DNA of 64,000 nucleotides, taken from the NCBI GenBank assembly GCA_029260575.1, contig JAJDDB010000002.1:62001-126000 (forward strand), given 5' to 3'. The DNA comes from Phycisphaerales bacterium. Its GTDB lineage: Bacteria; Planctomycetota; Phycisphaerae; Phycisphaerales; SM1A02. A program made the position numbers and the translations under genes. How positions within the stretch are numbered: the first letter of the stretch is position 1; every line of letters begins with the position of its first letter. Under the pieces are notes generated by a model that worked only from the letters and a program-made list of their open reading frames with translations, did no database searches and was not told where the DNA came from. Positions 1 to 64,000 of the stretch are shown here, one piece after another.

Positions 1-137
1 CAGCATCTGTAAGGTCCTCTGTCACAATGAGCTGCATGAGTTGGGTTTGTTGCGGCGACCGTTTGAAGCGGGAAACCGATGCTGGGGGTGGGCTTCGGAC
101 CGATTATGGTGGTACCAGTCGGAGGGTTGCCCGCGTG

Positions 138-309
138 ATGGATGGTGAACGTGACAGGTTGCCGAAGCTGATTGCGCATCGTGGTCTGGCATCGCGGTTT
201 CCGGAAAACACGCGCATCGGCTTGGAAGCTGCGTGCGCTGTTCGTGGCGGAGTTGTTCGCAGGCGGCGGCGAAGAGGCCGGGGCCTTTTGCGGTGAACTG
301 GACGAGTAG
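138..309 (+). pseudogene. glycerophosphodiester phosphodiesterase N-terminal remnant fused to a foreign tail
   Basis: From ATG 138 the frame reads RLPKLIAHRGLASRFPENT, the N-terminal signature of GDPD-family glycerophosphodiester phosphodiesterases (IAHRG then PENT). After about 30 residues (near 225-240) the similarity stops and that frame continues into an arginine-rich run. In the next frame, from about 238, there is a plausible acidic C-terminus (LFVAELFAGGGEEAGAF, ending DE) closing at TAG 307. The catalytic barrel, normally about 240 residues, is absent. I infer a deletion or rearrangement scar, not a functional enzyme. The bases before it (1-137) show no gene I can support. Confidence 0.5.
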
Positions 310-318
310 TGAACATGC

Positions 319-342
319 AAAAACCCCTGAGTTTTCAGGGGC
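319..342 (-). terminator. intrinsic terminator of tRNA-Leu(CAA)
   Basis: Read on the minus strand, a stem GCCCCTGA / TCAGGGG with a short A-rich loop is followed by TTTTT. It lies about 37 nt beyond the 3' end of the tRNA-Leu gene, the expected place for a Rho-independent terminator. Confidence 0.75.
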
Positions 343-378
343 TAGCGCAGAGATGCGCGACGACGCACAGTTAGCAAG

Positions 379-462
379 TACCGGAGGTGGGACTCGAACC
401 CACACGGGTTTTACCCCACTGGATTTTGAATCCAGCGCGTCTGCCAATTCCGCCACTCCGGC
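379..462 (-). tRNA. tRNA-Leu (anticodon CAA)
   Basis: The minus strand folds into a full class II cloverleaf. The acceptor is GCCGGAG against CTCCGGT (a G-U closing pair), the D arm contains GGCAGACGC, the anticodon stem CTGGA/TCCAG encloses loop TTCAAAA (anticodon CAA), a long variable arm follows, and the T arm has GGTTCGAGTCC. It reads UUG leucine codons. The CCA tail is not encoded (the next bases read CTT), so the nucleotidyltransferase must add it. It is followed by its own terminator. Confidence 0.95.
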
Positions 463-509
463 GTGGGATGAGCATCTTTGCAGGCTCAATCACACCAGTC
501 AACGCGCAC

Positions 510-539
510 AAAAACCCCGCCGACGATTGCGGCGGGTTT
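510..539 (-). terminator. intrinsic terminator of tRNA-Ala(GGC)
   Basis: On the minus strand AAACCCGCCG pairs with CGGCGGGGTTT around a six-base loop and runs into TTTTT. It starts five bases past the 3' end of tRNA-Ala and separates it from the downstream tRNA-Leu, so the two tRNAs appear to be separate transcription units. Confidence 0.75.
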
Positions 540-543
540 GAAG

Positions 544-616
<73 letters not shown>

Positions 617-731
617 AGGGTTTCGTTTGCCGAGCTGTCCCGGACAAGCCCCACAGGATACCGCCCCCGATCAGCGGATCAAGCGCCGACCGCAGGTATG
701 ACGCCGCGCTGATTCTGTATGATCGCTCGCT

Positions 732-890
732 ATGTGCGTTCTCGTACTCATCATCATTGCGGTCTTCATACCACCATTGGCGGTGGGCTTGAAATTTGGA
801 TTCGGACAGCCCTTCTGGAGCAGCTTGAATCCGACGTCGTTGATATTCCTGCCGGGTCTGATTCCCGCCAACGTTGTGAATGTCCGCTGA
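732..890 (+). CDS. Pmp3/YqaE-family small membrane protein
   Basis: This 52-codon ORF encodes a hydrophobic peptide with two membrane segments: about residues 3-20 (VLIIIAVFIPPLAVGLKFG) and about 34-48 (ending LPGLIPANVV). The order IPPLAV-LK-G-G-FW-L-LPGLIP matches the Pmp3/UPF0057 (YqaE) proteolipids, stress-linked plasma-membrane peptides of 50-60 residues. No good Shine-Dalgarno precedes ATG 732. The DUF4112 gene follows within a few bases, so the two probably share a transcript. Family call from recalled signature only; function in bacteria is poorly defined. Confidence 0.7.
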   Translation: MCVLVLIIIAVFIPPLAVGLKFGFGQPFWSSLNPTSLIFLPGLIPANVVNVR

Positions 891-895
891 CGCTC

Positions 896-1255
896 GTGGC
901 AGACTTGACTGATCAGAACCGGCTTCGCCGAATAGCGCGGCTGGCAAAGCTCCTTGATGCCCAGTTTCGGTTTCCGGGCACCAAAATCAGGTTCGGACTT
1001 GACGCGCTCATCGGCCTGATACCTGTTGTTGGCGATGTAGCCATGGTATTTCCGGCACTATTCGTTGTATATCTGGCTTGGCAGGCGGGCGTGCCACGAA
1101 GGATCGCGCTCAGAATGCTTGGCAACGTTCTCATCGATTCGGTTCTCGGAGCAATTCCGGTTGTCGGCGATCTGTTCGATGTCGCGTTCAAGGCAAACAT
1201 GCGCAATGCACGATTGTTGCAGGCGACGTCGCGCAAAGGCCATGACGAGGTCTGA
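896..1255 (+). CDS. DUF4112 domain membrane protein
   Basis: From GTG 896 the product is 119 residues and matches the DUF4112 layout: RLAKLLDAQFRFPGTKIRFG, then the repeated motif LIGLIPVVGD and LGAIPVVGDLFDVAFKAN around two membrane helices (about residues 40-65 and 72-95). The open frame extends upstream to ATG 719, but that part overlaps the Pmp3-like gene and has no family similarity, so I prefer the later start just five bases after the Pmp3-like stop. The family is of unknown function and inner-membrane located. It converges with the MBOAT gene 22 bases away. Confidence 0.8.
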   Translation: MADLTDQNRLRRIARLAKLLDAQFRFPGTKIRFGLDALIGLIPVVGDVAMVFPALFVVYLAWQAGVPRRIALRMLGNVLIDSVLGAIPVVGDLFDVAFKANMRNARLLQATSRKGHDEV

Positions 1256-1277
1256 TCAAAGATCCGATACAGCGCGA

Positions 1278-2450
1278 TTATGACGTAAACGAGAAGAACC
1301 GAACGAATATGCGCAGCACATCGATTGCGTCGCCGTAGCCGTGCATGCAAGTGATCATTGAACCCAGAGAGACCGTGGTAAATGTCAGCGCAATTCCGAT
1401 TATGTCACGAACTCGGTTCGGCTTCATGAACCATTTGCGCTTACGGCGAAACTTCGACCATACAAGGAATATGGTGACTGCGGTTGCGTGGTAAATGCCC
1501 CACATCAACCAGACGGACGATGCGTTGTGCCACAGGCCCATCACAATGAACGTTGCATAGATTGCGAGATAGGGATTTCGCGTCAAGCCGATCATGGGCA
1601 TGTACACGTAGGACTGGCACCATCCAGCCAGCGTCATATGCCAGCGCTTCCAGAACACGCCGATGTTCGGCGCGAGAATCGGCCAGTTGAAATTCTCCAT
1701 GATGCGCAGGCCGAAGAGACGCGCTGAACCGATCGCGATGTCGCTGTATGCTGAGAAGTCCATGTAGGAGACAAGGTAGAACAGTACCGAAAAGGCCCAA
1801 AGCTTGGAACTCGGCAACTCATGGAGGCGGTCCAGTACAACTCCACCGTCTCGCAGTGTCCCCATTCGTGGAATGAGAATCATCTCTGCAATGACGAACT
1901 TCTTGATTAATCCGTAGATGATTCGCGTCAAACCTTCACCCGCGCTTGAAGCGCTCCATCGCGATTCCTGGTTTGCGATGAAGTGGTCGTATCGTTCAAT
2001 CGGACCGGCAGTGAAGATCGGGACAAGGAACATGTAGGTGAGGAATTGTTGAAGCGATCGATCAGTGATGTTCTGCCGGGCGACCTCTACCGCATAATGC
2101 ACCAGTTTGAATGAGAAGTAGCTGATGCCGAGCATTGCCGGAATTCGACTTGCGAACGATTCGCCTCCGAATTGCGAGGCCAAATGCGGCACGTATTTGA
2201 AGAACGCAAGAAATCCCAGGATGCCCAGGATTAGCAGCGTGACAAAACGGCGCCTCGCAATAGCTCGAGGCGCAAGCCAAAAGAATAATCCACTCCAGAC
2301 TGTTACTGCTACTGTGCTTTGTGGGGAAATTGAAAACAGATAGGCCCAGCTTGCCGCTGCAAGGAACCCAAATCTAAGGCGTTTCGGTAGCGTCCAAAAC
2401 ATGAGCACCGCAAGTGCAAGTGCGGACCAGTAAATCGGTGAATCAAGCAT
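1278..2450 (-). CDS. MBOAT-family O-acyltransferase (AlgI/DltB-like)
   Basis: A polytopic protein of 390 residues, the inner-membrane acyl-transfer channel of an envelope-polymer acylation system. Recognisable MBOAT elements are MDFSAYSDIAIGSARLFG (about 230-247), FWKRWHMTLAGW (about 266-277) and GLWHNASSVWLMWGIYH (about 305-321), where His308 is the expected catalytic histidine and His321 a second conserved histidine. Length is slightly short of AlgI (about 460-520) and near DltB (about 400). It is the last gene of an operon after the SGNH protein and the FRYQGF microprotein, starting 18 nt after the microprotein stop. The acyl donor and polymer are unknown. Confidence 0.9.
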   Translation of the reverse strand: MLDSPIYWSALALAVLMFWTLPKRLRFGFLAAASWAYLFSISPQSTVAVTVWSGLFFWLAPRAIARRRFVTLLILGILGFLAFFKYVPHLASQFGGESFASRIPAMLGISYFSFKLVHYAVEVARQNITDRSLQQFLTYMFLVPIFTAGPIERYDHFIANQESRWSASSAGEGLTRIIYGLIKKFVIAEMILIPRMGTLRDGGVVLDRLHELPSSKLWAFSVLFYLVSYMDFSAYSDIAIGSARLFGLRIMENFNWPILAPNIGVFWKRWHMTLAGWCQSYVYMPMIGLTRNPYLAIYATFIVMGLWHNASSVWLMWGIYHATAVTIFLVWSKFRRKRKWFMKPNRVRDIIGIALTFTTVSLGSMITCMHGYGDAIDVLRIFVRFFSFTS

Positions 2451-2468
2451 TGCCGGTGCCGTTACGCA

Positions 2469-2603
2469 TCAAAAACCCTGATATCGGAACACAGTCGCTC
2501 CGGTACTGAGCGAGACGAGATTTGCAATAGCGACGAAGAGCAGGATGCCCAGAACCAACGCTTGTATCGTACTGCCGAGTATGCGGGCAATGGTGCGTTT
2601 CAC
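2469..2603 (-). CDS. 44-aa DltX-like membrane microprotein with C-terminal FRYQGF
   Basis: GTG 2603 overlaps the TGA of the SGNH gene in a GTGA, and the frame runs 44 codons to TGA 2469. The peptide has a basic N-terminus (KRTIARIL), one membrane helix at about residues 13-32 and the exact C-terminus FRYQGF. DltX, the small protein of Gram-positive dlt operons, has one helix and a C-terminal FxYxxF motif whose tyrosine is proposed to carry the acyl group between MBOAT and SGNH enzymes; Tyr41 here would be the equivalent. Position between the SGNH and MBOAT genes fits that role. Homology by motif, size and context only; too short for routine ORF calling. Confidence 0.75.
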   Translation of the reverse strand: MKRTIARILGSTIQALVLGILLFVAIANLVSLSTGATVFRYQGF

Positions 2604-3706
2604 GGTGATATATCGCTCCGTCCAGTGCGTGCGTACGCTGATATTCGGCGTGAAAGTTCCTTGCTGTATGCACTTCGCACTTCAGGCGCGCGAATGTGAC
2701 ACCAGTCGTCGAAATCTGAATCCTGCAATCCAACTGTCGCATCGAGACGCCAATACGAAATGTCATGCGTTTCAGCAAAACTCTGAACGTCATCTTCGAA
2801 TTTTGCAATCATCTGCTGAGGCAAAAGGTGCTTGATTCGTGGATTGACGGGGGGATTGACTATTGCAATATGTTGAACCCCTCGCAAGCGCAGCAACTTC
2901 ACGATTCGCTCGAGTATCAGGAAATTCGAATCGCTGTTGGCATCGTAGTCGCCGAAGTCGGCCAGAATTCTGGCCATATGCTCGTCCCACTCATCATCTG
3001 CAAGGCGCGGTCTTGCATCGTTGTACCGATTGATCTTCACAGGCCCGAGAATGAGATTCTTGACAGCTGTTCTGCGCGCGAGGAAGAAGTTGAAGTTGTC
3101 GATGAAATAGACACCCGTACTTTTCGGAGCGTCGAATCCGGCCCGTATCAGCTCATCCGTCCACGCGTCGGTTATGAAGCCGAAGCGGGGGCGCTTTACG
3201 TATGGGCCGATCTTGATCGACGCAAAGTCAGCAATCCGTTTTGCGCCGAGGTCTAATACGAAAATATCGTTTGGGGTCGCTACAAAGTCACAGATGCTCG
3301 CATACTCCCAGAGGTTTTCGCCGGGAGCCGAGAGGTTGACGACCTGTACCTGCTCGCCGAGCTCTCGGGAGATCTCAGTTTCCAATTCAGAATCGTCGCC
3401 CAGAGCATGCAAGAATGATGAAGCGCCGAGAAGAACAACCACGCGTTTGTCCGGGTCTTCTTCCTGCAACTGAAATGCGCGAGAAGTCACATATGCGTAA
3501 TGGTCACCCGGCCGTGTCATGAGCATGGCTGGGTCTGTTCGTCGCATGAAATCCGGTGTGAGAATCAGAATGCACAACAGAATTCCCGTAAAGGCCACAA
3601 GAAGCGCACCGATGGCAGCGCCGAACGACGGCCTGACCATTGACCGTACGAATTCAGAGACGATTCTTGGAAATTCTGTCGGTGCTGTTGACTGCGGATC
3701 GTGCAT
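2600..3706 (-). CDS. SGNH-hydrolase-like acyltransferase partner (DltD/AlgJ/AlgX type)
   Basis: A 368-residue protein with one N-terminal membrane helix (about 30-52) and a periplasmic SGNH-like domain. VLLGASSFLH (91-100) supplies a candidate nucleophilic Ser96 or Ser97, NLSAPGEN is block-like with Asn and Gly, and Asp334-Trp-Cys-His337 gives the DxxH pair. Such proteins transfer acyl groups delivered by an MBOAT partner to a surface polymer. First gene of the operon with the 44-aa microprotein (4-nt overlap) and the MBOAT gene. The ATG at 3706 sits inside TATAATG, so if that is a -10 box the real start may be Met23 (3640), just before the helix. Substrate unknown. Confidence 0.75.
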   Translation of the reverse strand: MHDPQSTAPTEFPRIVSEFVRSMVRPSFGAAIGALLVAFTGILLCILILTPDFMRRTDPAMLMTRPGDHYAYVTSRAFQLQEEDPDKRVVVLLGASSFLHALGDDSELETEISRELGEQVQVVNLSAPGENLWEYASICDFVATPNDIFVLDLGAKRIADFASIKIGPYVKRPRFGFITDAWTDELIRAGFDAPKSTGVYFIDNFNFFLARRTAVKNLILGPVKINRYNDARPRLADDEWDEHMARILADFGDYDANSDSNFLILERIVKLLRLRGVQHIAIVNPPVNPRIKHLLPQQMIAKFEDDVQSFAETHDISYWRLDATVGLQDSDFDDWCHIRAPEVRSAYSKELSRRISAYARTGRSDISP

Positions 3707-3848
3707 TATAAAAGTGATGCCGTGGCTAATCTGCTGTGCTCGATCCGTCTGCCAGCTTGGATTGATTCAACTACGCGAGAGGATGAAATTGCGAATCAAG
3801 CACGAACACACTCGCTATCAGCCGCACACGGCACTGCGGCCGATCGAA

Positions 3849-3920
3849 AGCGGGTGAAGGGATTCGAACCCTCGACATTCACGTTGGCAACGTGACGCTC
3901 TACCACTGAGCTACACCCGC
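3849..3920 (-). tRNA. tRNA-Gly (anticodon GCC)
   Basis: Minus-strand cloverleaf with acceptor GCGGGTG/CACCCGC, D arm GCTCAGTGGTAGAGC, anticodon stem TCACG/CGTGA around TTGCCAA (anticodon GCC) and T arm GGTTCGAATCC. Discriminator T, no encoded CCA. It lies 142 bp upstream of, and in the same direction as, the SGNH/MBOAT operon; no clear terminator is visible between them. Bases 3921-4051 hold no gene. Confidence 0.95.
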
Positions 3921-4051
3921 AGCCCGCCCTCGGGACCGCACAGGATAAGCACGTCCTGCGCAATTGGCAACTGACTCATCGGCGGTTCACACGCTGTTCT
4001 GAAGCCTCTCTCTGAGGCGTTTCTCAATGCAGTACACTACGCATAGATCTC

Positions 4052-4333
4052 ATGGCCTATGTCATTCTCGAATATGAGCCGACGCCGAATCCGAACGCGA
4101 TGAAGTGCTGGCTGGACCGGCCCATCAGCGATAGACCGCGAAGTTTTCGCACGGCTGCAGATGCCTCGAACGACCCCATTGCCTGGGCCTTGTTTGAGCA
4201 GGCGGGAGTGACGAATGTCCTACTGTGCGGCGATTGGTTGACTGTCAATAAAGAGCCGGATGTCGGATGGCCGGCGGTCAAGAAGAAAGTTGCTTCAGTA
4301 CTTGCCTCCGCAGCAGAAAGTGGAGCCGCGTGA
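4052..4333 (+). CDS. Nfu/NifU N-terminal domain protein
   Basis: A 93-residue protein opening with EYEPTPNPNAMKCWLDRP, the TPNPNALKF-type signature of the Nfu_N domain found at the N-terminus of Nfu Fe-S carriers. The C-terminal NifU domain with its CxxC is absent, so this is a stand-alone Nfu_N protein, as occurs in several bacterial groups. Its TGA overlaps the GTG of mutY (GTGA), suggesting translational coupling with an Fe-S enzyme. A role in Fe-S delivery is inference from the domain and context. Confidence 0.8.
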   Translation: MAYVILEYEPTPNPNAMKCWLDRPISDRPRSFRTAADASNDPIAWALFEQAGVTNVLLCGDWLTVNKEPDVGWPAVKKKVASVLASAAESGAA

Positions 4334-5373
4334 GCCGCTCGTGTATTGCGGCGTTATGCACATGGTTCGAACGCGAACAGCGTGATCTGCCGTGGCGCAG
4401 GCAGCGGTCCGGTTATACCGCGCTGGTCGCTGAGGCGATGTCGCAGCAGACGCAGGTCGTGCGTGTCATCAAGCAGTACGAAGCGTTCATCGCGCAATTG
4501 CCAGATGTTTATGCGCTTGCTGCGGCTGATGAAGAGGCCGTTCTCCGATTATGGAACGGGCTCGGGTATTACCGCCGAGCGCGAAACCTTCATGCGGCGG
4601 CGAAGCGTGTCGTTCAAGACTACCACGGCGAAGTCCCGCTCGAAGCGGAACATCTGCGTGGACTCCCCGGTGTCGGACCGTATACAGCGGGCTCCATTGC
4701 TTCCATTGTCGGCGGCGCGCGTGAACCGATAGTCGACGCAAATGTGCTGCGCGTCCTACAGCGGTGGGATGCAGATTCAGGCGAAGTATCTGACAAACAA
4801 ACTATCGACCGATGCTGGTCACGCGCGAAGGAGTTGGTGCTGCAGGCGAAACAGCCGGGTGTTTTCAATGAAGCGCTTATGGAATTAGGTGCGACGATCT
4901 GTACGCCTCGATCTCCCAAATGCAAGGTGTGTCCCGTTGCCAGATACTGTCAGGCGCACAAGCAGGGGAGGCAAAACGAGATCCCACCAGTTCGAAAGGC
5001 ATCACAGACGCCGACTGAGTATCACCATGCAGTTGTTTTGCATCGTCGGGGGGCGGTATACGTCGATCAGCGTGACGCGAGCGGACTGTGGGCAGGGTTG
5101 TGGCAACCGCCAACGATTGAAGCGCCGCGAAAGCTTCGCCCATCTTCATTTTGCAACCGATTACCAATGCGAATAGAGCGACCGCAATTGCGAAGTGAAT
5201 TCGAATTCAAGACATCAAGCCGACGCGTGATCTTTCGAGTGTACACAGGTGTCACTCGGATCAGATCGGGACGTTGGCAGCAGATTGATGCACTTGATGC
5301 TCTGCCACTGAGCAGCGCTCATCAGAAGGTGCTTCAGATTGGTCTTCAAGAAATTGGAATGGTCAGGCGGTAA
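4330..5373 (+). CDS. mutY: A/G-specific adenine DNA glycosylase MutY
   Basis: Removes adenine mispaired with 8-oxoguanine. Counting from GTG 4330 (347 residues): LPWR near 20, catalytic Glu35 in AEAMSQQTQV, helix-hairpin-helix LPGVGPYTAG near 106, catalytic Asp in VDANVLRVLQRW near 132, and a [4Fe-4S] loop with the exact C-x6-C-x2-C-x5-C spacing (CTPRSPKCKVCPVARYC). A C-terminal NUDIX-like oxoG-recognition region follows. The frame is open upstream to 4267 but that part is the coding sequence of the preceding gene in another frame. Converges on the HD-phosphodiesterase gene with no spacer between stop codons. Confidence 0.95.
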   Translation: MSRSCIAALCTWFEREQRDLPWRRQRSGYTALVAEAMSQQTQVVRVIKQYEAFIAQLPDVYALAAADEEAVLRLWNGLGYYRRARNLHAAAKRVVQDYHGEVPLEAEHLRGLPGVGPYTAGSIASIVGGAREPIVDANVLRVLQRWDADSGEVSDKQTIDRCWSRAKELVLQAKQPGVFNEALMELGATICTPRSPKCKVCPVARYCQAHKQGRQNEIPPVRKASQTPTEYHHAVVLHRRGAVYVDQRDASGLWAGLWQPPTIEAPRKLRPSSFCNRLPMRIERPQLRSEFEFKTSSRRVIFRVYTGVTRIRSGRWQQIDALDALPLSSAHQKVLQIGLQEIGMVRR

Positions 5374-7734
5374 TCACGCGCTGCGTGCAGCATCACGTCT
5401 ATCACCCGGCGGCTGGCGAGTATCACCGTCTGCTTGATGCGCTGGCTGATCAGTCTGCTTACTGGATGATGGATAACTAATACGACCGTGATGAATCGCA
5501 CAGACGCGACTTATGATCGCATCTTCGATCATGGTCAACTCGCGAAACGTCAGGTCACTTTCATCAAACTGACCGTCCTGCAAACGTTTGTTTGCCAGTT
5601 CCCGTACGAGACTTTCAATCCGCGAGGGGTTTGGTTCTTTCATCGCCCGAGTTGCCGATTCCACAGCATCAGACAACATCAGGATCGCAGCCTCTTTGGT
5701 TTGTGGCCGTGGACCGGGATACCGGAACCGAACTTCGTCAACCGCATCCTTGTCACTTTGGTCTGCCTGTGAGCGTGCGGCGTGGTAGAAATATTCGACC
5801 AATGTCGTGCCATGATGTGCTTCGATGAAGTGAGTGATCGACCGTGGCAAGTTGTATTCGCGACCGAGTTCCATTCCGTCTTTCACGTGGCCGACGATAA
5901 CCAGAAGGCTCATCGCAGGGCTGAGTTTATCGTGTTTGTTGTAGCCATCGACCTGGTTTTCGATGAAGTATTCGGGCTTGTTCATCTTGCCAATGTCGTG
6001 GTAGAGCGCACCGACATAGACCAGCAAGCCGTCAGCGCCGATTGATTCCGCTGCCGCTTCAGCAATGTTTGCGACTTGCAGCGAGTGATTGTATGTGCCC
6101 GGTGCGCGCTGCTGAAGTTGCCGCAGAAGCGGCTGTTTCGGATCACGCAGTTCTGCCAGTGTCATGCCCGTGGTTATGTCGAACAGGCGCTCAATTGTGG
6201 GCAACAAACCCATCACAACAAACGCTACGCCGAAGCTGCATGCAATCGCCCACAATGCACCTTGCAGAATCTGACGCAGCACGCCTTCTGCAACGGGCAA
6301 TTCGAAGAACCCGACAAGGATCGATCCAACGCCGAGGACGGCTGCTGTCACAATCGCCGCGCGTATCAAGGAATTACGGTTTCGAACTTCACGAAGTTGG
6401 ACAACAATTGTTCCGCAACCGGCGATGAGTAGCAACATCCACCCTAGACCTATTCCCAGCGCAAGCGTGACAAGTGCGGCTTGCGTCAATGCAGCCACGA
6501 ATGCAAGTCTCTGATCGTACGCCAAGAGCAGGACATGGATTGCGAACAGCGATGGCGCGACAATTGCCAGGACCGCAAGACTTGGAGCGATAGCGACCGT
6601 GACAGTCAGCATGGAAATGACAACAACGCTGATACCGATTACACGCCATGGATTTCGAATGATACGTGGATAGAAGAGCACGATGCATAGACCGAGCAAC
6701 GACCACGCAATCGCAACGAGACCTGACCGTCCAAATCGCGGCGACCAGATGCGCCACAGTGATGCGGTTTCATAAAACGCATCATGCTCAGCGAGCAATT
6801 GTTCGTAGTGTGTTGCTGCATCAACGCGATCGCCGCGCCGAATCAGAACGTCACCGGCGGGGTATTCGTTGTATTGCGTCGGAATGTTTTCAGCAGCTTG
6901 ATCCGCCAGAATCCGCGTCTGTTCCGCGTCATGAAAGAGTGTGGGTTTACCATCATTGACGATCTTTGATGTGATGAACGGCGCGACGCTCGGATCGAAT
7001 CCCGCCTGCAGGACCAGACGTTCGATCTTTCGATCAAGATCGCCTGCGGAATCGGTTATGAGTTCAATAGCATCGCCACTGAGCTCGATGAGCGCACCAT
7101 CTGATCGTTGAATGACACGGATCAGTCGAGTGGAATATTCGCGAGCAGTCCATTCATTCTGATAGACATCACTATCAAGCATTGGATTTGCTGGCAGGAC
7201 GATAAATGTCAACTGGTGTACGAGTGTTTTCCACTGCTCGGTCGTGCGCCCTTCAACCGCATATTGCTGGATCTGTTGCAGTCCCGCGTTCGTCAGCATG
7301 TATTCTTCGCGCAGTTCGCGGCTGATTTCAATAATCGCCGTTTTGCCTGACACTGCCTTTGGCAGTCCATTGAGTTGCCCGGCCAGCCTGTCAAGATACG
7401 AGTCGTTGAGTTTATAAACCTGGGGGGCTGCCTTGCGAGCTTCCTCACGTTGCAGTTGCGTGGACTGGGTGTCTTCAATCTTGAAATCCACCCGATTGAC
7501 ATGCGTTTCGCGAGCAATCTGATCGGGCAGCAGGAGCACCCGTTCTGCAGACCAATTGACGACTGCACACGCTACGATCAATGATGCAAAGCCGACTGCC
7601 ATCGCACTCAGGTAGGCTGGCTCACCAAGAATGCTGCGCAGCGGCATCCAAGCTGTCGGCCGCCCGCGACCAACAACCATTCGTCGCGTAACCGACTTCT
7701 GCTGCCCGGGCTTGTTGGTGGATTGCTTGCCCAT
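5374..7734 (-). CDS. 7TM-HD phosphodiesterase (PgpH-like)
   Basis: A 786-residue membrane protein with the PgpH order: N-terminal helix (about 45-68), a large extracytoplasmic 7TMR-HDED region, a bundle of about seven helices (about 340-560), and a cytoplasmic HD domain. The HD domain has TYNHSLQVANIAEA, LYHDIGKMNKPEYF (His-Asp), GHVKDG and EAHHGTT, all expected metal ligands. Characterised PgpH proteins hydrolyse cyclic di-AMP. No cyclic-di-AMP synthase is in the window. The product ends with a glutamine- and aspartate-rich tail. Its stop abuts the mutY stop, so transcription runs head-on. Confidence 0.9.
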   Translation of the reverse strand: MGKQSTNKPGQQKSVTRRMVVGRGRPTAWMPLRSILGEPAYLSAMAVGFASLIVACAVVNWSAERVLLLPDQIARETHVNRVDFKIEDTQSTQLQREEARKAAPQVYKLNDSYLDRLAGQLNGLPKAVSGKTAIIEISRELREEYMLTNAGLQQIQQYAVEGRTTEQWKTLVHQLTFIVLPANPMLDSDVYQNEWTAREYSTRLIRVIQRSDGALIELSGDAIELITDSAGDLDRKIERLVLQAGFDPSVAPFITSKIVNDGKPTLFHDAEQTRILADQAAENIPTQYNEYPAGDVLIRRGDRVDAATHYEQLLAEHDAFYETASLWRIWSPRFGRSGLVAIAWSLLGLCIVLFYPRIIRNPWRVIGISVVVISMLTVTVAIAPSLAVLAIVAPSLFAIHVLLLAYDQRLAFVAALTQAALVTLALGIGLGWMLLLIAGCGTIVVQLREVRNRNSLIRAAIVTAAVLGVGSILVGFFELPVAEGVLRQILQGALWAIACSFGVAFVVMGLLPTIERLFDITTGMTLAELRDPKQPLLRQLQQRAPGTYNHSLQVANIAEAAAESIGADGLLVYVGALYHDIGKMNKPEYFIENQVDGYNKHDKLSPAMSLLVIVGHVKDGMELGREYNLPRSITHFIEAHHGTTLVEYFYHAARSQADQSDKDAVDEVRFRYPGPRPQTKEAAILMLSDAVESATRAMKEPNPSRIESLVRELANKRLQDGQFDESDLTFRELTMIEDAIISRVCAIHHGRISYPSSSKQTDQPAHQADGDTRQPPGDRRDAARSA

Positions 7735-7893
7735 TACTTAGCTGTGCCCCTCATGTACCTACGCTCATCGCCAGCAGGTGGCGCTGGATTCGGTAGTCAC
7801 CAGTCCCGACTCAGTCTTTAGGACACAAACAATATCGGCCGCACTGTCGGAGACAACCAGCAATCGCGACAATCAGATGCAAGCTAGGTAGAA

Positions 7894-8574
7894 TTGTCTC
7901 TTCACCGATGGGATCTTCACGGGGCCAGATTACATGACAGGAACGGCTGTAAATTGTCGCAAATCGGCACTCAATTACTGAAAATGGGGTCTAAATCGCA
8001 ACACATAGCGATTTATCAGATGTGCAAGTGGACCAAGATTTCTGGTAATTGGCATAGTTTGGCAAAGCCGATCCTGACCTCATTTGTCATAACGCAGATT
8101 TTTGTCGCCGGGTGTCAAAATAGGCAATCTATATCCGTGCTGGCGGAACAAGACGGCTCTAGTCAAGATGAGTCGCCCGTAATGCTGTCTCCACGAGATG
8201 AGATGGAAGTAGTTGACCTTATGCGGTCACTGGCTGGCGAGGGCGGGCCATTGCAGGTACCTGTTGCTGGACCGCCGCGCGGACGCTGGAGCGATGTGCC
8301 AGCTGCGGCCCGTGCTGCAGCCGCAAGACAGGAATTCGTAATTGTGCGTTCGCACATGATTGAAGGGTGTTGGGTTTTTGAGTTTCGATCCGCTGGGGAT
8401 CGACCGGCAGAGTTGCGCGTCGAACAGCGTCCAGGCGAAGAGGTGTATGCAGCAACCGCAACTGTCGGTCTCTTTCGCGACAGGACCGATCAAGCCGAGC
8501 AATTGTACGATGCCTTTGAGAAGGCAATGAGAGCGTTCAGCCGCAAACGAAAATATCCTGAGCCTTCAGATTGA
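7894..8574 (+). CDS. putative lipoprotein of unknown function
   Basis: The open frame gives 226 residues, but the real start is probably further in (ATG 7984 or 8020), because a lipoprotein signal ILTSFVITQIFVAGC lies at about residues 60-74 with the lipobox VAGC. The mature part is about 150 residues with an acidic N-terminal stretch, then an alpha/beta-looking domain containing QEFVIVRSHMIEGCWVFEF. I do not recognise a family. Its last nine bases overlap the convergent ROK kinase gene. Bases 7735-7893 hold nothing I can support. Confidence 0.55.
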   Translation: MSLHRWDLHGARLHDRNGCKLSQIGTQLLKMGSKSQHIAIYQMCKWTKISGNWHSLAKPILTSFVITQIFVAGCQNRQSISVLAEQDGSSQDESPVMLSPRDEMEVVDLMRSLAGEGGPLQVPVAGPPRGRWSDVPAAARAAAARQEFVIVRSHMIEGCWVFEFRSAGDRPAELRVEQRPGEEVYAATATVGLFRDRTDQAEQLYDAFEKAMRAFSRKRKYPEPSD

Positions 8575-9564
8575 TTCGGGAATCGATGAATCACTCTGCG
8601 CGACGTTGTCCGCAAGCATTGCTGCGCCAAGCAACCCCGCATCCTCTGCGAGCGTAGTCATCACGATTCTGCAGCGGCGGTTTGCTTGTGGAAACACCTC
8701 GGCATCAAATGACTGTCGTACAAGATTCACGAACGATTGGCCGAGCGATTCCGTAACGCCGCCACCTATGACAACGCATCCAACAGCCAGCAATGTCACC
8801 GCGTTGGCAATTCCAACTCCGAGCAACCGTGCTGCGTGTTCGACAATCTTCGTCGCCAGTGCATCGCCTGCATTCCAAGCTGATGCAAGAGATTCGTTGG
8901 ACGTAATGAACCCTCGGGATTGATTGTGCGATGCGATCTTCGAATCGGGAAATTCGACACTCCAGGCTCTGATCAGCCGGGACATTCCCGTGCGCGAGCA
9001 ATGATCTTCGATGAAGCGCCTGCCGTGTGACTCCTCAGGCAGAATGACCTGCTGACCAAATTCTCCTGCGGTAAACAGCGAACCATGATGCAGCCGGCCG
9101 TTCAGGATTATTCCTCCGCCGACACCGGTACCAAGCCACACACCAAGGCAATCTGCTTCACCCTGAGCGGCTCCGAGCCTGAATTCCCCCCAGGCTGCGG
9201 CGTTGACATCGTTATCTACAACGACAGGCCGACCAATTCGCTGAACGAGAAAGTCACGAAGCGGCACATTGTGCCATCCAAGATTTGGCGCCTCGAGCAC
9301 GACGCCGTTGGGCATATCAATAGCGCCGGGCGCGGCGATTCCAACAGCAACTATGTCGTCAAGCCTTGCGGAGGCTTGTTCGCATACTTTTGCGATGCCC
9401 TCGGCAAGTCGATCCAAGACGGCTTCACACCCTTCACCCGCCTTCGTTTTGATTCCGATGCGTGCTGCAAGCGAGCGCGCACCTTCGACGACACCGATCT
9501 GGGCATTTGTTCCGCCGAGGTCGATTCCGATTGTCAGATTCTGAGCGGCCGCCATGGTTTGCAC
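8566..9564 (-). CDS. ROK-family sugar kinase (glucokinase-like)
   Basis: A 332-residue cytoplasmic kinase with ATP phosphate-1 motif IGIDLGGTNAQIGVV near the N-terminus, GIAAPGAIDMPNGVV, VVDNDVNAAAWGEFRLGA with catalytic Asp, GTGVGGGIILNGRLHHG and VIGGGVTESLGQ. This is the ROK layout. The usual zinc-binding CxCGxxGC segment after the GEFG motif is missing (here GEFGQQVILPEESHGRRF), so it is a zinc-less member and the sugar specificity is uncertain; glucose is the commonest. The start could be the second ATG, nine bases in. A TATAGT hexamer lies just upstream. Confidence 0.85.
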   Translation of the reverse strand: MQTMAAAQNLTIGIDLGGTNAQIGVVEGARSLAARIGIKTKAGEGCEAVLDRLAEGIAKVCEQASARLDDIVAVGIAAPGAIDMPNGVVLEAPNLGWHNVPLRDFLVQRIGRPVVVDNDVNAAAWGEFRLGAAQGEADCLGVWLGTGVGGGIILNGRLHHGSLFTAGEFGQQVILPEESHGRRFIEDHCSRTGMSRLIRAWSVEFPDSKIASHNQSRGFITSNESLASAWNAGDALATKIVEHAARLLGVGIANAVTLLAVGCVVIGGGVTESLGQSFVNLVRQSFDAEVFPQANRRCRIVMTTLAEDAGLLGAAMLADNVAQSDSSIPESI

Positions 9565-9595
9565 TATAGCTCACGTGGATGGATTCTGAGAAGCC

Positions 9596-11077
9596 TTATG
9601 ATGTTCCGTCATGCGAAACAGTCTCGGCGTGATACGTCGTTGCCGATTCAAACATTTTTGCAACGCGCAGCATCGTCGCCTCGTCGAACGCCTGGCACTG
9701 TACCTGAAGTCCGATGGGAAGCCGCTGGCCATCGATATCTGAAAAGCCGCACGGAATTGACATGCCGCAGATTCCTGCGATTGATGTGTTGGTCGTATAG
9801 ATGTCGCACTGGTACATGGAAATCGGATCCTGCGTCGCGCCGATCTCGAACGCCGGGAACGGCGAAGTCGGGCCGATGATCGCATGACATTGTTCGAAGG
9901 CTCTATCAAATTCCTGTTTGATCAATCGCCTTGTTTTAAGGGCCCGTGCATAGAACGCATCGTAGTAACCAGCGCTTAACACGTAGGTGCCGAGCATTAC
10001 ACGGCGTTGCACTTCCGGCCCAAAGCCCTGCGAACGGCTCTTCGCATATAGCTCGAAGAGATCATCGTCGCCAGACAACTCCGCGCGCAGACCGTATCGA
10101 ACGCCGTCGAATCGCGCGAGGTTGCTGGAGGCCTCAGCCGGAGCGATGACGTAGTAGGTTGCAATGCCGTAAGCTGTGAGCGGAAGTTCAATATCCACAA
10201 TCTCCGCACCGAGGCTTGCGTATGTCGCAATTGCATTTTGCACAGCCGTCTTCACCGACACATCGTTGTGATCAGAGAGAAATTCACGCGGAACTCCGAT
10301 CCGAAGATCTGCAACCGGCTGATCGAGTTTCTCAAGGTAGTCCGGCACGTGACGGCTGGCACACGTCGAATCATGTGGATCTTCACCAGCCAGCACACCA
10401 AGAACAATCGCTGCGTCTTCGACAGTGTTTGCGAACGGACCGATCTGATCGAAACTTGAACCGAACGCAACAAGTCCGTTTCGACTGACGCGGCCGTACG
10501 ATGGCTTCACGCCTACAACGCCGCACATTGCAGCCGGCTGGCGGATGGAACCACCGGTGTCTGAGCCAAGCGAAATAGGACACAGACCGGCTGCGATAGC
10601 TGCTGCTGATCCGCCGGATGAACCACCGGGGACACGATTCCGCGCCCAGGGATTGTGCGTCGGACCGAATGCGCAATGTTCTGTTGACGAGCCCATCGCA
10701 AATTCATCGCAGTTTGTCTTGCCAATGATGATCGCTCCCGCGTGCTCTAATCGGTCCACAACCGTCGCGCGATACGGACTCTGGAAATGTTCCAGCATCC
10801 TGGAACCACAGGTCGTTGTGCCGAAGTCGGTGACAATATTGTCTTTGATCGCAACTGGAACTCCAGCCAGTGCAGGAATTGGGTTGCCTGTTGCGATGAG
10901 GCGGTCAATTTCATGTGCTTTGCTCAATGCACGCTCTGCATAGATCTCGCGAAACGCATGTATTGATGAGTCGATACGGTCAATGCGATCTAATGAATCC
11001 TCGACGATCCCAACTGCAGTCTGACTGCGATCCTGCAGTGCGGCTTGAAGATTGGATATTGAAGTGCGCTGGAGCAT
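9596..11077 (-). CDS. gatA: Asp/Glu-tRNA amidotransferase subunit A
   Basis: A 493-residue amidase-signature enzyme that supplies ammonia for converting Glu-tRNA(Gln) or Asp-tRNA(Asn). The Ser-cisSer-Lys triad is visible: Lys in VAIKDNIVTDFG, the Gly/Ser block GGSSGGSAAAIAAGL and DTGGSIRQPA. The sequence GVKPSYGRVSRNGLVAF and the C-terminal region ending near SIPCGF-D are typical GatA. It follows gatC by three bases in the same direction, a normal gatCA order; gatB is not in the window. Confidence 0.96.
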   Translation of the reverse strand: MLQRTSISNLQAALQDRSQTAVGIVEDSLDRIDRIDSSIHAFREIYAERALSKAHEIDRLIATGNPIPALAGVPVAIKDNIVTDFGTTTCGSRMLEHFQSPYRATVVDRLEHAGAIIIGKTNCDEFAMGSSTEHCAFGPTHNPWARNRVPGGSSGGSAAAIAAGLCPISLGSDTGGSIRQPAAMCGVVGVKPSYGRVSRNGLVAFGSSFDQIGPFANTVEDAAIVLGVLAGEDPHDSTCASRHVPDYLEKLDQPVADLRIGVPREFLSDHNDVSVKTAVQNAIATYASLGAEIVDIELPLTAYGIATYYVIAPAEASSNLARFDGVRYGLRAELSGDDDLFELYAKSRSQGFGPEVQRRVMLGTYVLSAGYYDAFYARALKTRRLIKQEFDRAFEQCHAIIGPTSPFPAFEIGATQDPISMYQCDIYTTNTSIAGICGMSIPCGFSDIDGQRLPIGLQVQCQAFDEATMLRVAKMFESATTYHAETVSHDGTS

Positions 11078-11080
11078 TGC

Positions 11081-11389
11081 TCAAGCGTCCTCTGATTCGC
11101 CAAGAATTCTCGGAACAGCAAGAAACTGGCCTTCGAGCTGGGGCGCGTTGCGAAGCACATCGTCCAATTGAAGTGACGCCTGCGGAGAGTCATCATTCAG
11201 CCGGTTGTTCAACTCGATTGGATGGGAAAGCGGCTCAACACCATCCAGATCAAGCTGGGATAGCATTTGCACGTGTTCGAGAACTGCACCGAGTTGCAAT
11301 CTATATTGCTCGATCTGTTCATCATCAAGTTGCAGTCTCGCCAGACGTGCGATGTGTTGAATGTCATCTTTCGTGAACCGATCAGTCAT
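11081..11389 (-). CDS. gatC: Asp/Glu-tRNA amidotransferase subunit C
   Basis: A 102-residue protein with the GatC pattern DIQHIARLARLQLDDEQIEQ at the N-terminus, then an extended linker (LDLDGVEPLSHP) and a C-terminal AVPRILGE that wraps between GatA and GatB in known structures. First gene of gatCA. The 110-bp gap 11390-11499 separates it from the divergent RND operon and probably carries both promoters. Confidence 0.93.
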   Translation of the reverse strand: MTDRFTKDDIQHIARLARLQLDDEQIEQYRLQLGAVLEHVQMLSQLDLDGVEPLSHPIELNNRLNDDSPQASLQLDDVLRNAPQLEGQFLAVPRILGESEDA

Positions 11390-11499
11390 TCGAGCAGACT
11401 ACCATAGGCGGGAGGTCTTCTCGCGCCCGAATATGTGTAGTCGCCTACGCTACTAGACCTCACGCCCGGGGTAGATCCGGCCCGATACCTCCTAGAGCC

Positions 11500-12855
11500 A
11501 TGTCCAAAGCTGACCATCAAATTCTGAGAGTGCTTGCCTACTCATGTCGCGGTATTCTTGCTGTGATAGTGGTTGTCGGAGCATCCGGAATCTACTACTG
11601 GCTGGCTCACAGCAAGGCACAACCGCAGGCGAGCGATGATGCGAATAAACCTTCGGCGGTCATAGTCATGTCCGCGCAGCCGCAGTTGGTGACACGGCAG
11701 TGGCAGGGGTATGGCACTGCCCAGGCTTTGAATTCGGCCGACGTTCCGGCCCGTATAACTGCAACAGTCGAGCACATCCCAGCAGAGATTCTCGAAGGCA
11801 ATGCCGTTGAGCGTGGCGAGGTATTGGTTCAGTTGGACGACAGTGATTTTGTTCGGCAGGTCGAGATTGCTGAGCAGAACATTGCAGATCTCAATGCTCA
11901 GCTCATACGCTTGGCAATGGAGCGCGTAAGCTGGGAGGAACGTGTTCGCCTGACGAGCGAAGCTGTCAAGCTTGCTGAAGCGGACTTTGAACGCATCGAA
12001 GATGCGTTTCGACGCAGCGTCGCCAAGCCGCGGGAAGTTGATCAGGCCCGGCAGAAGTTGATCAACGCCATCGGCGAGCGGGTCACCGCCGAAGAAGAGA
12101 GTCAAAAACTGCAGCCGCGTGAATCGAGCGTTCGTGCTCAGATACTTGCACAACAATCGTCGCTTCGCCTGGCGCAGCAGAACGTCGATCGGGCGCGAAT
12201 CACCAGCCCTCTTTCGGGCGTGCTTCAATTCGTTGATATTGAGATCGGCGAAAGCGTGACATCCGGTCAGCGTATCGCTCGCGTAGTTGATCTTGACGCA
12301 ATTGAAGTACCGCTGGTGCTGCCAGCATCCGCACGAAATGACATCGCCATCGGTGATCGCGTTGAATTGGCAGCCTCCGGAGCCACTAGCATCAACTGGA
12401 CAAGCCAGGTCAGCCGAATTGCGCCTGAAGACGATGCAGACCGGCGGGCTGTGACAGTTTATGTTGTACTCGACGCTGAAGAACTTGGAGCTGCGCGCAC
12501 TATGCTGCCGCCAGGTAAATTCGTGCGCGGGACAGTCTTCAGCAGCGCCAAGCAGCAGCGATATGTTGTGCCGCGGAGGGCAATGCTCGAAGACTCTGTG
12601 CTCGTTGTTGACAATGTAACCGTGACGCGCCTCCAGGTGAATGTGGACTATCACATGGAAGGTTCCTTTCCGCAGCTCGGGTTGGCGGATACGCAGTGGG
12701 TGGTACTGGCTGAACCGTTACCGAAAGGAGCGTTGGTCGTAGTCGATGTCGGCCGAACCCTGCGTATAGGTGCAACCGTTGAACCGATGCTCGCCGGTTC
12801 TGCTGAAGTAGCCGCTCGACCCGCCGACGCGGCTCCGATGGGATTGACGCGATGA
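11500..12855 (+). CDS. RND efflux membrane fusion protein
   Basis: A 451-residue periplasmic adaptor with an N-terminal helix (about 15-34), barrel-sandwich halves (LVQLDDSDF and RITSPLSGVLQFVDIEIG), a long alpha-helical hairpin between them (about 125-220), and beta-barrel and membrane-proximal regions. It links an RND pump to an outer-membrane channel. Its TGA overlaps the ATG of the pump gene (ATGA). No TolC-like gene is adjacent, so the outer channel must be encoded elsewhere. Substrate unknown. Confidence 0.92.
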   Translation: MSKADHQILRVLAYSCRGILAVIVVVGASGIYYWLAHSKAQPQASDDANKPSAVIVMSAQPQLVTRQWQGYGTAQALNSADVPARITATVEHIPAEILEGNAVERGEVLVQLDDSDFVRQVEIAEQNIADLNAQLIRLAMERVSWEERVRLTSEAVKLAEADFERIEDAFRRSVAKPREVDQARQKLINAIGERVTAEEESQKLQPRESSVRAQILAQQSSLRLAQQNVDRARITSPLSGVLQFVDIEIGESVTSGQRIARVVDLDAIEVPLVLPASARNDIAIGDRVELAASGATSINWTSQVSRIAPEDDADRRAVTVYVVLDAEELGAARTMLPPGKFVRGTVFSSAKQQRYVVPRRAMLEDSVLVVDNVTVTRLQVNVDYHMEGSFPQLGLADTQWVVLAEPLPKGALVVVDVGRTLRIGATVEPMLAGSAEVAARPADAAPMGLTR

Positions 12856-15800
12856 GCCTGCCGCGGTTCGGCGTCACCAGGCCGGTACCAGTCAACTTAC
12901 TGATGCTCGCGATGTTACTCGGCGGAGTAGTGGCTGGGTTGTCGCTGCGACGTGAGTTTTTCCCTGAGATTGAGCCGGAAGCCGCGATGGTGACAATGCC
13001 GTACCCCGGCGCGACACCCGAAGAGATAGAAGAAACGCTGGCGATCAAGGTCGAGGACAAACTCATTGATCTTGATGAAGTTGATGAACTGCGCACAACA
13101 GTCTCCGAAGGCGGCGGCGGCATAGTTGTGACCTTCCGTGAAGGGCTCGGCAACGTGCAGAAAGCCGTCGATGAAGTCGAACGCGCTGTCGATTCACTCA
13201 TTGACCTGCCTGAAGAATCTGAGCGCATGACCGTTACGGAAATGGAGCCACGTCTGCCGGCGATCATGGTGACGGTGTACGGCGATGCTAATGAGGAAAC
13301 ACTCAAACGCGCTATTCGTACAGTGCGTGATGATCTGAAATCACTGCCGGGGATGGGGGAGGTTGTCATCTCCGGCGTGCGCGATTACGAGATTCGCGTT
13401 GACGTCGAAACCGAAGCATTGTTCGAACATGGTGTTTCTCTGCCAAAGATCGCTGATCGAATCAAGAGTTGGATGGCTGATGTGCCCGGCGGAGTTGTCC
13501 GCTCTTCGGTCAGCAACGTCAATGTCCGGACGCTTGGCGTGCAGGAACGAGCCTCAGCTATAGGCGATATTGTCATCAAGGCAGATCGCAAAGGTCAATC
13601 ACTGCGTGTTCGTGACATAGCAACCGTGCGCGAAACGTTTGTCGATGAACAGATCATGACGCGATTCAATGGACAGCCTTCAGCGTCTTTGACCGTCTAC
13701 AAACTCGGCGCGCAGGACATTGTGCTGATGGCGGAAATGGCCCGCGCATATGTCGCTGGCCGTTCAGGTGAATCAATTGAATATGAGTTTGTTGATCGCC
13801 TGAATCCGGTGGTTACCAAGCTGGCGGAGTTGGGTGATCGAGAGCCGCCGGAAATGATCTCAAATCAAAAACGAGCCTACGACCTCGGCCGATCATCCAT
13901 CCATGCTTTGCCGCCATCGGTGAAGATTGCAACCCAATCAGATCTTGCGAGATTTGTCGAGGGCCGGTTGGCGCTGCTTCTTGAAAATGCGATCTACGGA
14001 TCAATTCTTGTGTTCGGCACATTGCTGATATTCCTCAATTGGCGCGGCGCGCTGTGGGTCGGCGTCGGGTTGATTACCGCTATGGCCGGCACACTCGTGC
14101 TCATGTGGTGGCTCGACATCACGTTGAATCTATTGACGATGTTCGGGTTGATCGTTGTCATTGGCTTGCTTGTGGATGATGCGATTGTTGTTGCTGAGAA
14201 TATCCAGGCGCGGCACGATAGAGGTGAGTCGTCGCTGGTGGCAGCGGTCAAAGGTGCAAATCAAGTGTCCTGGCCGGTCGTCGCGACGGTGCTGACGAGT
14301 ATCGTCGCGTTTCTCCCATTGACGTTCATCAAAGGAAGCATTGGCGACCTCCTCGGTGCACTGCCGACCGTTGTCGCGGTTGCACTGTTGATGAGTCTGC
14401 TGGAGTCTTTGCTCATTCTGCCGAGCCACCTCGGGCATTCGCTCGTGAAACGTGATCGCAAGACCGAGCTATCCCGCTGGTCCTTGTGGATCCGGCGACT
14501 CGAAAAGCGCCGAGACGCATTCATATTCGATCGTGTTGTACCGACGTATGTTCGATTTCTGCGCTGGTCGTTGAACTACCGCTATATCACGTTGGCGCTT
14601 GCGACTGCGGCTGTCATGATTTCGTTTGGCCTGGTTAAGGGTGGTATCGTCGGGTTCACGTTCCTGCCTTCTGAAGATGCTGAGACCGTTGTCATCGAAA
14701 TGCGCATGCCGGTCGGCACGTCTATCGAAACAACGGATAACGCGGCCAGTCGTATCGAACGTGCTGCCGGCAGCCAGCCGGAAGTGAAGACCATAAGCAC
14801 GGTCGTCGGGTCAATATCAAACCTTGAAACCGGAACCGCAGAATCGTCCGCGTCAAATTCCGCACAAATCTTCCTTGAACTGTACGAAGTCGAAGCGCGC
14901 GACCGCAGCTCCCAGGAAGTGATTCAGTCCATCCGCGAATCACTTCGAGGCAGGATCGATGACATTGACCGCATGGTGTTTACGGAGATTTCCGGCGGGC
15001 CCGGCGGTCGGGACATCACCGTACAGATTCGAGGCGATGATGAGCAGGCAATGTTCGAACTCGTTGATGAAGTCAAGGTCGCGCTTGCGCAGTTTGCAGG
15101 TGTATTTGATATTGCAGACGACAGCACACGCGGACAGCGCGAGTTGCAGGTTCGTCTGAATCCCAGCGCGGCCGCACTTGGTTTTTCAGTGAGTGATGTC
15201 GCTCGGCAAGTGCGCGGCGCGCTGTATGGACTTGATGCACATGTCTTCAGCGATCGGCAGGAAGACATTGATGTGCGTGTTCGTTTGAATGAGGACACAC
15301 GGCATAGTCTCCAGTCGATTGAAACACTGTGGCTGATCAGCCCCAGCGGGCAGCGCGTTCCACTTGCAGAAGTTGCTGAACTTGTGGACGGCCAAAGCTA
15401 TGCAACGATTAAGCGAATCGATCGCAAGCGAGCGATTTCTGTCACCGCAGACACCTCGCCGGAGATCAGTCCCGAAGACATCACCCCTGAACTCCCAATC
15501 GAACAGTGGCGTGCTGATTATCCGATGCTCGATATTGCCTTTGCCGGCCGCCAGGAACAGCAGGCGGATGCGTTTGAGTCGCTTCCGCTCGGATTCGGCG
15601 CAGCCCTGATCATGATCTACGTGATCCTGGCCTGGTTGTTTTCGAATTACCTGCAGCCGCTTGCCGTCATGCTCGGGATTCCGTTCAGTCTGATCGGCGT
15701 GATCTGGGGGCACATGCTGCTCGGATTTGATCTGACCTTTCTCAGCATGATCGGTTTCGTCGCGCTCAGTGGTATCGTCGTCAACGATTCACTGATTTTG

Positions 15801-16148
15801 GTGAAGTTCTACAACGAACGCAGACAGGAGGGGCTTGGATTGCGCGAAGCACTCGTCGACGCTGGCAGAGCGCGTCTTCGGCCGATCTTTCTGACCACGA
15901 TTACGACGATTCTCGGCTTGACACCGTTGATGATGGAACAGTCTTTCCAGGCGCGGTTCCTGATACCGATGGCGATTGCCATCTCATTCGGTTTGATGAG
16001 CGCGACTGTCCTGATTCTGATGTTGCTGCCGTGTCTGCTGGTGATTATCGATGACCTAAAAAAGTTGACATATTTACTTTGGACCGGTCGTCACCGCCCC
16101 AAACAGGATCTTCCCACCGAATCAGTGCCTGATATCTTGGTTGACTGA
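12852..16148 (+). CDS. RND efflux pump inner-membrane transporter (AcrB/HAE1 type)
   Basis: A 1098-residue pump with the RND duplication: a helix at the N-terminus (about 14-30), first periplasmic loop, six helices (about 378-560) with the proton-relay pair in GLLVDDAIVVAEN (Asp-Asp), a second half with FLPSEDAE and the C-terminal bundle (about 915-1070) including ALSGIVVNDSLILV and a typical PIFLTTITTILGLTPL. It works with the fusion protein it overlaps. The second-half helix carries Asn-Asp in place of an Asp pair, as usual. Slightly longer than AcrB (1049). Confidence 0.94.
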   Translation: MSLPRFGVTRPVPVNLLMLAMLLGGVVAGLSLRREFFPEIEPEAAMVTMPYPGATPEEIEETLAIKVEDKLIDLDEVDELRTTVSEGGGGIVVTFREGLGNVQKAVDEVERAVDSLIDLPEESERMTVTEMEPRLPAIMVTVYGDANEETLKRAIRTVRDDLKSLPGMGEVVISGVRDYEIRVDVETEALFEHGVSLPKIADRIKSWMADVPGGVVRSSVSNVNVRTLGVQERASAIGDIVIKADRKGQSLRVRDIATVRETFVDEQIMTRFNGQPSASLTVYKLGAQDIVLMAEMARAYVAGRSGESIEYEFVDRLNPVVTKLAELGDREPPEMISNQKRAYDLGRSSIHALPPSVKIATQSDLARFVEGRLALLLENAIYGSILVFGTLLIFLNWRGALWVGVGLITAMAGTLVLMWWLDITLNLLTMFGLIVVIGLLVDDAIVVAENIQARHDRGESSLVAAVKGANQVSWPVVATVLTSIVAFLPLTFIKGSIGDLLGALPTVVAVALLMSLLESLLILPSHLGHSLVKRDRKTELSRWSLWIRRLEKRRDAFIFDRVVPTYVRFLRWSLNYRYITLALATAAVMISFGLVKGGIVGFTFLPSEDAETVVIEMRMPVGTSIETTDNAASRIERAAGSQPEVKTISTVVGSISNLETGTAESSASNSAQIFLELYEVEARDRSSQEVIQSIRESLRGRIDDIDRMVFTEISGGPGGRDITVQIRGDDEQAMFELVDEVKVALAQFAGVFDIADDSTRGQRELQVRLNPSAAALGFSVSDVARQVRGALYGLDAHVFSDRQEDIDVRVRLNEDTRHSLQSIETLWLISPSGQRVPLAEVAELVDGQSYATIKRIDRKRAISVTADTSPEISPEDITPELPIEQWRADYPMLDIAFAGRQEQQADAFESLPLGFGAALIMIYVILAWLFSNYLQPLAVMLGIPFSLIGVIWGHMLLGFDLTFLSMIGFVALSGIVVNDSLILVKFYNERRQEGLGLREALVDAGRARLRPIFLTTITTILGLTPLMMEQSFQARFLIPMAIAISFGLMSATVLILMLLPCLLVIIDDLKKLTYLLWTGRHRPKQDLPTESVPDILVD

Positions 16149-16252
16149 TCCGAGGAGGACGTCGGCGCTGCTCCCTGACGAGTCGCTATACTGCCGAACC
16201 TCGGTGATTCCTTCAGCCTTACGCAACACATTGCCGAGCCCAAACAACCGCT

Positions 16253-18010
16253 ATGGAGGTCATCAAAGGAATCCCGGTAGCGCCCGGCGTCGTCATCGGG
16301 CGGACGTTCGTGCTTGATGATGTTGTCGATCACGTTCCCTATCACACTGTCGCAGCAGCAGATAGGGACACTGAACGGCAGCGCCTCGAGTCCGCGATCG
16401 ACGACGTGCTCAAAGATCTGATCCATGATCGTGATCGAGCAGCGGAGAAACTCGGTCCCGAGCCGGCCAAGATCTTCGAATTCCACCTCGGCCTCCTTCA
16501 GGATTCGACTTTGATTGACCCGGTTCGGAACCGCGTCAGTGATGACGGCGTTTCGGCGGCATATGCTGTTTCTGAGGGCTTCCAGAGCCTTGCCAGCCAG
16601 TTCCGAAACATGGACAGCGAGGTCTTTCGACAAAAGGCCTCGGATGTCATGGATCTCGATCGCCGATTGCTCGGCAAGCTGGTCGGCCAATCCGAAGACC
16701 GCCTCGCCAAGCTCGATGAGCCGGTTCTACTGGTCGCACACGAACTGACCCCGGCGCAGGTCGCATCTCTTGAACCAAGCATGGTGTTGGCGCTGGCGAT
16801 GGATACCGGCGGACGTACCAGTCACAATTCAATCGTCGCAGCAGCATTAGGCATTCCGGTCGTCGTCGGATGCAAAGACATCAGCTCCCGTGTTAATGAC
16901 AATGAACTGATCGTCATTGATGGCAAAGCCGGCATTGTGGTCATTCGGCCCGACGATCAAACACTAGAAAACTATCAGCGCAGTGCCGAGCGCATGGCGG
17001 GCATCACTGCCAGCTTGCAGGAAATAGCTGAGCTGGATTCCGTCACCAAAGACGGAGTACACATTGAACTGCTGGGCAACATAGAGTTCCCACATGAAAT
17101 CGAATCTGTGCTGCAAAATGGTGGTGAAGGAGTGGGCCTGTATCGCACGGAATTCCTGTATCTGACGAGCCCAACCGAACCAACGGAAGAAGATTTGTAC
17201 CAGGCGTACAAGCAATCGATCGAGCTTCTGCAGGGGCGGCCGTTGATCATTCGTACGCTCGATCTCGGAGCTGACAAGTACACACAGGAACGCGCCGCAG
17301 AGCCGGAGCGGAATCCTTTTCTTGGCTTGCGCAGTATTCGGTTTTGTTTGCAGAACCTGCCAATCTTTACCAGACAACTCAAGGCAATCCTTCGCGCGTC
17401 CGTGCATGGCCCGGTCAAGCTCATGTTCCCGCTCATTTCGACAGCTTTGGAGCTTCGCCAGGCAAAGATGGTCCTGCAGGATGTCATGGAAGAATGCCAG
17501 GAGCAGGGGATCGATTTTGATGCTGAGATTCCCATCGGGATCATGATCGAAGTGCCGAGTGCGGCCTTAATGGCGTCAGTTTTTGCCCGTGAGGTGAGCT
17601 TCTTTTCGATCGGCACCAACGACCTGATCCAGTACACTCTGGCCGTGGACAGAGGCAATGAACGAGTCGCCAATCTGTACACAGGGGCCAATCCGGCGGT
17701 TATTCAGCTCGTGAAGGCAGTCATCCGCACGGGCAAGCGATTCGACGTCAAGACCAGTCTCTGTGGGGAAATTGCGGGCGAAACGCTCTACACTATGTTG
17801 TTGATCGGACTGGGGTTGCGGACGCTTTCGCTGGTTGCGACCCAAATTCCGTATGTCAAGCGGGTGATACGATCGGTCGATATTGCCCAATGTGAGCGGC
17901 TTGCCCGAAAGGTCGGGTCGTTTGATTCAGAACGAAAAATCCTGAACACGTTGCGTCAGGAATTGAAAAGTGTATTGCCCGAGATGGACGGTGGGTGGAC
18001 CACCGATTGA
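16253..18010 (+). CDS. ptsI: phosphoenolpyruvate-protein phosphotransferase (PTS enzyme I)
   Basis: A 585-residue enzyme I. It has the HPr-binding helical region (about 35-150), the phosphohistidine site GGRTSHNSIVAAALGIP (His about 190), a swivelling domain, and the PEP-binding TIM barrel with GVGLYRTEFLY, IRTLDLGADKY, RSIRFCL, GIMIEVPSAA, FFSIGTNDLIQYTLAVDRGN and the active Cys in SLCGEIAG. It transfers phosphate from PEP to HPr. No HPr or EII gene is near, so in this organism it may serve regulation. Starts at ATG 16253 after a 104-bp gap. Confidence 0.95.
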   Translation: MEVIKGIPVAPGVVIGRTFVLDDVVDHVPYHTVAAADRDTERQRLESAIDDVLKDLIHDRDRAAEKLGPEPAKIFEFHLGLLQDSTLIDPVRNRVSDDGVSAAYAVSEGFQSLASQFRNMDSEVFRQKASDVMDLDRRLLGKLVGQSEDRLAKLDEPVLLVAHELTPAQVASLEPSMVLALAMDTGGRTSHNSIVAAALGIPVVVGCKDISSRVNDNELIVIDGKAGIVVIRPDDQTLENYQRSAERMAGITASLQEIAELDSVTKDGVHIELLGNIEFPHEIESVLQNGGEGVGLYRTEFLYLTSPTEPTEEDLYQAYKQSIELLQGRPLIIRTLDLGADKYTQERAAEPERNPFLGLRSIRFCLQNLPIFTRQLKAILRASVHGPVKLMFPLISTALELRQAKMVLQDVMEECQEQGIDFDAEIPIGIMIEVPSAALMASVFAREVSFFSIGTNDLIQYTLAVDRGNERVANLYTGANPAVIQLVKAVIRTGKRFDVKTSLCGEIAGETLYTMLLIGLGLRTLSLVATQIPYVKRVIRSVDIAQCERLARKVGSFDSERKILNTLRQELKSVLPEMDGGWTTD

Positions 18011-18197
18011 TCCGCTCGGGTTGGATAATCATACGACTGGCAAACGATTACGGGTCCGCTCCCTTCCGGTTGAGCGATGCATACGGCAAGCCCGGTTGTC
18101 CGAACCAGTCACGTGCGAGCACCTCGTGGTTTGTGACATCGAGATGTTATCAGTGGTACTGCGGTCATCGTCTAGGACAATGACTTGGGCTGTGAGT

Positions 18198-18223
18198 GCA
18201 GCAGTCGGCGTAGACGCCGCTGC
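18198..18223 (+). promoter_or_regulatory. stem-loop in the leader of the RNase E/G gene
   Basis: The 272-bp gap 18011-18282 has no gene. About 60 nt before the GTG start of the RNase E/G gene it can form GCAG-(bulge CAGT)-CGGCG-TAGA-CGCCG-CTGC. E. coli rne is autoregulated through structured leader RNA; a similar role here is inference. A GGAG Shine-Dalgarno follows at 18270-18273. Confidence 0.3.
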
Positions 18224-18282
18224 GTCACCGCAGATTCAGCCACGCTGGGCTCGCCCGTTCACACAAGACGGAGCAAAACCCT

Positions 18283-20739
18283 GTGTCCCGAAAGAAAAAG
18301 GCAGACCCCGCCGAGGTTATGGTCGTTAATGACCTGCCCGGCGAAGAGTGTCGAATTGCAATCCTTCTCGATAATCACCTGGAAGAGCTGTACAGCGAAC
18401 GAACCGCAACCGCAACAAGCGTCGGAAACATCTACAAAGGCAAAGTCGTCAACGTCGAGCCGGCTATTCAAGCCGCATTCATCGACTTCGGCCACGGCCA
18501 AAACGGCTTCCTGCATATCTCCGATTTGCATCCGCGGTATTTTCCGGGAACCGAAAAAACCGAACGCGTTGGGCGCAAAGTCCCGCATCGCAGTCGTCCG
18601 CCGATCCAGGATTCGCTGCGCCGCGGTGATGAAGTTCTCGTACAAGTGCTCAAGGAAGGCCTTGGTACCAAAGGTCCTACGCTGACGAGTTATTTGTCGA
18701 TCCCCGGGCGGCTGCTTGTGGCCATGCCGTTTATGGATCGCGTCGGCGTTTCCCGCAAAATCGAAGACGAAGACAAGCGCCGTGAGATGCGCAAGATTCT
18801 TGATACGCTCGATCTGCCATCGGGATTCGGATTCATTCTGCGCACCGCCGGTTTCGGCCGAAACAAGACCGAGCTCAAACGCGACGTTGCCTACCTTTCG
18901 CGTTTGTGGAAGGTCATGGAAAAGAATCTCAAGACGCGCAACGCGCCTTGTGAGCTGTATACCGAATCAGATCTGCTCATTCGAACGGTGCGCGATGTAC
19001 TTCGACCCAGCATTCGCGCGATCATTGTCGATTCCGATTCCGCATATCAGCGTGCTTCGGAGTTTCTGCGCGTAGTCGCCCCGAGATCTGCGCCGAAGCT
19101 GATTCGATACCGCCGACAAATGCCGCTGTTCCATGCGTTTGATGTTGAGCGACAGATCGAGTTGATTCACTGCCGTGAGGTGCCGCTGCCGTCCGGTGGC
19201 GCCCTTGTTATCGATCAGACCGAAGCGATGGTCGCCATCGACGTGAACTCCGGCCGCAGCCGGCGCGCACGTGACAGCGAAACCAATGCATTTCAAACAA
19301 ACTGCGAAGCGGTCGATGAAATCTGTCGGCAATTGCGACTGCGAGACCTCGGCGGCCTCATTGTCAACGATCTGATCGATATGCGGGCGCACAAGAACCG
19401 CCGATTGATCGAAGATCGGGTGCGCGAGAATCTCAAGCGTGATCGCGCCAAATCGACCGCACTCAAACTCAGCGACTTCGGCCTGCTGGAAATGACCCGA
19501 CAGCGCATGCGCCCGAGTTTGCGCAAGGCGAATTTCGTCACCTGCATACATTGCAATGGTCACGGCGAAATCAAGAGCCCGGAATATGTCGCCTCGGATG
19601 CGGTGCGGCAAATCGGTCATCTGATTCAGTACGACAAAGTCGTCAAGATCGAAATCGTCTGCTCGCCGCGTGTGGCATCGGTGCTTCTGAGCAGCAAACG
19701 CAGGGAGATGGTGCGACTGGAAGATGAGGCGGGCAAGAAGATCGAAGTGCGCGTCAGTGATTCGATTGCTTCCGACCGTGTTGATTTCTATGCGTACGAT
19801 GCGCGAGGCGCGGACATTTCCCAATCATCGTTGCCGCCGTTGACACCGCCAGCCATTGATCTGCTTGAGAAAGAAGACAAAGCAGCCCCGCCCATAACGG
19901 TGAATGTCGAACCCTTGGATGACGAAGACGAACAACAGGACGTTGGCGAGAAGAAACGATCTCGCCGGTCCCGACGGCGCGGTGGGCGCAAGACCGACAA
20001 GCTGGCAGCCGAGCAGTCTACTCAGGAAGATTCCGCAGCAGCCGAAGACAACAAACCAGCACGTCGCAAGCGACGTCGGAAGAAATCTGATTCCCAGTCA
20101 GGGCCCGAAACCGCAGACACGAGAATTTCCAGCGAAGCTACGACAGATGATGAACAACCCCAACCGCGCAAGAAGAAGCGCACGCGGCGCGGCGGTCGGC
20201 GACATCGAAAGGTCTCAAGTGCTCCCAAGGTGGAACTCAGCATCCAGGCACCGATGCGTGTGCATCAGGTTGCCAAACAACTCGGCGTCACGTCCAAGGA
20301 ACTTATCGCCCGCAGTCAGGATGATGACAACATCGATCTGAAGAGTCATATGTCCACGATCGGGCCCGAACACGCCAAGACAATCGTGAACTGGTTTGAT
20401 GACTCCAGTGCCGCTGATCCCGGCACCGCAGCGTCCAACAACGAAGCTGCTTCAAATGCTGCTCTGCAGACCAACGAGGCAGATAGTAAACCACGCAAGA
20501 AACGCCGTCGTGGTGGTCGCCGAAGACGTGGCGGAGGCAAGGCCAGCGATGCGAAAGCCGGCGACAACGGTGCCGTGTCTGCTCAGAACAAAGACTCCAC
20601 CGCACATGTAGACTCCAGTGACGGTAATGCTGATACTGAAACGGCCACGCCCAAACGCAAACGCCGAACGTTGTATGGCAGGCGCACAAAGGTCAGCCCT
20701 GAAGCCCGCGCCCAGGCATTGGAAACGTCCGACACATGA
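18283..20739 (+). CDS. Ribonuclease E/G with a C-terminal IF2-N-like domain
   Basis: An 818-residue endoribonuclease for mRNA decay and rRNA processing. An S1-like domain (about 40-130, with GNIYKGKVVNVEPAIQAAFI and GFLHISDL) precedes the catalytic core: Asp in VAIDVNSGRSRR (about 312-323), second Asp in VNDLIDMRAHKNR (about 364) and the zinc-link Cys pair CIHCNGHGEI (about 425). The tail is acidic, then basic (RRSRRRGGR), and holds MRVHQVAKQLGVTSKELI (about 658), which resembles the N-terminal helical domain of translation factor IF2, followed by more basic clusters. GTG start chosen for its GGAG. Overlaps dxr by 4 nt. Confidence 0.93.
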   Translation: MSRKKKADPAEVMVVNDLPGEECRIAILLDNHLEELYSERTATATSVGNIYKGKVVNVEPAIQAAFIDFGHGQNGFLHISDLHPRYFPGTEKTERVGRKVPHRSRPPIQDSLRRGDEVLVQVLKEGLGTKGPTLTSYLSIPGRLLVAMPFMDRVGVSRKIEDEDKRREMRKILDTLDLPSGFGFILRTAGFGRNKTELKRDVAYLSRLWKVMEKNLKTRNAPCELYTESDLLIRTVRDVLRPSIRAIIVDSDSAYQRASEFLRVVAPRSAPKLIRYRRQMPLFHAFDVERQIELIHCREVPLPSGGALVIDQTEAMVAIDVNSGRSRRARDSETNAFQTNCEAVDEICRQLRLRDLGGLIVNDLIDMRAHKNRRLIEDRVRENLKRDRAKSTALKLSDFGLLEMTRQRMRPSLRKANFVTCIHCNGHGEIKSPEYVASDAVRQIGHLIQYDKVVKIEIVCSPRVASVLLSSKRREMVRLEDEAGKKIEVRVSDSIASDRVDFYAYDARGADISQSSLPPLTPPAIDLLEKEDKAAPPITVNVEPLDDEDEQQDVGEKKRSRRSRRRGGRKTDKLAAEQSTQEDSAAAEDNKPARRKRRRKKSDSQSGPETADTRISSEATTDDEQPQPRKKKRTRRGGRRHRKVSSAPKVELSIQAPMRVHQVAKQLGVTSKELIARSQDDDNIDLKSHMSTIGPEHAKTIVNWFDDSSAADPGTAASNNEAASNAALQTNEADSKPRKKRRRGGRRRRGGGKASDAKAGDNGAVSAQNKDSTAHVDSSDGNADTETATPKRKRRTLYGRRTKVSPEARAQALETSDT

Positions 20740-21971
20740 CCCAGGATCACTCCACTTCAGCCAAAGTCACGCCGCACCGCGTCATCCTTCTCGGATCGAC
20801 CGGATCCATCGGCACAAACGTGCTCCAATGCATTGAGCATCTGCGCGATGACCACGGCATTACAATGGAGGTCGTCGGCCTTGCAGCTGGCAGCCGTGCT
20901 GCTGAACTCTCGCAACAGGCGCGCGCATTCAACGTAAACACAATAGCACTTGGCTCAACTGACAATCGGATCGATCTCGACATTCCGCAGACTACAACGG
21001 CGTTTGTCGGAATTGACGCCGCCCATCAGCTCATTGATACCGTCGCGCAACCCGGCGATCTTGTCATCGCAGCAATGGTTGGCTCTGCGGGCCTTCCAGC
21101 TGTGATAGCCGCCATCGACCGCAAGTGCGACATCGCTTTGGCGAACAAGGAAACACTTGTCGCAGCAGGCGCGATAGTCATGCCCGCAGCTCGACACGCA
21201 AACATCACGCTCTTGCCGATTGATTCCGAGCACAGCGCAATCTTTCAGTGTCTGCTTGCCGGTCGCTGCATTGATGAAGTGCGTCGTCTGGTCATAACCG
21301 CATCAGGCGGCCCGTTCCGAACGTGGCCTGCCCAGCGCGTGCGCAGCGCAACGGTTGCGGAAGCGCTCAATCATCCGACGTGGAATATGGGGCCGAAAAT
21401 CACGATAGACTCGGCTTCGTTGATGAATAAAGCTTTGGAAATCATCGAAGCGCATTGGCTGTTCGACATGCCCGCAGACAAAATCGATGTCATCGTGCAT
21501 CCGCAGTCAATTGTGCATAGCTTTGTTGAATTCGTCGATGGCTCAGTCATGGCGCAGATGGGGCCTCCCGACATGCGCGGCCCGATTCAGTACGCGCTCA
21601 CCTACCCGCACCGACTCAAGGGCTGTTCTCAAACTCTGAACTGGGGCCAGCTCAGTGAATTGAATTTCGAGCAACTCGATCATGATCGATTCCCCGCTGT
21701 GCAGTTGGCGTTGGAATGCATCAAAGCCGGCGGAACAAGCGGAACAATCTTCAACGCTGCCAACGAAACCGCGGTGGCAGCGTTTCTCGACGAACAGATC
21801 CGATTCGGTCGAATAACCGAACTTGTTGAAGCCACATTGGATTCAATAGCCCCGACACCGGTGCAAAGCCTTCCAGACATCATGGCCGCTGACGAAACGG
21901 CGCGAGAATTCGTCACACACCAGATCTCGCGCCAACAATCATCTGCAGCGACGTCCGCTGTGACCAGTTGA
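20736..21971 (+). CDS. dxr: 1-deoxy-D-xylulose 5-phosphate reductoisomerase
   Basis: Second step of the MEP isoprenoid pathway. 411 residues with NADPH site LLGSTGSIGTNVLQC, ALANKETLVAAG, the metal and substrate block LLPIDSEHSAIFQCL, the flexible loop TASGGPFR, and NMGPKITIDSASLMNKALEI plus the HWLF and HPQSIVHSFVEFVDGS motifs. All expected active-site residues (Asp-x-Glu, His, Asn, Lys, Glu) are present. ATG overlaps the stop of the RNase gene. dxr followed by rseP is a common gene order. Confidence 0.96.
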   Translation: MTQDHSTSAKVTPHRVILLGSTGSIGTNVLQCIEHLRDDHGITMEVVGLAAGSRAAELSQQARAFNVNTIALGSTDNRIDLDIPQTTTAFVGIDAAHQLIDTVAQPGDLVIAAMVGSAGLPAVIAAIDRKCDIALANKETLVAAGAIVMPAARHANITLLPIDSEHSAIFQCLLAGRCIDEVRRLVITASGGPFRTWPAQRVRSATVAEALNHPTWNMGPKITIDSASLMNKALEIIEAHWLFDMPADKIDVIVHPQSIVHSFVEFVDGSVMAQMGPPDMRGPIQYALTYPHRLKGCSQTLNWGQLSELNFEQLDHDRFPAVQLALECIKAGGTSGTIFNAANETAVAAFLDEQIRFGRITELVEATLDSIAPTPVQSLPDIMAADETAREFVTHQISRQQSSAATSAVTS

Positions 21972-22038
21972 CCTTCACGATCTCCTGCGGACGTGGCGCA
22001 GCGATCGATATGACAATTCCACGAATGAGCAACGACAC

Positions 22039-24228
22039 GTGATTGGCAGCATCGCAGATCTTCTTCTTATCGTTCTTGGATTTGGAATTCTCATTTTTGT
22101 TCATGAACTGGGGCACTTTGTCGCTGCCAAGTGGGCTGGCATCCGCGCCGAAGCATTTGCCGTAGGCATGGGCCCGGTCGCGCTGGCGTGGCGCAAGAAC
22201 ATCGGGCTCAAGTTCAGTTCAACACTGCCTGAATACACTCGCCGTGCATACCGCGATCTAGTCGACAGAAAGATCGAGCCGAAAGGCAGTAACGAAAAGG
22301 GCGAGCCGGCCTATTCAGAAGCGCAGATTCTTGAAGGTGCTGATCGTCTTGATCTGGGTGAAACTGAATATTCGCTGCGCTGGTTGCCCATCGGCGGATT
22401 CGTGAAAATGCTGGGTCAGGAGGATATGAATCCCAACAAGATCTCCGACGACCCACGCAGTTACAACTCGCGCCCGATCGGCAAACGCATGATTGTTGTC
22501 TCCGCCGGCGTGATCATGAACATCATCTTTGCTGCAATCCTGTATGTCATTGCGTTTTCGATCGGTGTTCAGTTTGAAGCTCCAGTTCTGGGTGGCGTCG
22601 ACCCGTCAATGCCTGCCGCAAGCGCTGTCGCCTTGAATGCAGAAGAGTTGAACGTCAACTCGCCGGGGATTCACTCCAGTGATCGTGTGCTGTCAATCGA
22701 TGACAATCCCGTACACACGTTTGCGGACATTCAGATTTCCACAGCAATGGCAAAGCCGGATCAGCCGTTGCGATTTGTTGTCATCCGCCCGGGAATTGAT
22801 GAACACCTGCAGTTCGAGATTACACCCAAAAAAGACACGACATCTGGTCTGCTCGGTATTGGTGTCGCCCCGGCCTCATCCGCAACGCTGCAAGAAGACA
22901 TGGACGAGCTGGGCTTGCAGGAATCGTTTAACTTGTCGCCCCTTCCAGCAGCCGGCGTCGAACCTGCCATGACGCTTCTGACTGCTGATGGCGAATCGGT
23001 TGCGACATACGAGCAGTTTCAGAACATCGTCAATCGACTTGACGGTAGGGGGGTTGCAACAACATGGGCGATGCTCGATGCAAATGACCAGCCACAATCG
23101 ATACCGGTTGAAGTGACGATCGAGTCTGTACCAGCGTTACAACGACTGGTGAAGTCGAAGAATGCGGACGGTGTATACGACTATGAATTTGGCCTGTTCG
23201 GTTTAGTGCCGATCACAACGATTGTCGCAGTTGATGAAAAGAGTCTCAATCATAACATCCTCAAGCGAGGCGATCTCATTTGGAAAATCGCTGACAGCCA
23301 CGCTCCCACAACGAGCACCTTTCGGGAGATCATCACTCAACATGTGGAGGGCACGATAGAAATCGTGGTTCTTCGTGATGGTGAACAAGTAGCAGTCTCG
23401 GCCCGCATTGACAGCGGTGGTAAGCTCGGCGTCTACCCCGGTCCAGCGTTGGATTCGTTGTACATTGCACCACCCATCGAACGAATCGCGGTGCGTACCA
23501 ACGTCAACAGCGCCGAGCGCACAATGGTTGATTCGCCCATTGCGCCGTTCAACCTGCTTCCGGGCACGCGCGTGGTACGAGTCGGCGATGTGACGGTTGA
23601 CTCATGGCGAGACCTGCGCGAACAGGCAAAGGCACAGACTGCTGATGCGTTTGCGCAGGACGCAGCCGCGATGCTTGAACTCACGATTGTGCATCCCACC
23701 CCCGGCGCGGAAACAGAAGCCCTCGCCCTTGCACTGTCCGATGAACAAGTCGCGTCACTGCATGGACTTCGATGGCAAAGCACCTTATCTGCGATCCTGT
23801 TCGAATCGCTTATGACGACCCGCAAAGCAGACAATCCACTGAATGCACTCAGTATTGGTATCGAAGAAACCGGCAAGACCATGATTCTGACGTATCTGAC
23901 GATAGACCGGCTTATCCGCGGGTCGGTCGGCGTCGAGCAGCTGCGCGGGCCGGTCGGCATCGTTCACATCGGCTCGAAAATTGCTGATAAGGGTTTGATC
24001 TATGTCCTGTATTTTCTTGCGATCATCAGCGTCAACCTTGCGGTCATCAACTTCCTGCCGTTGCCGATTGTCGATGGCGGGTTGTTCCTGTTTCTCGTAT
24101 ACGAGAAATTCAAAGGACGGCCGCCCTCGCCGAGTTTCCAGCATTGGGCGATAGTCGCCGGCCTGTTTATGATTGGCACTGCATTCCTCGTCGTCACATG
24201 GAACGATGTCATGCGGCTCATTCCGTAA
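22039..24228 (+). CDS. rseP: RseP-type site-2 intramembrane metalloprotease, extended
   Basis: Membrane zinc protease of regulated intramembrane proteolysis. The first helix holds HELGHFVAAKWAG (zinc HExxH), a second helix follows MNIIFAAILYVIAFSIG, and the C-terminal part has the third zinc ligand motif NFLPLPIVDGG before the last helices. Between them lies a periplasmic stretch of about 430 residues with two or more PDZ-like units (GIHSSDRVLSIDDNPV; LKRGDLIWKIAD; LLPGTRVVRVGDVTV). At 729 residues it is far longer than E. coli RseP (450). GTG start at 22039; 67 bp after dxr. Confidence 0.9.
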   Translation: MIGSIADLLLIVLGFGILIFVHELGHFVAAKWAGIRAEAFAVGMGPVALAWRKNIGLKFSSTLPEYTRRAYRDLVDRKIEPKGSNEKGEPAYSEAQILEGADRLDLGETEYSLRWLPIGGFVKMLGQEDMNPNKISDDPRSYNSRPIGKRMIVVSAGVIMNIIFAAILYVIAFSIGVQFEAPVLGGVDPSMPAASAVALNAEELNVNSPGIHSSDRVLSIDDNPVHTFADIQISTAMAKPDQPLRFVVIRPGIDEHLQFEITPKKDTTSGLLGIGVAPASSATLQEDMDELGLQESFNLSPLPAAGVEPAMTLLTADGESVATYEQFQNIVNRLDGRGVATTWAMLDANDQPQSIPVEVTIESVPALQRLVKSKNADGVYDYEFGLFGLVPITTIVAVDEKSLNHNILKRGDLIWKIADSHAPTTSTFREIITQHVEGTIEIVVLRDGEQVAVSARIDSGGKLGVYPGPALDSLYIAPPIERIAVRTNVNSAERTMVDSPIAPFNLLPGTRVVRVGDVTVDSWRDLREQAKAQTADAFAQDAAAMLELTIVHPTPGAETEALALALSDEQVASLHGLRWQSTLSAILFESLMTTRKADNPLNALSIGIEETGKTMILTYLTIDRLIRGSVGVEQLRGPVGIVHIGSKIADKGLIYVLYFLAIISVNLAVINFLPLPIVDGGLFLFLVYEKFKGRPPSPSFQHWAIVAGLFMIGTAFLVVTWNDVMRLIP

Positions 24229-24237
24229 ACCGATCCT

Positions 24238-24423
24238 TTACGCATTCTTGCAGAATCCCCAAGCATCAATCAATGCAGTGAGATCGTCTGCGTTTACGAT
24301 TCCGTCGTCGTCTGCATCTGACCATCGCGAATCACTACCCCATGCACGAATGATCTGCAGCAGATCAAACACGTCGATTCGGATTGAATACAAACCCTGC
24401 GCGATGCTGCGGAAATTCTTGTT
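24238..24423 (-). pseudogene. orphan C-terminal dockerin/EF-hand-like remnant
   Basis: Minus-strand frame ending at TAA 24238 reads IDVFDLLQIIRAWG and then SDADDDGIVNADDLTALIDA before a terminal WGFCKNA. These are two EF-hand-like repeats of the kind that end secreted proteins of this lineage (compare the protease at 27.4 kb). The frame is closed by a stop at 24424 and has no ATG or GTG start and no secreted body. I infer the tail of a deleted secreted-protein gene. The remainder of the gap (24229-24486) shows nothing else. Confidence 0.55.
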
Positions 24424-24486
24424 TCAATGGAATCGGAGAGGTCTTGTAAATCAGGATAAAGCATTGTCGACATGGATGTTACGCCG

Positions 24487-25926
24487 CTACTCTCGTTTGC
24501 CAATATTCTTCAACACCATCATCCGCAATTCGGTCATTTCCTCGATCGCCCAGCGCAAGCCCTCGCGGCCGTGGCCGGATTGTTTCACGCCGCCATAGGG
24601 CATTGAATCGACGCGCATCGCCGGCACGTCGTTGATGATCACTGCACCAACGTCCAATTCGTCAAACGCCTGCATCGTATGGTTCAGGTCAGTCGTAAAC
24701 ACACCGGCCTGCAATCCATACTCCGAGTCATTTGTCTTGCGAATCGCATCATCAAAATCGTCAAACGGCTCAAGCATTATCACAGGACCAAAAACTTCCT
24801 CGCAGTACAGCTTCGCTGTATCGGGAACATCACGCAACACTGTTGGCATCATAAGACGGCCATCACGCTTTCCACCACAGAGAATTCTCGCGCCGCTCTT
24901 CTTCGCAGTGTCCAACCATTCTTCGATGCGCTGTGCAGCTGAATCATCAATCAACGGGCTGAGAAATGTGTCATCATCACGAGGGTCGCCGGGTGTGATG
25001 TCTCTGGCGGCAGCTACAATGCGCTGCGTGAGGTCTTCGAATATTGAGTGGTGAATCAGCACCCGCTGTACGCTGATACAGCTTTGCCCGCCTTGGTAAA
25101 AGCCGCCGAAGACAATGCGTTTTGTGACATGCTCTATATCGACATCTCTGTCGACAATGCACGCTGCGTTGCCGCCTAATTCCAACGACACCCGTTTGCG
25201 GCCAGCTTTGGATTTCAGCGACCAACCCACACCTGGCGAACCAGTGAACGACAACATCTTCATGCGATCATCCTCCACAAGTGGCGCTGATGTTTCCGCT
25301 GACATGGGCAGAATGCTGAATGCTTCCGGCGGAAGATCTGTCTTCGCAAGCATCTCACCAAGCATGATCGCGCTAATCGGCGTCGTGGAAGCAGGTTTGA
25401 GAATGAACGGATTGCCCGCAGCAATGGCTGGCGCAACCTTATGCAGCGAGAGGTTGACCGGGAAATTCCATGGACAGATGAAGCTGCACGGCCCGATCGG
25501 AACGCGCTTCATGATCGCCCGACACTTCCGGCCGCGTTCGGAGATCTCAAGCGGCATGTATTCACCGCCGATTCGAGTTGCTTCTTCCGCCGCAACCAGC
25601 AACGTATCGAGCGCTCTGCTCACTTCACCTTTTGCATCGGTAATGGTCTTGCCTGCTTCGCGAATCAATACTTCGGCCAATTCATCGAGCCGGGATTGAA
25701 CCTGTTCATGCACGTGCAGCAGAATGTCGCGACGCTGGTAATCCGCCAGGTTGCGCATTGCCTCGCGTGCGAGCACTGCTGCCTGTATAGCCGATTCGAC
25801 AATTTGGCTGTCGGCTGTCGACACAGCGGCAATTGGTTCGCTCGTGTGTTTGTCTTCAACAGTCAACTTCCGGCCGGTTGTCTGCTCTTTTCCAGCAAGG
25901 TACAACGGATACACTTGTAGAGTCAT
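24487..25926 (-). CDS. aldehyde dehydrogenase (NAD(P)-dependent)
   Basis: 479 residues from ATG 25926, chosen because similarity begins at YPLYLAGKEQ; the open frame extends upstream into the divergent SDR promoter. ALDH motifs are complete: PWNFPVNLSLHKVAPAIAAG, cofactor loop SFTGSPGVGW, general base Glu in SLELGGNA, catalytic Cys in GGQSCISVQRV, and EEVFGPVIMLEPFDD. The FGGFYQGGQSC form resembles lactaldehyde/glyceraldehyde-type ALDHs. It oxidises an aldehyde to an acid; substrate not deducible. Divergent from the SDR gene with about 90 bp between. Confidence 0.93.
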   Translation of the reverse strand: MTLQVYPLYLAGKEQTTGRKLTVEDKHTSEPIAAVSTADSQIVESAIQAAVLAREAMRNLADYQRRDILLHVHEQVQSRLDELAEVLIREAGKTITDAKGEVSRALDTLLVAAEEATRIGGEYMPLEISERGRKCRAIMKRVPIGPCSFICPWNFPVNLSLHKVAPAIAAGNPFILKPASTTPISAIMLGEMLAKTDLPPEAFSILPMSAETSAPLVEDDRMKMLSFTGSPGVGWSLKSKAGRKRVSLELGGNAACIVDRDVDIEHVTKRIVFGGFYQGGQSCISVQRVLIHHSIFEDLTQRIVAAARDITPGDPRDDDTFLSPLIDDSAAQRIEEWLDTAKKSGARILCGGKRDGRLMMPTVLRDVPDTAKLYCEEVFGPVIMLEPFDDFDDAIRKTNDSEYGLQAGVFTTDLNHTMQAFDELDVGAVIINDVPAMRVDSMPYGGVKQSGHGREGLRWAIEEMTELRMMVLKNIGKRE

Positions 25927-26015
25927 GAGGTGCGCTCCTGCGCAATGCGCTGCTTTGCATAGTCGCCTGACCTGGTGCAAACGGCAAGGAGCGCACAACA
26001 CAAAAGGGGATTCAT

Positions 26016-26741
26016 GTGAGCATTCCACCAGTTGCTCTGATCACAGGCGCGGGGTCGGGGATCGGCCAAATCACGACAGAACTTCTTGCGCTGGAAGGTT
26101 GTCGACTGGCGCTGGTCGGGCGCACCGAGTCGAAGTTGCAATCAACGATTGATCTTCTTGCGGCAGACATCGCCGACCCACCTGAGACTATGATCATTGC
26201 AGCGGACATCTCGGATCAGCGACAGGCCCGGGCCGCAGTAGACATGACAGTTGAACGATGGGGACGAGTGGATATTCTCATCAACAACGCAGGTATTGCG
26301 ACGCTGAGCGCTCTTGAAGATGCAGATGCGGATCTGATTTATCAAATGTTTGCCATTAACGCGCTGGGTCCGTTGTACCTGGTGCAGCGATGCTGGGATA
26401 CGTTTGTCAAGCACAAGTCCGGCTGCGTGGTCAACGTCTCGTCGATGGCTGCTATCAGTCCATTTCCAGGATTGGGTGTATACGGCATGGCGAAGAGTGC
26501 TGTTGATGGCCTGACCCGAGCCATCATGACCGAAGGTGCAACGCATGGTATCAGTGCGTATTCCATCGCGCCGGGCGCAGTTGAAACGCCGATGCTGCGG
26601 GCGAATTTTGATACACGGTCGTTGCCGACACAGAACACGCTCACGCCGGAAAATGTTGCGCGCGTGATTGTTGACTGCGCAACGGGCAGGCGCACCGAAG
26701 ACGCAGGGTCGGTGATACCGATCCCCAGTCCGGGAAGCTAA
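26016..26741 (+). CDS. short-chain dehydrogenase/reductase
   Basis: A 241-residue classical SDR. It has Rossmann motif ITGAGSGIGQIT, NNAGIATL, catalytic Ser in NVSSMAAIS, and YGMAK (Tyr-x3-Lys), followed by IAPGAVETPM. Arg in LVGRTESKL after beta-2 suggests NADPH. GTG start at 26016 is supported by an AGGGGA Shine-Dalgarno 7 nt upstream. Divergent from the aldehyde dehydrogenase, with which it might share a substrate pathway; this is inference. Converges on smpB with a 15-bp gap. Confidence 0.92.
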   Translation: MSIPPVALITGAGSGIGQITTELLALEGCRLALVGRTESKLQSTIDLLAADIADPPETMIIAADISDQRQARAAVDMTVERWGRVDILINNAGIATLSALEDADADLIYQMFAINALGPLYLVQRCWDTFVKHKSGCVVNVSSMAAISPFPGLGVYGMAKSAVDGLTRAIMTEGATHGISAYSIAPGAVETPMLRANFDTRSLPTQNTLTPENVARVIVDCATGRRTEDAGSVIPIPSPGS

Positions 26742-26756
26742 TACCTGCTTGCCTTA

Positions 26757-27245
26757 CTACATGCGTTTGGACATCGCACGATCGATTTCGCGCTGCGCTT
26801 GCTTCTTGTCCAGCACCTGCCGTTTGTCTGACTTGCGTTTGCCGCGGGCCAGACCGATCAGCACTTTTAGCTTTCCTCGCTCAAAATACATTTTCAAGGG
26901 CACGAGCGTCACACCCTTTTCTCGCGTCGCACTTGCAAGTTTGCGGATTTCGCGTTTGTGTACAAGCAAACGACGTGTGCGTGTGGGTTCGTGTTGTTGC
27001 GGCCCGGCAGGCGCATATTCCGCAAAGTGCACACCATGCATTGTGATCTCCAGAGGCGTCTCCGTTGCGCGGACGTAACCTTCCTGCAGACTGACCTGTC
27101 CCGCACGTGCAGCTTTGACTTCCGTGCCCAGCAACCTGATGCCGCATTCAAGAGTCTCGGAAATCACATAATCATGCCGCGCCTTGCGATTCTGGATCGT
27201 TGGCTGGTTGGCACTGTGCTTCTTGGTGTTCTTGCCCGCTGCCAT
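26757..27245 (-). CDS. smpB: SsrA-binding protein SmpB
   Basis: Partner of tmRNA in ribosome rescue. 162 residues from ATG 27245, chosen because it puts NRKARHDYVISETLECGI near the N-terminus as in other SmpB proteins. The oligonucleotide-binding fold shows GTEVKAARAGQVSLQEGYV, LLVHKREIRKL, TLVPLKMYF, GLARGKRKSDKR and the basic tail KKQAQREIDRAM that enters the mRNA channel. The tmRNA gene itself was not seen in the window. Confidence 0.96.
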   Translation of the reverse strand: MAAGKNTKKHSANQPTIQNRKARHDYVISETLECGIRLLGTEVKAARAGQVSLQEGYVRATETPLEITMHGVHFAEYAPAGPQQHEPTRTRRLLVHKREIRKLASATREKGVTLVPLKMYFERGKLKVLIGLARGKRKSDKRQVLDKKQAQREIDRAMSKRM

Positions 27246-27432
27246 GATGTTGCCTGATATTCCTGTCCTTGTCATCGGAGTATGTGCGTTCACACTTCGA
27301 GAATGCCGATTTGCAGCCACTATCAACGCTTGAAGTTGTCAGATTCCCTTCGCCAGATTGCCGACAAGGCCGTATCCTAGAAGAGTTTGGCACCGCGCGG
27401 CAGCAATCAGGCGGTCGGAGGGCGAATTCGAG

Positions 27433-30288
27433 ATGGCCGAAATACGGCCCGGACCATTGCACGGAGGACGAATCAGCGCACTGATCGGGGTGTCTGCGCT
27501 ATTGCTGGTATTCATCAGCCAGACGTCCGGACAGTCTATGTCCGATGGCGCTGCAGCCACCACAGAAGTCGCTGTGCAGTCGTTCCTGGAATCTCATCAG
27601 TTTGCATCTGTCAGCCGAGACCAGGCAGGAGGAATTCGGCGCGTGTACGGCCGCAATCTTGCGACCGGCAATTCCGCTGTAGCGAGCGCAGCTGCACTGT
27701 GTCGAAACGCAGCACCAATGTTGGGCGTCAAGATTGACGACCTCGCGCCGACCGCGCTCCCACAACGTCAGGCCAACGAGATTCCGGTTCTGTACGACCC
27801 GGCAACCGGATCATATCGCTTCACAGCATTGCACTTTACCCAGCAGCGCGACGGCGTAGACGTGTATGGATCGCGCCTTGTTGTTCTGGTGCGAAATCAG
27901 CCGGGCTTTTCTGTTGTACTTGCAAACGCGCAGTTGCGCAATCTTCATGGATATCAGATTGCACGCGCTGATGTTGAATCCGGAATCACGGACCTCACAC
28001 ATCAATCAGTTCTGGCGCATGCCGGCGACATATCGGAGTTGCAGCAAGGCCGCGCCCAGATTGTCGAACAGCGCAAAGTCATCTTTGCCGGTATAGGCAA
28101 CGACCACCGCATGCCTCGCCTCGCAGACAGCGTTGTTGTGCAGAAAGGTACTGAGAAGTGGCGGATCGTCGCCGACGCGGAAACGGGTGTTATTCTCGAC
28201 CACAAGCCGCTGATCTGCCGCATTGATTTGATCACCATCGCGAATGCGTTTTCGACCGAGGGAATCGGCGCGGATATTTGCGAGAATGAATCTGTAGCTC
28301 CATTGCCGTTTCTCGCGATCAATGCAAACAACACTGTGTATTACACAAACAAATTTGGAAGCGTCACCGTTCCCGGTCAAGCGCAGCAAACAATAACAGT
28401 ATCTGCGGGCCTCGTCGGTCGGTGGTTCGCAGTAACCAATGCTGCAGGTCCAAGTTCGATGGCTATGCAAAGCATTGCGCCGCCGGGGCCTGCGATTCTG
28501 ACCTTCAATGCAACGAACCTCAGCGAACACGAGCGAGCTGAAGTCAACGCGTACATCCAGGCCAACAGAATTCGTGATTTCGTGTTGAAATACAACCCGA
28601 TCTTTCCGACACTCGGCGGACAAGGATTTCCAATCGTTGTCAATCGAGACGATCTGTTTTGTCCGGGCAATGCATGGTATGACATTCCCACAGCATCACT
28701 CAATTTTTGCGAAGCCGGAGTCGGTGATACCGGACAATCCTTTCCCAATACAGCGTGGTCATCCATCATCTACCACGAGTTCGGCCATCATATTGTCGAA
28801 GTCTCCGGAAGCGGCCAAGGACAGTACGGCGAAGGATTCGGCGACGCGCTCTCGACGGTCATGCTTGATTCGCCGTTGATTGGATTCGGATACTTCGACA
28901 ATTGCACAGATTCACTGCGAACTGCGGACACGGGTGTTTCTGTGCCATGTAGCAGCTCCATTCACTTCTGCGGCCAGGCATTGTCGGGGTGCATCTGGGA
29001 TACGCGAAACGAATTGATCAATACAGATCCACAGGAATACCAGGACATCCTTGCGAATCTCCTGGTCAATTCAGTGCTGCTGCACATCGGCTCTACAATT
29101 GAACAGGATCTCGTGATTGATTTCCTGACACTGGATGATGACAACGCCAACATCTTTGACGGAAGTCCTCACTTCGATGCCATAACGACTGGATTCGCAG
29201 CGCACGGCATGATCATTCCGCCTCTTGATCCGATTAGCATTGACTTCCCGCAAGGTTTGCCGTCGATCATCGCCCCCAACGGAACCAGCACGATCGAAGT
29301 TTCGATTGTTCCCTTGTCCGGCATGCTGGAGCCGGGGACAGTGTCGGCAACTTTCCTCATCAACGGTGTCCCCGTTGTGAAGCAAGCGCAACCAACGGGC
29401 CGCGGCAATGCATTTACGATTTCAACTCCTTCAGCTACGTGCGGTTCCCGCGTGCAATATTGGGTGACCGCTCAGGCAACTGATGGAACAGCGATCATGT
29501 CGCCATTTGATGCGCCAGCGAACGTGCATGAAACTGTCGCTGCCTACGACCAGACAGAGATAATGCGCGAGGACTTTGAACAGGAAAATGGATGGACCAG
29601 TCTGCCGCTTGATGCGACTGACGGCTGGTGGGAACGCGGCGAACCGATCAGCGATTTCCTGTGGACTTACGGCCCGCCCGCCGACTCTGATGGCAGCGGC
29701 TCGTGCTGGCTCACCGGCAATCACCCGGGCAATTCTGATGTGGATGACGGCTCGGTTCGACTTGTTTCACCGATCCTTAACGTCTCGGTTGATTCAGGAA
29801 TGCTCGAATACGATTACTACCTGCGCCTGACCAACGAGAACGGCAACGATCGGATTGTGGTTGAACTCACCGACGGCTTGAGCCCATGGGTTGAAGTCGC
29901 TCGGCATGATCTTGATGGCGGTTTTGCCTGGCACAATGCACGGATTACGCCTGATGACATGGCAACTACCGGGCTTACCAATACCGGAACTGTGCAGATC
30001 CGATTCACAGTCAGTGATCTGACCCCGCAGAGTGTGGTTGAAGCTGGGATCGACAACTTCAGGATCAACGAGCTTGACTGTCAGCCGGACATCATTCCGG
30101 GCGATGTCAACGGCGATCTGAGTGTTGATGTGTTCGACCTGTTGGACCTTCTGGATGCGTGGGGCGATTGCCCGCAGCCATGTCCTCCGAATTGTCCTGC
30201 GGACATATCACCTGACTGCTCGGTCGATGTCTTCGATTTACTCTTCTTGCTCAACTCGTGGGGCAGCGGGCCGCCGCCCAGCCCGTGA
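27433..30288 (+). CDS. secreted zinc metallopeptidase with C-terminal dockerin-like repeats
   Basis: From ATG 27433 (GGAGGG upstream) the protein has 951 residues. It starts with a signal peptide (helix about 14-30, cut near SGQS), then a thermolysin-type FTP/PepSY-like propeptide (about 35-260, with RDGVDVYGSRLVVLVR). A gluzincin core follows with zinc motif YHEFGHHIVE (about 450) and third ligand in GEGFGDALSTV. After that come Ig/jelly-roll beta domains (about 600-880). The last 60 residues hold PGDVNGDLSVDVFDLLDLLD and a second VDVFDLLFLLNSWG repeat. The tail may direct cell-surface or extracellular placement. Family M4/M36-like by motif; substrate unknown. Confidence 0.85.
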   Translation: MAEIRPGPLHGGRISALIGVSALLLVFISQTSGQSMSDGAAATTEVAVQSFLESHQFASVSRDQAGGIRRVYGRNLATGNSAVASAAALCRNAAPMLGVKIDDLAPTALPQRQANEIPVLYDPATGSYRFTALHFTQQRDGVDVYGSRLVVLVRNQPGFSVVLANAQLRNLHGYQIARADVESGITDLTHQSVLAHAGDISELQQGRAQIVEQRKVIFAGIGNDHRMPRLADSVVVQKGTEKWRIVADAETGVILDHKPLICRIDLITIANAFSTEGIGADICENESVAPLPFLAINANNTVYYTNKFGSVTVPGQAQQTITVSAGLVGRWFAVTNAAGPSSMAMQSIAPPGPAILTFNATNLSEHERAEVNAYIQANRIRDFVLKYNPIFPTLGGQGFPIVVNRDDLFCPGNAWYDIPTASLNFCEAGVGDTGQSFPNTAWSSIIYHEFGHHIVEVSGSGQGQYGEGFGDALSTVMLDSPLIGFGYFDNCTDSLRTADTGVSVPCSSSIHFCGQALSGCIWDTRNELINTDPQEYQDILANLLVNSVLLHIGSTIEQDLVIDFLTLDDDNANIFDGSPHFDAITTGFAAHGMIIPPLDPISIDFPQGLPSIIAPNGTSTIEVSIVPLSGMLEPGTVSATFLINGVPVVKQAQPTGRGNAFTISTPSATCGSRVQYWVTAQATDGTAIMSPFDAPANVHETVAAYDQTEIMREDFEQENGWTSLPLDATDGWWERGEPISDFLWTYGPPADSDGSGSCWLTGNHPGNSDVDDGSVRLVSPILNVSVDSGMLEYDYYLRLTNENGNDRIVVELTDGLSPWVEVARHDLDGGFAWHNARITPDDMATTGLTNTGTVQIRFTVSDLTPQSVVEAGIDNFRINELDCQPDIIPGDVNGDLSVDVFDLLDLLDAWGDCPQPCPPNCPADISPDCSVDVFDLLFLLNSWGSGPPPSP

Positions 30289-30308
30289 CGCTGTCTCGTC
30301 GTCTGCAA

Positions 30309-30394
30309 TGCCCAGAAGAGGACTCGAACCTCCACCCCCAATAATGGGGACCAGCACCTCAAGCTGGCGCGTCTGCCAATTCCGCCACCTGGGC
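30309..30394 (-). tRNA. tRNA-Leu (anticodon GAG)
   Basis: Class II cloverleaf on the minus strand: acceptor GCCCAGG/TCTGGGC (one G-U), D arm with GGCAGACGC, anticodon stem CCAGC/GCTGG around TTGAGGT (anticodon GAG), long variable arm with CCCCA/TGGGG, T arm GGTTCGAGTCC. Reads CUC/CUU leucine codons. CCA not encoded. Sits in the 210-bp gap between the metallopeptidase and queE. Confidence 0.95.
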
Positions 30395-30498
30395 TTGTGC
30401 GGCCGAAGTATAGCCAACGCGTCGCTGCTGTCGAATGCTCCGCAGTGCCGCGAGAAAACGAAAAATTGAAGCCTATGATCGGCTAAGGAAGACGTTCT

Positions 30499-31185
30499 AT
30501 GGGTCCGCAGACGCTGCGCATCAATGAGATTTTCTTTTCGATCCAGGGTGAATCTACCCGGGCCGGTTTGCCTTGCGTGTTCGTTCGGCTGACGGGTTGT
30601 CCACTGCGCTGCAGCTACTGTGACACCGAATACGCGTTCCGAGAAGGCGACCGGATGACCATCGACGCAATCGTCGAACAGGTCGGCAGCTACGACGCAT
30701 CACTGGTTGAGATCACCGGCGGCGAACCGTTGGCGCAGAAGAATGTCCACCCGCTGATGACACGGCTCTGCGATATGGGAAAGACTGTCCTGATCGAAAC
30801 TGCTGGGGCGCTGGACATCAGCATCTGCGATTCCCGAGTCATTCGAATTATGGATCTCAAAACCCCCGGATCAGGTGAACACGAACGCAACCGCTGGGCA
30901 AACATCAATTACCTGTCACCGCGCGATGAAGTGAAATTCGTCATCACCGATCGCGCTGATTATGACTGGGCGAAGATGATCATCACTGAACATGATCTGG
31001 CCAGCCGGTGTGCTGCGGTATTGATGTCACCAGTGTTCGAACAGCAACCTGGTCTTGAGATCGCCGGCTGCGCAGAATTGCCTGTGCAACTGCTTGCACA
31101 ATGGATTCTCGACGATGGTCTGCCTGTGAGAATGCAACTGCAGATGCATAAGTTCATCTGGGATCCACAGACCCGCGGCGTCTGA
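30499..31185 (+). CDS. queE: 7-carboxy-7-deazaguanine synthase
   Basis: Radical-SAM enzyme that contracts carboxytetrahydropterin to CDG in queuosine/7-deazaguanine synthesis. 228 residues; Fe-S motif C-x3-C-x2-C in GCPLRCSYCDTEYAF (about 34-48), preceded by IFFSIQGESTRAGLPCVFVR, and SAM-binding EITGGEPLAQKNV. The C-terminal HKFIWDPQTRGV matches the family end. Start supported by GGAAG 8 nt upstream. queD is 1.4 kb downstream. Confidence 0.95.
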   Translation: MGPQTLRINEIFFSIQGESTRAGLPCVFVRLTGCPLRCSYCDTEYAFREGDRMTIDAIVEQVGSYDASLVEITGGEPLAQKNVHPLMTRLCDMGKTVLIETAGALDISICDSRVIRIMDLKTPGSGEHERNRWANINYLSPRDEVKFVITDRADYDWAKMIITEHDLASRCAAVLMSPVFEQQPGLEIAGCAELPVQLLAQWILDDGLPVRMQLQMHKFIWDPQTRGV

Positions 31186-31258
31186 AGGCACGTATTCCAA
31201 CCCATTGCTTGAGAACGACTGTTCGACCGTATCGAACACGTCAATTGGACCGATAGGT

Positions 31259-32590
31259 ATGCTCAAGACAGTACGACCAATGAAACGCCTCCGTGACCTG
31301 CTCGATGAGTTCAACGTCCAAACGACTGCCCTTGGCGAGTCGATTGGTGTGGATCCTCTGGATACATCACCGGAACTGTCAGAAACGCAACTCGAAGCGG
31401 CTGCATTCGTTCTGGCAATCGGTCGGGCGCTGCATACGTACGGCTCGCCGGCCCACAGGATTGAAGATGCGTTGCAACGAATCTCGCGCCGCTTGGGGCT
31501 GCGCGGCCAGTTCTTCTCCACACCGACCAGTCTGCTGGCAGCGTTTGGTGATGATGTCCATCAGCGGACATTTCTTGCGCGCGTCGAGCCGGGCGAAGTT
31601 GATCTGTCCAAACTCTGCATGCTCGATCGTGTGCTGGAACAGGTAGCCACGGGAGTGTTGAATCCGGAACAGGCGCTACGCGAAGTACGATCGATCGTCG
31701 AACGCCCACGGCAGTATTCGACAGCCCTGACACTTGCGAGCTTTGTCGTCGCGCCGGCCGGAGCTTCAATCTTCTTCGGCGGGACATGGCGAGAAATGGT
31801 TGCCGCCGGCATAAGCGGATTGCTCATCGGCATGCTTGCCCTGTGCCTGAAACGTCTGCCAAACGCCAACCGGCTGTTCGACATACTCGGCGGCTTCACC
31901 GCGTCTGCTGTGGCGGTAGTCTGTGCAGGAATTTTCGGGCCGTTGTCTGTTGAGACGGCAACGCTAGCTGGCGTCATCATCCTGCTGCCGGGGTTGACGT
32001 TGACTGTTGCGCTCAATGAACTGGCAACGCGCCATCTGGCATCCGGCACTGCGCGATTCATGGGCGCGATGACGATCCTGATGTCGCTTGGCTTTGGCGT
32101 TGCAATCGGTATCGGCCTGCTCAAGATCATTTCCGTGCCCGAAGCAGTGAGCGCGGCACAATTCATCACGCCGCTGTGGATACTCGCAGCTACAGTGTTC
32201 ATTACCGCCATCGCGCTGACCGTGCTGTTTCAGGCTGAACCGCGCGATTTTCCTGCGATTGCCGCTGCATCGATGCTGGCGTTTTTCGGTGCCCGCTATG
32301 GCTCAGCAGCATTCGGCCCGTATCTCGGCGTCGCGCTGGGTTCGTTCATCGTGGCATCAGCAAGCAACTGCCTGGCGCGGTGGCGCAATCGCCCGACCGC
32401 GGTCACGATGCTGCCCGGACTGATTCTGCTGGTGCCCGGCTCGCTGGGCTTTCGAAGTTTGTCCTCACTTCTGGAACATGACGTTGCCAATGCCATCGAT
32501 GCCGGTTTCAGTATGCTGATGATCGCCGTTTCGATCGTGGCAGGCCTCTTCGTCGCCGCTGCAGTGCTGCCGCCACGCAAAGCCCTGTAA
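31259..32590 (+). CDS. ThrE-family threonine/serine exporter-like protein
   Basis: From ATG 31259 the protein has 443 residues; starts at 31205 or 31280 are also possible. The N-terminal cytoplasmic domain (about 40-160) shows ALHTYGSPAHRIEDALQRIS and FFSTPTSLLAAFGD, typical of the ThrE/DUF1212 domain. About ten membrane helices follow (about 165-440), the second half resembling the DUF3815 part, with LLPGLTLTVALNELATRHL. Known members export threonine and serine. It sits between queE and queD; no functional link to queuosine is known. Confidence 0.85.
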   Translation: MLKTVRPMKRLRDLLDEFNVQTTALGESIGVDPLDTSPELSETQLEAAAFVLAIGRALHTYGSPAHRIEDALQRISRRLGLRGQFFSTPTSLLAAFGDDVHQRTFLARVEPGEVDLSKLCMLDRVLEQVATGVLNPEQALREVRSIVERPRQYSTALTLASFVVAPAGASIFFGGTWREMVAAGISGLLIGMLALCLKRLPNANRLFDILGGFTASAVAVVCAGIFGPLSVETATLAGVIILLPGLTLTVALNELATRHLASGTARFMGAMTILMSLGFGVAIGIGLLKIISVPEAVSAAQFITPLWILAATVFITAIALTVLFQAEPRDFPAIAAASMLAFFGARYGSAAFGPYLGVALGSFIVASASNCLARWRNRPTAVTMLPGLILLVPGSLGFRSLSSLLEHDVANAIDAGFSMLMIAVSIVAGLFVAAAVLPPRKAL

Positions 32591-32619
32591 ACACATGCGG
32601 ATTTCATAAGATACACTCA

Positions 32620-32991
32620 ATGCACGTTCGACTTTCCAAGACATTCACCTTTGAAGCGGCGCACTATCTGCCATCATTTCCTGAGGGGCACAAATGCCGG
32701 CGCATGCATGGCCATTCCTTCAAGATTGATGTCATTGTCGAAGGCGACATCCCAGCCGGGCAGCACCATCTCGTCGACTACGGCGACATCAAGGCGGCGA
32801 TCGAACCTGTTCGCACTCAGCTCGATCATTACTGTCTCAATGACATTGACGGACTGAACCACCCGACAAGCGAGCGACTTGCCCAGTGGCTATGGAAGCG
32901 ATTGCGCGCCGCACTTCCGCTGCTCTCGGAAATCCATGTTCACGAAACCTGCACCAGCCGGTGTGAATATCACGGGCCGGATGGGGCATGA
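32620..32991 (+). CDS. queD: 6-carboxytetrahydropterin synthase
   Basis: Zinc enzyme forming CPH4 for queuosine synthesis. 123 residues with FEAAHYLP (zinc His), KCRRMHGHSFKI (catalytic Cys and two zinc His), LVDYGDIK, LDHYCLND, NPTSERLA-like HPTSERLAQWLW, and C-terminal HVHETCTSRCEYHG with the substrate-binding Glu. All active residues are present. ATGA overlap with the next gene. Confidence 0.95.
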   Translation: MHVRLSKTFTFEAAHYLPSFPEGHKCRRMHGHSFKIDVIVEGDIPAGQHHLVDYGDIKAAIEPVRTQLDHYCLNDIDGLNHPTSERLAQWLWKRLRAALPLLSEIHVHETCTSRCEYHGPDGA

Positions 32992-33656
32992 TGACTCGAG
33001 TATTCGCATCGCTGCAACTTGACTCTGAGGGCTATGGTGTCATCAAGTCGATCAACGATGCACGCGAAACCTTTGCGATTGTTCATGGTGGTAATCCCTT
33101 CAATACGCAGTGGCAATTGCCCGCACTGGTCCCAGGATTGCAGCGCATTATGACCTGGTCAGGGACATTGGCTGACGACCTCTTCGAGGGTCACCCGGGA
33201 AACTGGATGATGGCAGGGGCGGCTGCACTACAGCAGCGCACGCAACAGAATCTCGCGGAACTGCCGGATCGAAACTGTCGATGGTGCATCCGTCCGCATT
33301 GCCGGCACGTTCTCAGCGACGTGCCGTCATGTCGTCAATTCGCACTGGACCATGCCGGGCAACCGATCGATCTCGTACTCGATCCGGTCTCAATGCTGGA
33401 GCCGACAATGCTCAGCGGGCTGGATGAACACCTGTTGCGAATGTTCGAGACGCTTGGTCCATCCGCAGCGGCGGTCTTCATCGGCGATGCAGCACTCGAC
33501 GAATCCGGAACTGCTCTCCAATCAGTTTACCCCGGAAGCGGCGCTGTTTCTCCGGCCCTTGTGCGCGATCTGCTTTCGCAATACGTGCCGAACTCCACAC
33601 CAATTGTCATTGTCGAGGGTCAGTTGGATGCAGTCCGCTCATGGTTGCGAATCTGA
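32988..33656 (+). CDS. hypothetical protein overlapping queD
   Basis: 222 residues, soluble, starting in an ATGATG that overlaps the queD stop, so translation is probably coupled. Visible features are FAIVHGGNPFNTQ, a cysteine cluster (CRWCIRPHCRHVLSDVPSC, Cys-x2-Cys-x4-Cys-x9-Cys) at about 98-116, and a second half with PIDLVLDPVSML and LLRMFETLGPSA that vaguely recalls TIM-barrel sugar isomerases or endonuclease-IV-like proteins. I cannot name a family. The cysteines could bind a metal. Confidence 0.6.
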   Translation: MMTRVFASLQLDSEGYGVIKSINDARETFAIVHGGNPFNTQWQLPALVPGLQRIMTWSGTLADDLFEGHPGNWMMAGAAALQQRTQQNLAELPDRNCRWCIRPHCRHVLSDVPSCRQFALDHAGQPIDLVLDPVSMLEPTMLSGLDEHLLRMFETLGPSAAAVFIGDAALDESGTALQSVYPGSGAVSPALVRDLLSQYVPNSTPIVIVEGQLDAVRSWLRI

Positions 33657-33721
33657 CTGTCTGGCAGCCTTTCGCTATCATCTTCGCCAGTAGATACATG
33701 CTTTCCCGGAGTCCTCAAGCA

Positions 33722-34288
33722 ATGTCCGAGCAGCGGCCAGCCGTCCAACTCGATCACCCCACGCTTCCTCTTGTGAAGGAAGCATTCAGCACCGTGCCGC
33801 TTCAAGCGACGCAGTTCCGCAACCAGACAACATTGATCGTGCCATCGCAACACCTGCATGACATCATGCGCTTTCTGTGTGCGGACCCGCGTTGTGACTA
33901 CGATTTCCTAAGCGATGTGACTGCGGTCGATTATCTCGGCTATCCCGCAAAGACCCAAGGCCGGTTTGCCGTGGTGTATCTGCTCGCCAGCTACAAACAC
34001 AACCGCCGATTGACTGTTAAGACGTTTCTCGATCCGACAATTGACACAACGGGTATTGACGTCGACCCTGCACTGGAAGTCGAGTCGGTCACCGACATCT
34101 GGCCGGGATGCGAGTGGCGCGAGCGCGAGGTGTATGACATGTTCGGGATTCGCTTTACCAATCACCCGGACCTGCGGCGCATCTTGATGTGGCGCGATTA
34201 CCCCGCGCATCCGCTGCGCAAGGATTATCCGCTGCGCGGCCGAGGCGAACGCGAAAGCTACCGTGTCATTGATCGCGAAGAGAGCTGA
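33722..34288 (+). CDS. nuoC: NADH-quinone oxidoreductase subunit C
   Basis: 188 residues from ATG 33722, chosen over the longer frame because of a GGAG at -13 and because similarity starts soon after. It shows the 30-kDa subunit pattern: YDFLSDVTAVDYLGYP, FAVVYLLASYKHNRRL, and the signature EREVYDMFGIRFTNHPDLRR-like block followed by ILMWRDYPAHPLRKDYPL. It belongs to the peripheral arm of complex I. It stands alone: no other nuo gene is present within the window. Confidence 0.92.
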   Translation: MSEQRPAVQLDHPTLPLVKEAFSTVPLQATQFRNQTTLIVPSQHLHDIMRFLCADPRCDYDFLSDVTAVDYLGYPAKTQGRFAVVYLLASYKHNRRLTVKTFLDPTIDTTGIDVDPALEVESVTDIWPGCEWREREVYDMFGIRFTNHPDLRRILMWRDYPAHPLRKDYPLRGRGERESYRVIDREES

Positions 34289-34327
34289 GCCAGGTTCACC
34301 GATGCCAACGCAGGAGGTGTGTGGCTG

Positions 34328-37300
34328 TTACGGTGACGCTGCGCCTGCGCCGCTGATGATCGTGATCGAATCGTTGGCCATATTCCAAAGCACTTCGCCC
34401 GCCTGCAATGGATACGGCGTACCTTCCGTAAGCACAGTGATACTTCGGCCGGGATTTGCCGCAACTTTTGCCAGATTCGTGTCGACGTTGTAATCGAAGA
34501 AGTCACACTCAACCGTGCGCGTCGGCGTACGAACCAATACAGCGCTGCTTCCTTCGATGCGCCGCAATTCCATCGCCCCGCCGAGATCAAGGCCCGCAGC
34601 CCGCTGCCGATCGTCACTGGCACGCGTGACAATTGCTGCAAGCTGCTGACCAGTCATTGTTGCGATCTCACCGGCCAGCGATTCATGCACGACAGTAACA
34701 TCGCCGGTCATCTCGATGCGGTATCGATCTTCAAGAAGCTGCTTCATATGCAGTTCACGATTGAATTTGAACTGTGTCGTGCCCTTGCCGGAGAATGTTG
34801 CGCCTGGATCAGCGCGCTTGCCTGGCGCATTGATGCGGGGGGGTTCGTGCGCGGCTTCATCAGCCCATTCATCGCGGATCAATAGTGTTCCATCACCGAT
34901 GACGCGAGATTCAAAGGTCAGATCGTTATATTCGATGTACGGACCTGCTGCGTAGAAGATGCGCGGCTTCTCCGAACGCGCTTCGGATTTCCACGTTCTG
35001 TTTTCGATCGACGCTTCACCACGGGCAGTGAATCGAGCAAGCCGGCGATCTTCGAGATCGGCGAACTGCTCATCTGCGCTGCGGCGCTCCATGCGCGCAG
35101 CTTCCGCTTCAGGCGTGCCGGCAAACTCCAGCGTGACAGCATCACCTTTCATCGTATTGCGTTCAGTGGGGTTCTGGCTGGAGACTGCGTTGACATTGCC
35201 GCGCAGTTCGATCGCGCCCGCGCCATCGTTGACTGTGTGGTCGTAGTGCAGCGAATCATCCCATTTCGTGCGAACGATCGGAGGTGACTGCTCGTTGTTG
35301 ATGATCGGGCGCTCAATTCGATGATCAGCGCCCGTGTCGATCGCCTTATCAAAGACGCGGGCAGTGCCGGGACCTTCCCAAAACGCGAATTGTTGATCCT
35401 TGCGAAGTGTCAGCCGCGTACCTTTTTCGATAAGCATGCGTCCAGCTGCGATGACAATGTTTTCGCCGGACAATTCCAGTGTCTCATCAATTCTGTCGCC
35501 TTCCAGTCGATCGGCAAATGCCCGGGAGCCATCAGCCATGCGAATCTGAATGTCGCCGTTTGCTGTGATGTTTCGAACACGCGGCTTGTCGTTGTCGCTT
35601 TCGGCATGAACGGGCTGATTGTCCGTGAGAAAAGCAATGTTCAGTTCATCCGCCCAGAGTGTTCGTTCATCATCTGCGGTTTTCACATCTCCTGACGCGC
35701 GCATGGTTTCAGGCGCGGGTTTGCCATCTGCATCCTGGGTAACGGTCAGGTCAAGCAGATTACAACTGATGTTGCCCTGGTCGGATTCGATATTCACATC
35801 ACCAAGGAATCGAACGCGCTTGATCGGCCCCATCGCCTCTGCATCACTGCCGGGTTCGAAATCAATGCGCACACTCCTCGACCACGAGATACGCAACTCT
35901 TCCAGTAGCGCTGCCATCTCATCAGTGTCGCCTAGTATGTCATCTTGGGGGTTGTCGACCGGCGCAGCAGGATCCTGCTGCGGCACGAGCCATCCTGCAC
36001 CTTCGAACCCTGCTTCGCCAGTGTTCTGAGCCAGCCAGAATCGGTCCCCGCCTGCGGTCAACTGCGGGCTGTCAATCGCAACTGCATGATCAGTGGTTGC
36101 AATCAACTGCACATGCCGTTCGAGTGTGTCGTAGCGCAGGATTCCTGCGGTCGCAACAGCTTCTTCCGCATCGTCAATCAATTCAACAGGCGAACCGATG
36201 ACTTCAAATCGTGCGTTCTCAACAGAATCCAGTCGCTTTTTTGGATCGTCAATCGGGAGCACACGCAGAGGGCCGTTGACAGTGATAACTGCTTCGTTCG
36301 GGCCCGGAACGGGAACATTGACCGGCCTGTTGTTGGCATTGGTTTGCGCGATCGCCTGCACCGCCAGAAATGCATGCAGCGTCAACGGGTGCATATCAAG
36401 AGCATGGGGCTGCGCCGCGCCCCCAAAGAGTTCCGGCGGCAGGGCAAACGCAAACGCATCATCAAAACCCTTGGATTCTGTTGAAAACGTAATAGACAAT
36501 TTGTCACCACGAACAATGCGTTTGGTTGCAACGGGGCCTTGTGTGATAACGACATTGTCAGTCAGTGTGAGTTCATAGAACTGCGTCGGCTTTGGGGAAT
36601 CGCGTGGCGAATTCTGAATCTGATTGAATGCGGCAAGTCGAACAGAAGGTGCATTGCTTGATGTCCGCTGAGCGACCGCAGGCTCATCTTCTGGCTGGAT
36701 CAATTTGATGTAATGCACTATTTGCATTTCCAACATCTGCAGCCGATCGACGTGATCGTTGATGCGCATGGTCAGGGCTTCGCCCTGCAGTTCCGCTTTA
36801 CTCGGCGCTTCAAGGTGTATCGGCCCCGGACAACGCACTTCACCGACGATGTTGTCGAATGTCGCTTCGGTTGTCCGCACGATGAAAGAAGGCGTATCGG
36901 TTGTCGGGTCAATGTGGCGTCGGTCATCGAGTTTGTAAACCGTGATGACAACGTTGCCGGTGATAGTGCCTTGCTCAAGCGCCTGGTTTGGTGCGTATGC
37001 GACTGTTTCATCGCCTGTGAGGATCAGAGCTTCGCTGTCAGACAAAAAGACATGGGCTTCAGGTTTATCAAGCCAGTACCACCCATCCGGGCGCGGTTCC
37101 TGGCGAGCGAAACGATACCGCTGGCTAATGCGCCCTTCATCATCCTGCATCTGAATCCAGCCGCCGCTGGGTAAACGAGTCTCAAGCTCGTTATTAATCT
37201 TCTCGCCGCCTTGCCGATAGCGTTGTTCTTCTTCCGCGGTGAGCGCTGACGGAGGCGCGACAAGCTCAATGACATCTTCATCGGGATTGACAATCACCTG

Positions 37301-37456
37301 CTGCGTATCTGGGTTGTCGAGGTTTATCACAACGACAAACAGAAGAACCGCAAGTACCGCACCGCAGACAATGACAATGAGCGCGCGGCCCGTGTTCCGC
37401 CGAATTGCAGGCGGGGCAGGGGAATCCGTACGACCCATGCGTTGCATTTCATTCAT
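34328..37456 (-). CDS. giant LptC/LptA (OstA)-like LPS-export protein
   Basis: 1042 residues: a cytoplasmic start, one membrane anchor (about 25-45), then a long periplasmic region rich in beta strands with repeating OstA/LptA-like units, for example GDETVAYAPNQ-GTITGNVVITVY, LTDNVVITQGPVATKRIVRG, GDIQIRMADGSRAFADRL and MTGDVTVVHESLAGEIATMT. LptC is normally about 190 and LptA about 185 residues, so this looks like an anchored LptC-like head followed by several LptA-like repeats, perhaps a built-in periplasmic bridge. The kdsC gene just upstream matches the kdsC-lptC-lptA order. Assignment by style and context. Confidence 0.7.
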   Translation of the reverse strand: MNEMQRMGRTDSPAPPAIRRNTGRALIVIVCGAVLAVLLFVVVINLDNPDTQQVIVNPDEDVIELVAPPSALTAEEEQRYRQGGEKINNELETRLPSGGWIQMQDDEGRISQRYRFARQEPRPDGWYWLDKPEAHVFLSDSEALILTGDETVAYAPNQALEQGTITGNVVITVYKLDDRRHIDPTTDTPSFIVRTTEATFDNIVGEVRCPGPIHLEAPSKAELQGEALTMRINDHVDRLQMLEMQIVHYIKLIQPEDEPAVAQRTSSNAPSVRLAAFNQIQNSPRDSPKPTQFYELTLTDNVVITQGPVATKRIVRGDKLSITFSTESKGFDDAFAFALPPELFGGAAQPHALDMHPLTLHAFLAVQAIAQTNANNRPVNVPVPGPNEAVITVNGPLRVLPIDDPKKRLDSVENARFEVIGSPVELIDDAEEAVATAGILRYDTLERHVQLIATTDHAVAIDSPQLTAGGDRFWLAQNTGEAGFEGAGWLVPQQDPAAPVDNPQDDILGDTDEMAALLEELRISWSRSVRIDFEPGSDAEAMGPIKRVRFLGDVNIESDQGNISCNLLDLTVTQDADGKPAPETMRASGDVKTADDERTLWADELNIAFLTDNQPVHAESDNDKPRVRNITANGDIQIRMADGSRAFADRLEGDRIDETLELSGENIVIAAGRMLIEKGTRLTLRKDQQFAFWEGPGTARVFDKAIDTGADHRIERPIINNEQSPPIVRTKWDDSLHYDHTVNDGAGAIELRGNVNAVSSQNPTERNTMKGDAVTLEFAGTPEAEAARMERRSADEQFADLEDRRLARFTARGEASIENRTWKSEARSEKPRIFYAAGPYIEYNDLTFESRVIGDGTLLIRDEWADEAAHEPPRINAPGKRADPGATFSGKGTTQFKFNRELHMKQLLEDRYRIEMTGDVTVVHESLAGEIATMTGQQLAAIVTRASDDRQRAAGLDLGGAMELRRIEGSSAVLVRTPTRTVECDFFDYNVDTNLAKVAANPGRSITVLTEGTPYPLQAGEVLWNMANDSITIISGAGAASP

Positions 37457-37500
37457 TGAAGTTCAACCCTGCAGGATGTTCATCTCTGCTGTCATTATTC

Positions 37501-38046
37501 TTATGGATTCGACCCGTTCGGTTTCGTGCGATTCAAAAATCGCTGCACGGCTTCGTCCCATTGATTGCGAGCCTTGAGCAGGTGTTCAATGGCTTCGCGG
37601 ACCGCAGCATTACCGCCGCGGTTCTGCGTGACGTAGTCAGCCTCGTGTCTGACTTCGGAAATAGCATCCGCAACCGCCATAGCATAGCCAGCCACGCGCA
37701 TCAGCGGCAGCTCGGGCACATCATCGCCCATGACCGCAACTTCATGCGGGCCGAGATCGAGTCGATTCAGCAGATCGTCAAACGCAGAAAGCTTGTCCGC
37801 TACGCTCTGAATGACGTGCCGAATCCCCAATTCGTTGGCGCGGTGCCGGACTGCAAGCCCGGTTCTGCCGGTGATAATTGCTACATCATTTCCGAGCAAT
37901 TGCCACATTCGGATTCCAAGACCATCGCGTACATGAAAACGCTTGGTTTCATAGCCAAGATCATCAATCCGTATGGAGCCGTCCGTCAGCACACCGTCAA
38001 CATCGAGACACAGCAGACTGATTTGTGACAGGCGATCGTCACTCAT
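37501..38046 (-). CDS. kdsC: 3-deoxy-D-manno-octulosonate 8-phosphate phosphatase
   Basis: HAD-superfamily C0 phosphatase of 181 residues making Kdo for LPS. Motif I is CLDVDGVLTDGSIRIDD (nucleophile and acid Asp), motif II IITGRTG, Lys in SVADKLSAFDDLL and motif IV VAVMGDDVPELPLM. Length and motif spacing match KdsC. Its ATG overlaps the stop of the preceding proteasome-like gene, and the LptC/LptA-like gene follows 44 bp downstream, so the unit is an operon. Confidence 0.93.
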   Translation of the reverse strand: MSDDRLSQISLLCLDVDGVLTDGSIRIDDLGYETKRFHVRDGLGIRMWQLLGNDVAIITGRTGLAVRHRANELGIRHVIQSVADKLSAFDDLLNRLDLGPHEVAVMGDDVPELPLMRVAGYAMAVADAISEVRHEADYVTQNRGGNAAVREAIEHLLKARNQWDEAVQRFLNRTKPNGSNP

Positions 38047-38621
38047 AGATGATTCCGTTCAATCTCAAGCGTCTGCACTTCACCAGCGCAGTACACATTA
38101 AAAGCAATGGCGGCGCGCACGCCTGACTCGGCTATCTCTCGTGCCGATGCGCCGCTTTCATACAGCGTATACATCGTGCCCAGAGCATACGGCGCTCCTG
38201 ACCCGGTTGCATGATACTGGTTGAAACGCGAAACGCTCAAGTCTGACGAGACGCGGTACACACCTGTGTGGTTTGCGATAATGAACGATGAATCGAGATC
38301 GCCGAACGGAGATTCCTTGCCGTTGGCCTGATCGTTGACGAACGTGTAAGTCTCGTGCAGTGCTTTCCAGAGGTCGAGGAAGAACTTGAAGATCGAATGT
38401 TCGCTGTCAAAGGCGGGCGCATCTCTTCCATCAAGATAATCGCGGAAGATATCGTCGTATAAGCCCCACCCCGCGCCACCGACGACGGAATGCCCGATCC
38501 GAACGATCTTCTCCGAACGCGAGTTGGCAGCAGGCATCTGTTCATCATCACTGAAACACGTCAGCGTGTCCGCAGCCATGACAGTGGAATCGTTTCGTGT
38601 GACTGCAATGACGATGGACAT
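38043..38621 (-). CDS. proteasome/HslV-superfamily Ntn-hydrolase with Ser1
   Basis: 192 residues from ATG 38621 (GGAG upstream). The start SIVIAVTRNDSTVMAADT aligns with the HslV/proteasome-beta N-terminus, where Met removal exposes a nucleophile at position 1. Here it is Ser instead of Thr; Asp17 is conserved and the active-site Lys is probably Lys37 (33 in HslV). GHSVVGGAGWG and HATGSGAPYALGTMYTLYES complete the fold. No hslU or ATPase gene is adjacent. Role unknown; coupled by ATGA to kdsC. The longer open frame upstream overlaps the esterase gene and would bury the nucleophile. Confidence 0.75.
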   Translation of the reverse strand: MSIVIAVTRNDSTVMAADTLTCFSDDEQMPAANSRSEKIVRIGHSVVGGAGWGLYDDIFRDYLDGRDAPAFDSEHSIFKFFLDLWKALHETYTFVNDQANGKESPFGDLDSSFIIANHTGVYRVSSDLSVSRFNQYHATGSGAPYALGTMYTLYESGASAREIAESGVRAAIAFNVYCAGEVQTLEIERNHL

Positions 38622-38640
38622 TTGCTCTGCGCTCCGTGGT

Positions 38641-39555
38641 CTAGGGGTGGTGCGTGCTCTGCCGATTGATCGCCGCCCACAACCGGGCAAGCGAACGGGC
38701 AATTGGAACCGTCACATCGTCATCCGTCCAGTAGCCGTTGTGCGAAAGCGGATTCCAGGACGACAACAGCCCGCCGACATTTATCGCCACATCCTCGGTG
38801 ACCATCTGATGGTACGCAGCGTTCAACGGCTTCAGTGGATAGGCGATCACATCATCTTCGTCGTAGAAGTTCAGCCACTCGCCTGTGGCGTCAGGAAATG
38901 CCGCACTGGGATAGTGCTGTCGAAAATGAGGGCTTGGGATGGTAATTGGCAAGCCGAACGGTGGCTGCGTGTATCGCAACGACCACAACGCAATCGGACT
39001 CCCCAGTGTAAACAACCGAGCAAGCGTTTCGCCACAGGTCAGTGGTGTTTCGTTTGTCGACTGTTCAGTCGCAGGCTGCAACCGGTGCTGCAAATCCCAG
39101 ATCCAGTTGCTTGCAATCACCGTGCCCAGGCTGTGGCCGACAACCGCCAGCGGCGTAGTGGGCGTGATGCCGGGCGTGTCCTCCAGACTGGTTAATGCAT
39201 CCGTCACTCGTCGATGCACAGCGTCATAAACCGTTCGATCGCTCGGCGTAATCTGATAGGCCACCGCATCGCTAGCAAAGTCAATCATGTAGCGACGCAG
39301 TTTAATAAAGTCCAGATCATGTTCGGCAGTCAGGCGCGCCCACATGCGATGCTGGGATTGCTGCAGAATCGCAGCCCAGTGTACCGCACGACAGACGAGT
39401 TGATTATCGATCAGGGGCGGCGGATGCGGCAGTTGCCTGAGTTCGCGTTTGAATCTGCGAGTCAGTTCGGCAACCATCTCATCAGCAAACGTGGATTGTT
39501 GGCTGCCGACGCCATGAATGATAAGAACTGCAACAGGAGTAGTGATAGTGGACAT
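38641..39555 (-). CDS. alpha/beta-hydrolase (esterase/lipase-like)
   Basis: 304 residues with the oxyanion motif LIIHGVGSQQST at the N-terminus and nucleophile elbow AVVGHSLGTVIASNW (about 173-187). HNGYWTDDDVT near the C-terminus supplies a candidate catalytic His. No signal peptide, so probably cytoplasmic. The substrate is unknown. It lies upstream of the Ser1 hydrolase and kdsC in the same direction, separated by 19 bp from the Ser1 hydrolase start. Confidence 0.8.
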   Translation of the reverse strand: MSTITTPVAVLIIHGVGSQQSTFADEMVAELTRRFKRELRQLPHPPPLIDNQLVCRAVHWAAILQQSQHRMWARLTAEHDLDFIKLRRYMIDFASDAVAYQITPSDRTVYDAVHRRVTDALTSLEDTPGITPTTPLAVVGHSLGTVIASNWIWDLQHRLQPATEQSTNETPLTCGETLARLFTLGSPIALWSLRYTQPPFGLPITIPSPHFRQHYPSAAFPDATGEWLNFYDEDDVIAYPLKPLNAAYHQMVTEDVAINVGGLLSSWNPLSHNGYWTDDDVTVPIARSLARLWAAINRQSTHHP

Positions 39556-39727
39556 GGCAGGCTCCGAAAGAAACGCATGGCGTTCTCTTCTTGAGCCGGC
39601 ACATGGCTGTGCGCGCGCACCGTTGCGCGCGGAACGCGCAAACGCTTCCTCCGAGCCTCTACTTAGGAAAGATTTTCAGAAATGGAGATACCGCGTACCA
39701 TCAACTGGCGCGCGCACGACGATTGGG

Positions 39728-39991
39728 CTATTTTCTGGATGAATGATTATCAGAAGATCCGGCTGTCATCTCCACCGCAAGGCGGGTCGAGTCATTGCCA
39801 GCAACACTGAATGTGTCGGCCAGAACACGTCGCTGTCCGGGCGTAGCAGGCTCAACGATCGTTGACAGGTGCCGGTTGTACTGCGTTCGTCCCGGCGAAC
39901 TGATGCAGCCTCCGAGCATGCACAACACTGCCACAAGAACCAGACATTGGGGGAATCGACATTCAGGTTGTTGCGGGGCTTGTGCATGCAT
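39728..39991 (-). CDS. small putative lipoprotein
   Basis: 87 residues with a lipoprotein signal CLVLVAVLCMLGGCISSPG (lipobox LGGC, lipidated Cys about 30) and a short polar mature part of about 55 residues. No recognised family. Flanking gaps (39556-39727 and 39992-40224) carry no gene I can support; short cysteine-containing frames on the minus strand there look like chance. Confidence 0.5.
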   Translation of the reverse strand: MHAQAPQQPECRFPQCLVLVAVLCMLGGCISSPGRTQYNRHLSTIVEPATPGQRRVLADTFSVAGNDSTRLAVEMTAGSSDNHSSRK

Positions 39992-40224
39992 TATGGAAGC
40001 CGCTCATCAGGAGAACTGTCTCTTGAAGTGTCCGATTGCTGAAGTATGGACACCAATGATTGAGGGGCATTCCATATGAAGTGTGCGAAAAATCCGTCGC
40101 CGAGTCGTGACAGCTCGTACAGGCCGCACAATCCACAGCCGTAACGTGCTGTATCATTTGGAGGGGCAAAGGTGCTGCGCATGTGCTATCGTGCTAAGTC
40201 CACATGTACCGGAGCGGTGAACCA

Positions 40225-41385
40225 ATGAAACTATGTTTGCTTCTGAATGCAAATGCGGCGCAATCGAACCGATCGCGCATCGTAAAATCAATCGTGGCAT
40301 GCCTGTTATGCGCTGTGTTGACAAGCAGTGCAGTAAGCGAGCCTGTTCAGCAGCGGCGCAATCCCAATGAAACATCACGTCGAACCCAGCAGCGCACGGA
40401 GAATCAACCGAACAACAAGTTTGGGTATAGTGCGCCCAAGCCGCGCACGCCTGGCGCCATTCGCCTGGCGACGTACAACATGCTGAACTTCTTCGATCCG
40501 TTTGATGACCCTACGCTGCAGGGCGAACATGATGATGCGGGTATGGTGACCGAAGAGCGCCGCTGCAAAGTGCTCGCCCAAACCATTCGCGCGGTGGATG
40601 CCGATATTCTCGCTTTGCAGGAAGTTGAATCGCTTGAGGCATTGACGTGGTTTCGCGACAACTATCTCAAGGACATGGGCTACAAGTACATTGCGTCCTA
40701 TGACGTTGGCTACTACCGCGGTATCGAGTGCAGTGTGATGAGCCGATTTCCAATCACCGATGCACGGGTCTGGCCGAATATGTCTCTCGACAACGTGCAG
40801 CGACCGGGGCCGGGCTGGAGCGAAATTCCACCGGAATCTCGCCGCGGCCTGACGTTTCAGCGCAGCCCCTTGTGCGCAAAGATCACTATAGATGTTGACA
40901 ATTCTGAAGAAGATTACGAGCTGATCGTCTTTTCCGTGCATCACAAGGCCGGCGGAGATAATCGCTTCCACCGTGAAGCAGAAGCTGTGCGCATTGTTGA
41001 ATTCATAAATCAACTGCGCAGCGAAAACCCTGCGGCCAACATAATCGTCATGGGGGATTTCAACGCAGCTCCGTGGGACAAGTCCGTTCGCCTGTATCTT
41101 GAAGCGGGCATGATCGACACGTTGGCCCATCGCATCATCCCGCGCTGGCGCAATGCTGATGAAACCGAAGCCAGTCTGTATAAGACGCATGAATCCGGCC
41201 GCGTAATCGACTTCGTGCTGCTCAGCAGCGGCGCGCATCGCGAATTTGTCGTCGGCAGCGCACACGTATTTGGCACGATGATGCCTCCCGAATCATATGA
41301 CTGGCGCAAGGACCCGAAGCCCGAAGGCTATCCTTCGGATCACTACCCCATCATCATTGACATGATTCCCGGCGATCGTGAATAA
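40225..41385 (+). CDS. secreted endonuclease/exonuclease/phosphatase-family protein
   Basis: 386 residues from ATG 40225, which begins a signal peptide (helix about 25-40, cleavage near SAVSEP); ATG 40204 is an alternative. EEP-fold motifs: RLATYNMLNFFDP (Asn), DADILALQEVESLEAL (metal Glu), SVHHKAGGD, IVMGDFNAAPWD (Asp-x-Asn), RVIDFVLLSS and PSDHYPIIIDM (catalytic Asp-His). It could cleave nucleic acid or a phosphoester outside the cytoplasm. The Tat-exported amidase follows 20 bp downstream. Confidence 0.87.
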   Translation: MKLCLLLNANAAQSNRSRIVKSIVACLLCAVLTSSAVSEPVQQRRNPNETSRRTQQRTENQPNNKFGYSAPKPRTPGAIRLATYNMLNFFDPFDDPTLQGEHDDAGMVTEERRCKVLAQTIRAVDADILALQEVESLEALTWFRDNYLKDMGYKYIASYDVGYYRGIECSVMSRFPITDARVWPNMSLDNVQRPGPGWSEIPPESRRGLTFQRSPLCAKITIDVDNSEEDYELIVFSVHHKAGGDNRFHREAEAVRIVEFINQLRSENPAANIIVMGDFNAAPWDKSVRLYLEAGMIDTLAHRIIPRWRNADETEASLYKTHESGRVIDFVLLSSGAHREFVVGSAHVFGTMMPPESYDWRKDPKPEGYPSDHYPIIIDMIPGDRE

Positions 41386-41405
41386 CAAGTACTGTTGAGC
41401 ATGAC

Positions 41406-43142
41406 ATGAACCATGCCGATGTGTCGTCAAATCGTCGTACGTTTCTGCTTGCATCTGGTGCGTTAGCAGCCGGTGCCGTGGGCCATGCAAGAGCTGCGTT
41501 ACTCCAGCAGGAAGAATCCGAACCGTCGATTCGTGATCAATTGCAGCCGCCCGAGACAAATGGCAACAACAATGTCACTGCGAAGACACTGCAGGAAGCT
41601 GAAAAACTCGTCGGCGTGAGCAACACCCCAGCAGAGCGAAAACAACTGTTGGAAACAATTAACGAGCAAATTGAGTTGTTGTCGACGCGCATGAAGAACT
41701 TCATGCCAACCAACGAGATGTCGCCAGCCAGCATCTTCGACCCGCGCCTGCCGGACTTTGCGCTTCCGTATGATGCGACAAGCATTGCCATGAATAAGGT
41801 CGAACCCGGCTTGCTGCCGAGCGATGAAGCGGACATAGCATTCGCACCGGTAACCACGCTTGCTGCATGGTTGAAATCCGGCGCGATTACTTCGGTCGCA
41901 CTTACGAAACTCTATATCAAGCGGCTCAAGACGTTTGGTCCGAAACTTGAATGCATGATTACGCTTATGGAAGACGCAGCACTGCAGCAGGCGCAGCGCG
42001 CTGATGCCGACCTGTCGCGAGGTGTGGTTCGTTCACCTCTGCATGGCATTCCCTGGGGTGCAAAAGATCTGCTCGACACCGCTGGGGTGTCTACGACATG
42101 GGGGGCCGAGCCGTATCGTCATCGTGTGCCCGAACACAACGCAGTTGTTGTGCAGCGACTGCATGATGCCGGCGCTGTACTCATCGCTAAACTCACGCTC
42201 GGCGCGCTGGCTTACGGCGACATCTGGTTCGGCGGTCGCACGAATAATCCGTGGAATGTTGAGCAGGGTTCAAGCGGCTCCAGCGCTGGTTCCGCCGCGG
42301 CGACCGTGTCGGGCCTGGTCGGGTTTGCAATCGGCACAGAAACCTATGGCTCGATCGTCTCGCCATCGATGCGCTGCGGCGCGACGGGACTGCGGCCTTC
42401 ATTCGGCCGGGTTGCCCGAACCGGAGCGATGGCGTTGTGCTGGTCACTGGACAAGATCGGCCCCATATGTCGAACTGTCGAAGACTGCATTGCAGTGCTT
42501 AGCGTGATCAACGGTGCGGATCCGGGCGACCCGTCTTCGCTGGATATGCCGTTGCAGTTTAGCGCCTCGCAAAGTATTCGCGGCATGCGCATTGGATACA
42601 ATCCCGCATGGTTTGAAGGCGAAAGCGTCCATCCGAGTGATCGACAGGCACTCGATCTTTTGCGGGCGCGTGGCGTTGAGACTGTTGCTGTGTCCCTGCC
42701 GGAGTGGAGCTATGAACATCTGATTTCGATTCTCTATGCCGAGGCGGCAGCAGCGTTTGAGCAACTGACGCTGGACGGCTTGGATGATCAACTCAAATGG
42801 CAGGCGGCTCAAGCCTGGCCGAATTCATTCCGCCAGGCGCGTTTCATTCCTGCGATTGAATTGGTGCAGGCCGATCGTTTCCGCAGGCAGGTCATGCATG
42901 CGATGGACGAAGCTATGGCGGGTGTCGATGCAATTGTCAGTCCGAGCTTTGCAGGGAACCTGCTGCTGATTACCAACAATACCGGACACCCATCGCTGAC
43001 AATTCGAAATGGATTCAACGACGATGGTACGCCGCACGGCATCACGCTGTGGGGCCGATTGTTTGAAGAAGGCACACTGTGTAATCTCGGCATGGCGCTC
43101 GAGCACGACTACGGTGTGTGGGATGCGCGGCCGATGCTGTAG
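41406..43142 (+). CDS. Tat-exported amidase-signature hydrolase
   Basis: 578 residues. The N-terminus NRRTFLLASGALAAGAVGH is a twin-arginine signal. After a roughly 100-residue spacer comes the amidase-signature domain with the triad: Lys in GIPWGAKDLLDTAG, Ser in QGSSGSSAGSAAAT and Ser in GTETYGSIVSPSM. GatA-like in fold but exported and with no gatB/C association, so it is an amide hydrolase of unknown substrate. Probably in the same transcript as the EEP protein. Confidence 0.9.
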   Translation: MNHADVSSNRRTFLLASGALAAGAVGHARAALLQQEESEPSIRDQLQPPETNGNNNVTAKTLQEAEKLVGVSNTPAERKQLLETINEQIELLSTRMKNFMPTNEMSPASIFDPRLPDFALPYDATSIAMNKVEPGLLPSDEADIAFAPVTTLAAWLKSGAITSVALTKLYIKRLKTFGPKLECMITLMEDAALQQAQRADADLSRGVVRSPLHGIPWGAKDLLDTAGVSTTWGAEPYRHRVPEHNAVVVQRLHDAGAVLIAKLTLGALAYGDIWFGGRTNNPWNVEQGSSGSSAGSAAATVSGLVGFAIGTETYGSIVSPSMRCGATGLRPSFGRVARTGAMALCWSLDKIGPICRTVEDCIAVLSVINGADPGDPSSLDMPLQFSASQSIRGMRIGYNPAWFEGESVHPSDRQALDLLRARGVETVAVSLPEWSYEHLISILYAEAAAAFEQLTLDGLDDQLKWQAAQAWPNSFRQARFIPAIELVQADRFRRQVMHAMDEAMAGVDAIVSPSFAGNLLLITNNTGHPSLTIRNGFNDDGTPHGITLWGRLFEEGTLCNLGMALEHDYGVWDARPML

Positions 43143-43177
43143 GTCGTACTCGGTCAATCTGCCGAAGAAGGAATGCA

Positions 43178-43645
43178 TTGTTCGACGAACTTTTTCCGAA
43201 TGGCGTGACGCATTACCTGGCTGGCGGTGCAGGAATCGGCGCGGCAATAGGCATGATATATCTGCTGACGGGCCGCATTGCCGGCATAAGCAGTTTCTTC
43301 AGCGCTATTCATTCGTGGTGGAGTCACCTGCCCTTCTTTCAGCAGCGGTATCTTCGTAACGAACGAACGTGGAAGAGTGTGTTGGTGATCGGCCTGATTG
43401 TTGGTGCTGCTGTATTCACTATCGGTTGTGGTGAAGTATTCACGACAGAAGTGCAATGGTGGCGACTCTTGATCGGTGGTGTGCTGGTCGGCTTCGGCAC
43501 ACGCACAGCCCGCGGCTGCACCAGCGGACACGGCATTTGCGGAATAAGTTCGCTCGTGCCGCCATCTATCGCCGCAACGTTGATATTCATGGGTGTTGCG
43601 ATCATTACTGCCCACATTGTCGCTGCTCTTGGAGTCACGCCATGA
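43178..43645 (+). CDS. YeeE/YedE-family transporter, N-terminal-type subunit
   Basis: 155 residues if it starts at TTG 43178, supported by AAGGAA 5 nt upstream; the open frame reaches ATG 43118 inside the amidase gene. About five membrane helices. RGCTSGHGICGISSL carries the conserved Cys of this sulfur-compound transporter family (thiosulfate or related import). It is half length and overlaps a second half-length gene by ATGA, so the pair makes one functional transporter. Confidence 0.88.
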   Translation: MFDELFPNGVTHYLAGGAGIGAAIGMIYLLTGRIAGISSFFSAIHSWWSHLPFFQQRYLRNERTWKSVLVIGLIVGAAVFTIGCGEVFTTEVQWWRLLIGGVLVGFGTRTARGCTSGHGICGISSLVPPSIAATLIFMGVAIITAHIVAALGVTP

Positions 43646-44094
43646 CAAGAACGCTTGTTCTGGTGCTCATTGGCGGCGTACTGTTCGGCTTCGGACTTGC
43701 CTGGTCAACAATGGCGCAACCGGAAGTCGTGCTGAGCTTTCTTACGCTTGACGACTTCGGCCTCGCGCTGGTCATGGGCGCAGCACTTGCGGTGTCCCTG
43801 CCGATATATCAACTCGCGCCACGATGTATGAATAAGCCGACCGCCGGGGAATCATTCGAGCGCATTCCACGTCGAGTCAAACCTTCCACAATCATCGGCG
43901 GCATGATCTTCGGCATCGGCTGGGGACTCAGCGGCGTCTGCCCCGGGGCAGGTGTTGCCAGCCTAGGAATTGGAAACTGGCCGATACTTTTCGCCCTTAT
44001 TGGCATGGCGCTCGGCGCGTACGCCCAGGGTGTCCTTGCATCGCGCAAGCCGGCAACTCATCCACATGAAACAGATTCAGTCTCGGCCACGTGA
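43642..44094 (+). CDS. YeeE/YedE-family transporter, C-terminal-type subunit
   Basis: 150 residues with four to five helices. [16 protein letters not shown] holds the family's second conserved Cys, and [17 protein letters not shown] matches the opening of this half. The ATG overlaps the stop of the upstream half. The last 18 bases overlap the convergent trpB gene. Confidence 0.88.
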
Positions 44095-45285
44095 TTTCAA
44101 CAGCCGCATCCCTTCCTGCACATCCTTGTCACCACGCCCGGAGCAGTTGATCACAACATGCTGCTCGGCAGACATAGAAGCCGCGCGTTTTACCGCTTCC
44201 GCCACGGCATGCGCTGTCTCCAACGCGGGAATGATTCCTTCTAATTCCGCCAGTAGCCGAAACGCGCTCAGGGCTTCATCATCATCAACTGACGTGTACT
44301 CCACACGCCCGGCATCTTTCCAGTAGGAATGCTCGGGGCCGACACCCGGATAATCCAGCCCTGCAGAACACGACTGCACCGGCGCAGTTTGCCCGGATTC
44401 GTCCTGCAAAACGTAACTTAGCGAACCATGCAACACGCCCGGCGCTCCATGCGCCAGCGGCGCAGCATGATGGCCGAACGATGAATCCGACCCGCCCGCT
44501 TCCACGCCGACGAGGTGCGTGTCATGGTCGTCGATAAACGGATAGAAGATGCCGGCCGCGTTCGATCCGCCGCCAACACATGCAACAACGCAGTGGGGGA
44601 GCGAGCCGAACATCTGCTGCGTCTGTTCACGACACTCACGTCCAATCACGGATTGAAAATCCCGCACGATCACTGGAAACGGATGCGGCCCAACGACGGA
44701 GCCGAGGATGTAGTGCGTGTCTTCAACACTTTCCATCCAGTCGCGCATCGCCGCGTTGGTTGCATCCTTCAGCGTGCGCGATCCGTCCTCGACAAGATTG
44801 ACCTGTGCGCCCAGCAATTTCATACGGAAGACATTGAGATTTTGCCGCCGGGCATCTTCCGAGCCCATGTACACTTCGCACTTCAGGCCGAAATACGCGC
44901 ATGCTGTGGCGGTGGCGACGCCATGCTGCCCGGCGCCTGTCTCTGCAATGACGCGCTGTTTACCCATGCGCTTCGTCAACAGTGCCTGGCCGATGGTGTT
45001 GTTGATCTTGTGCGCACCGGTGTGCGCGAGATCTTCACGCTTGAGATAAATGCGCGCCCCGCCAGCATGTTCCGTCAAGCGCGCAGCAAATGTCAATGGA
45101 GTCGGCCTGCCGACGTATTCACGCATCAGCGAATCAAACTGCGCAGTGAATGCGGTATCGGCACTTGCCTTCGCGTATTCATCTTCAAGCTGCTCGAGCG
45201 CAGCCACGAGTGTTTCCGGCACATACTGGCCGCCGAAGATGCCAAATCGGCCGAATCCATCGGGTACATGTGAGAGCGTGGTCAT
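44077..45285 (-). CDS. trpB: tryptophan synthase beta chain
   Basis: 402 residues from ATG 45285, chosen because [16 protein letters not shown] then falls at the N-terminus as in other TrpB. PLP lysine in [15 protein letters not shown], phosphate loop [16 protein letters not shown]-like [16 protein letters not shown] and catalytic Glu in [14 protein letters not shown]. It condenses indole with serine. No trpA is adjacent. Convergent with the transporter and downstream of the basic hypothetical gene on the same strand (37 bp). Confidence 0.96.
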
Positions 45286-45321
45286 GGCAAGAGGATAGAT
45301 CGGCAAGGGACGCGGGGCCAA

Positions 45322-46332
45322 TTACTGTGCAGGCAGCATCCGCTGCATCGCTGCATTCAACATCCGCTGACCCATCGCGGCGATTTCCTCGGCCACATCA
45401 ATATCATCCGAAGGTGCAGGCAGTTCGCCCACAATCGGCGACGAGATCACGACGAACTTCGTCTCAACCGGTTGCGCTGCGCTTCCATCCGTCAGCGCTG
45501 CAGCATTGGACGTCCAGCCCTCGACACGAGCCACACACGTCCTGGACCACCGACTCGTATTGCCCGTCGAATCGGCCCACTTCGCCCAATACACAATCAA
45601 CATCGGCTGCGACGGAATGGGATATTCCACCTCCATCGGACTGCGCGTGTACGACCGCAGATACTTCGGCCAGCCGCGCTCCGCAGGATGTTTCGGCACC
45701 GGCTCACCGGCAGGAACCATCTCAAAGTACAATTCAATGCGCGCCGCGCCATCAGGCCTGCGGTTATACACAACGCCATGCTTCGACGAAGGCGAAATCA
45801 CCATCGCATTGTTGTCATCAAAGTATTTCAGCACGTGAATGCCGCTGCCTGACCCGACTGCGACGCTGCCTCCAACGCCATCGCCTGATCCGAGAAACTG
45901 CAACGCGGGGGGGCGCTGCGGCACGTTGCTCTTGCCGAGCTTCTTCTTGCGGACTTTGATGCGCAGCAGTTTCTTATTCGTATCACTGACCTGCGGATTC
46001 GAGCGAATGATGTTGGCGCAGCTGCGTATGACGTGCTCCGCATCCTTGCGGGCTGTATTCTTCGCAGCGACCAGTTCTCCTGATCGGGCTCGCTTGATCA
46101 GCATCTGCGTCAGCGCATCGCGAAACGTCGTCACTTCCTTTTCGATCAACTCCACTTCCTCGAGCGACATGCAGTACGCATCCATGTGCGCCTTGAGTCG
46201 CCACACGAAGTTGTGTGCTGTGTAGGCGAAATCACTGTCCGCCTCCGGAATGAACTTCACAAGGTTCCTGCGCTTGCGGCGTTTCGGCGCACGAGCACGA
46301 TGATTGCGACGTTGACGACGAAGTGGCGGCAT
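45322..46332 (-). CDS. hypothetical protein with very basic N-terminus and beta-rich C-terminus
   Basis: 336 residues from ATG 46332. The first 25 residues are almost all Arg/Lys/Pro (RRQRRNHRARAPKRRKRR), then a helical part (about 40-125, VWRLKAHMDAYCMSLEEVEL and LIKRARSGELVAAKNTARK), then a beta domain (about 160-270, ARIELYFEMVPAGEPVPKHP) and a helical tail. No family recognised; nucleic-acid binding by the head is possible. The open frame continues upstream through a REP-like element (SRGGGNPVV), which I exclude. Confidence 0.6.
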   Translation of the reverse strand: MPPLRRQRRNHRARAPKRRKRRNLVKFIPEADSDFAYTAHNFVWRLKAHMDAYCMSLEEVELIEKEVTTFRDALTQMLIKRARSGELVAAKNTARKDAEHVIRSCANIIRSNPQVSDTNKKLLRIKVRKKKLGKSNVPQRPPALQFLGSGDGVGGSVAVGSGSGIHVLKYFDDNNAMVISPSSKHGVVYNRRPDGAARIELYFEMVPAGEPVPKHPAERGWPKYLRSYTRSPMEVEYPIPSQPMLIVYWAKWADSTGNTSRWSRTCVARVEGWTSNAAALTDGSAAQPVETKFVVISSPIVGELPAPSDDIDVAEEIAAMGQRMLNAAMQRMLPAQ

Positions 46333-46356
46333 GGTGTGGTTCCTGACAGAAAGGCG

Positions 46357-46443
46357 TCGTTCCTGCGCAGGCAGGAACCCAGGCGAAGTCCCGTGAGCCG
46401 TCCGCGCAACCACTGGATTCCCGCCTCCGCGGGAATGACGGGC
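46357..46443. repeat. REP-like inverted-repeat element
   Basis: Two short inverted repeats, GTTCCTGCGCAGGCAGGAAC and ATTCCCGCCTCCGCGGGAAT, flank a 35-bp middle containing CCCAGGCGAAG. This pair (translated as SRGGGNPV...) is a widely dispersed bacterial repeat, probably mobile through a REP-associated transposase. It lies just upstream of the basic hypothetical gene. Copy number in this genome cannot be judged from one window. Confidence 0.65.
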
Positions 46444-46655
46444 GAACGGCTCTGCGGTACATCGCCTTTCTGTGCGGCATGGTTCACTCAAAGTCCGAAA
46501 ACGGCGCACAGTGCCGGTTCAATCTTGAGGTTGAGCGTCGCAGCGATCAGGATTGCGCTGCACGCATCCACGTTCAGAGGCCGATCTACGGGCTTGTGCA
46601 GCCAATCCTGTACAGCATGCGGCTCATCGCAGGCGTTCTCGGATTGATCGTCAGC

Positions 46656-47117
46656 GTGTTGCAGGCTAAGCACGGCGATCGATGTGCGGATACCGGCGTT
46701 GCGCACCCGAACTCGCTTCGTCGAAATGCGGGGTTTCGAAGCGGAACGTACATCGGGCAGCACGAAGCTGTGATCGCCCGCTGTGAAGATGTGGAGTCGT
46801 GCAGCGAAGGTGTAATCGCTCACAGCGAACGTGTGAGGTGGCGCCATGATGCGGTGCAGTCGCGACCCGGTGCGCTGAGGAAGCGAAAGGAACGGTTCAG
46901 ATAGCTAGATGGACAGTTCGAAGTGCGAGTTGAATGCTTCGTCGAGCGATTTACGTGGTTCGTTGTGTCCGTTGAGTGCATGGAGTTGCGTGTTAATCGT
47001 TTGATGGAGCGAGTTCGACATGCGCTCTTGCACGTTGAGCGGTTGATTGTGCGGCTTCGGCGGTTCATGTGCGAAGTTGAACTCCTGAAATGTGCTTCTG
47101 ATCGCAAGTAAGACGCT
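46656..47117. repeat. degenerate 21-bp tandem repeat tract
   Basis: From 46761 to 47117, 17 consecutive 21-bp units keep phase with a loose consensus NNN GAA NGN NTG ANN NNG CGA (for example units at 46803, 46824, 46971 and 47034); weaker units extend back to about 46656. In the plus frame they translate as heptapeptides such as HEAVIAR, SEGVIAH, VECMELR and VERLIVR, but the frame is cut by TAG 46902, and the palindromic TAGCTA also stops the minus frame. It occupies most of the gene-free stretch 46333-47289; the last 170 bases there show nothing recognisable. Confidence 0.6.
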
Positions 47118-47289
47118 TTAGCACCACCGGAAGCTTGACGCAGGGTGTTGCCCCCAACTCGTGGAATTCCCAGCGTCTTGAATTGAGCCAATCTCCTAAA
47201 TGCCGGGTGTGGCGTTCCTTAAGTCAATCGTGCGCAGAAGCGACACAATCGAGCAATAACCACCACCTCGACATGCCGATAAATTCGAC

Positions 47290-47973
47290 ATGAAGACGCT
47301 ATCCAGACTTATCGTTGCGTTTCTGCTTGGAGTCGCACCAGTTCTTTGTTTGCACCTGGCTATTACGAGCTGGCGCTATTCGAAAGCTACGTCAAACCCG
47401 GTGCTCTGCTTCACGAAGGAATCAGAGACAAACGGATATTGGGAAACACGAGGGCGTCAAGTGCCAGATGCCCCTGTGCACTACCCCTTTGGTGACCCAT
47501 ACGCGCCACGAGATACACTCATGGCACCAGATCCAAAGACCCCTGAATTTGTCATGCTGCCGGACGTTTTGACCCACTTCGATCTTGAGGGTCACTATTG
47601 GCTGTACACAAGTCATTGGTACAGCGAAACGGATCCAACGTACTACCACGGCGCTGCATTCATGAGTGGAGAGAAAAACGATGGCATCATTGTGATAGGA
47701 GAAGGAACATTACCCGCAGCTCAGATGAACATTCGAGGTAATTATTCTGAATGGGTTCGATATGACCTACTGTGGCTTCAATCCAGCGGTTGGTTCATCT
47801 ACCTTATTGGTGGCATGGCCGGTGTTGGCATCGGATTTCGACGAATGCTGAAGCACGGCGCTGCTCACCTTCACAAGTCTTCTAACGATGCGATCAACAC
47901 CGCGTCAGCGGGTCTTGCGAAGTTCGATGAAAAGATCGAAGTGCTGAATAGTGACAAATCGGGTTCCTGTTAA
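47290..47973 (+). CDS. hypothetical membrane protein with extracytoplasmic domain
   Basis: 227 residues: one N-terminal helix (about 7-28), an outside domain of about 145 residues rich in aromatic residues (HYWLYTSHWYSETDPTYYHG), a second helix (about 177-195, FIYLIGGMAGVGIGF) and a cytoplasmic tail of about 35 residues. No family recognised. The next gene, with a HEPN-like motif, starts 9 bp after its stop, so the two are probably one operon. Confidence 0.65.
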   Translation: MKTLSRLIVAFLLGVAPVLCLHLAITSWRYSKATSNPVLCFTKESETNGYWETRGRQVPDAPVHYPFGDPYAPRDTLMAPDPKTPEFVMLPDVLTHFDLEGHYWLYTSHWYSETDPTYYHGAAFMSGEKNDGIIVIGEGTLPAAQMNIRGNYSEWVRYDLLWLQSSGWFIYLIGGMAGVGIGFRRMLKHGAAHLHKSSNDAINTASAGLAKFDEKIEVLNSDKSGSC

Positions 47974-47982
47974 GGAAATGCT

Positions 47983-48594
47983 ATGAGCGCATACGAATGC
48001 TGGGTTACAGACTTTCCCAAGCGATGCAAAGAACTACTGGCGAATCTGAGCCCGTGTGCGAAAGCGCATGATCGAGAGGTTACGCTGTTGCTTGCAGTTG
48101 CGTCTGTGTGCATTGCTGTTCCGCTGGATCGGATGACCGAGGAGAGCGATGGGAGGCCTGCCCATCCGTCTGGTGATCGGGGTGCGGACCCAAACCGCGC
48201 GAAGAAGTTCGACGACTTACTCAAGTCCAAGGTGCGTGATTTGCAACTCTGGAATGATTTGGGAGACAGATTTATTGGCTGTTGCAAACTAAAGAATCAT
48301 GAGGGCGACCCTGATTCTTGGCCGGAACTCGACAATCCGGAATGTCTTGGACCCGACAAGCAACTTAAAACAGTGCTTAAACATGTTCGAAATGCCCTGG
48401 CACATGGCAATCTATACACGCAGGACAATCCGATATCGAGAATTGTCTTACTGTCGCGACCGGATCACAACATTGAGAAGTACAACTATCTTGTGCTTCA
48501 ACCTGATCAACTCGCGGCGATTTTGAAGTACTGGATTGATGAACTCGTGAAGCTGGAGCCGAGCGCGCAAGACATTGCACAGGCGCTTGAATAG
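47983..48594 (+). CDS. hypothetical protein with HEPN-like RNALAH motif
   Basis: 203 residues, soluble and helical. KHVRNALAHGN at 134-143 contains Arg136-x4-His141, the R-x(4-6)-H signature of HEPN RNase domains; the N-terminal part has a helix with TLLLAVASVCIAVPLDRM as in abortive-infection-like HEPN families. AAGGA lies 6 nt before ATG. Paired with the membrane protein upstream. RNase activity is inference from a short motif. The remaining gap 48595-48682 holds nothing. Confidence 0.6.
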   Translation: MSAYECWVTDFPKRCKELLANLSPCAKAHDREVTLLLAVASVCIAVPLDRMTEESDGRPAHPSGDRGADPNRAKKFDDLLKSKVRDLQLWNDLGDRFIGCCKLKNHEGDPDSWPELDNPECLGPDKQLKTVLKHVRNALAHGNLYTQDNPISRIVLLSRPDHNIEKYNYLVLQPDQLAAILKYWIDELVKLEPSAQDIAQALE

Positions 48595-48682
48595 CACGCT
48601 GCTGAGTGATCGCCTTGGCCATCGCCATTGATCATCAGCGTCAAGCGGGCCTTCGACATCGGAAACGGCTCGCGGCGCCGCG

Positions 48683-49558
48683 CTATGAACCGGCTGGCGA
48701 CATGAGATACCGATACAGCAGCGCTGACCACCGCGAATAGAATGCAAAACCGGGGTTCTCGTTGTTGCGTCGCAGTTCCGGAAGAAGCGACAACAGGCGT
48801 TGGTGACCAGCGGGGGGGCGGAACAGCGGGAAATACTCATCGACGATTTCATTCGGCGAAATGTGTGCAAGCATCTCACTGAGCTGGTCCATGTTCACAT
48901 TGTCGGAATGACCCCTCATGTCGCCGAGAATCTGGAACGCGAACTTGTCGCCATCAACCTGAAAGACAGTGCCGTTCATGGCATGAATGTCGAGCCGCTC
49001 GGCAATGTGCAATCCACTTTCGCCCGCTTCATGGCGAAGCCGATCCAGATGCCGCTCCGCCATTGCACGTGCTGCCCTGCCGTAGCGCGGCGCCAGGTTT
49101 GTCATCTGATCGACGTTATCCTGCACACGTTCGACTATGCGAGTTGCCGTCTTGCGGGCAGCATCAGCCTTGATCCGGCCGCGCACGAGAAACTGAACGT
49201 GTTCCCGGCGAATGAGTGTCGTCAACCCTCGCCAGATGTCGACTTCGAGGTTGCCTTCAACAATGCGCATGTCCTTGATCTTCAGCGTCGGCCCGAGTGC
49301 TGCAATGTCAGTCAATGATGGCGCGAATGCATCTCCACCTGCGCTGCGGATGGCATGCACAAGCATTTGCGCTTCACCACTGCCGAACAGCCCGAGAATC
49401 AGCGGTGCCTGTCGTCCAAGCGTCAGCCGCGCGCTTGGTGCATCAATCACGCCCGTGCTGCATATCAGATCAATACACTGCTGCTGATCCCAACCGCTCG
49501 GCCAGTTGACGACCGTGGGATATGCATCGGCTGTGTTGGGCGTCAGCGAGTTGGACAC
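48683..49558 (-). CDS. hypothetical protein downstream of flotillin
   Basis: 291 residues, no signal or membrane helix. Visible segments are ARLTLGRQAPLILGLFGSGEAQMLVHAI, which I shorten here to its core PLILGLFGSGEAQ, and a helical middle (RKTATRIVERVQDNVDQM). No known family. It starts three bases after the flotillin stop and is surely co-transcribed with it, so a link to membrane microdomains is likely from context only. Confidence 0.6.
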   Translation of the reverse strand: MSNSLTPNTADAYPTVVNWPSGWDQQQCIDLICSTGVIDAPSARLTLGRQAPLILGLFGSGEAQMLVHAIRSAGGDAFAPSLTDIAALGPTLKIKDMRIVEGNLEVDIWRGLTTLIRREHVQFLVRGRIKADAARKTATRIVERVQDNVDQMTNLAPRYGRAARAMAERHLDRLRHEAGESGLHIAERLDIHAMNGTVFQVDGDKFAFQILGDMRGHSDNVNMDQLSEMLAHISPNEIVDEYFPLFRPPAGHQRLLSLLPELRRNNENPGFAFYSRWSALLYRYLMSPAGS

Positions 49559-49561
49559 GAG

Positions 49562-51214
49562 TCACGATGCCGTCGGCCCGGCTGGCGGCGTCGCTTTGCC
49601 ATCTTCACTGCTGTGTACAACAGGCGACGTCGTACGAATCCGCCGTGCGGCACCATCTTCGCCATCTCCATTGACACGCCCAAGAACAGTCGGCAATTCG
49701 ATGCCCGCCTGGTTGGCAAGTTCGTGCATCGCAGGCAGCGATCCGATCAGGCTCGACAGGAAGTCCGCTGTGGTGCCGCGGTTCCCGTTGGAGCCGCCGC
49801 CGTTGTCCCAGACTGTGATCTTGTCGATCTTCAGATTCGATATTGCTTTGACTTGTTCAGAAACAAGCTCGGGCAACTGCTCGATCATGAGCAGCGTTGG
49901 CGCGATCTGCGGATTTTGCGCACATGCATCGACCAATTGGCGATAGCCGGCAGCCTTGGCTTCGAGCACCTTACGCGTGCCCTCTGCCTCAGCTTCATAT
50001 CGCGCGAGAATGGCATCGGCTTCACCGCGTGCTTCACGGCGTTGCTTCTCAGCCTCGGCTTCAGCTGCAATCTCGATGCGTTTTTTCTCGATCTCCTGCG
50101 GAGCGAGCTGTTCCTTGGACAGTCGGGCCAATTCTTTTTCGCGCTCTGCAATCAGAATTGACTCAGCGGATTTCGCCGTGGCGACATCTGAACGCCGGTT
50201 TGCTTCAGCGCGAATCTCCGCCAGCTTTGCGTCCGAGTCAGCAACCTGAGCTGATGAACTGTTTTCGCCGTCGACTGCTGTCGCTTCGTACTGGGCGACC
50301 TTAATTCGCTTTTGTTGTTCCGCATTCTTCGATGCAGCAATCATTTCAGCATCACGCTCTGCGATGGCAATTTCCTGATCGCGTTTGGATTGCGCTTCGC
50401 CGGTGACTGCCTGGGCTTCAAGCGCAGCCACGGCAATACGTTGAGATTGCTCTGCGTTTTTCCGGCCTTCGACTGCAGAGGCCTGTTCGCGCGACACGTT
50501 GACGATCTTTTCGCGGTTGGCGATTGCTTCACCGGTGGCGCCGTCACGCTCCTGCTCTGCGACTTCGACTTTGGCTCGTTGAATGGCTTCTGCAGCAGCG
50601 CGCTGACCGATTGCGACGATATAGCCGCTCTCATCGGTAATGTCGCGGATATTCACATTGATCAGTTCGAGGCCGACCTTGTTGATTTCCTGTCCGACGT
50701 TTTCGTTGATCAAGGCCATGAATTTCTCACGGTCCTTATTGATCTCTTCAATGGACAATGTCGCGATCACGAGACGCAACTGGCCGAGAATGATGTCCTG
50801 CGCCTGCTCACGAATTGCCCGGTCATCCAGTGACAGCAGACGTTCTGCAGCATTGTTCATCATCACCGGATCAGTTGAAATACCGACGGTGAATGTCGAA
50901 GGAACATTCACTCGAATGTTGTTCAGTGACAGTGCGCCTTCCAGCGGAATGTCAATAACCAGCGGGTCCAGGCTGAGGAACGCGTAATCCTGAATGAGTG
51001 GCAGGATAAATGCGCCGCCGCCGTGGAAGCACTTGGCTGCGCGTGCTACGCCAACCCGGCCGTACACCACCAGAATTCGGTTACTGGGGCAGCGCTTGTA
51101 GCGCGTGGCAACGAACGCCAGGCCGAAAATAAAGATCAATGCAAATGCAGCGATCAGGCCAACCCAAAGGATTACTGAGCCGTTTGAGTCTGATTGAGAA
51201 AGAAAATAATGCAT
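49562..51214 (-). CDS. flotillin-like SPFH-domain protein
   Basis: 550 residues: N-terminal membrane helix (about 15-35), SPFH/band-7 domain (about 45-210, with GGAFILPLIQDYAFLSLDPL and the INVNIRDI segment), then an alanine- and glutamate-rich coiled coil (about 220-430: AEQQKRIKVAQYEA and similar heptads) and a C-terminal tail with GGGSNG. Flotillins build scaffolds for membrane microdomains. Works with the NfeD-like protein encoded 67 bp upstream. Confidence 0.9.
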   Translation of the reverse strand: MHYFLSQSDSNGSVILWVGLIAAFALIFIFGLAFVATRYKRCPSNRILVVYGRVGVARAAKCFHGGGAFILPLIQDYAFLSLDPLVIDIPLEGALSLNNIRVNVPSTFTVGISTDPVMMNNAAERLLSLDDRAIREQAQDIILGQLRLVIATLSIEEINKDREKFMALINENVGQEINKVGLELINVNIRDITDESGYIVAIGQRAAAEAIQRAKVEVAEQERDGATGEAIANREKIVNVSREQASAVEGRKNAEQSQRIAVAALEAQAVTGEAQSKRDQEIAIAERDAEMIAASKNAEQQKRIKVAQYEATAVDGENSSSAQVADSDAKLAEIRAEANRRSDVATAKSAESILIAEREKELARLSKEQLAPQEIEKKRIEIAAEAEAEKQRREARGEADAILARYEAEAEGTRKVLEAKAAGYRQLVDACAQNPQIAPTLLMIEQLPELVSEQVKAISNLKIDKITVWDNGGGSNGNRGTTADFLSSLIGSLPAMHELANQAGIELPTVLGRVNGDGEDGAARRIRTTSPVVHSSEDGKATPPAGPTAS

Positions 51215-51281
51215 CGTTAATCTCCACAGCGTCGCGCCGGCGACGAAAATCTATCTTGCGCGGTGGTGAGCCGGCAACTCA

Positions 51282-51884
51282 TCATGCCGGTTTCGACTCG
51301 GCAACGGTCACAGTGTTGTCACCATTTGCGCGAACCACCTTCACCTTTGCATTCGTAGCAAGCGCTCCGCCCTCGCTGATCGCATCGAAAATTCGTGATC
51401 GTTGATTGACGACCAGCCGCAATTTCCCGCGGCCCTTGCCCGCTGCCGGAACACTTGCATAAACAGTGCCGTGCAAGCCGACCGTGTCATCCAATCGGAT
51501 GTTACCGCTGGATTGCAGGTCGTACATGCCCTTCATCATCAGTCCAAGCAGCCACACCATTAGTGCAGCAACAGCAAGGCCGGAGAGCACGCTCAGCGGA
51601 AGCGTCCAGTCCAACGCGAATCGTGCCGTCAGACCACCCCAGCCGAATCCCATAAGGATGGCTGCGATCGATTGCACCGAGAGCAGACTGAACGCATGAG
51701 AGGAATCGTGGGCATCGTCGCCGAGGTTGACATCCACATCACCATCGACTGCCACGCCGACATCCGCATCACCATCGACACCAACAATTGCCATCAGGCC
51801 GATCTTGATGAGGAAAACGAAGCTGCCCGCAAGGGCGGGAAGGGAGAACAAGAGCCCTTCACCGGTAAACAACGCGTCGAACAT
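51282..51884 (-). CDS. NfeD-like membrane protein with OB-fold tail
   Basis: 200 residues from ATG 51884. Helices at about 11-30, 70-90 and 100-122; between the first two lies an acidic run (DGDADVGVAVDGDVDVNLGD). The C-terminal OB-like domain (about 130-195) has VGLHGTVYASVPAAGKGRG and KVKVVRANGDNTVTV, typical of the NfeD partner of flotillins. First gene of the NfeD-flotillin-hypothetical operon. The 189-bp gap 51885-52073 probably holds its promoter, not identifiable with confidence. Confidence 0.85.
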   Translation of the reverse strand: MFDALFTGEGLLFSLPALAGSFVFLIKIGLMAIVGVDGDADVGVAVDGDVDVNLGDDAHDSSHAFSLLSVQSIAAILMGFGWGGLTARFALDWTLPLSVLSGLAVAALMVWLLGLMMKGMYDLQSSGNIRLDDTVGLHGTVYASVPAAGKGRGKLRLVVNQRSRIFDAISEGGALATNAKVKVVRANGDNTVTVAESKPA

Positions 51885-52073
51885 GGAACACCCCCTATCG
51901 CAACGCAGTGCATTATGGCAGCCACATTGTACGCGGACCTGTCCCAATCGTGGGCTTTGGGGACCACTGAATTCAAAGCAGAAGCGCTGAAAGCCAAACA
52001 GCCAACATTCTTGCCGCGTGCCCGATCCACATGTTTCTCTGTGAATTCCCCACTGATCGCTCTGGTAGGAATT

Positions 52074-52856
52074 CTACGTTAACCAGCGCACAAGAAAATC
52101 ACGCTGGCGATTCTTGGCATCTGCTGCGTGTGTACCGAATCCTGCGTGTTCATGTGGGGCTCCGGTGTGCTCATACGTCACAAGCTCGACATTTTCCGGG
52201 TTTTCGTACTGGCTTTGTAGCGAATCAAGAAACGCACGCTGGCCGTTTACATCAACCCATTCATCGTGCTCTGCATGAAACGCCTGGAATGGAATCTCGC
52301 GCCACCCGGCAAGGTGTTCGATCGGATTATGCGCTGCGATCTCCGCAGGTTCGCGATCCTGAAACATCGCTCGTCGGCGCTGGTGTTCCCAGGAACCTGT
52401 CGTCGCCTCTACTGATGCGCACACGAATGGGTGCGGCTTGCACAGTCGCGCCATCGTCGCCATACCCCCGGCGGACATCCCGCCGATCGCCAGTCGCTGC
52501 ATATCAAACGAACCCAACTCGGTAACATCAGTCACGATCGAATCGATCTCATCAACCAACTGCAGAATCACCTCCAGCGTGCGAAACGGATCCTGCAGTG
52601 ATCGGTCATAACGCTCTCCATGACCGGGCAGGTCTATAGCGCACGCCCCGATACCTGCTCGCATCCACCTCAGATACCGCCCGGGATCAATTTCCTTTTC
52701 TACCGTTCTGCCGTGCATCCAGAGCGTGATCGGAACCTGCTGTCCGGAATCCCAATCCGGATGCACGAGCATCACCGGCACTTCAGTATCACCCAATCGC
52801 GTCCAGCGGGCGTTGGCTTTCAGCGATGATGGCATGTTGGCGGTCAGGTCGGGCAT
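52074..52856 (-). CDS. alpha/beta-hydrolase (dienelactone/prolyl-oligopeptidase type)
   Basis: 260 residues. PITLWMHGRTVEKE (oxyanion region), IDLPGHGERYD, nucleophile elbow IGGMSAGGMATMARL, Asp region FHAEHDEWVDVNGQ and a His in YEHTGAPHEHAGFG complete a hydrolase triad. No signal peptide. Substrate unknown. OsmC gene lies 22 bp upstream on the same strand. Confidence 0.85.
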   Translation of the reverse strand: MPDLTANMPSSLKANARWTRLGDTEVPVMLVHPDWDSGQQVPITLWMHGRTVEKEIDPGRYLRWMRAGIGACAIDLPGHGERYDRSLQDPFRTLEVILQLVDEIDSIVTDVTELGSFDMQRLAIGGMSAGGMATMARLCKPHPFVCASVEATTGSWEHQRRRAMFQDREPAEIAAHNPIEHLAGWREIPFQAFHAEHDEWVDVNGQRAFLDSLQSQYENPENVELVTYEHTGAPHEHAGFGTHAADAKNRQRDFLVRWLT

Positions 52857-52878
52857 GGGCGGATGATAGCGACGCCGT

Positions 52879-53325
52879 TCAGGTCACAGCGGTCGTATCG
52901 ATCCGAATTTCGCCGGCAAGCGTTTTATGCACAGGGCACTTGTCCGCAATCTCCATCAAACGAACTCGCTTGGCATCATCCAACTCATCACCCAGGAGTT
53001 CGACTGTGCGCGCAATCCGCGTGATGTGTCCGTCAGTACCGTCGCAGTCTTCGCAATCGCGCGCGTGCTGACGGCTGTGGCTGAGCCGCACGACGACTCC
53101 GATAAGCGGCCACTTCTTGTGGTCGGCGTACATGCGCAACGTCATAGCAGTGCAGGTACCGAGCGAGGCAAGCAACAAGTCGTACGGCGACGGACCCAGA
53201 TCAGCTCCGCCCGCGTGTTTCGGTTCGTCCGCCTGAAACAAGTGTTCGCCTGCGGTTATTGCACTGGTGTATCCGCTGGAGCCGATTTCGACCGAAACTG
53301 AAAAGGCGTTGGCGCTGTCAGGCAT
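52879..53325 (-). CDS. OsmC-family peroxiredoxin-like protein
   Basis: 148 residues with both redox cysteines: Cys58 in LASLGTCTAMTLRMYA and Cys130 in IADKCPVHKTL, plus GPSPYDLLL. OsmC proteins reduce organic hydroperoxides. An extra DCEDCDG motif (Cys91 and Cys94) lies between. Probably expressed with the hydrolase downstream. Confidence 0.92.
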   Translation of the reverse strand: MPDSANAFSVSVEIGSSGYTSAITAGEHLFQADEPKHAGGADLGPSPYDLLLASLGTCTAMTLRMYADHKKWPLIGVVVRLSHSRQHARDCEDCDGTDGHITRIARTVELLGDELDDAKRVRLMEIADKCPVHKTLAGEIRIDTTAVT

Positions 53326-53584
53326 CGATGCCTCCGAATGCTATTGAAGGTGTATTGAATTATAGGGCGTATACCAGTTTCACCATACCACGCAGTCTCG
53401 CACCGATGCGATGACACCAGCGCTCGGAAACCGCCCACTGAGCAGAATTCGCTGGCATCGTGGAATTTGCCGGTCACAGTTGCAATGGAAGGGGACAACC
53501 CCGGCTGGCGATTTGTGCGCTGCGCCGGACTCTGTCTTGAGAGTACGACAACGCAAAGATCAGACTGGGGATGGAACCGCTGTG

Positions 53585-55090
53585 ATGTTTCGAGCGGTGT
53601 TGCTCATGACTTGCGCGCTTCTGACTGCAACAGCATCCGCGCTGAGTGCGGACGACCCGCGCCGCAGCGCCATTGCTGATCTGCTTGATGCCGATCAATT
53701 CGAGCCCGCTGCGGTCCTGCTCGATGATTACCTCGCAGATCATCCGAAAGATGCGTTGATGCACTACAACGCTGCGTGTGCCGACGCACAACTGCTGAAC
53801 ATCGATGCCGCAGAACAGCATCTGCGAATGGCTGTAAAGCACGGCTTCCTGCGCTTCAGCGTCATACAGCGAGATCCAGATTTGAAATCGTTGCGCTCCG
53901 GTGAAATCTTTAATTCACTGGTAGCCGCCCGCGATGCTGCTGACGGCATTCTTGCAGGGCGGCGCAATGAACAGTGGTTACAACGTCTCAAGAACGGTCA
54001 GTATCAACTGCTGCGCGATCGGGACAGAAAAATCGATCTCATCAGCGCACTTGAACCTGCCGCTGCACAAGCCGCAATGATCCGGATCGCCGAACTGGCT
54101 GATACGTACGTTGGTTTTTTCGACCGCACATTGCGAAACAGCATCACCATCGTGCTCTTGACCGATGTCGATGCTCAGGTGCTCTTCAGCAACGACCGTG
54201 TGCGGGGCAACTACCGCCATGCTATGCGCGAGCTGATCGTTTCAAATCCTGGTCGGTCGCTACAGCACGAGTTGGCTCATGCCTTCCATCACAATCACAT
54301 GGATGCAGTCGGGCAGGAGCACCCGATCTGGGTGCAGGAGGGCCTTGCAAGTCTGTTCGAAGCATTCGATGTCGATGAAAGAGGGCAGGTCACGTTCTTG
54401 CCCAATGATCGGCAGACGATGATGAAGTACCTGATTGCCGGCGACGCATTCCCAGCTCGCTGGGCCGAGCTATTGCAGTGCTCAACTGCCACATTCAAAC
54501 GCGATGCACATCAATATTACCCCTTTGCGCGCTCGGTCTTCGAGTATGTCGCCGCACACGCAAACATGCAGGATTGGTACAAACAGTACGTTTCTTTGTT
54601 CGATGTCGACGCAACAGGCAAGGCAGCTTTAGTAGCCGAACTCGCAGCACCGCTGCATGAGTCTGAAGCCGGCTGGCGGCTCTGGGTGATGTCACGTGAT
54701 GCTGCGCCGGCCAAAGAGGAATACGACAAACCTGCAACTCGTCTTGTTACGAGATCAAATGCGCCGATCGAAGTGAACGCGGAGACATTTACCGACGTTG
54801 ATTCATCAGACAGCCGCACGATCATCATCGAGCGCGACATGACGGTTGCTGCTGCTCTGTATGCAGAGTTGCGGCCGAGCATTTTGGCAGGTGAATACGA
54901 AAATGCTGTTGATCGGCTGCGGGCTGTCATTGCACTGGATCCGGATCATGCGGATGCACGCTACGACCTGGCGCTGGCGTGCATTCAGACCGGCGATAAT
55001 GAAGGCGCATGTGAACAATACGAACACCTGCGCAGACTCAACATGAACCTTGCGCGAATGGTGCGAGCATGCCTAAAGCCTGCCTCCTGA
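53585..55090 (+). CDS. secreted TPR protein with gluzincin protease domain
   Basis: 501 residues from ATG 53585, where a signal peptide begins (helix about 5-20, cut after SALSA). TPR-like repeats at about 25-110 (DQFEPAAVLLDDYLADHPKD; ALMHYNAACADAQLLNIDAA), then a metallopeptidase-like domain with QHELAHAFHHNHM (HExxH, about 222-226) and the third-ligand segment WVQEGLASLFEAF, and C-terminal TPRs (about 415-490). Gluzincin by motif (DUF1570/peptidase MA-like). Periplasmic or outer-surface role; target unknown. Confidence 0.8.
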   Translation: MFRAVLLMTCALLTATASALSADDPRRSAIADLLDADQFEPAAVLLDDYLADHPKDALMHYNAACADAQLLNIDAAEQHLRMAVKHGFLRFSVIQRDPDLKSLRSGEIFNSLVAARDAADGILAGRRNEQWLQRLKNGQYQLLRDRDRKIDLISALEPAAAQAAMIRIAELADTYVGFFDRTLRNSITIVLLTDVDAQVLFSNDRVRGNYRHAMRELIVSNPGRSLQHELAHAFHHNHMDAVGQEHPIWVQEGLASLFEAFDVDERGQVTFLPNDRQTMMKYLIAGDAFPARWAELLQCSTATFKRDAHQYYPFARSVFEYVAAHANMQDWYKQYVSLFDVDATGKAALVAELAAPLHESEAGWRLWVMSRDAAPAKEEYDKPATRLVTRSNAPIEVNAETFTDVDSSDSRTIIIERDMTVAAALYAELRPSILAGEYENAVDRLRAVIALDPDHADARYDLALACIQTGDNEGACEQYEHLRRLNMNLARMVRACLKPAS

Positions 55091-55117
55091 AAAAACGGGA
55101 CGGGAGTCTTTTTTAGG
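55085..55117. terminator. bidirectional terminator between convergent genes
   Basis: CCTgAAAAAA and TTTTTTaGG pair around a GC-rich 13-nt loop in the 22-bp gap between the TPR protease and the GNAT gene. T-runs lie on both strands. The weak A-T stem lowers confidence. Confidence 0.45.
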
Positions 55118-55727
55118 TGATGGTCAATCGCGCATCCAATCGCTCGCGCACTAATGGCCACTGCTCGGCGGTGATTGAGTACATCACGGTGCTGCGGCAA
55201 TACCCATCCAGCATTATGACGTGATTGCGAAGTACGCCTTCCTTTACCGCCCCCAGTTTCTCGATTGCGCGTTGGCTCTGCAGATTGCGCAGATCGGTCT
55301 TGAGCTGCACACGGATGGCATCGAGTTCTTCGAATGCGTGCGCCAGCATGAGGCGCTTCATCTCGGGGTTGGTGCGTATGCCGCGCTGGTTGGGTGCGAG
55401 CCAGGTCCAGCCGATTTCGCAGCCGCGATGGGGTGGGCGAATCTCCAGATATGTCGTAACGCCAACACGCTGGCCGGTCGCTTTCAACATGATACAGAAT
55501 GGCACAACCGTCGGATTGTCAATCAGCATCGAGAAAAACGTGCGACACCCCTCGACCGTCCAGGGGGTCGGCGACCGCGAGAAATAACGAAACGTTTCCG
55601 GCGAATCCGCAGCGGCCAGCAATTCATCTGCATGGTCAAGCGACAACGGCTCGAGGCGCACGGTTTCGCCTTCGAGAACTGTGTTACGTGCAATCCACGA
55701 ATCGAATGTTGTTGAAGGAGTTGACAT
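55113..55727 (-). CDS. GNAT acetyltransferase (RimJ/RimL-like)
   Basis: 204 residues with GETVRLEPLSLDHADELLAA, GVTTYLEIRPPHRGCEIGWT-like core strands (about 95-115), acetyl-CoA loop region after NQRGIRTNPEMKRLML, and the RimJ-type ending LQSQRAIEKLGAVKEGVL. Substrate unknown (ribosomal protein N-terminus or small amine). Its N-terminal segment around the sequence RLEPLSL is repeated in the chimeric ORF 1 kb upstream. Confidence 0.9.
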   Translation of the reverse strand: MSTPSTTFDSWIARNTVLEGETVRLEPLSLDHADELLAAADSPETFRYFSRSPTPWTVEGCRTFFSMLIDNPTVVPFCIMLKATGQRVGVTTYLEIRPPHRGCEIGWTWLAPNQRGIRTNPEMKRLMLAHAFEELDAIRVQLKTDLRNLQSQRAIEKLGAVKEGVLRNHVIMLDGYCRSTVMYSITAEQWPLVRERLDARLTIT

Positions 55728-55735
55728 CGAAAAAA

Positions 55736-56698
55736 CTACTCGTTGGTCTTTACGATTGCTTCAACCGTTCCATCAGCATCGACACGTTGAACGCGCAGAC
55801 CGCTATTGTCCGAATCGCTATCCGGGTTCTCAAGAATATAGAGTCGGCCGTCACAGTGCGCAACTCCAATCGGCGCCCAATCTGCTGGACAGCGATATGC
55901 GACGCTCTTGATTCCATCGGATGACACCGCAATGACACGACGGCCGGCGTGGTAGGCGATGTAGACCGTGCCATCATCAGCTACACACATGCCATACAAC
56001 CGGTTGATTGTCGTAGGTGGGCCGCGTTTCTCCGGCGGATCGCTCGGTTTCGCATCAATCAATGCGGTGACAAGTGTCGTCACTTCGCCTTCAAGCGAAA
56101 CCCGGCGAACGTGATCGCGATCACACAAATAAATCGCGCCGTCCGGGCCAGTGGTCATGGCGGTGACGATGCGGAATGTCGCGTCCGTGCCGGTGCCGTC
56201 GGCATATAGCGGATTGTCGTGTCCGCCGGCGAGGGTCGATACATCGCCATTCGGTGTGCGCTTGCGGAGAATTGCTCGCCAATTATTGGAATGATCCCGT
56301 TCGGAATGTGCGAAGTAGACGTTGCCCTCGGCGTCAATTGTGAACGGTTCGCCGGCGAAAGATGCGAAGTCATTTGTGTACGCGATCAATCGTTCGGGCT
56401 TACTATCCGGTTCGATGCGCCACAGCGAGCGCGGCGCGGGGCCGCCGTTGCCGTCGCCTTCTGCTTCGTAATACAGCGTGCCGTCGCCAGTGAGTTTCAA
56501 GTCGTGCGTCCAGTGATTGCGTAGTAGCGCGGTCCGCATGCCATCAGGCGAAACCTTCCAGATCGTGCGCTGCGCGACATCGGCGAAGTAGATCGTGCCG
56601 TTCTCGGTGACGACAATCCCACTGCCGGGGTGAGCCAAGACCGATGCGCATAAAACACCCAGCACAATCACAAATACACAAGAATACATTCGGCGCAT
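55736..56698 (-). CDS. secreted NHL/SMP-30-like beta-propeller protein
   Basis: 320 residues from ATG 56698 (AAAGGA 6 nt upstream). Signal peptide MRRMYSCVFVIVLGVLCASV (about 1-23), then six or so propeller blades, each with a D-G-x-I/V-Y-F/L strand: ENGTIYFADV, GDGTLYYEAE, AEGNVYFAHS, PDGAIYLCDR, DDGTVYIAYH, CDGRLYILEN. Such propellers bind ligands or act as lactonases; function unknown. Next to the GNAT gene, 8 bp before it. Confidence 0.82.
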   Translation of the reverse strand: MRRMYSCVFVIVLGVLCASVLAHPGSGIVVTENGTIYFADVAQRTIWKVSPDGMRTALLRNHWTHDLKLTGDGTLYYEAEGDGNGGPAPRSLWRIEPDSKPERLIAYTNDFASFAGEPFTIDAEGNVYFAHSERDHSNNWRAILRKRTPNGDVSTLAGGHDNPLYADGTGTDATFRIVTAMTTGPDGAIYLCDRDHVRRVSLEGEVTTLVTALIDAKPSDPPEKRGPPTTINRLYGMCVADDGTVYIAYHAGRRVIAVSSDGIKSVAYRCPADWAPIGVAHCDGRLYILENPDSDSDNSGLRVQRVDADGTVEAIVKTNE

Positions 56699-56738
56699 AT
56701 CACGTCCTTTCAATGACAGCATCCGCTCGTCAATGTAG

Positions 56739-56918
56739 TCACAAATTCCCGCGCCGCTCCTGCTCGAGTTCAAGCGCTTCGAACAGAGCGTTAAGATTGC
56801 CTTTGCCAAGCGACAACGGCTCAAGACGAACCGTGTCGCTTTCAAGTGTCGTATCAGGATCGATCCAAGCGCTGCTCAAATGCGTTTTGATTCCGCCTTC
56901 AGCGCAACCATTGAGCAT
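56739..56918 (-). CDS. 59-aa chimeric ORF: GNAT N-terminal part joined to hppD C-terminus
   Basis: ATG 56918 overlaps the TAA of the lipoprotein gene (TAATG) and the frame ends at TGA 56739. Residues about 18-37 (AWIDPDTTLESDTVRLEPLSL minus ends) match the start of the GNAT gene at 55.7 kb, sharing 15 identical bases GAGCCGTTGTCGCTT. Residues 38-59 (GKGNLNALFEALELEQERRG...) match the last 22 residues of HppD at 57.8 kb nearly exactly. It is a rearrangement product joining fragments of both neighbours. Whether it is translated is unknown; probably a pseudogene scar. Confidence 0.6.
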   Translation of the reverse strand: MLNGCAEGGIKTHLSSAWIDPDTTLESDTVRLEPLSLGKGNLNALFEALELEQERRGNL

Positions 56919-57775
56919 TAGGAAGGAAATGGCCAGTTCTTGCGGAGCCCTTCAGTGGTAACTCGTTTCGCCTGCTCCTCGGTGATGTGGAACTTTTTAC
57001 AGACTTCATTCTTGTATTCTTTGCGAAGTTGCGCAGCTAATTCGGCGTTCGCCAGAATGTCATGTTCTGTGGCACCAATCTTGATTGGCCGCCGTTGATC
57101 TGCAATCTCGCGGGCGCGATCCTCCGCTTGGACAAGTTCGGACCAGATTAGCTTTCGCGTGTTTTCATCAAGGCCATCAATGACTTCATGGTCAGTCACC
57201 GCCGCTGCAAGACGATCCGTTCTGATTGTTATTGAAGGTGTGTTTGCAGATGGCGTATGACTCAACATGCCGACCCATTGTCCCATGCCGGATTCGAAAT
57301 GCTCACGTGAAACATAGCAATAGATGAACACATTGGTCGGCCGTGAATGGTATCGAAAGTCCCGTTCACCTTGCGCCTCGCCAAACAGTCCCTCGATCAG
57401 CCTACGGAGATCTGTCTCAGAAATGGCAGGTTCGACGCCAATTTGGTAGACAATTTGTGCTTTGATCAGAGAATCATGCCGCTGCTGATCAAAGAACGAA
57501 TGATCGATCGCATGCCAATCGCTTGGGTTCGAAGTCTCAGTCTGGGTCTGTGATCGCGCCTCATCTTGATTGGCGGACGAATCGGATGATTCGCTCTCGG
57601 CATTAGCTTGGATCGCACTGGGAGTAGTGGGTATCTCTGGCTCTTGATTCTCTTGAATTGACGCGGGTTGTCTTTCCGGTTTCTCGACATCAAATGATCG
57701 ATTGGGAGTCTCACTGCAACTACACGCTACGATTGCGTGTAATGCAGCAATGAACATAAACGCGTAGCCACGCAT
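56918..57775 (-). CDS. putative lipoprotein of unknown function
   Basis: 285 residues. Lipoprotein-like signal FIAALHAIVACSC (Cys about 18 or 20), followed by a polar Glu/Ser/Thr/Gln linker of about 70 residues, then a folded region (about 90-240) with RRLIEGLFGEAQGERDFRYH and TNVFIYCYVSREHF and a helical basic tail. No family recognised. It sits between hppD and the chimeric ORF, so it may have been inserted there when that scar arose. Confidence 0.6.
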   Translation of the reverse strand: MRGYAFMFIAALHAIVACSCSETPNRSFDVEKPERQPASIQENQEPEIPTTPSAIQANAESESSDSSANQDEARSQTQTETSNPSDWHAIDHSFFDQQRHDSLIKAQIVYQIGVEPAISETDLRRLIEGLFGEAQGERDFRYHSRPTNVFIYCYVSREHFESGMGQWVGMLSHTPSANTPSITIRTDRLAAAVTDHEVIDGLDENTRKLIWSELVQAEDRAREIADQRRPIKIGATEHDILANAELAAQLRKEYKNEVCKKFHITEEQAKRVTTEGLRKNWPFPS

Positions 57776-57803
57776 AATTCTCGTCTCCTATTACCTGCCA
57801 GAA

Positions 57804-59003
57804 TCACAAATTCCCGCGGCGTTCCTGTTCGAATTCCAGCGCTTCGAACAGAGCTTTAAAATTGCCCTTGCCGAAACTCTGTGAACCTCTGCGGCTGATG
57901 ATTTCAAAGAACAGCGTCGGCCGATCCTGCAACGGTTTGGTGAACAGTTGCAGCAGGTATCCCTCATCATCAGAATCGACAAGGATGCCAAGGTCGCGAA
58001 TGCGCTCATGATTTTCCTTCACCGGCTCGTGACCATGCTCGCGTAACGTCGTGTTGACCCGATCCCACACCTTTTCGTAATAGGCATCCGGCAGCATCAG
58101 GAAATCCACGCCTCTGCGGCGCAGTTCCGCAACCGAGTGCAGTTCATCATCAGTGCGCAGGGCCATATGCTGCACGCCCGGAGTCATGTCGTGCCACTCC
58201 AGATATTCCTGAATCTGGCTTTTCTTCTTGCCCTCTGCGGGTTCGTTGATGGGCATCTTGATCAGATTGTTACCCGACGCCATGACCTTGCTCATCAGAG
58301 CTGAATACTCAGTTGAGATGTCCTTGTCATCGAAGTGCTTGAACATTTTGAATTCAAGCACGCTCTCGTACCACTGCACCCAGTGATTCATCTTGCCTTC
58401 TTCGACGTTGCCGACAAGATGATCGACATACTTCAAGCCGCACGGATGCTGTTTGTTGTATTCATTCAGGGGCGTGTCGGTCTTCGTGAATGCCGGGCTC
58501 ATGCGTCCGCCCTTCTTCACGTTCGGCAGGTCGTACGCGCCAGTTCGGCTGATGAACGTGTGCGTGACCCGGCCGTAGGTCTTGATCGCTGCTGCGGTCA
58601 CACTGCCGTACTCATCGGAAAGCGTGTCCGGTTCGTACTCGACTTCAGCGCCATTGGAAACAGCCCGCTCAAACGCTTTTTCAGCATCAAACACGGTCAG
58701 CGCGATGTCCTTGACGCCGTCACCGTACTTCTTGAGTTCCTCTGCGGCAGGGTGATCCTTGGTCAGCGGTGTCGAAAGAATGATTCGGATATTGCCCTGT
58801 GTCAGGAGATAGCTTGCCCGGTCACGGCTGCCTGTGGTGAGGTCAGATACCTGTTCGATCTGGAACCCGAATGTGTGCGCATAGAAATACGCTGCCTGCT
58901 TGGCATTGCCCACGTAGAAATGCACGTGATCGACATCGATCAGCGAAAGCGGATCGGTCGCAGCTGTGGTCGGTGCATCAATAGATTTCGGTGCGGTGCT
59001 CAT
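57804..59003 (-). CDS. hppD: 4-hydroxyphenylpyruvate dioxygenase
   Basis: 399 residues, iron(II) enzyme turning 4-hydroxyphenylpyruvate into homogentisate in tyrosine breakdown. Two vicinal-oxygen-chelate halves: VDHVHFYVGNAKQAAYF at the N-terminus and the catalytic half with iron ligands His in LKYVDHLVGNV, His in GVQHMALRTDD and Glu in LFFEIISRRG. The ending GKGNFKALFEALEFEQERRG is the gating C-terminal helix. No homogentisate dioxygenase gene is nearby. Confidence 0.95.
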   Translation of the reverse strand: MSTAPKSIDAPTTAATDPLSLIDVDHVHFYVGNAKQAAYFYAHTFGFQIEQVSDLTTGSRDRASYLLTQGNIRIILSTPLTKDHPAAEELKKYGDGVKDIALTVFDAEKAFERAVSNGAEVEYEPDTLSDEYGSVTAAAIKTYGRVTHTFISRTGAYDLPNVKKGGRMSPAFTKTDTPLNEYNKQHPCGLKYVDHLVGNVEEGKMNHWVQWYESVLEFKMFKHFDDKDISTEYSALMSKVMASGNNLIKMPINEPAEGKKKSQIQEYLEWHDMTPGVQHMALRTDDELHSVAELRRRGVDFLMLPDAYYEKVWDRVNTTLREHGHEPVKENHERIRDLGILVDSDDEGYLLQLFTKPLQDRPTLFFEIISRRGSQSFGKGNFKALFEALEFEQERRGNL

Positions 59004-59123
59004 GATGTGAACAACTCCCTGCCAGACAGTTGTGTGATTCGTTTTGTGTGAGCTTAATGGCGTGACGATTCGAGTGAAATCGCCACCGCTTCATCATAGG
59101 AGATCGCATTGCGGTCTGGCAGA

Positions 59124-59681
59124 TCAATACACCAGAACCGATGCGACATCATGCGGAGCCAGCCGATCGCGGCCGTTGAGCATGGCAAGCTCGATCAGCA
59201 CAGTCACGCCGAGAATTTCCGCGCCGAGCCCCTGCACGAGATCGCAGCAGGCTTTCATAGTACCGCCGGTCGCCAGCAAATCATCGACCATCAATACACG
59301 ATGGTGGCCAGCCACAGCGTCCGCATGAATCTCGACGGTGTCGGTGCCGTATTCCAACTGGTATTGCATCGACTTGCGTTCATACGGCAGCTTGCCGGGC
59401 TTTCGCACGGGAATGAAACCGCAATTGAGTGCCTGAGCGATGGCTGTGCCGAATATAAACCCGCGCGATTCAGCTCCCACAACAAGATCAACGTGCGCGT
59501 TGCGGTACGGGTTGGCCATGAATTCTACTGCCAGCGCGAGGCCGGACGCATTGGCCAGCAGCGGGGTGATGTCCTTGAACATGACGCCGGGCTTGGGAAA
59601 GTCGGGAATCTCGCGGATCAGCGTCTCGAGATGCTTGATCATCGTTCGTTCGGCGGTCGCGCGTGGTTCGGGAATGGCCAT
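59124..59681 (-). CDS. apt: adenine phosphoribosyltransferase
   Basis: Purine-salvage enzyme, 185 residues from ATG 59681 (a second ATG, before IKHLETLIREIPDFP, is possible). IPDFPKPGVMFKDITPLL and VVGAESRGFIFG are family blocks; the PRPP-binding motif is VLMVDDLLATGGTM. Divergent from the cpn10-like gene, with overlapping promoter space of under 80 bp. Confidence 0.95.
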   Translation of the reverse strand: MAIPEPRATAERTMIKHLETLIREIPDFPKPGVMFKDITPLLANASGLALAVEFMANPYRNAHVDLVVGAESRGFIFGTAIAQALNCGFIPVRKPGKLPYERKSMQYQLEYGTDTVEIHADAVAGHHRVLMVDDLLATGGTMKACCDLVQGLGAEILGVTVLIELAMLNGRDRLAPHDVASVLVY

Positions 59682-59755
59682 GCGTACTGTTGTACCAGCA
59701 AAATGCCTATTATGGGTTCGTGCCTGCACCCAAACCCCGCCAGCAAACGCCGCCC

Positions 59756-60043
59756 ATGGAAATCGTCGAGCCGATCGGGAATCGTGTTCTGATTCGCAAG
59801 GATGAGGACAAGAAACAGACCAAGAGCGGCATTCACCTGCCGGACAAGATCGAGATACCGACGATCACCGGCCGGGTCGTCACCGTCTCCGCACAAGTCG
59901 AAAGCAATCCTGACTATCCGATCAAACAATACGATCGCGTCCTGTTCAACCCGAAGGAAAGCATCCCGGTGGATTTTGAGGGTGACAACCGGTTGTTCGT
60001 CGTTCCGGTGGAAGATGTCGTCGCGGTGTTTCGGAAGCAGTGA
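59756..60043 (+). CDS. Cpn10/GroES-like co-chaperonin
   Basis: 95 residues from ATG 59756; a GTG at 59720 would add a Pro/Gln-rich 12-residue lead. The fold is recognisable: IVEPIGNRVLIRKDE, mobile-loop region TKSGIHLPDK, GRVVTVSAQVES, YDRVLFNPKESIPVDFEGD and the ending VVPVEDVVAVF. It is divergent from typical GroES (the mobile loop lacks the usual GGIVLP-type hydrophobic triplet form, here SGIHLP) and no groEL is adjacent, so it may be a specialised paralog. Confidence 0.82.
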   Translation: MEIVEPIGNRVLIRKDEDKKQTKSGIHLPDKIEIPTITGRVVTVSAQVESNPDYPIKQYDRVLFNPKESIPVDFEGDNRLFVVPVEDVVAVFRKQ

Positions 60044-60066
60044 ATCCTGTTCCATTCCTCCTTGTT

Positions 60067-60168
60067 GTGAGAGGGGTTGGGTGAGGGTATTCCTGCATGT
60101 CGATTCATGTCAGGAATGCAGTAGAGTTTGCACAGTAATGATCCCCTCACCCCCAGCCTCTCTCCCCA
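60067..60168. repeat. inverted-repeat element between cpn10-like gene and aroA
   Basis: Outer arms GAGAGGGGTTGGGTGAGGG and CCCCTCACCCCCAGCCTCTC are imperfect inverted copies of the dispersed CCCTCACCC...CCTCTCCC bacterial repeat. An inner hairpin ATTCCTG...CAGGAAT lies between. The right arm overlaps the aroA leader hairpin. Confidence 0.6.
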
Positions 60169-60178
60169 GAGGAGAGAG
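60158..60178 (+). promoter_or_regulatory. hairpin containing the aroA ribosome-binding site
   Basis: CTCTCTCC-CCAGA-GGAGAGAG is a perfect 8-bp stem with a 5-nt loop. The 3' arm GGAGAGAG is the only Shine-Dalgarno of aroA, eight bases before ATG 60187, so folding would hide it. Control of aroA translation by this fold is inference. Confidence 0.5.
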
Positions 60179-60186
60179 AAATACGA

Positions 60187-61542
60187 ATGTCTGACTACAC
60201 ACTCCCACTAGATGAACTGCCGGACCCACTGCCGATTGTGCCGCTGAGCAAACCGTTCGATGTGACGATCACGCCCCCGGGCAGCAAGTCCATTACATGT
60301 CGTGCGTATGTGCTGGCAGCGCTTGCCGAGGGCGAATCGAAGATCATTCGACCGCTTCGTGCGGAAGACACCAACGGTTTGTTGGATGCACTCTGCACAC
60401 TCGGTGCTATCGCCCGTTGGGATGGCGAGGACGTTTTCATCAAAGGCGTTGCTGGTCGCTTTCCACGCGGCGGGGAAGTGAATCTTGGCGATGGTGGAAC
60501 GCCGACGAGGTTCATGATTGCCTGCGCGTGTCTTGCAGCTGAACCGGTGGTGGTGGATGGGTCGGCGCGCATGCGCGAGCGGCCGATTGCTGAAGGCGTG
60601 GACATGCTCCGCCAACTCGGAGCGAAGATCGAGTACATCGAAGAAGAAGGGCGTCTGCCGGTGCGCGTCGTGCCGAGTGATGAGTTCAAGGGCGGTGAAT
60701 TGACGATCGGCAAGACGGCGAGCAGTCAGTTCATCTCGGCGTTGGTATTGATCGCACCGTGGCTTAATGAGGGTATTCAATTACGGTTTCAAGGCGTACC
60801 AACGAGTGAGAGTTACGTCGTGCTGTCATTGAAGATGGTGGATGATTGGGGGGCTCGCTGCGAAGCGCACATTAGCAACGACTCCGGTTCTCTGCGGGTA
60901 TGGACTGAACATATCACTTCGTGCCTCTACACGGTTGAACCAGATGCGTCCGCACTGGTGTATTGGCTTGGCGCAAGTGCAATCGTTCCTGGTGCGGTAG
61001 TTCAGAACCCACTGCGAAACGAATACTCCGTACAACCGGATGCATGGTTCTGGTCTCGTCTCAAGAAGATCGGCGTGCATACGCTTGAATTTGACGCCGA
61101 GACTGATCTCTATCCTGGTGCTATTCGGGGGCCAGAACTACTGCAAGGTTGCGAAATCACGATGCAAGACATGCCGGATGCAGCGATGATGTTCGCAACA
61201 ATTCTAGCTATTTCCAATACAACATCAATGGTTTCCGGCCTGCACACACTCCGCGTCAAAGAAACCGATCGCATCGCAGCGCTGGCGAATGAGTTGCGCA
61301 AGGTTGGATGCGAAATTGAGACGACCGACGACTCGATCACGATCACGCCGATGCCGCGCGATGATGATGGCAATTTCACGAATACCAATCCGGTCATCAT
61401 CGAATCCTACAACGACCACCGCATGGCGATGGCGTTTGCGGTGCTCGGGCTCGTTCGGCCGGGGATTTCCATCCGCAACCCCAGGTGCGTCGCCAAGAGC
61501 TACCCCGGTTTCTGGCACGACTTCGCAAAGCTGTACCAATAG
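60187..61542 (+). CDS. aroA: 3-phosphoshikimate 1-carboxyvinyltransferase (EPSP synthase)
   Basis: Sixth shikimate-pathway step. 451 residues with PEP/shikimate-phosphate motifs PPGSKSITCRAYVLAALAEG, GDGGTPTRFMIACACL, the ARMRERPI block, GKTASSQFISALVL, and C-terminal LRVKETDRIAALANEL and ESYNDHRMAMAFAVLGL. All catalytic Lys, Asp, Glu and Arg positions are visible. Translation may be limited by a hairpin over its ribosome site. Confidence 0.96.
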   Translation: MSDYTLPLDELPDPLPIVPLSKPFDVTITPPGSKSITCRAYVLAALAEGESKIIRPLRAEDTNGLLDALCTLGAIARWDGEDVFIKGVAGRFPRGGEVNLGDGGTPTRFMIACACLAAEPVVVDGSARMRERPIAEGVDMLRQLGAKIEYIEEEGRLPVRVVPSDEFKGGELTIGKTASSQFISALVLIAPWLNEGIQLRFQGVPTSESYVVLSLKMVDDWGARCEAHISNDSGSLRVWTEHITSCLYTVEPDASALVYWLGASAIVPGAVVQNPLRNEYSVQPDAWFWSRLKKIGVHTLEFDAETDLYPGAIRGPELLQGCEITMQDMPDAAMMFATILAISNTTSMVSGLHTLRVKETDRIAALANELRKVGCEIETTDDSITITPMPRDDDGNFTNTNPVIIESYNDHRMAMAFAVLGLVRPGISIRNPRCVAKSYPGFWHDFAKLYQ

Positions 61543-61606
61543 TGGGTGAACCGGCTTCTGTGCTTTCTCTGCGTCCTTGGCGACTCACCGGTGAATTGCA
61601 CCTACC

Positions 61607-63445
61607 ATGGCGACTATGAACGGGTTCTGGCGGTTTGCCAAACAACTCCTTGAAGAGAAGACCACGCTCGCGCTGGCGCTGTTCTTTGCGCTCATCTCCG
61701 CGGGAGGGCTCGGGGCTGGTCTTGTCGCGCTTGGGCCGATCCTGAAAATGATGTTCGTCGAAGGTGGGCAGTCGCTGCACTCAATTGCGGTGGAGCACAA
61801 CGCCAAGGCTTCGGGCGTTGACATCATCATTCCCGAGTGGGTGGTTTCCAATCTGCCGACCGATCCGTTTGCGGGAATTGCATTGCTCATCATCGGCCTG
61901 CTGGTACTCACCGTGATCGGCGCGCTCGCCAACTTCATGCACCAATACCTCAGCCAGACGCTGTCGACCAAGACGACTGCTGCAATCCGCAGGCAGACGT
62001 TCGAACATGTGGTTCGCTTGCCGCTGAGCACCGTCGTCTCGCGCGGACCATCGCAGCTCGTCGCGCGCATCGTCCGCGACACCGCTGAACTGCAGCGCGG
62101 CTTCATCGCGCTGACGAGCAAGATGGTGGCCCACCTCACTCGGGGCATGGCTGCGTTTGCTGTAGCGATCTATTCAAACTGGGCGCTCGCAATTGTGGTC
62201 ATCTTCCTCGCGCCGATTCTTGCGACGATCCTGCGAAAGATCGGCAAGCGCATCCGGCGCGGTACGCGCGGCTCGCTTCAGGCCCAGGAAGGCCTGCTGC
62301 TCGTGGCCAGCGAAGCGCTTCAAGGCATCCGGGCAGTCAAATCCAGTACCGCAGAAGATCGTGCATGCAACCGTTTCGCAGAGAACAATGACGAAGCAGT
62401 GCGTCAGGAACTGCGCGCCCGAACCGCTCGGGCGCTGTCTGCACCAGTCGTTGAGACACTGGCCATCTTTGTTATTGGCGGGCTTGCGATTGTTGCGTTC
62501 AAACTCATACTCTCCCAACAACTGGAGCCAACCGAGTTCATTGTCGGCCTCAGCGCGCTGGCAGTCGCAGGTACATCATTCCGCCCGCTTACCGGGTTGA
62601 TCAACGAATTGCAGGCTGCATCCGCACCGGCAGAGCGGCTCTCGGAACTGCTGGATGAACAGCTCGAAGAACGCGCGCATCCCGGCAGAAGAGATCTTCC
62701 TCGGCACAGCGAATTGCTGGAATTCGACAACGTCTCGCTGACATATCCCGGTGCTGATGCACGGGCGCTCAATGGCGTGTCGCTGCACATCAGACACGGC
62801 GAGCGCATAGCTATCGTTGGCCCCAACGGCTCGGGGAAAACAACACTCGTCAGTCTGCTGCCACGCCTGCTGATGCCCCAGCAAGGACGCATCCGCATCG
62901 ATGGTGTTGATATTGAATCGGTCAATCTGCTTTCGCTTCGCAAGCAGATCGGCGTGGTCACGCAGGAAGCGGTGCTGTTTCGAGGCACGATTGCGGACAA
63001 CATTGCATTCGGTCTTGAGAGCGCAACACGTGAGCAGGTCATCGATGCAGCCAAGCGCGCTCATGCAGATGAGTTCATCAATGAAATGCCGGGCGGGTAC
63101 GATGCGGATGTCGCAGAGCAGGGGGCATCATTGTCCGGCGGTCAGCGGCAACGATTGGCCATTGCCCGGGCGATTCTGCGCGATCCGGCAATCCTGATTC
63201 TCGATGAAGCCACCAGTCAGATTGACGCTGCTTCAGAACAGCACATCAACCTGGCGGTACGGGATTTCTGCACCGGCAGGACGTCGATGCTCGTCGCGCA
63301 CCGGCTGTCGACCGTGCTGAGCGCGGACCGCATCATCGTTATGGATCGCGGCGCCATCATTGACCAGGGCACACACGATGAGCTGCTGCAACGTTGCGAT
63401 CTGTATGAACAACTGGCAAAGACGCAACTGACGCCGAGCCGATAA
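61607..63445 (+). CDS. MsbA-like ABC transporter (fused permease and ATPase)
   Basis: 612 residues. Six-helix exporter domain (about 1-330) then a nucleotide-binding domain: Walker A VGPNGSGKTTLV, Q-loop GVVTQEAVLFRGT, signature LSGGQRQRLAIARAI, Walker B ILILDEATSQID and H-loop MLVAHRLSTV. It probably dimerises to flip a lipid or other hydrophobic substrate. The 64-bp gap to aroA has no gene. LPS biosynthesis genes elsewhere in the window make an MsbA-type role plausible but unproved. Confidence 0.92.
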   Translation: MATMNGFWRFAKQLLEEKTTLALALFFALISAGGLGAGLVALGPILKMMFVEGGQSLHSIAVEHNAKASGVDIIIPEWVVSNLPTDPFAGIALLIIGLLVLTVIGALANFMHQYLSQTLSTKTTAAIRRQTFEHVVRLPLSTVVSRGPSQLVARIVRDTAELQRGFIALTSKMVAHLTRGMAAFAVAIYSNWALAIVVIFLAPILATILRKIGKRIRRGTRGSLQAQEGLLLVASEALQGIRAVKSSTAEDRACNRFAENNDEAVRQELRARTARALSAPVVETLAIFVIGGLAIVAFKLILSQQLEPTEFIVGLSALAVAGTSFRPLTGLINELQAASAPAERLSELLDEQLEERAHPGRRDLPRHSELLEFDNVSLTYPGADARALNGVSLHIRHGERIAIVGPNGSGKTTLVSLLPRLLMPQQGRIRIDGVDIESVNLLSLRKQIGVVTQEAVLFRGTIADNIAFGLESATREQVIDAAKRAHADEFINEMPGGYDADVAEQGASLSGGQRQRLAIARAILRDPAILILDEATSQIDAASEQHINLAVRDFCTGRTSMLVAHRLSTVLSADRIIVMDRGAIIDQGTHDELLQRCDLYEQLAKTQLTPSR

Positions 63446-63479
63446 AACGCCGGAACTGACGGCATTCAGAGAGGCACTC

Positions 63480-63800
63480 ATGCGAATCACACCGTCCTCA
63501 CTGATCCTGTCCGTCATGCTCCTGCTGGCCGGCGTCGCTCGGGGCGAAGCGCCAATTCACCAGGACGCCGTCGCCCCCGGGGAGTTGGGCGGCGCAAGCG
63601 CGCGTTTATGGGGAAGAAACGCGCGCTTATGCGCCGAAAACGCGCGCTTATGCGCCGTAAGCGCGCGCTTATGCGGTGAAAGCGCGCGCTTACGGGGCAT
63701 AAACGCGCAGTTTCACGGTAAAAGCGCGCAGTTTCACGGCGAAAGTGCGCGGCTATGCGGCATAAACGCGCGTTTATCTGTCAACGGTGCGGCTTCTTGA
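63480..63800 (+). CDS. secreted protein made of heptapeptide repeats
   Basis: 106 residues. A signal peptide (helix about 8-18, cut near ARGEA) and a 20-residue spacer precede nine heptads, e.g. ARLWGRN, ARLCAEN, ARLCAVS, ARLCGES, ARLRGIN, AQFHGKS, AQFHGES, ARLCGIN. Consensus is A-R/Q-L/F-C/H-G-E/I-N/S. Five cysteines fall at the same heptad position. No known family recognised; it is not a pentapeptide repeat. Starts 35 bp after the ABC transporter with no strong ribosome site (GAGAGG at 63469). Confidence 0.5.
   Translation: MRITPSSLILSVMLLLAGVARGEAPIHQDAVAPGELGGASARLWGRNARLCAENARLCAVSARLCGESARLRGINAQFHGKSAQFHGESARLCGINARLSVNGAAS
63600..63788 (+). repeat. 21-bp tandem repeat, nine units
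   Basis: Nine in-frame 21-bp units of type GCGCGCTTATGCGCCGAAAAC, one base over 20 so shown here only as its core CGCGCTTATGCGCCG. Units 2-4 differ at one to four bases, so the tract expanded recently. It includes the perfect 14-bp palindrome TAAGCGCGCGCTTA at 63658-63671. Bases 63801-64000 downstream hold no gene; they contain short GCCAC-rich near-repeats only. Confidence 0.8.
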
Positions 63801-64000
63801 GCTGTGGGAGGTGATAAATATTATCAGGACGTTCGAATGCTTCGGACTGAGAGAGAGTCGCGACGACCGAACACGGCTCAGAGAGCCGTGCCACCAAGAG
63901 GTGCCATGCCACTACAGATGTAGAGCCACCAAAGATGCAGTGCTACCGCTGTGCGTGTTACCCAACGATGTTGATCATCATTAGTACCGCGACGCCGAGC

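Follow-up and report, generated by a model that had tools for sequence, protein, structure and literature searches.

A 44-aa protein with a single predicted membrane helix, encoded between an SGNH enzyme and an MBOAT protein in a Phycisphaerales bacterium, is supported as a conserved, DltX-like subunit of this MBOAT/SGNH pair. Across related loci, such a microprotein and a shuttle motif fused to the MBOAT itself are mutually exclusive, with a separation that is nearly complete. The three genes were read from positions 3706-1278 of a 64,000-nucleotide stretch of DNA (the window), where they follow one another on the minus strand in the order SGNH enzyme, microprotein, MBOAT protein. By analogy with known acyl relays, we consider it probable that the triad is a single membrane machine that moves a cytoplasmic acyl group to a surface or periplasmic polymer via Tyr41 of the microprotein, using a carrier supplied in trans.

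The window triad and its microprotein

The initial annotation of the window placed three tightly coupled open reading frames on the minus strand, including a GTGA overlap, and all were found where it had located them (Table 1), with 18 nt separating the microprotein stop codon from the MBOAT ATG. The residue numbers that it gave for the SGNH enzyme (Ser96, Asp334 and His337) and for the MBOAT (His308) are likewise correct, and each of these residues is invariant in alignments with sequences from other genomes (17 SGNH and 20 MBOAT sequences).

Table 1. Positions of the triad genes and their key residues in the window
Feature	Window positions	Strand	Details
SGNH acyltransferase, DltD-like fold	2600..3706	-	368 aa; N-terminal membrane helix 28-48
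SGNH catalytic codons	Ser96 3421-3419; Asp334 2707-2705; His337 2698-2696	-	
DltX-like microprotein ("X")	2469..2603	-	44 aa, GTG start, one helix
Microprotein C-terminus FRYQGF	2489-2472	-	Tyr41 codon 2483-2481
GTGA, 4-nt overlap of SGNH stop and microprotein start	2600..2603	-	direct sequence reading
MBOAT acyltransferase, DltB-like	1278..2450	-	390 aa; catalytic His308 codon 1529-1527

Directly downstream of the triad lies a gene for a DUF4112 protein (Pfam PF13430, 4.5e-36; window 719-1255, plus strand), and genes for tRNA-Leu, tRNA-Ala and tRNA-Gly (window 378-616 and 3849-3920, minus strand) are located on both sides of the triad region. The GC content of this region is 0.51-0.53, compared with 0.57-0.58 in its flanks, and the region is possibly an inserted segment. 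Scans for promoters, terminators and repeats returned nothing notable.

An AlphaFold2 model of the SGNH protein (pLDDT 88) finds its best PDB match in DltD (Foldseek E 1.2e-5, TM ~0.4; VIA Z 14.3 and rmsd 4.6 over 272 residues), and thus combines a full-length DltD-like fold with the SGNH triad. The overall fit is loose: numerous smaller SGNH hydrolases reach Z 11-13 against the same model, indicating that the resemblance to DltD is weak outside the common core, and the protein gave no match at E 1 to the DltD models PF04914 and TIGR04092. The MBOAT protein matches Pfam PF03062 (7.2e-24; 85.1 bits, above the 27-bit gathering cut-off) and, with 157.8 bits (4.4e-46), the NCBIfam DltB model TIGR04091, whose curated cut-off of 375 it does not reach. 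Its sequence profile recovers the DltB sequences in the PDB (1.6e-55), and its model (pLDDT 87) is matched best by DltB (E 1.4e-14, TM 0.77). The window MBOAT therefore has a DltB-like fold and the catalytic histidine but no fused shuttle motif; its C-terminus reads FFSFTS, so that it is not of the fused PatA/AlgI type.

The microprotein begins with the basic sequence MKRTIAR, continues through a hydrophobic stretch at about residues 14-31, and ends with STGATVFRYQGF. According to the positive-inside rule, its tyrosine is predicted to reside outside the cytoplasm, the same orientation as reported for DltX. The claim that the peptide ends in FRYQGF, fitting the FxYxxF terminus of DltX, is borne out: in an alignment with 18 relatives, which share 36-69% identity, F39, Y41 and F44 are invariant, as are Q14 and G19. 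It had been recognized that a lack of conservation of the peptide or its motif at orthologous SGNH/MBOAT loci would tell against the proposal, and both are clearly conserved. The microprotein thus displays the features of DltX, namely a C-terminal FxYxxF with an invariant tyrosine in the alignment and one transmembrane helix as read from the sequence. Within the 4.11-Mb genome, the pattern FxYQGF followed by a stop codon occurs at exactly two sites, which adjoin the two MBOAT genes of the genome, one site each, whereas the reversed pattern, used as a control, occurs at none. Codon differences between the window microprotein and its paralogue number 11, 5 and 24 at positions 1, 2 and 3 (dN 0.27, dS 2.5), and a third-position bias is also evident in the other microprotein pairs compared. 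These comparisons indicate that the microprotein is a real gene under purifying selection.

Beyond the motif, the microprotein has no significant likeness to DltX from B. thuringiensis (hhalign probability 1%), and the Pfam DltX model (PF12459) matched neither the window microprotein nor three relatives from its clade. Searches of Pfam, NCBIfam and PDB sequences with the microprotein, and of a plasmid collection for its relatives, likewise yielded no match.

Separate and fused shuttle motifs among MBOAT loci

The sample comprised 79 loci with related MBOATs from many phyla and four loci from genome searches. Counts were made on 82 MBOAT loci, half of which (41) encode unfused proteins, mostly ~390-440 aa in length, and half (41) fused proteins of ~455-640 aa that end in FxYxxF or near variants. 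A microprotein was scored automatically wherever a nearby small open reading frame carried a hydrophobic stretch and had the motif at its end. By this rule a microprotein is located near 37 of the 41 unfused MBOATs and near none of the 41 fused ones (Fisher p 7e-19, a value that overstates independence because the sequences are related, and that is not a true probability). Other FxYxxF-type endings belong almost exclusively to fused MBOATs or to tiny fragments. The short FxYxxF-ending frames that the initial annotation proposed to seek beside MBOAT genes are therefore a regular feature of unfused loci in several phyla, and this conservation lends support to its view of the peptide as a DltX-like subunit of the MBOAT/SGNH pair.

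Four unfused MBOATs lack a microprotein according to the automatic rule. For L037 the microprotein adjoins a tandem copy, for L065 it is contained within a longer open frame, and for L043 it is found at a second locus in the same genome, leaving L055 as the remaining exception. One of the 37 positive loci, L072, is an unfused member of the fused clade that resembles a recently broken gene, and it adds no support to the argument for mutual exclusion. A broken or frameshifted fused MBOAT was also considered as the source of the microprotein and was rejected, as the microprotein gene is mostly upstream of the MBOAT gene in the window clade and is conserved over several phyla. In two quick unrooted trees, the fused MBOATs group in a single supported clade and their unfused counterparts fall into several, with the window MBOAT outside the fused clade in both. 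The confinement of fused proteins to one clade would fit a fusion that happened once.

Several microprotein-type loci differ in composition from the carrier-linked operons described below. In Syntrophomonadaceae and Peptococcaceae (L048, L050, L051, L053, L054 and L081), the order is SGNH-MBOAT-microprotein, the microprotein ends in FIYxxF, and no ligase or carrier adjoins. Three loci from Peregrinibacteria/Patescibacteria (L057, L058 and L068) have the order SGNH-microprotein-MBOAT, with a terminal FIYNNF and no ligase or carrier, and are flanked by genes for proteins with EGYPDGTxxPxxxLNRAELLK repeats resembling S-layer homology domains. Among Bacteroidota (L073, L080, L085 and L064), unfused MBOATs are accompanied ~1.2 kb downstream by a small open reading frame with the variant ending [YC]LYxxF, which in L073 and L085 is placed after an SGNH-like frame. 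Finally, a genome from the same family as the window genome (G012) contains a cluster of FkbH, a carrier, a distant unfused MBOAT, a microprotein ending in FIYQGF and an SGNH-like protein (L023:9253-13982), possibly a glyceryl-carrier version of the relay. Through the loci of Bacillota, Peregrinibacteria and Bacteroidota and those of FkbH type, the range of the microprotein reaches past Dlt-like operons, and some of the carrier-less MBOATs in the first three groups may use acyl-CoA.

Candidate acyl donors for the window triad

The only other MBOAT of the window genome (C3, L021) is 55% identical to the window MBOAT and is its sister in the trees (support 97 and 99). Its operon encodes, in order, an SGNH protein, a microprotein, the MBOAT, a carrier, a PLP-dependent decarboxylase, a sulfotransferase and an AMP-forming ligase. 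A phosphopantetheine motif is present in the carrier, whose matches to DltC-type models are weak and below the cut-offs. The ligase, whose best NCBIfam match is TIGR03098 (369 bits, below cut-off), scores 145-159 bits against DltA models, again below cut-off, and retains the A4-motif aspartate typical of amino-acid activation. For the PLP enzyme, the best NCBIfam match is TIGR03099, also below the curated cut-off. No ligase or carrier is present within ~8-9 kb on either side of the window triad (L024). The statement in the initial annotation that dltA and dltC are missing thus holds for the window locus but not for the genome, where the sister locus provides a DltA-like ligase and a carrier. 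The corollary that the relay appears to use another donor does not follow, given that ligase and carrier are found at the sister locus and in nearly all relatives.

Cassettes of the type SGNH-microprotein-MBOAT-ligase-carrier occur at ~20 related loci in Planctomycetota, Hydrogenedentota, Alphaproteobacteria and Gammaproteobacteria, and most loci of the window MBOAT clade include both ligase and carrier. Among the organisms with the cassette is the cultivable Pseudohalioglobus lutimaris. Every carrier of this clade has a DS motif. The A4 motif of the ligase varies, being FD in most and APWG, FSLA or others elsewhere, which suggests that the cargo is probably lineage-specific while the relay remains constant. 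A PLP decarboxylase has been added in some cassettes and a sulfotransferase in some; these two enzymes, separate neighbors in L021, are fused in one 730-aa protein in L040 (11149-13341), suggesting that they share one carrier-bound or small substrate. In Candidatus Parabeggiatoa, a protein with a sulfatase-modifying-factor-type (FGE) domain is encoded between MBOAT and ligase (L030:4694-6061). Close relatives of the window MBOAT are present in only four of 392 genomes of the phylum, and in four of 151 of the order, a sporadic distribution that suggests horizontal spread.

Borrowing of a loaded carrier by the window triad is best supported by the three genomes with two MBOATs of the window clade (the window genome, that of L037, and that containing L043 and L165), in each of which the pair of loci holds one ligase/carrier set. 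The L037 tandem comprises two SGNH-MBOAT pairs with a single copy each of microprotein, ligase and carrier. In the L043 genome, the first locus encodes just an SGNH protein and an MBOAT, and the second has ligase, MBOAT, microprotein and carrier, with no SGNH protein detected there. Together with the sister-locus enzymes and the carriers of nearly all relatives, this arrangement makes a carrier-bound donor acting in trans more probable than a donor of another kind, and the sister locus is the most likely source.

In the mechanism that we propose, an adenylating ligase would load an acyl group, probably an amino acid or a derivative, onto the phosphopantetheine of the small carrier, both proteins being supplied to the window triad from the sister locus. 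By analogy with DltB and PatA, the MBOAT would then employ His308 to carry the acyl group across the membrane and attach it to Tyr41 of the microprotein. The loaded C-terminus of the microprotein would swing to the SGNH protein, where Ser96 would accept the group and transfer it to a polymer hydroxyl. In this Gram-negative-type genome, it is plausible that the acceptor is a polymer other than that of Dlt.

The genome offers other potential donors, namely acetyl-CoA, AcpP and an FkbH-carrier pair. The principal alternative retains the relay as proposed but has the MBOAT accept acetyl-CoA or another acyl-CoA directly, rendering the sister-locus carrier irrelevant. The isolation of the window triad from ligase and carrier genes, the comparable carrier-less triads of Bacillota, Peregrinibacteria and Bacteroidota, and the use of acetyl-CoA by PatA (PMC12148441) are all consistent with such a route. 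However, all but a few members of the clade are linked to a carrier, the sister locus of the window genome among them, and carriers adjoin 20 of the 41 unfused MBOATs but none of the 41 fused ones, the type to which the acyl-CoA-using PatA belongs. We regard direct use of acyl-CoA as considerably less likely than the carrier in trans.

Four other carrier proteins are encoded in the window genome, one of them paired with FkbH near glycosyltransferase-like genes and with no MBOAT adjoining (L127:4218-6508, G000:C35). A glyceryl-type group on this FkbH-linked carrier might be the donor, as the cluster in the related genome (L023) unites FkbH and a carrier with MBOAT, microprotein and SGNH. Because the MBOAT of L023 is only remotely related to the window clade, whose carriers are of another type with a DSF core motif, we judge a glyceryl donor to be improbable. 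Slightly more doubtful still is that the window triad represents a duplicate of the sister locus that has lost its function and is in decay: the accessory genes of that locus are absent from it, but none of its three frames is interrupted, every catalytic residue is retained, and dN is far below dS between the two microproteins. That the 44-aa frame arose by chance, as its short length and GTG start might suggest, can be dismissed on the strength of the genome-wide pattern count, the split between unfused and fused loci, the invariant residues and the codon bias, each of which is strongly contrary.

Comparison with known acyl-relay systems

The relay microprotein appears to be far commoner than previously thought, and neither Pfam nor NCBIfam has a model for its family. 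We tentatively suggest, as a broader reading that may or may not prove correct, that the tyrosine microprotein is a general and mostly unannotated MBOAT/SGNH subunit in at least six phyla, serving a wide range of cargos (amino acids, their decarboxylated or sulfated derivatives, and glyceryl groups), with several triads sharing one carrier in trans and with the fused PatA/AlgI proteins as a single later lineage. The loci described here offer a simple genomic test, in which an MBOAT that lacks a C-terminal FxYxxF is expected to have an adjoining small gene that supplies the motif. The carrier-linked cassettes hint that Planctomycetota, Hydrogenedentota and marine Proteobacteria modify their surfaces in ways as yet unstudied, and new acyl groups on envelope polymers might come to light through swaps of loading enzymes around the constant relay.

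A tyrosine relay has been demonstrated both for DltX and for PatA, where it is fused to the MBOAT, and MBOAT/SGNH pathways other than Dlt were said in 2025 to have no DltX-like microprotein (PMC12148441). The present loci, several of which lack ligase and carrier and one of which includes FkbH, contradict the restriction of the microprotein to Dlt as a general rule. Peptidoglycan O-acetylation by PatA and PatB resembles the window triad in pairing an MBOAT with an SGNH protein and a tyrosine shuttle motif. PatA, however, uses acetyl-CoA and carries the motif at its own C-terminus on extra helices, whereas the window motif resides on a separate protein. The exosortase-A-associated ligase and decarboxylase models (TIGR03098 and TIGR03099) best describe the sister-locus enzymes, but the enzymes here fall below the cut-offs and are sited with MBOAT, microprotein and SGNH genes. 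A literature search for the exosortase ligase together with the decarboxylase found no paper.

The closest functional analogy is to Gram-positive Dlt, which likewise has a separate one-helix FxYxxF microprotein, an unfused MBOAT and an SGNH partner with a DltD-like fold, and whose DltA and DltC correspond to the adenylating ligase and carrier of the sister locus. The two differ in gene order (X-A-B-C-D, as opposed to SGNH-X-MBOAT, followed in some loci by ligase and carrier), in that dltA and dltC are within the Dlt operon but absent beside the window triad, and in that teichoic acid is not expected here and some loci add a PLP decarboxylase and a sulfotransferase. No component of the present system passes the cut-off of a curated Dlt model. 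With these models missed (the general Pfam MBOAT model being passed) and the fold and motif features present, the triad is best described as Dlt-like rather than as a member of the curated Dlt families, outside which it probably works as Dlt does.

This architecture has a known Gram-negative precedent, for the dlt-type loci of Enterobacterales (the Dickeya and Pectobacterium system) have the same order, SGNH-X-MBOAT-ligase-carrier, with X ending in FEYQxF. In 2017, dlt genes were mentioned for a handful of Gram-negative enterobacteria, together with a DltX that agrees in topology but shows no sequence similarity (PMC5541007), and mutation of dltB makes Dickeya sensitive to polymyxin (PMC3544676). 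In the enterobacterial system, however, the ligase is far closer to DltA (384 bits), and the SGNH protein passes the Pfam DltD cut-off. A search of 395 Enterobacterales genomes at E 1e-42, for which a positive control was absent, returned no window-type MBOAT, and in a quick tree with long branches the enterobacterial MBOATs lie outside the window clade. On phylogenetic grounds, then, the window-type MBOATs appear to constitute a clade distinct from DltB of Gram-positive and of enterobacterial origin, a lineage with its own, as yet unnamed, microprotein family.
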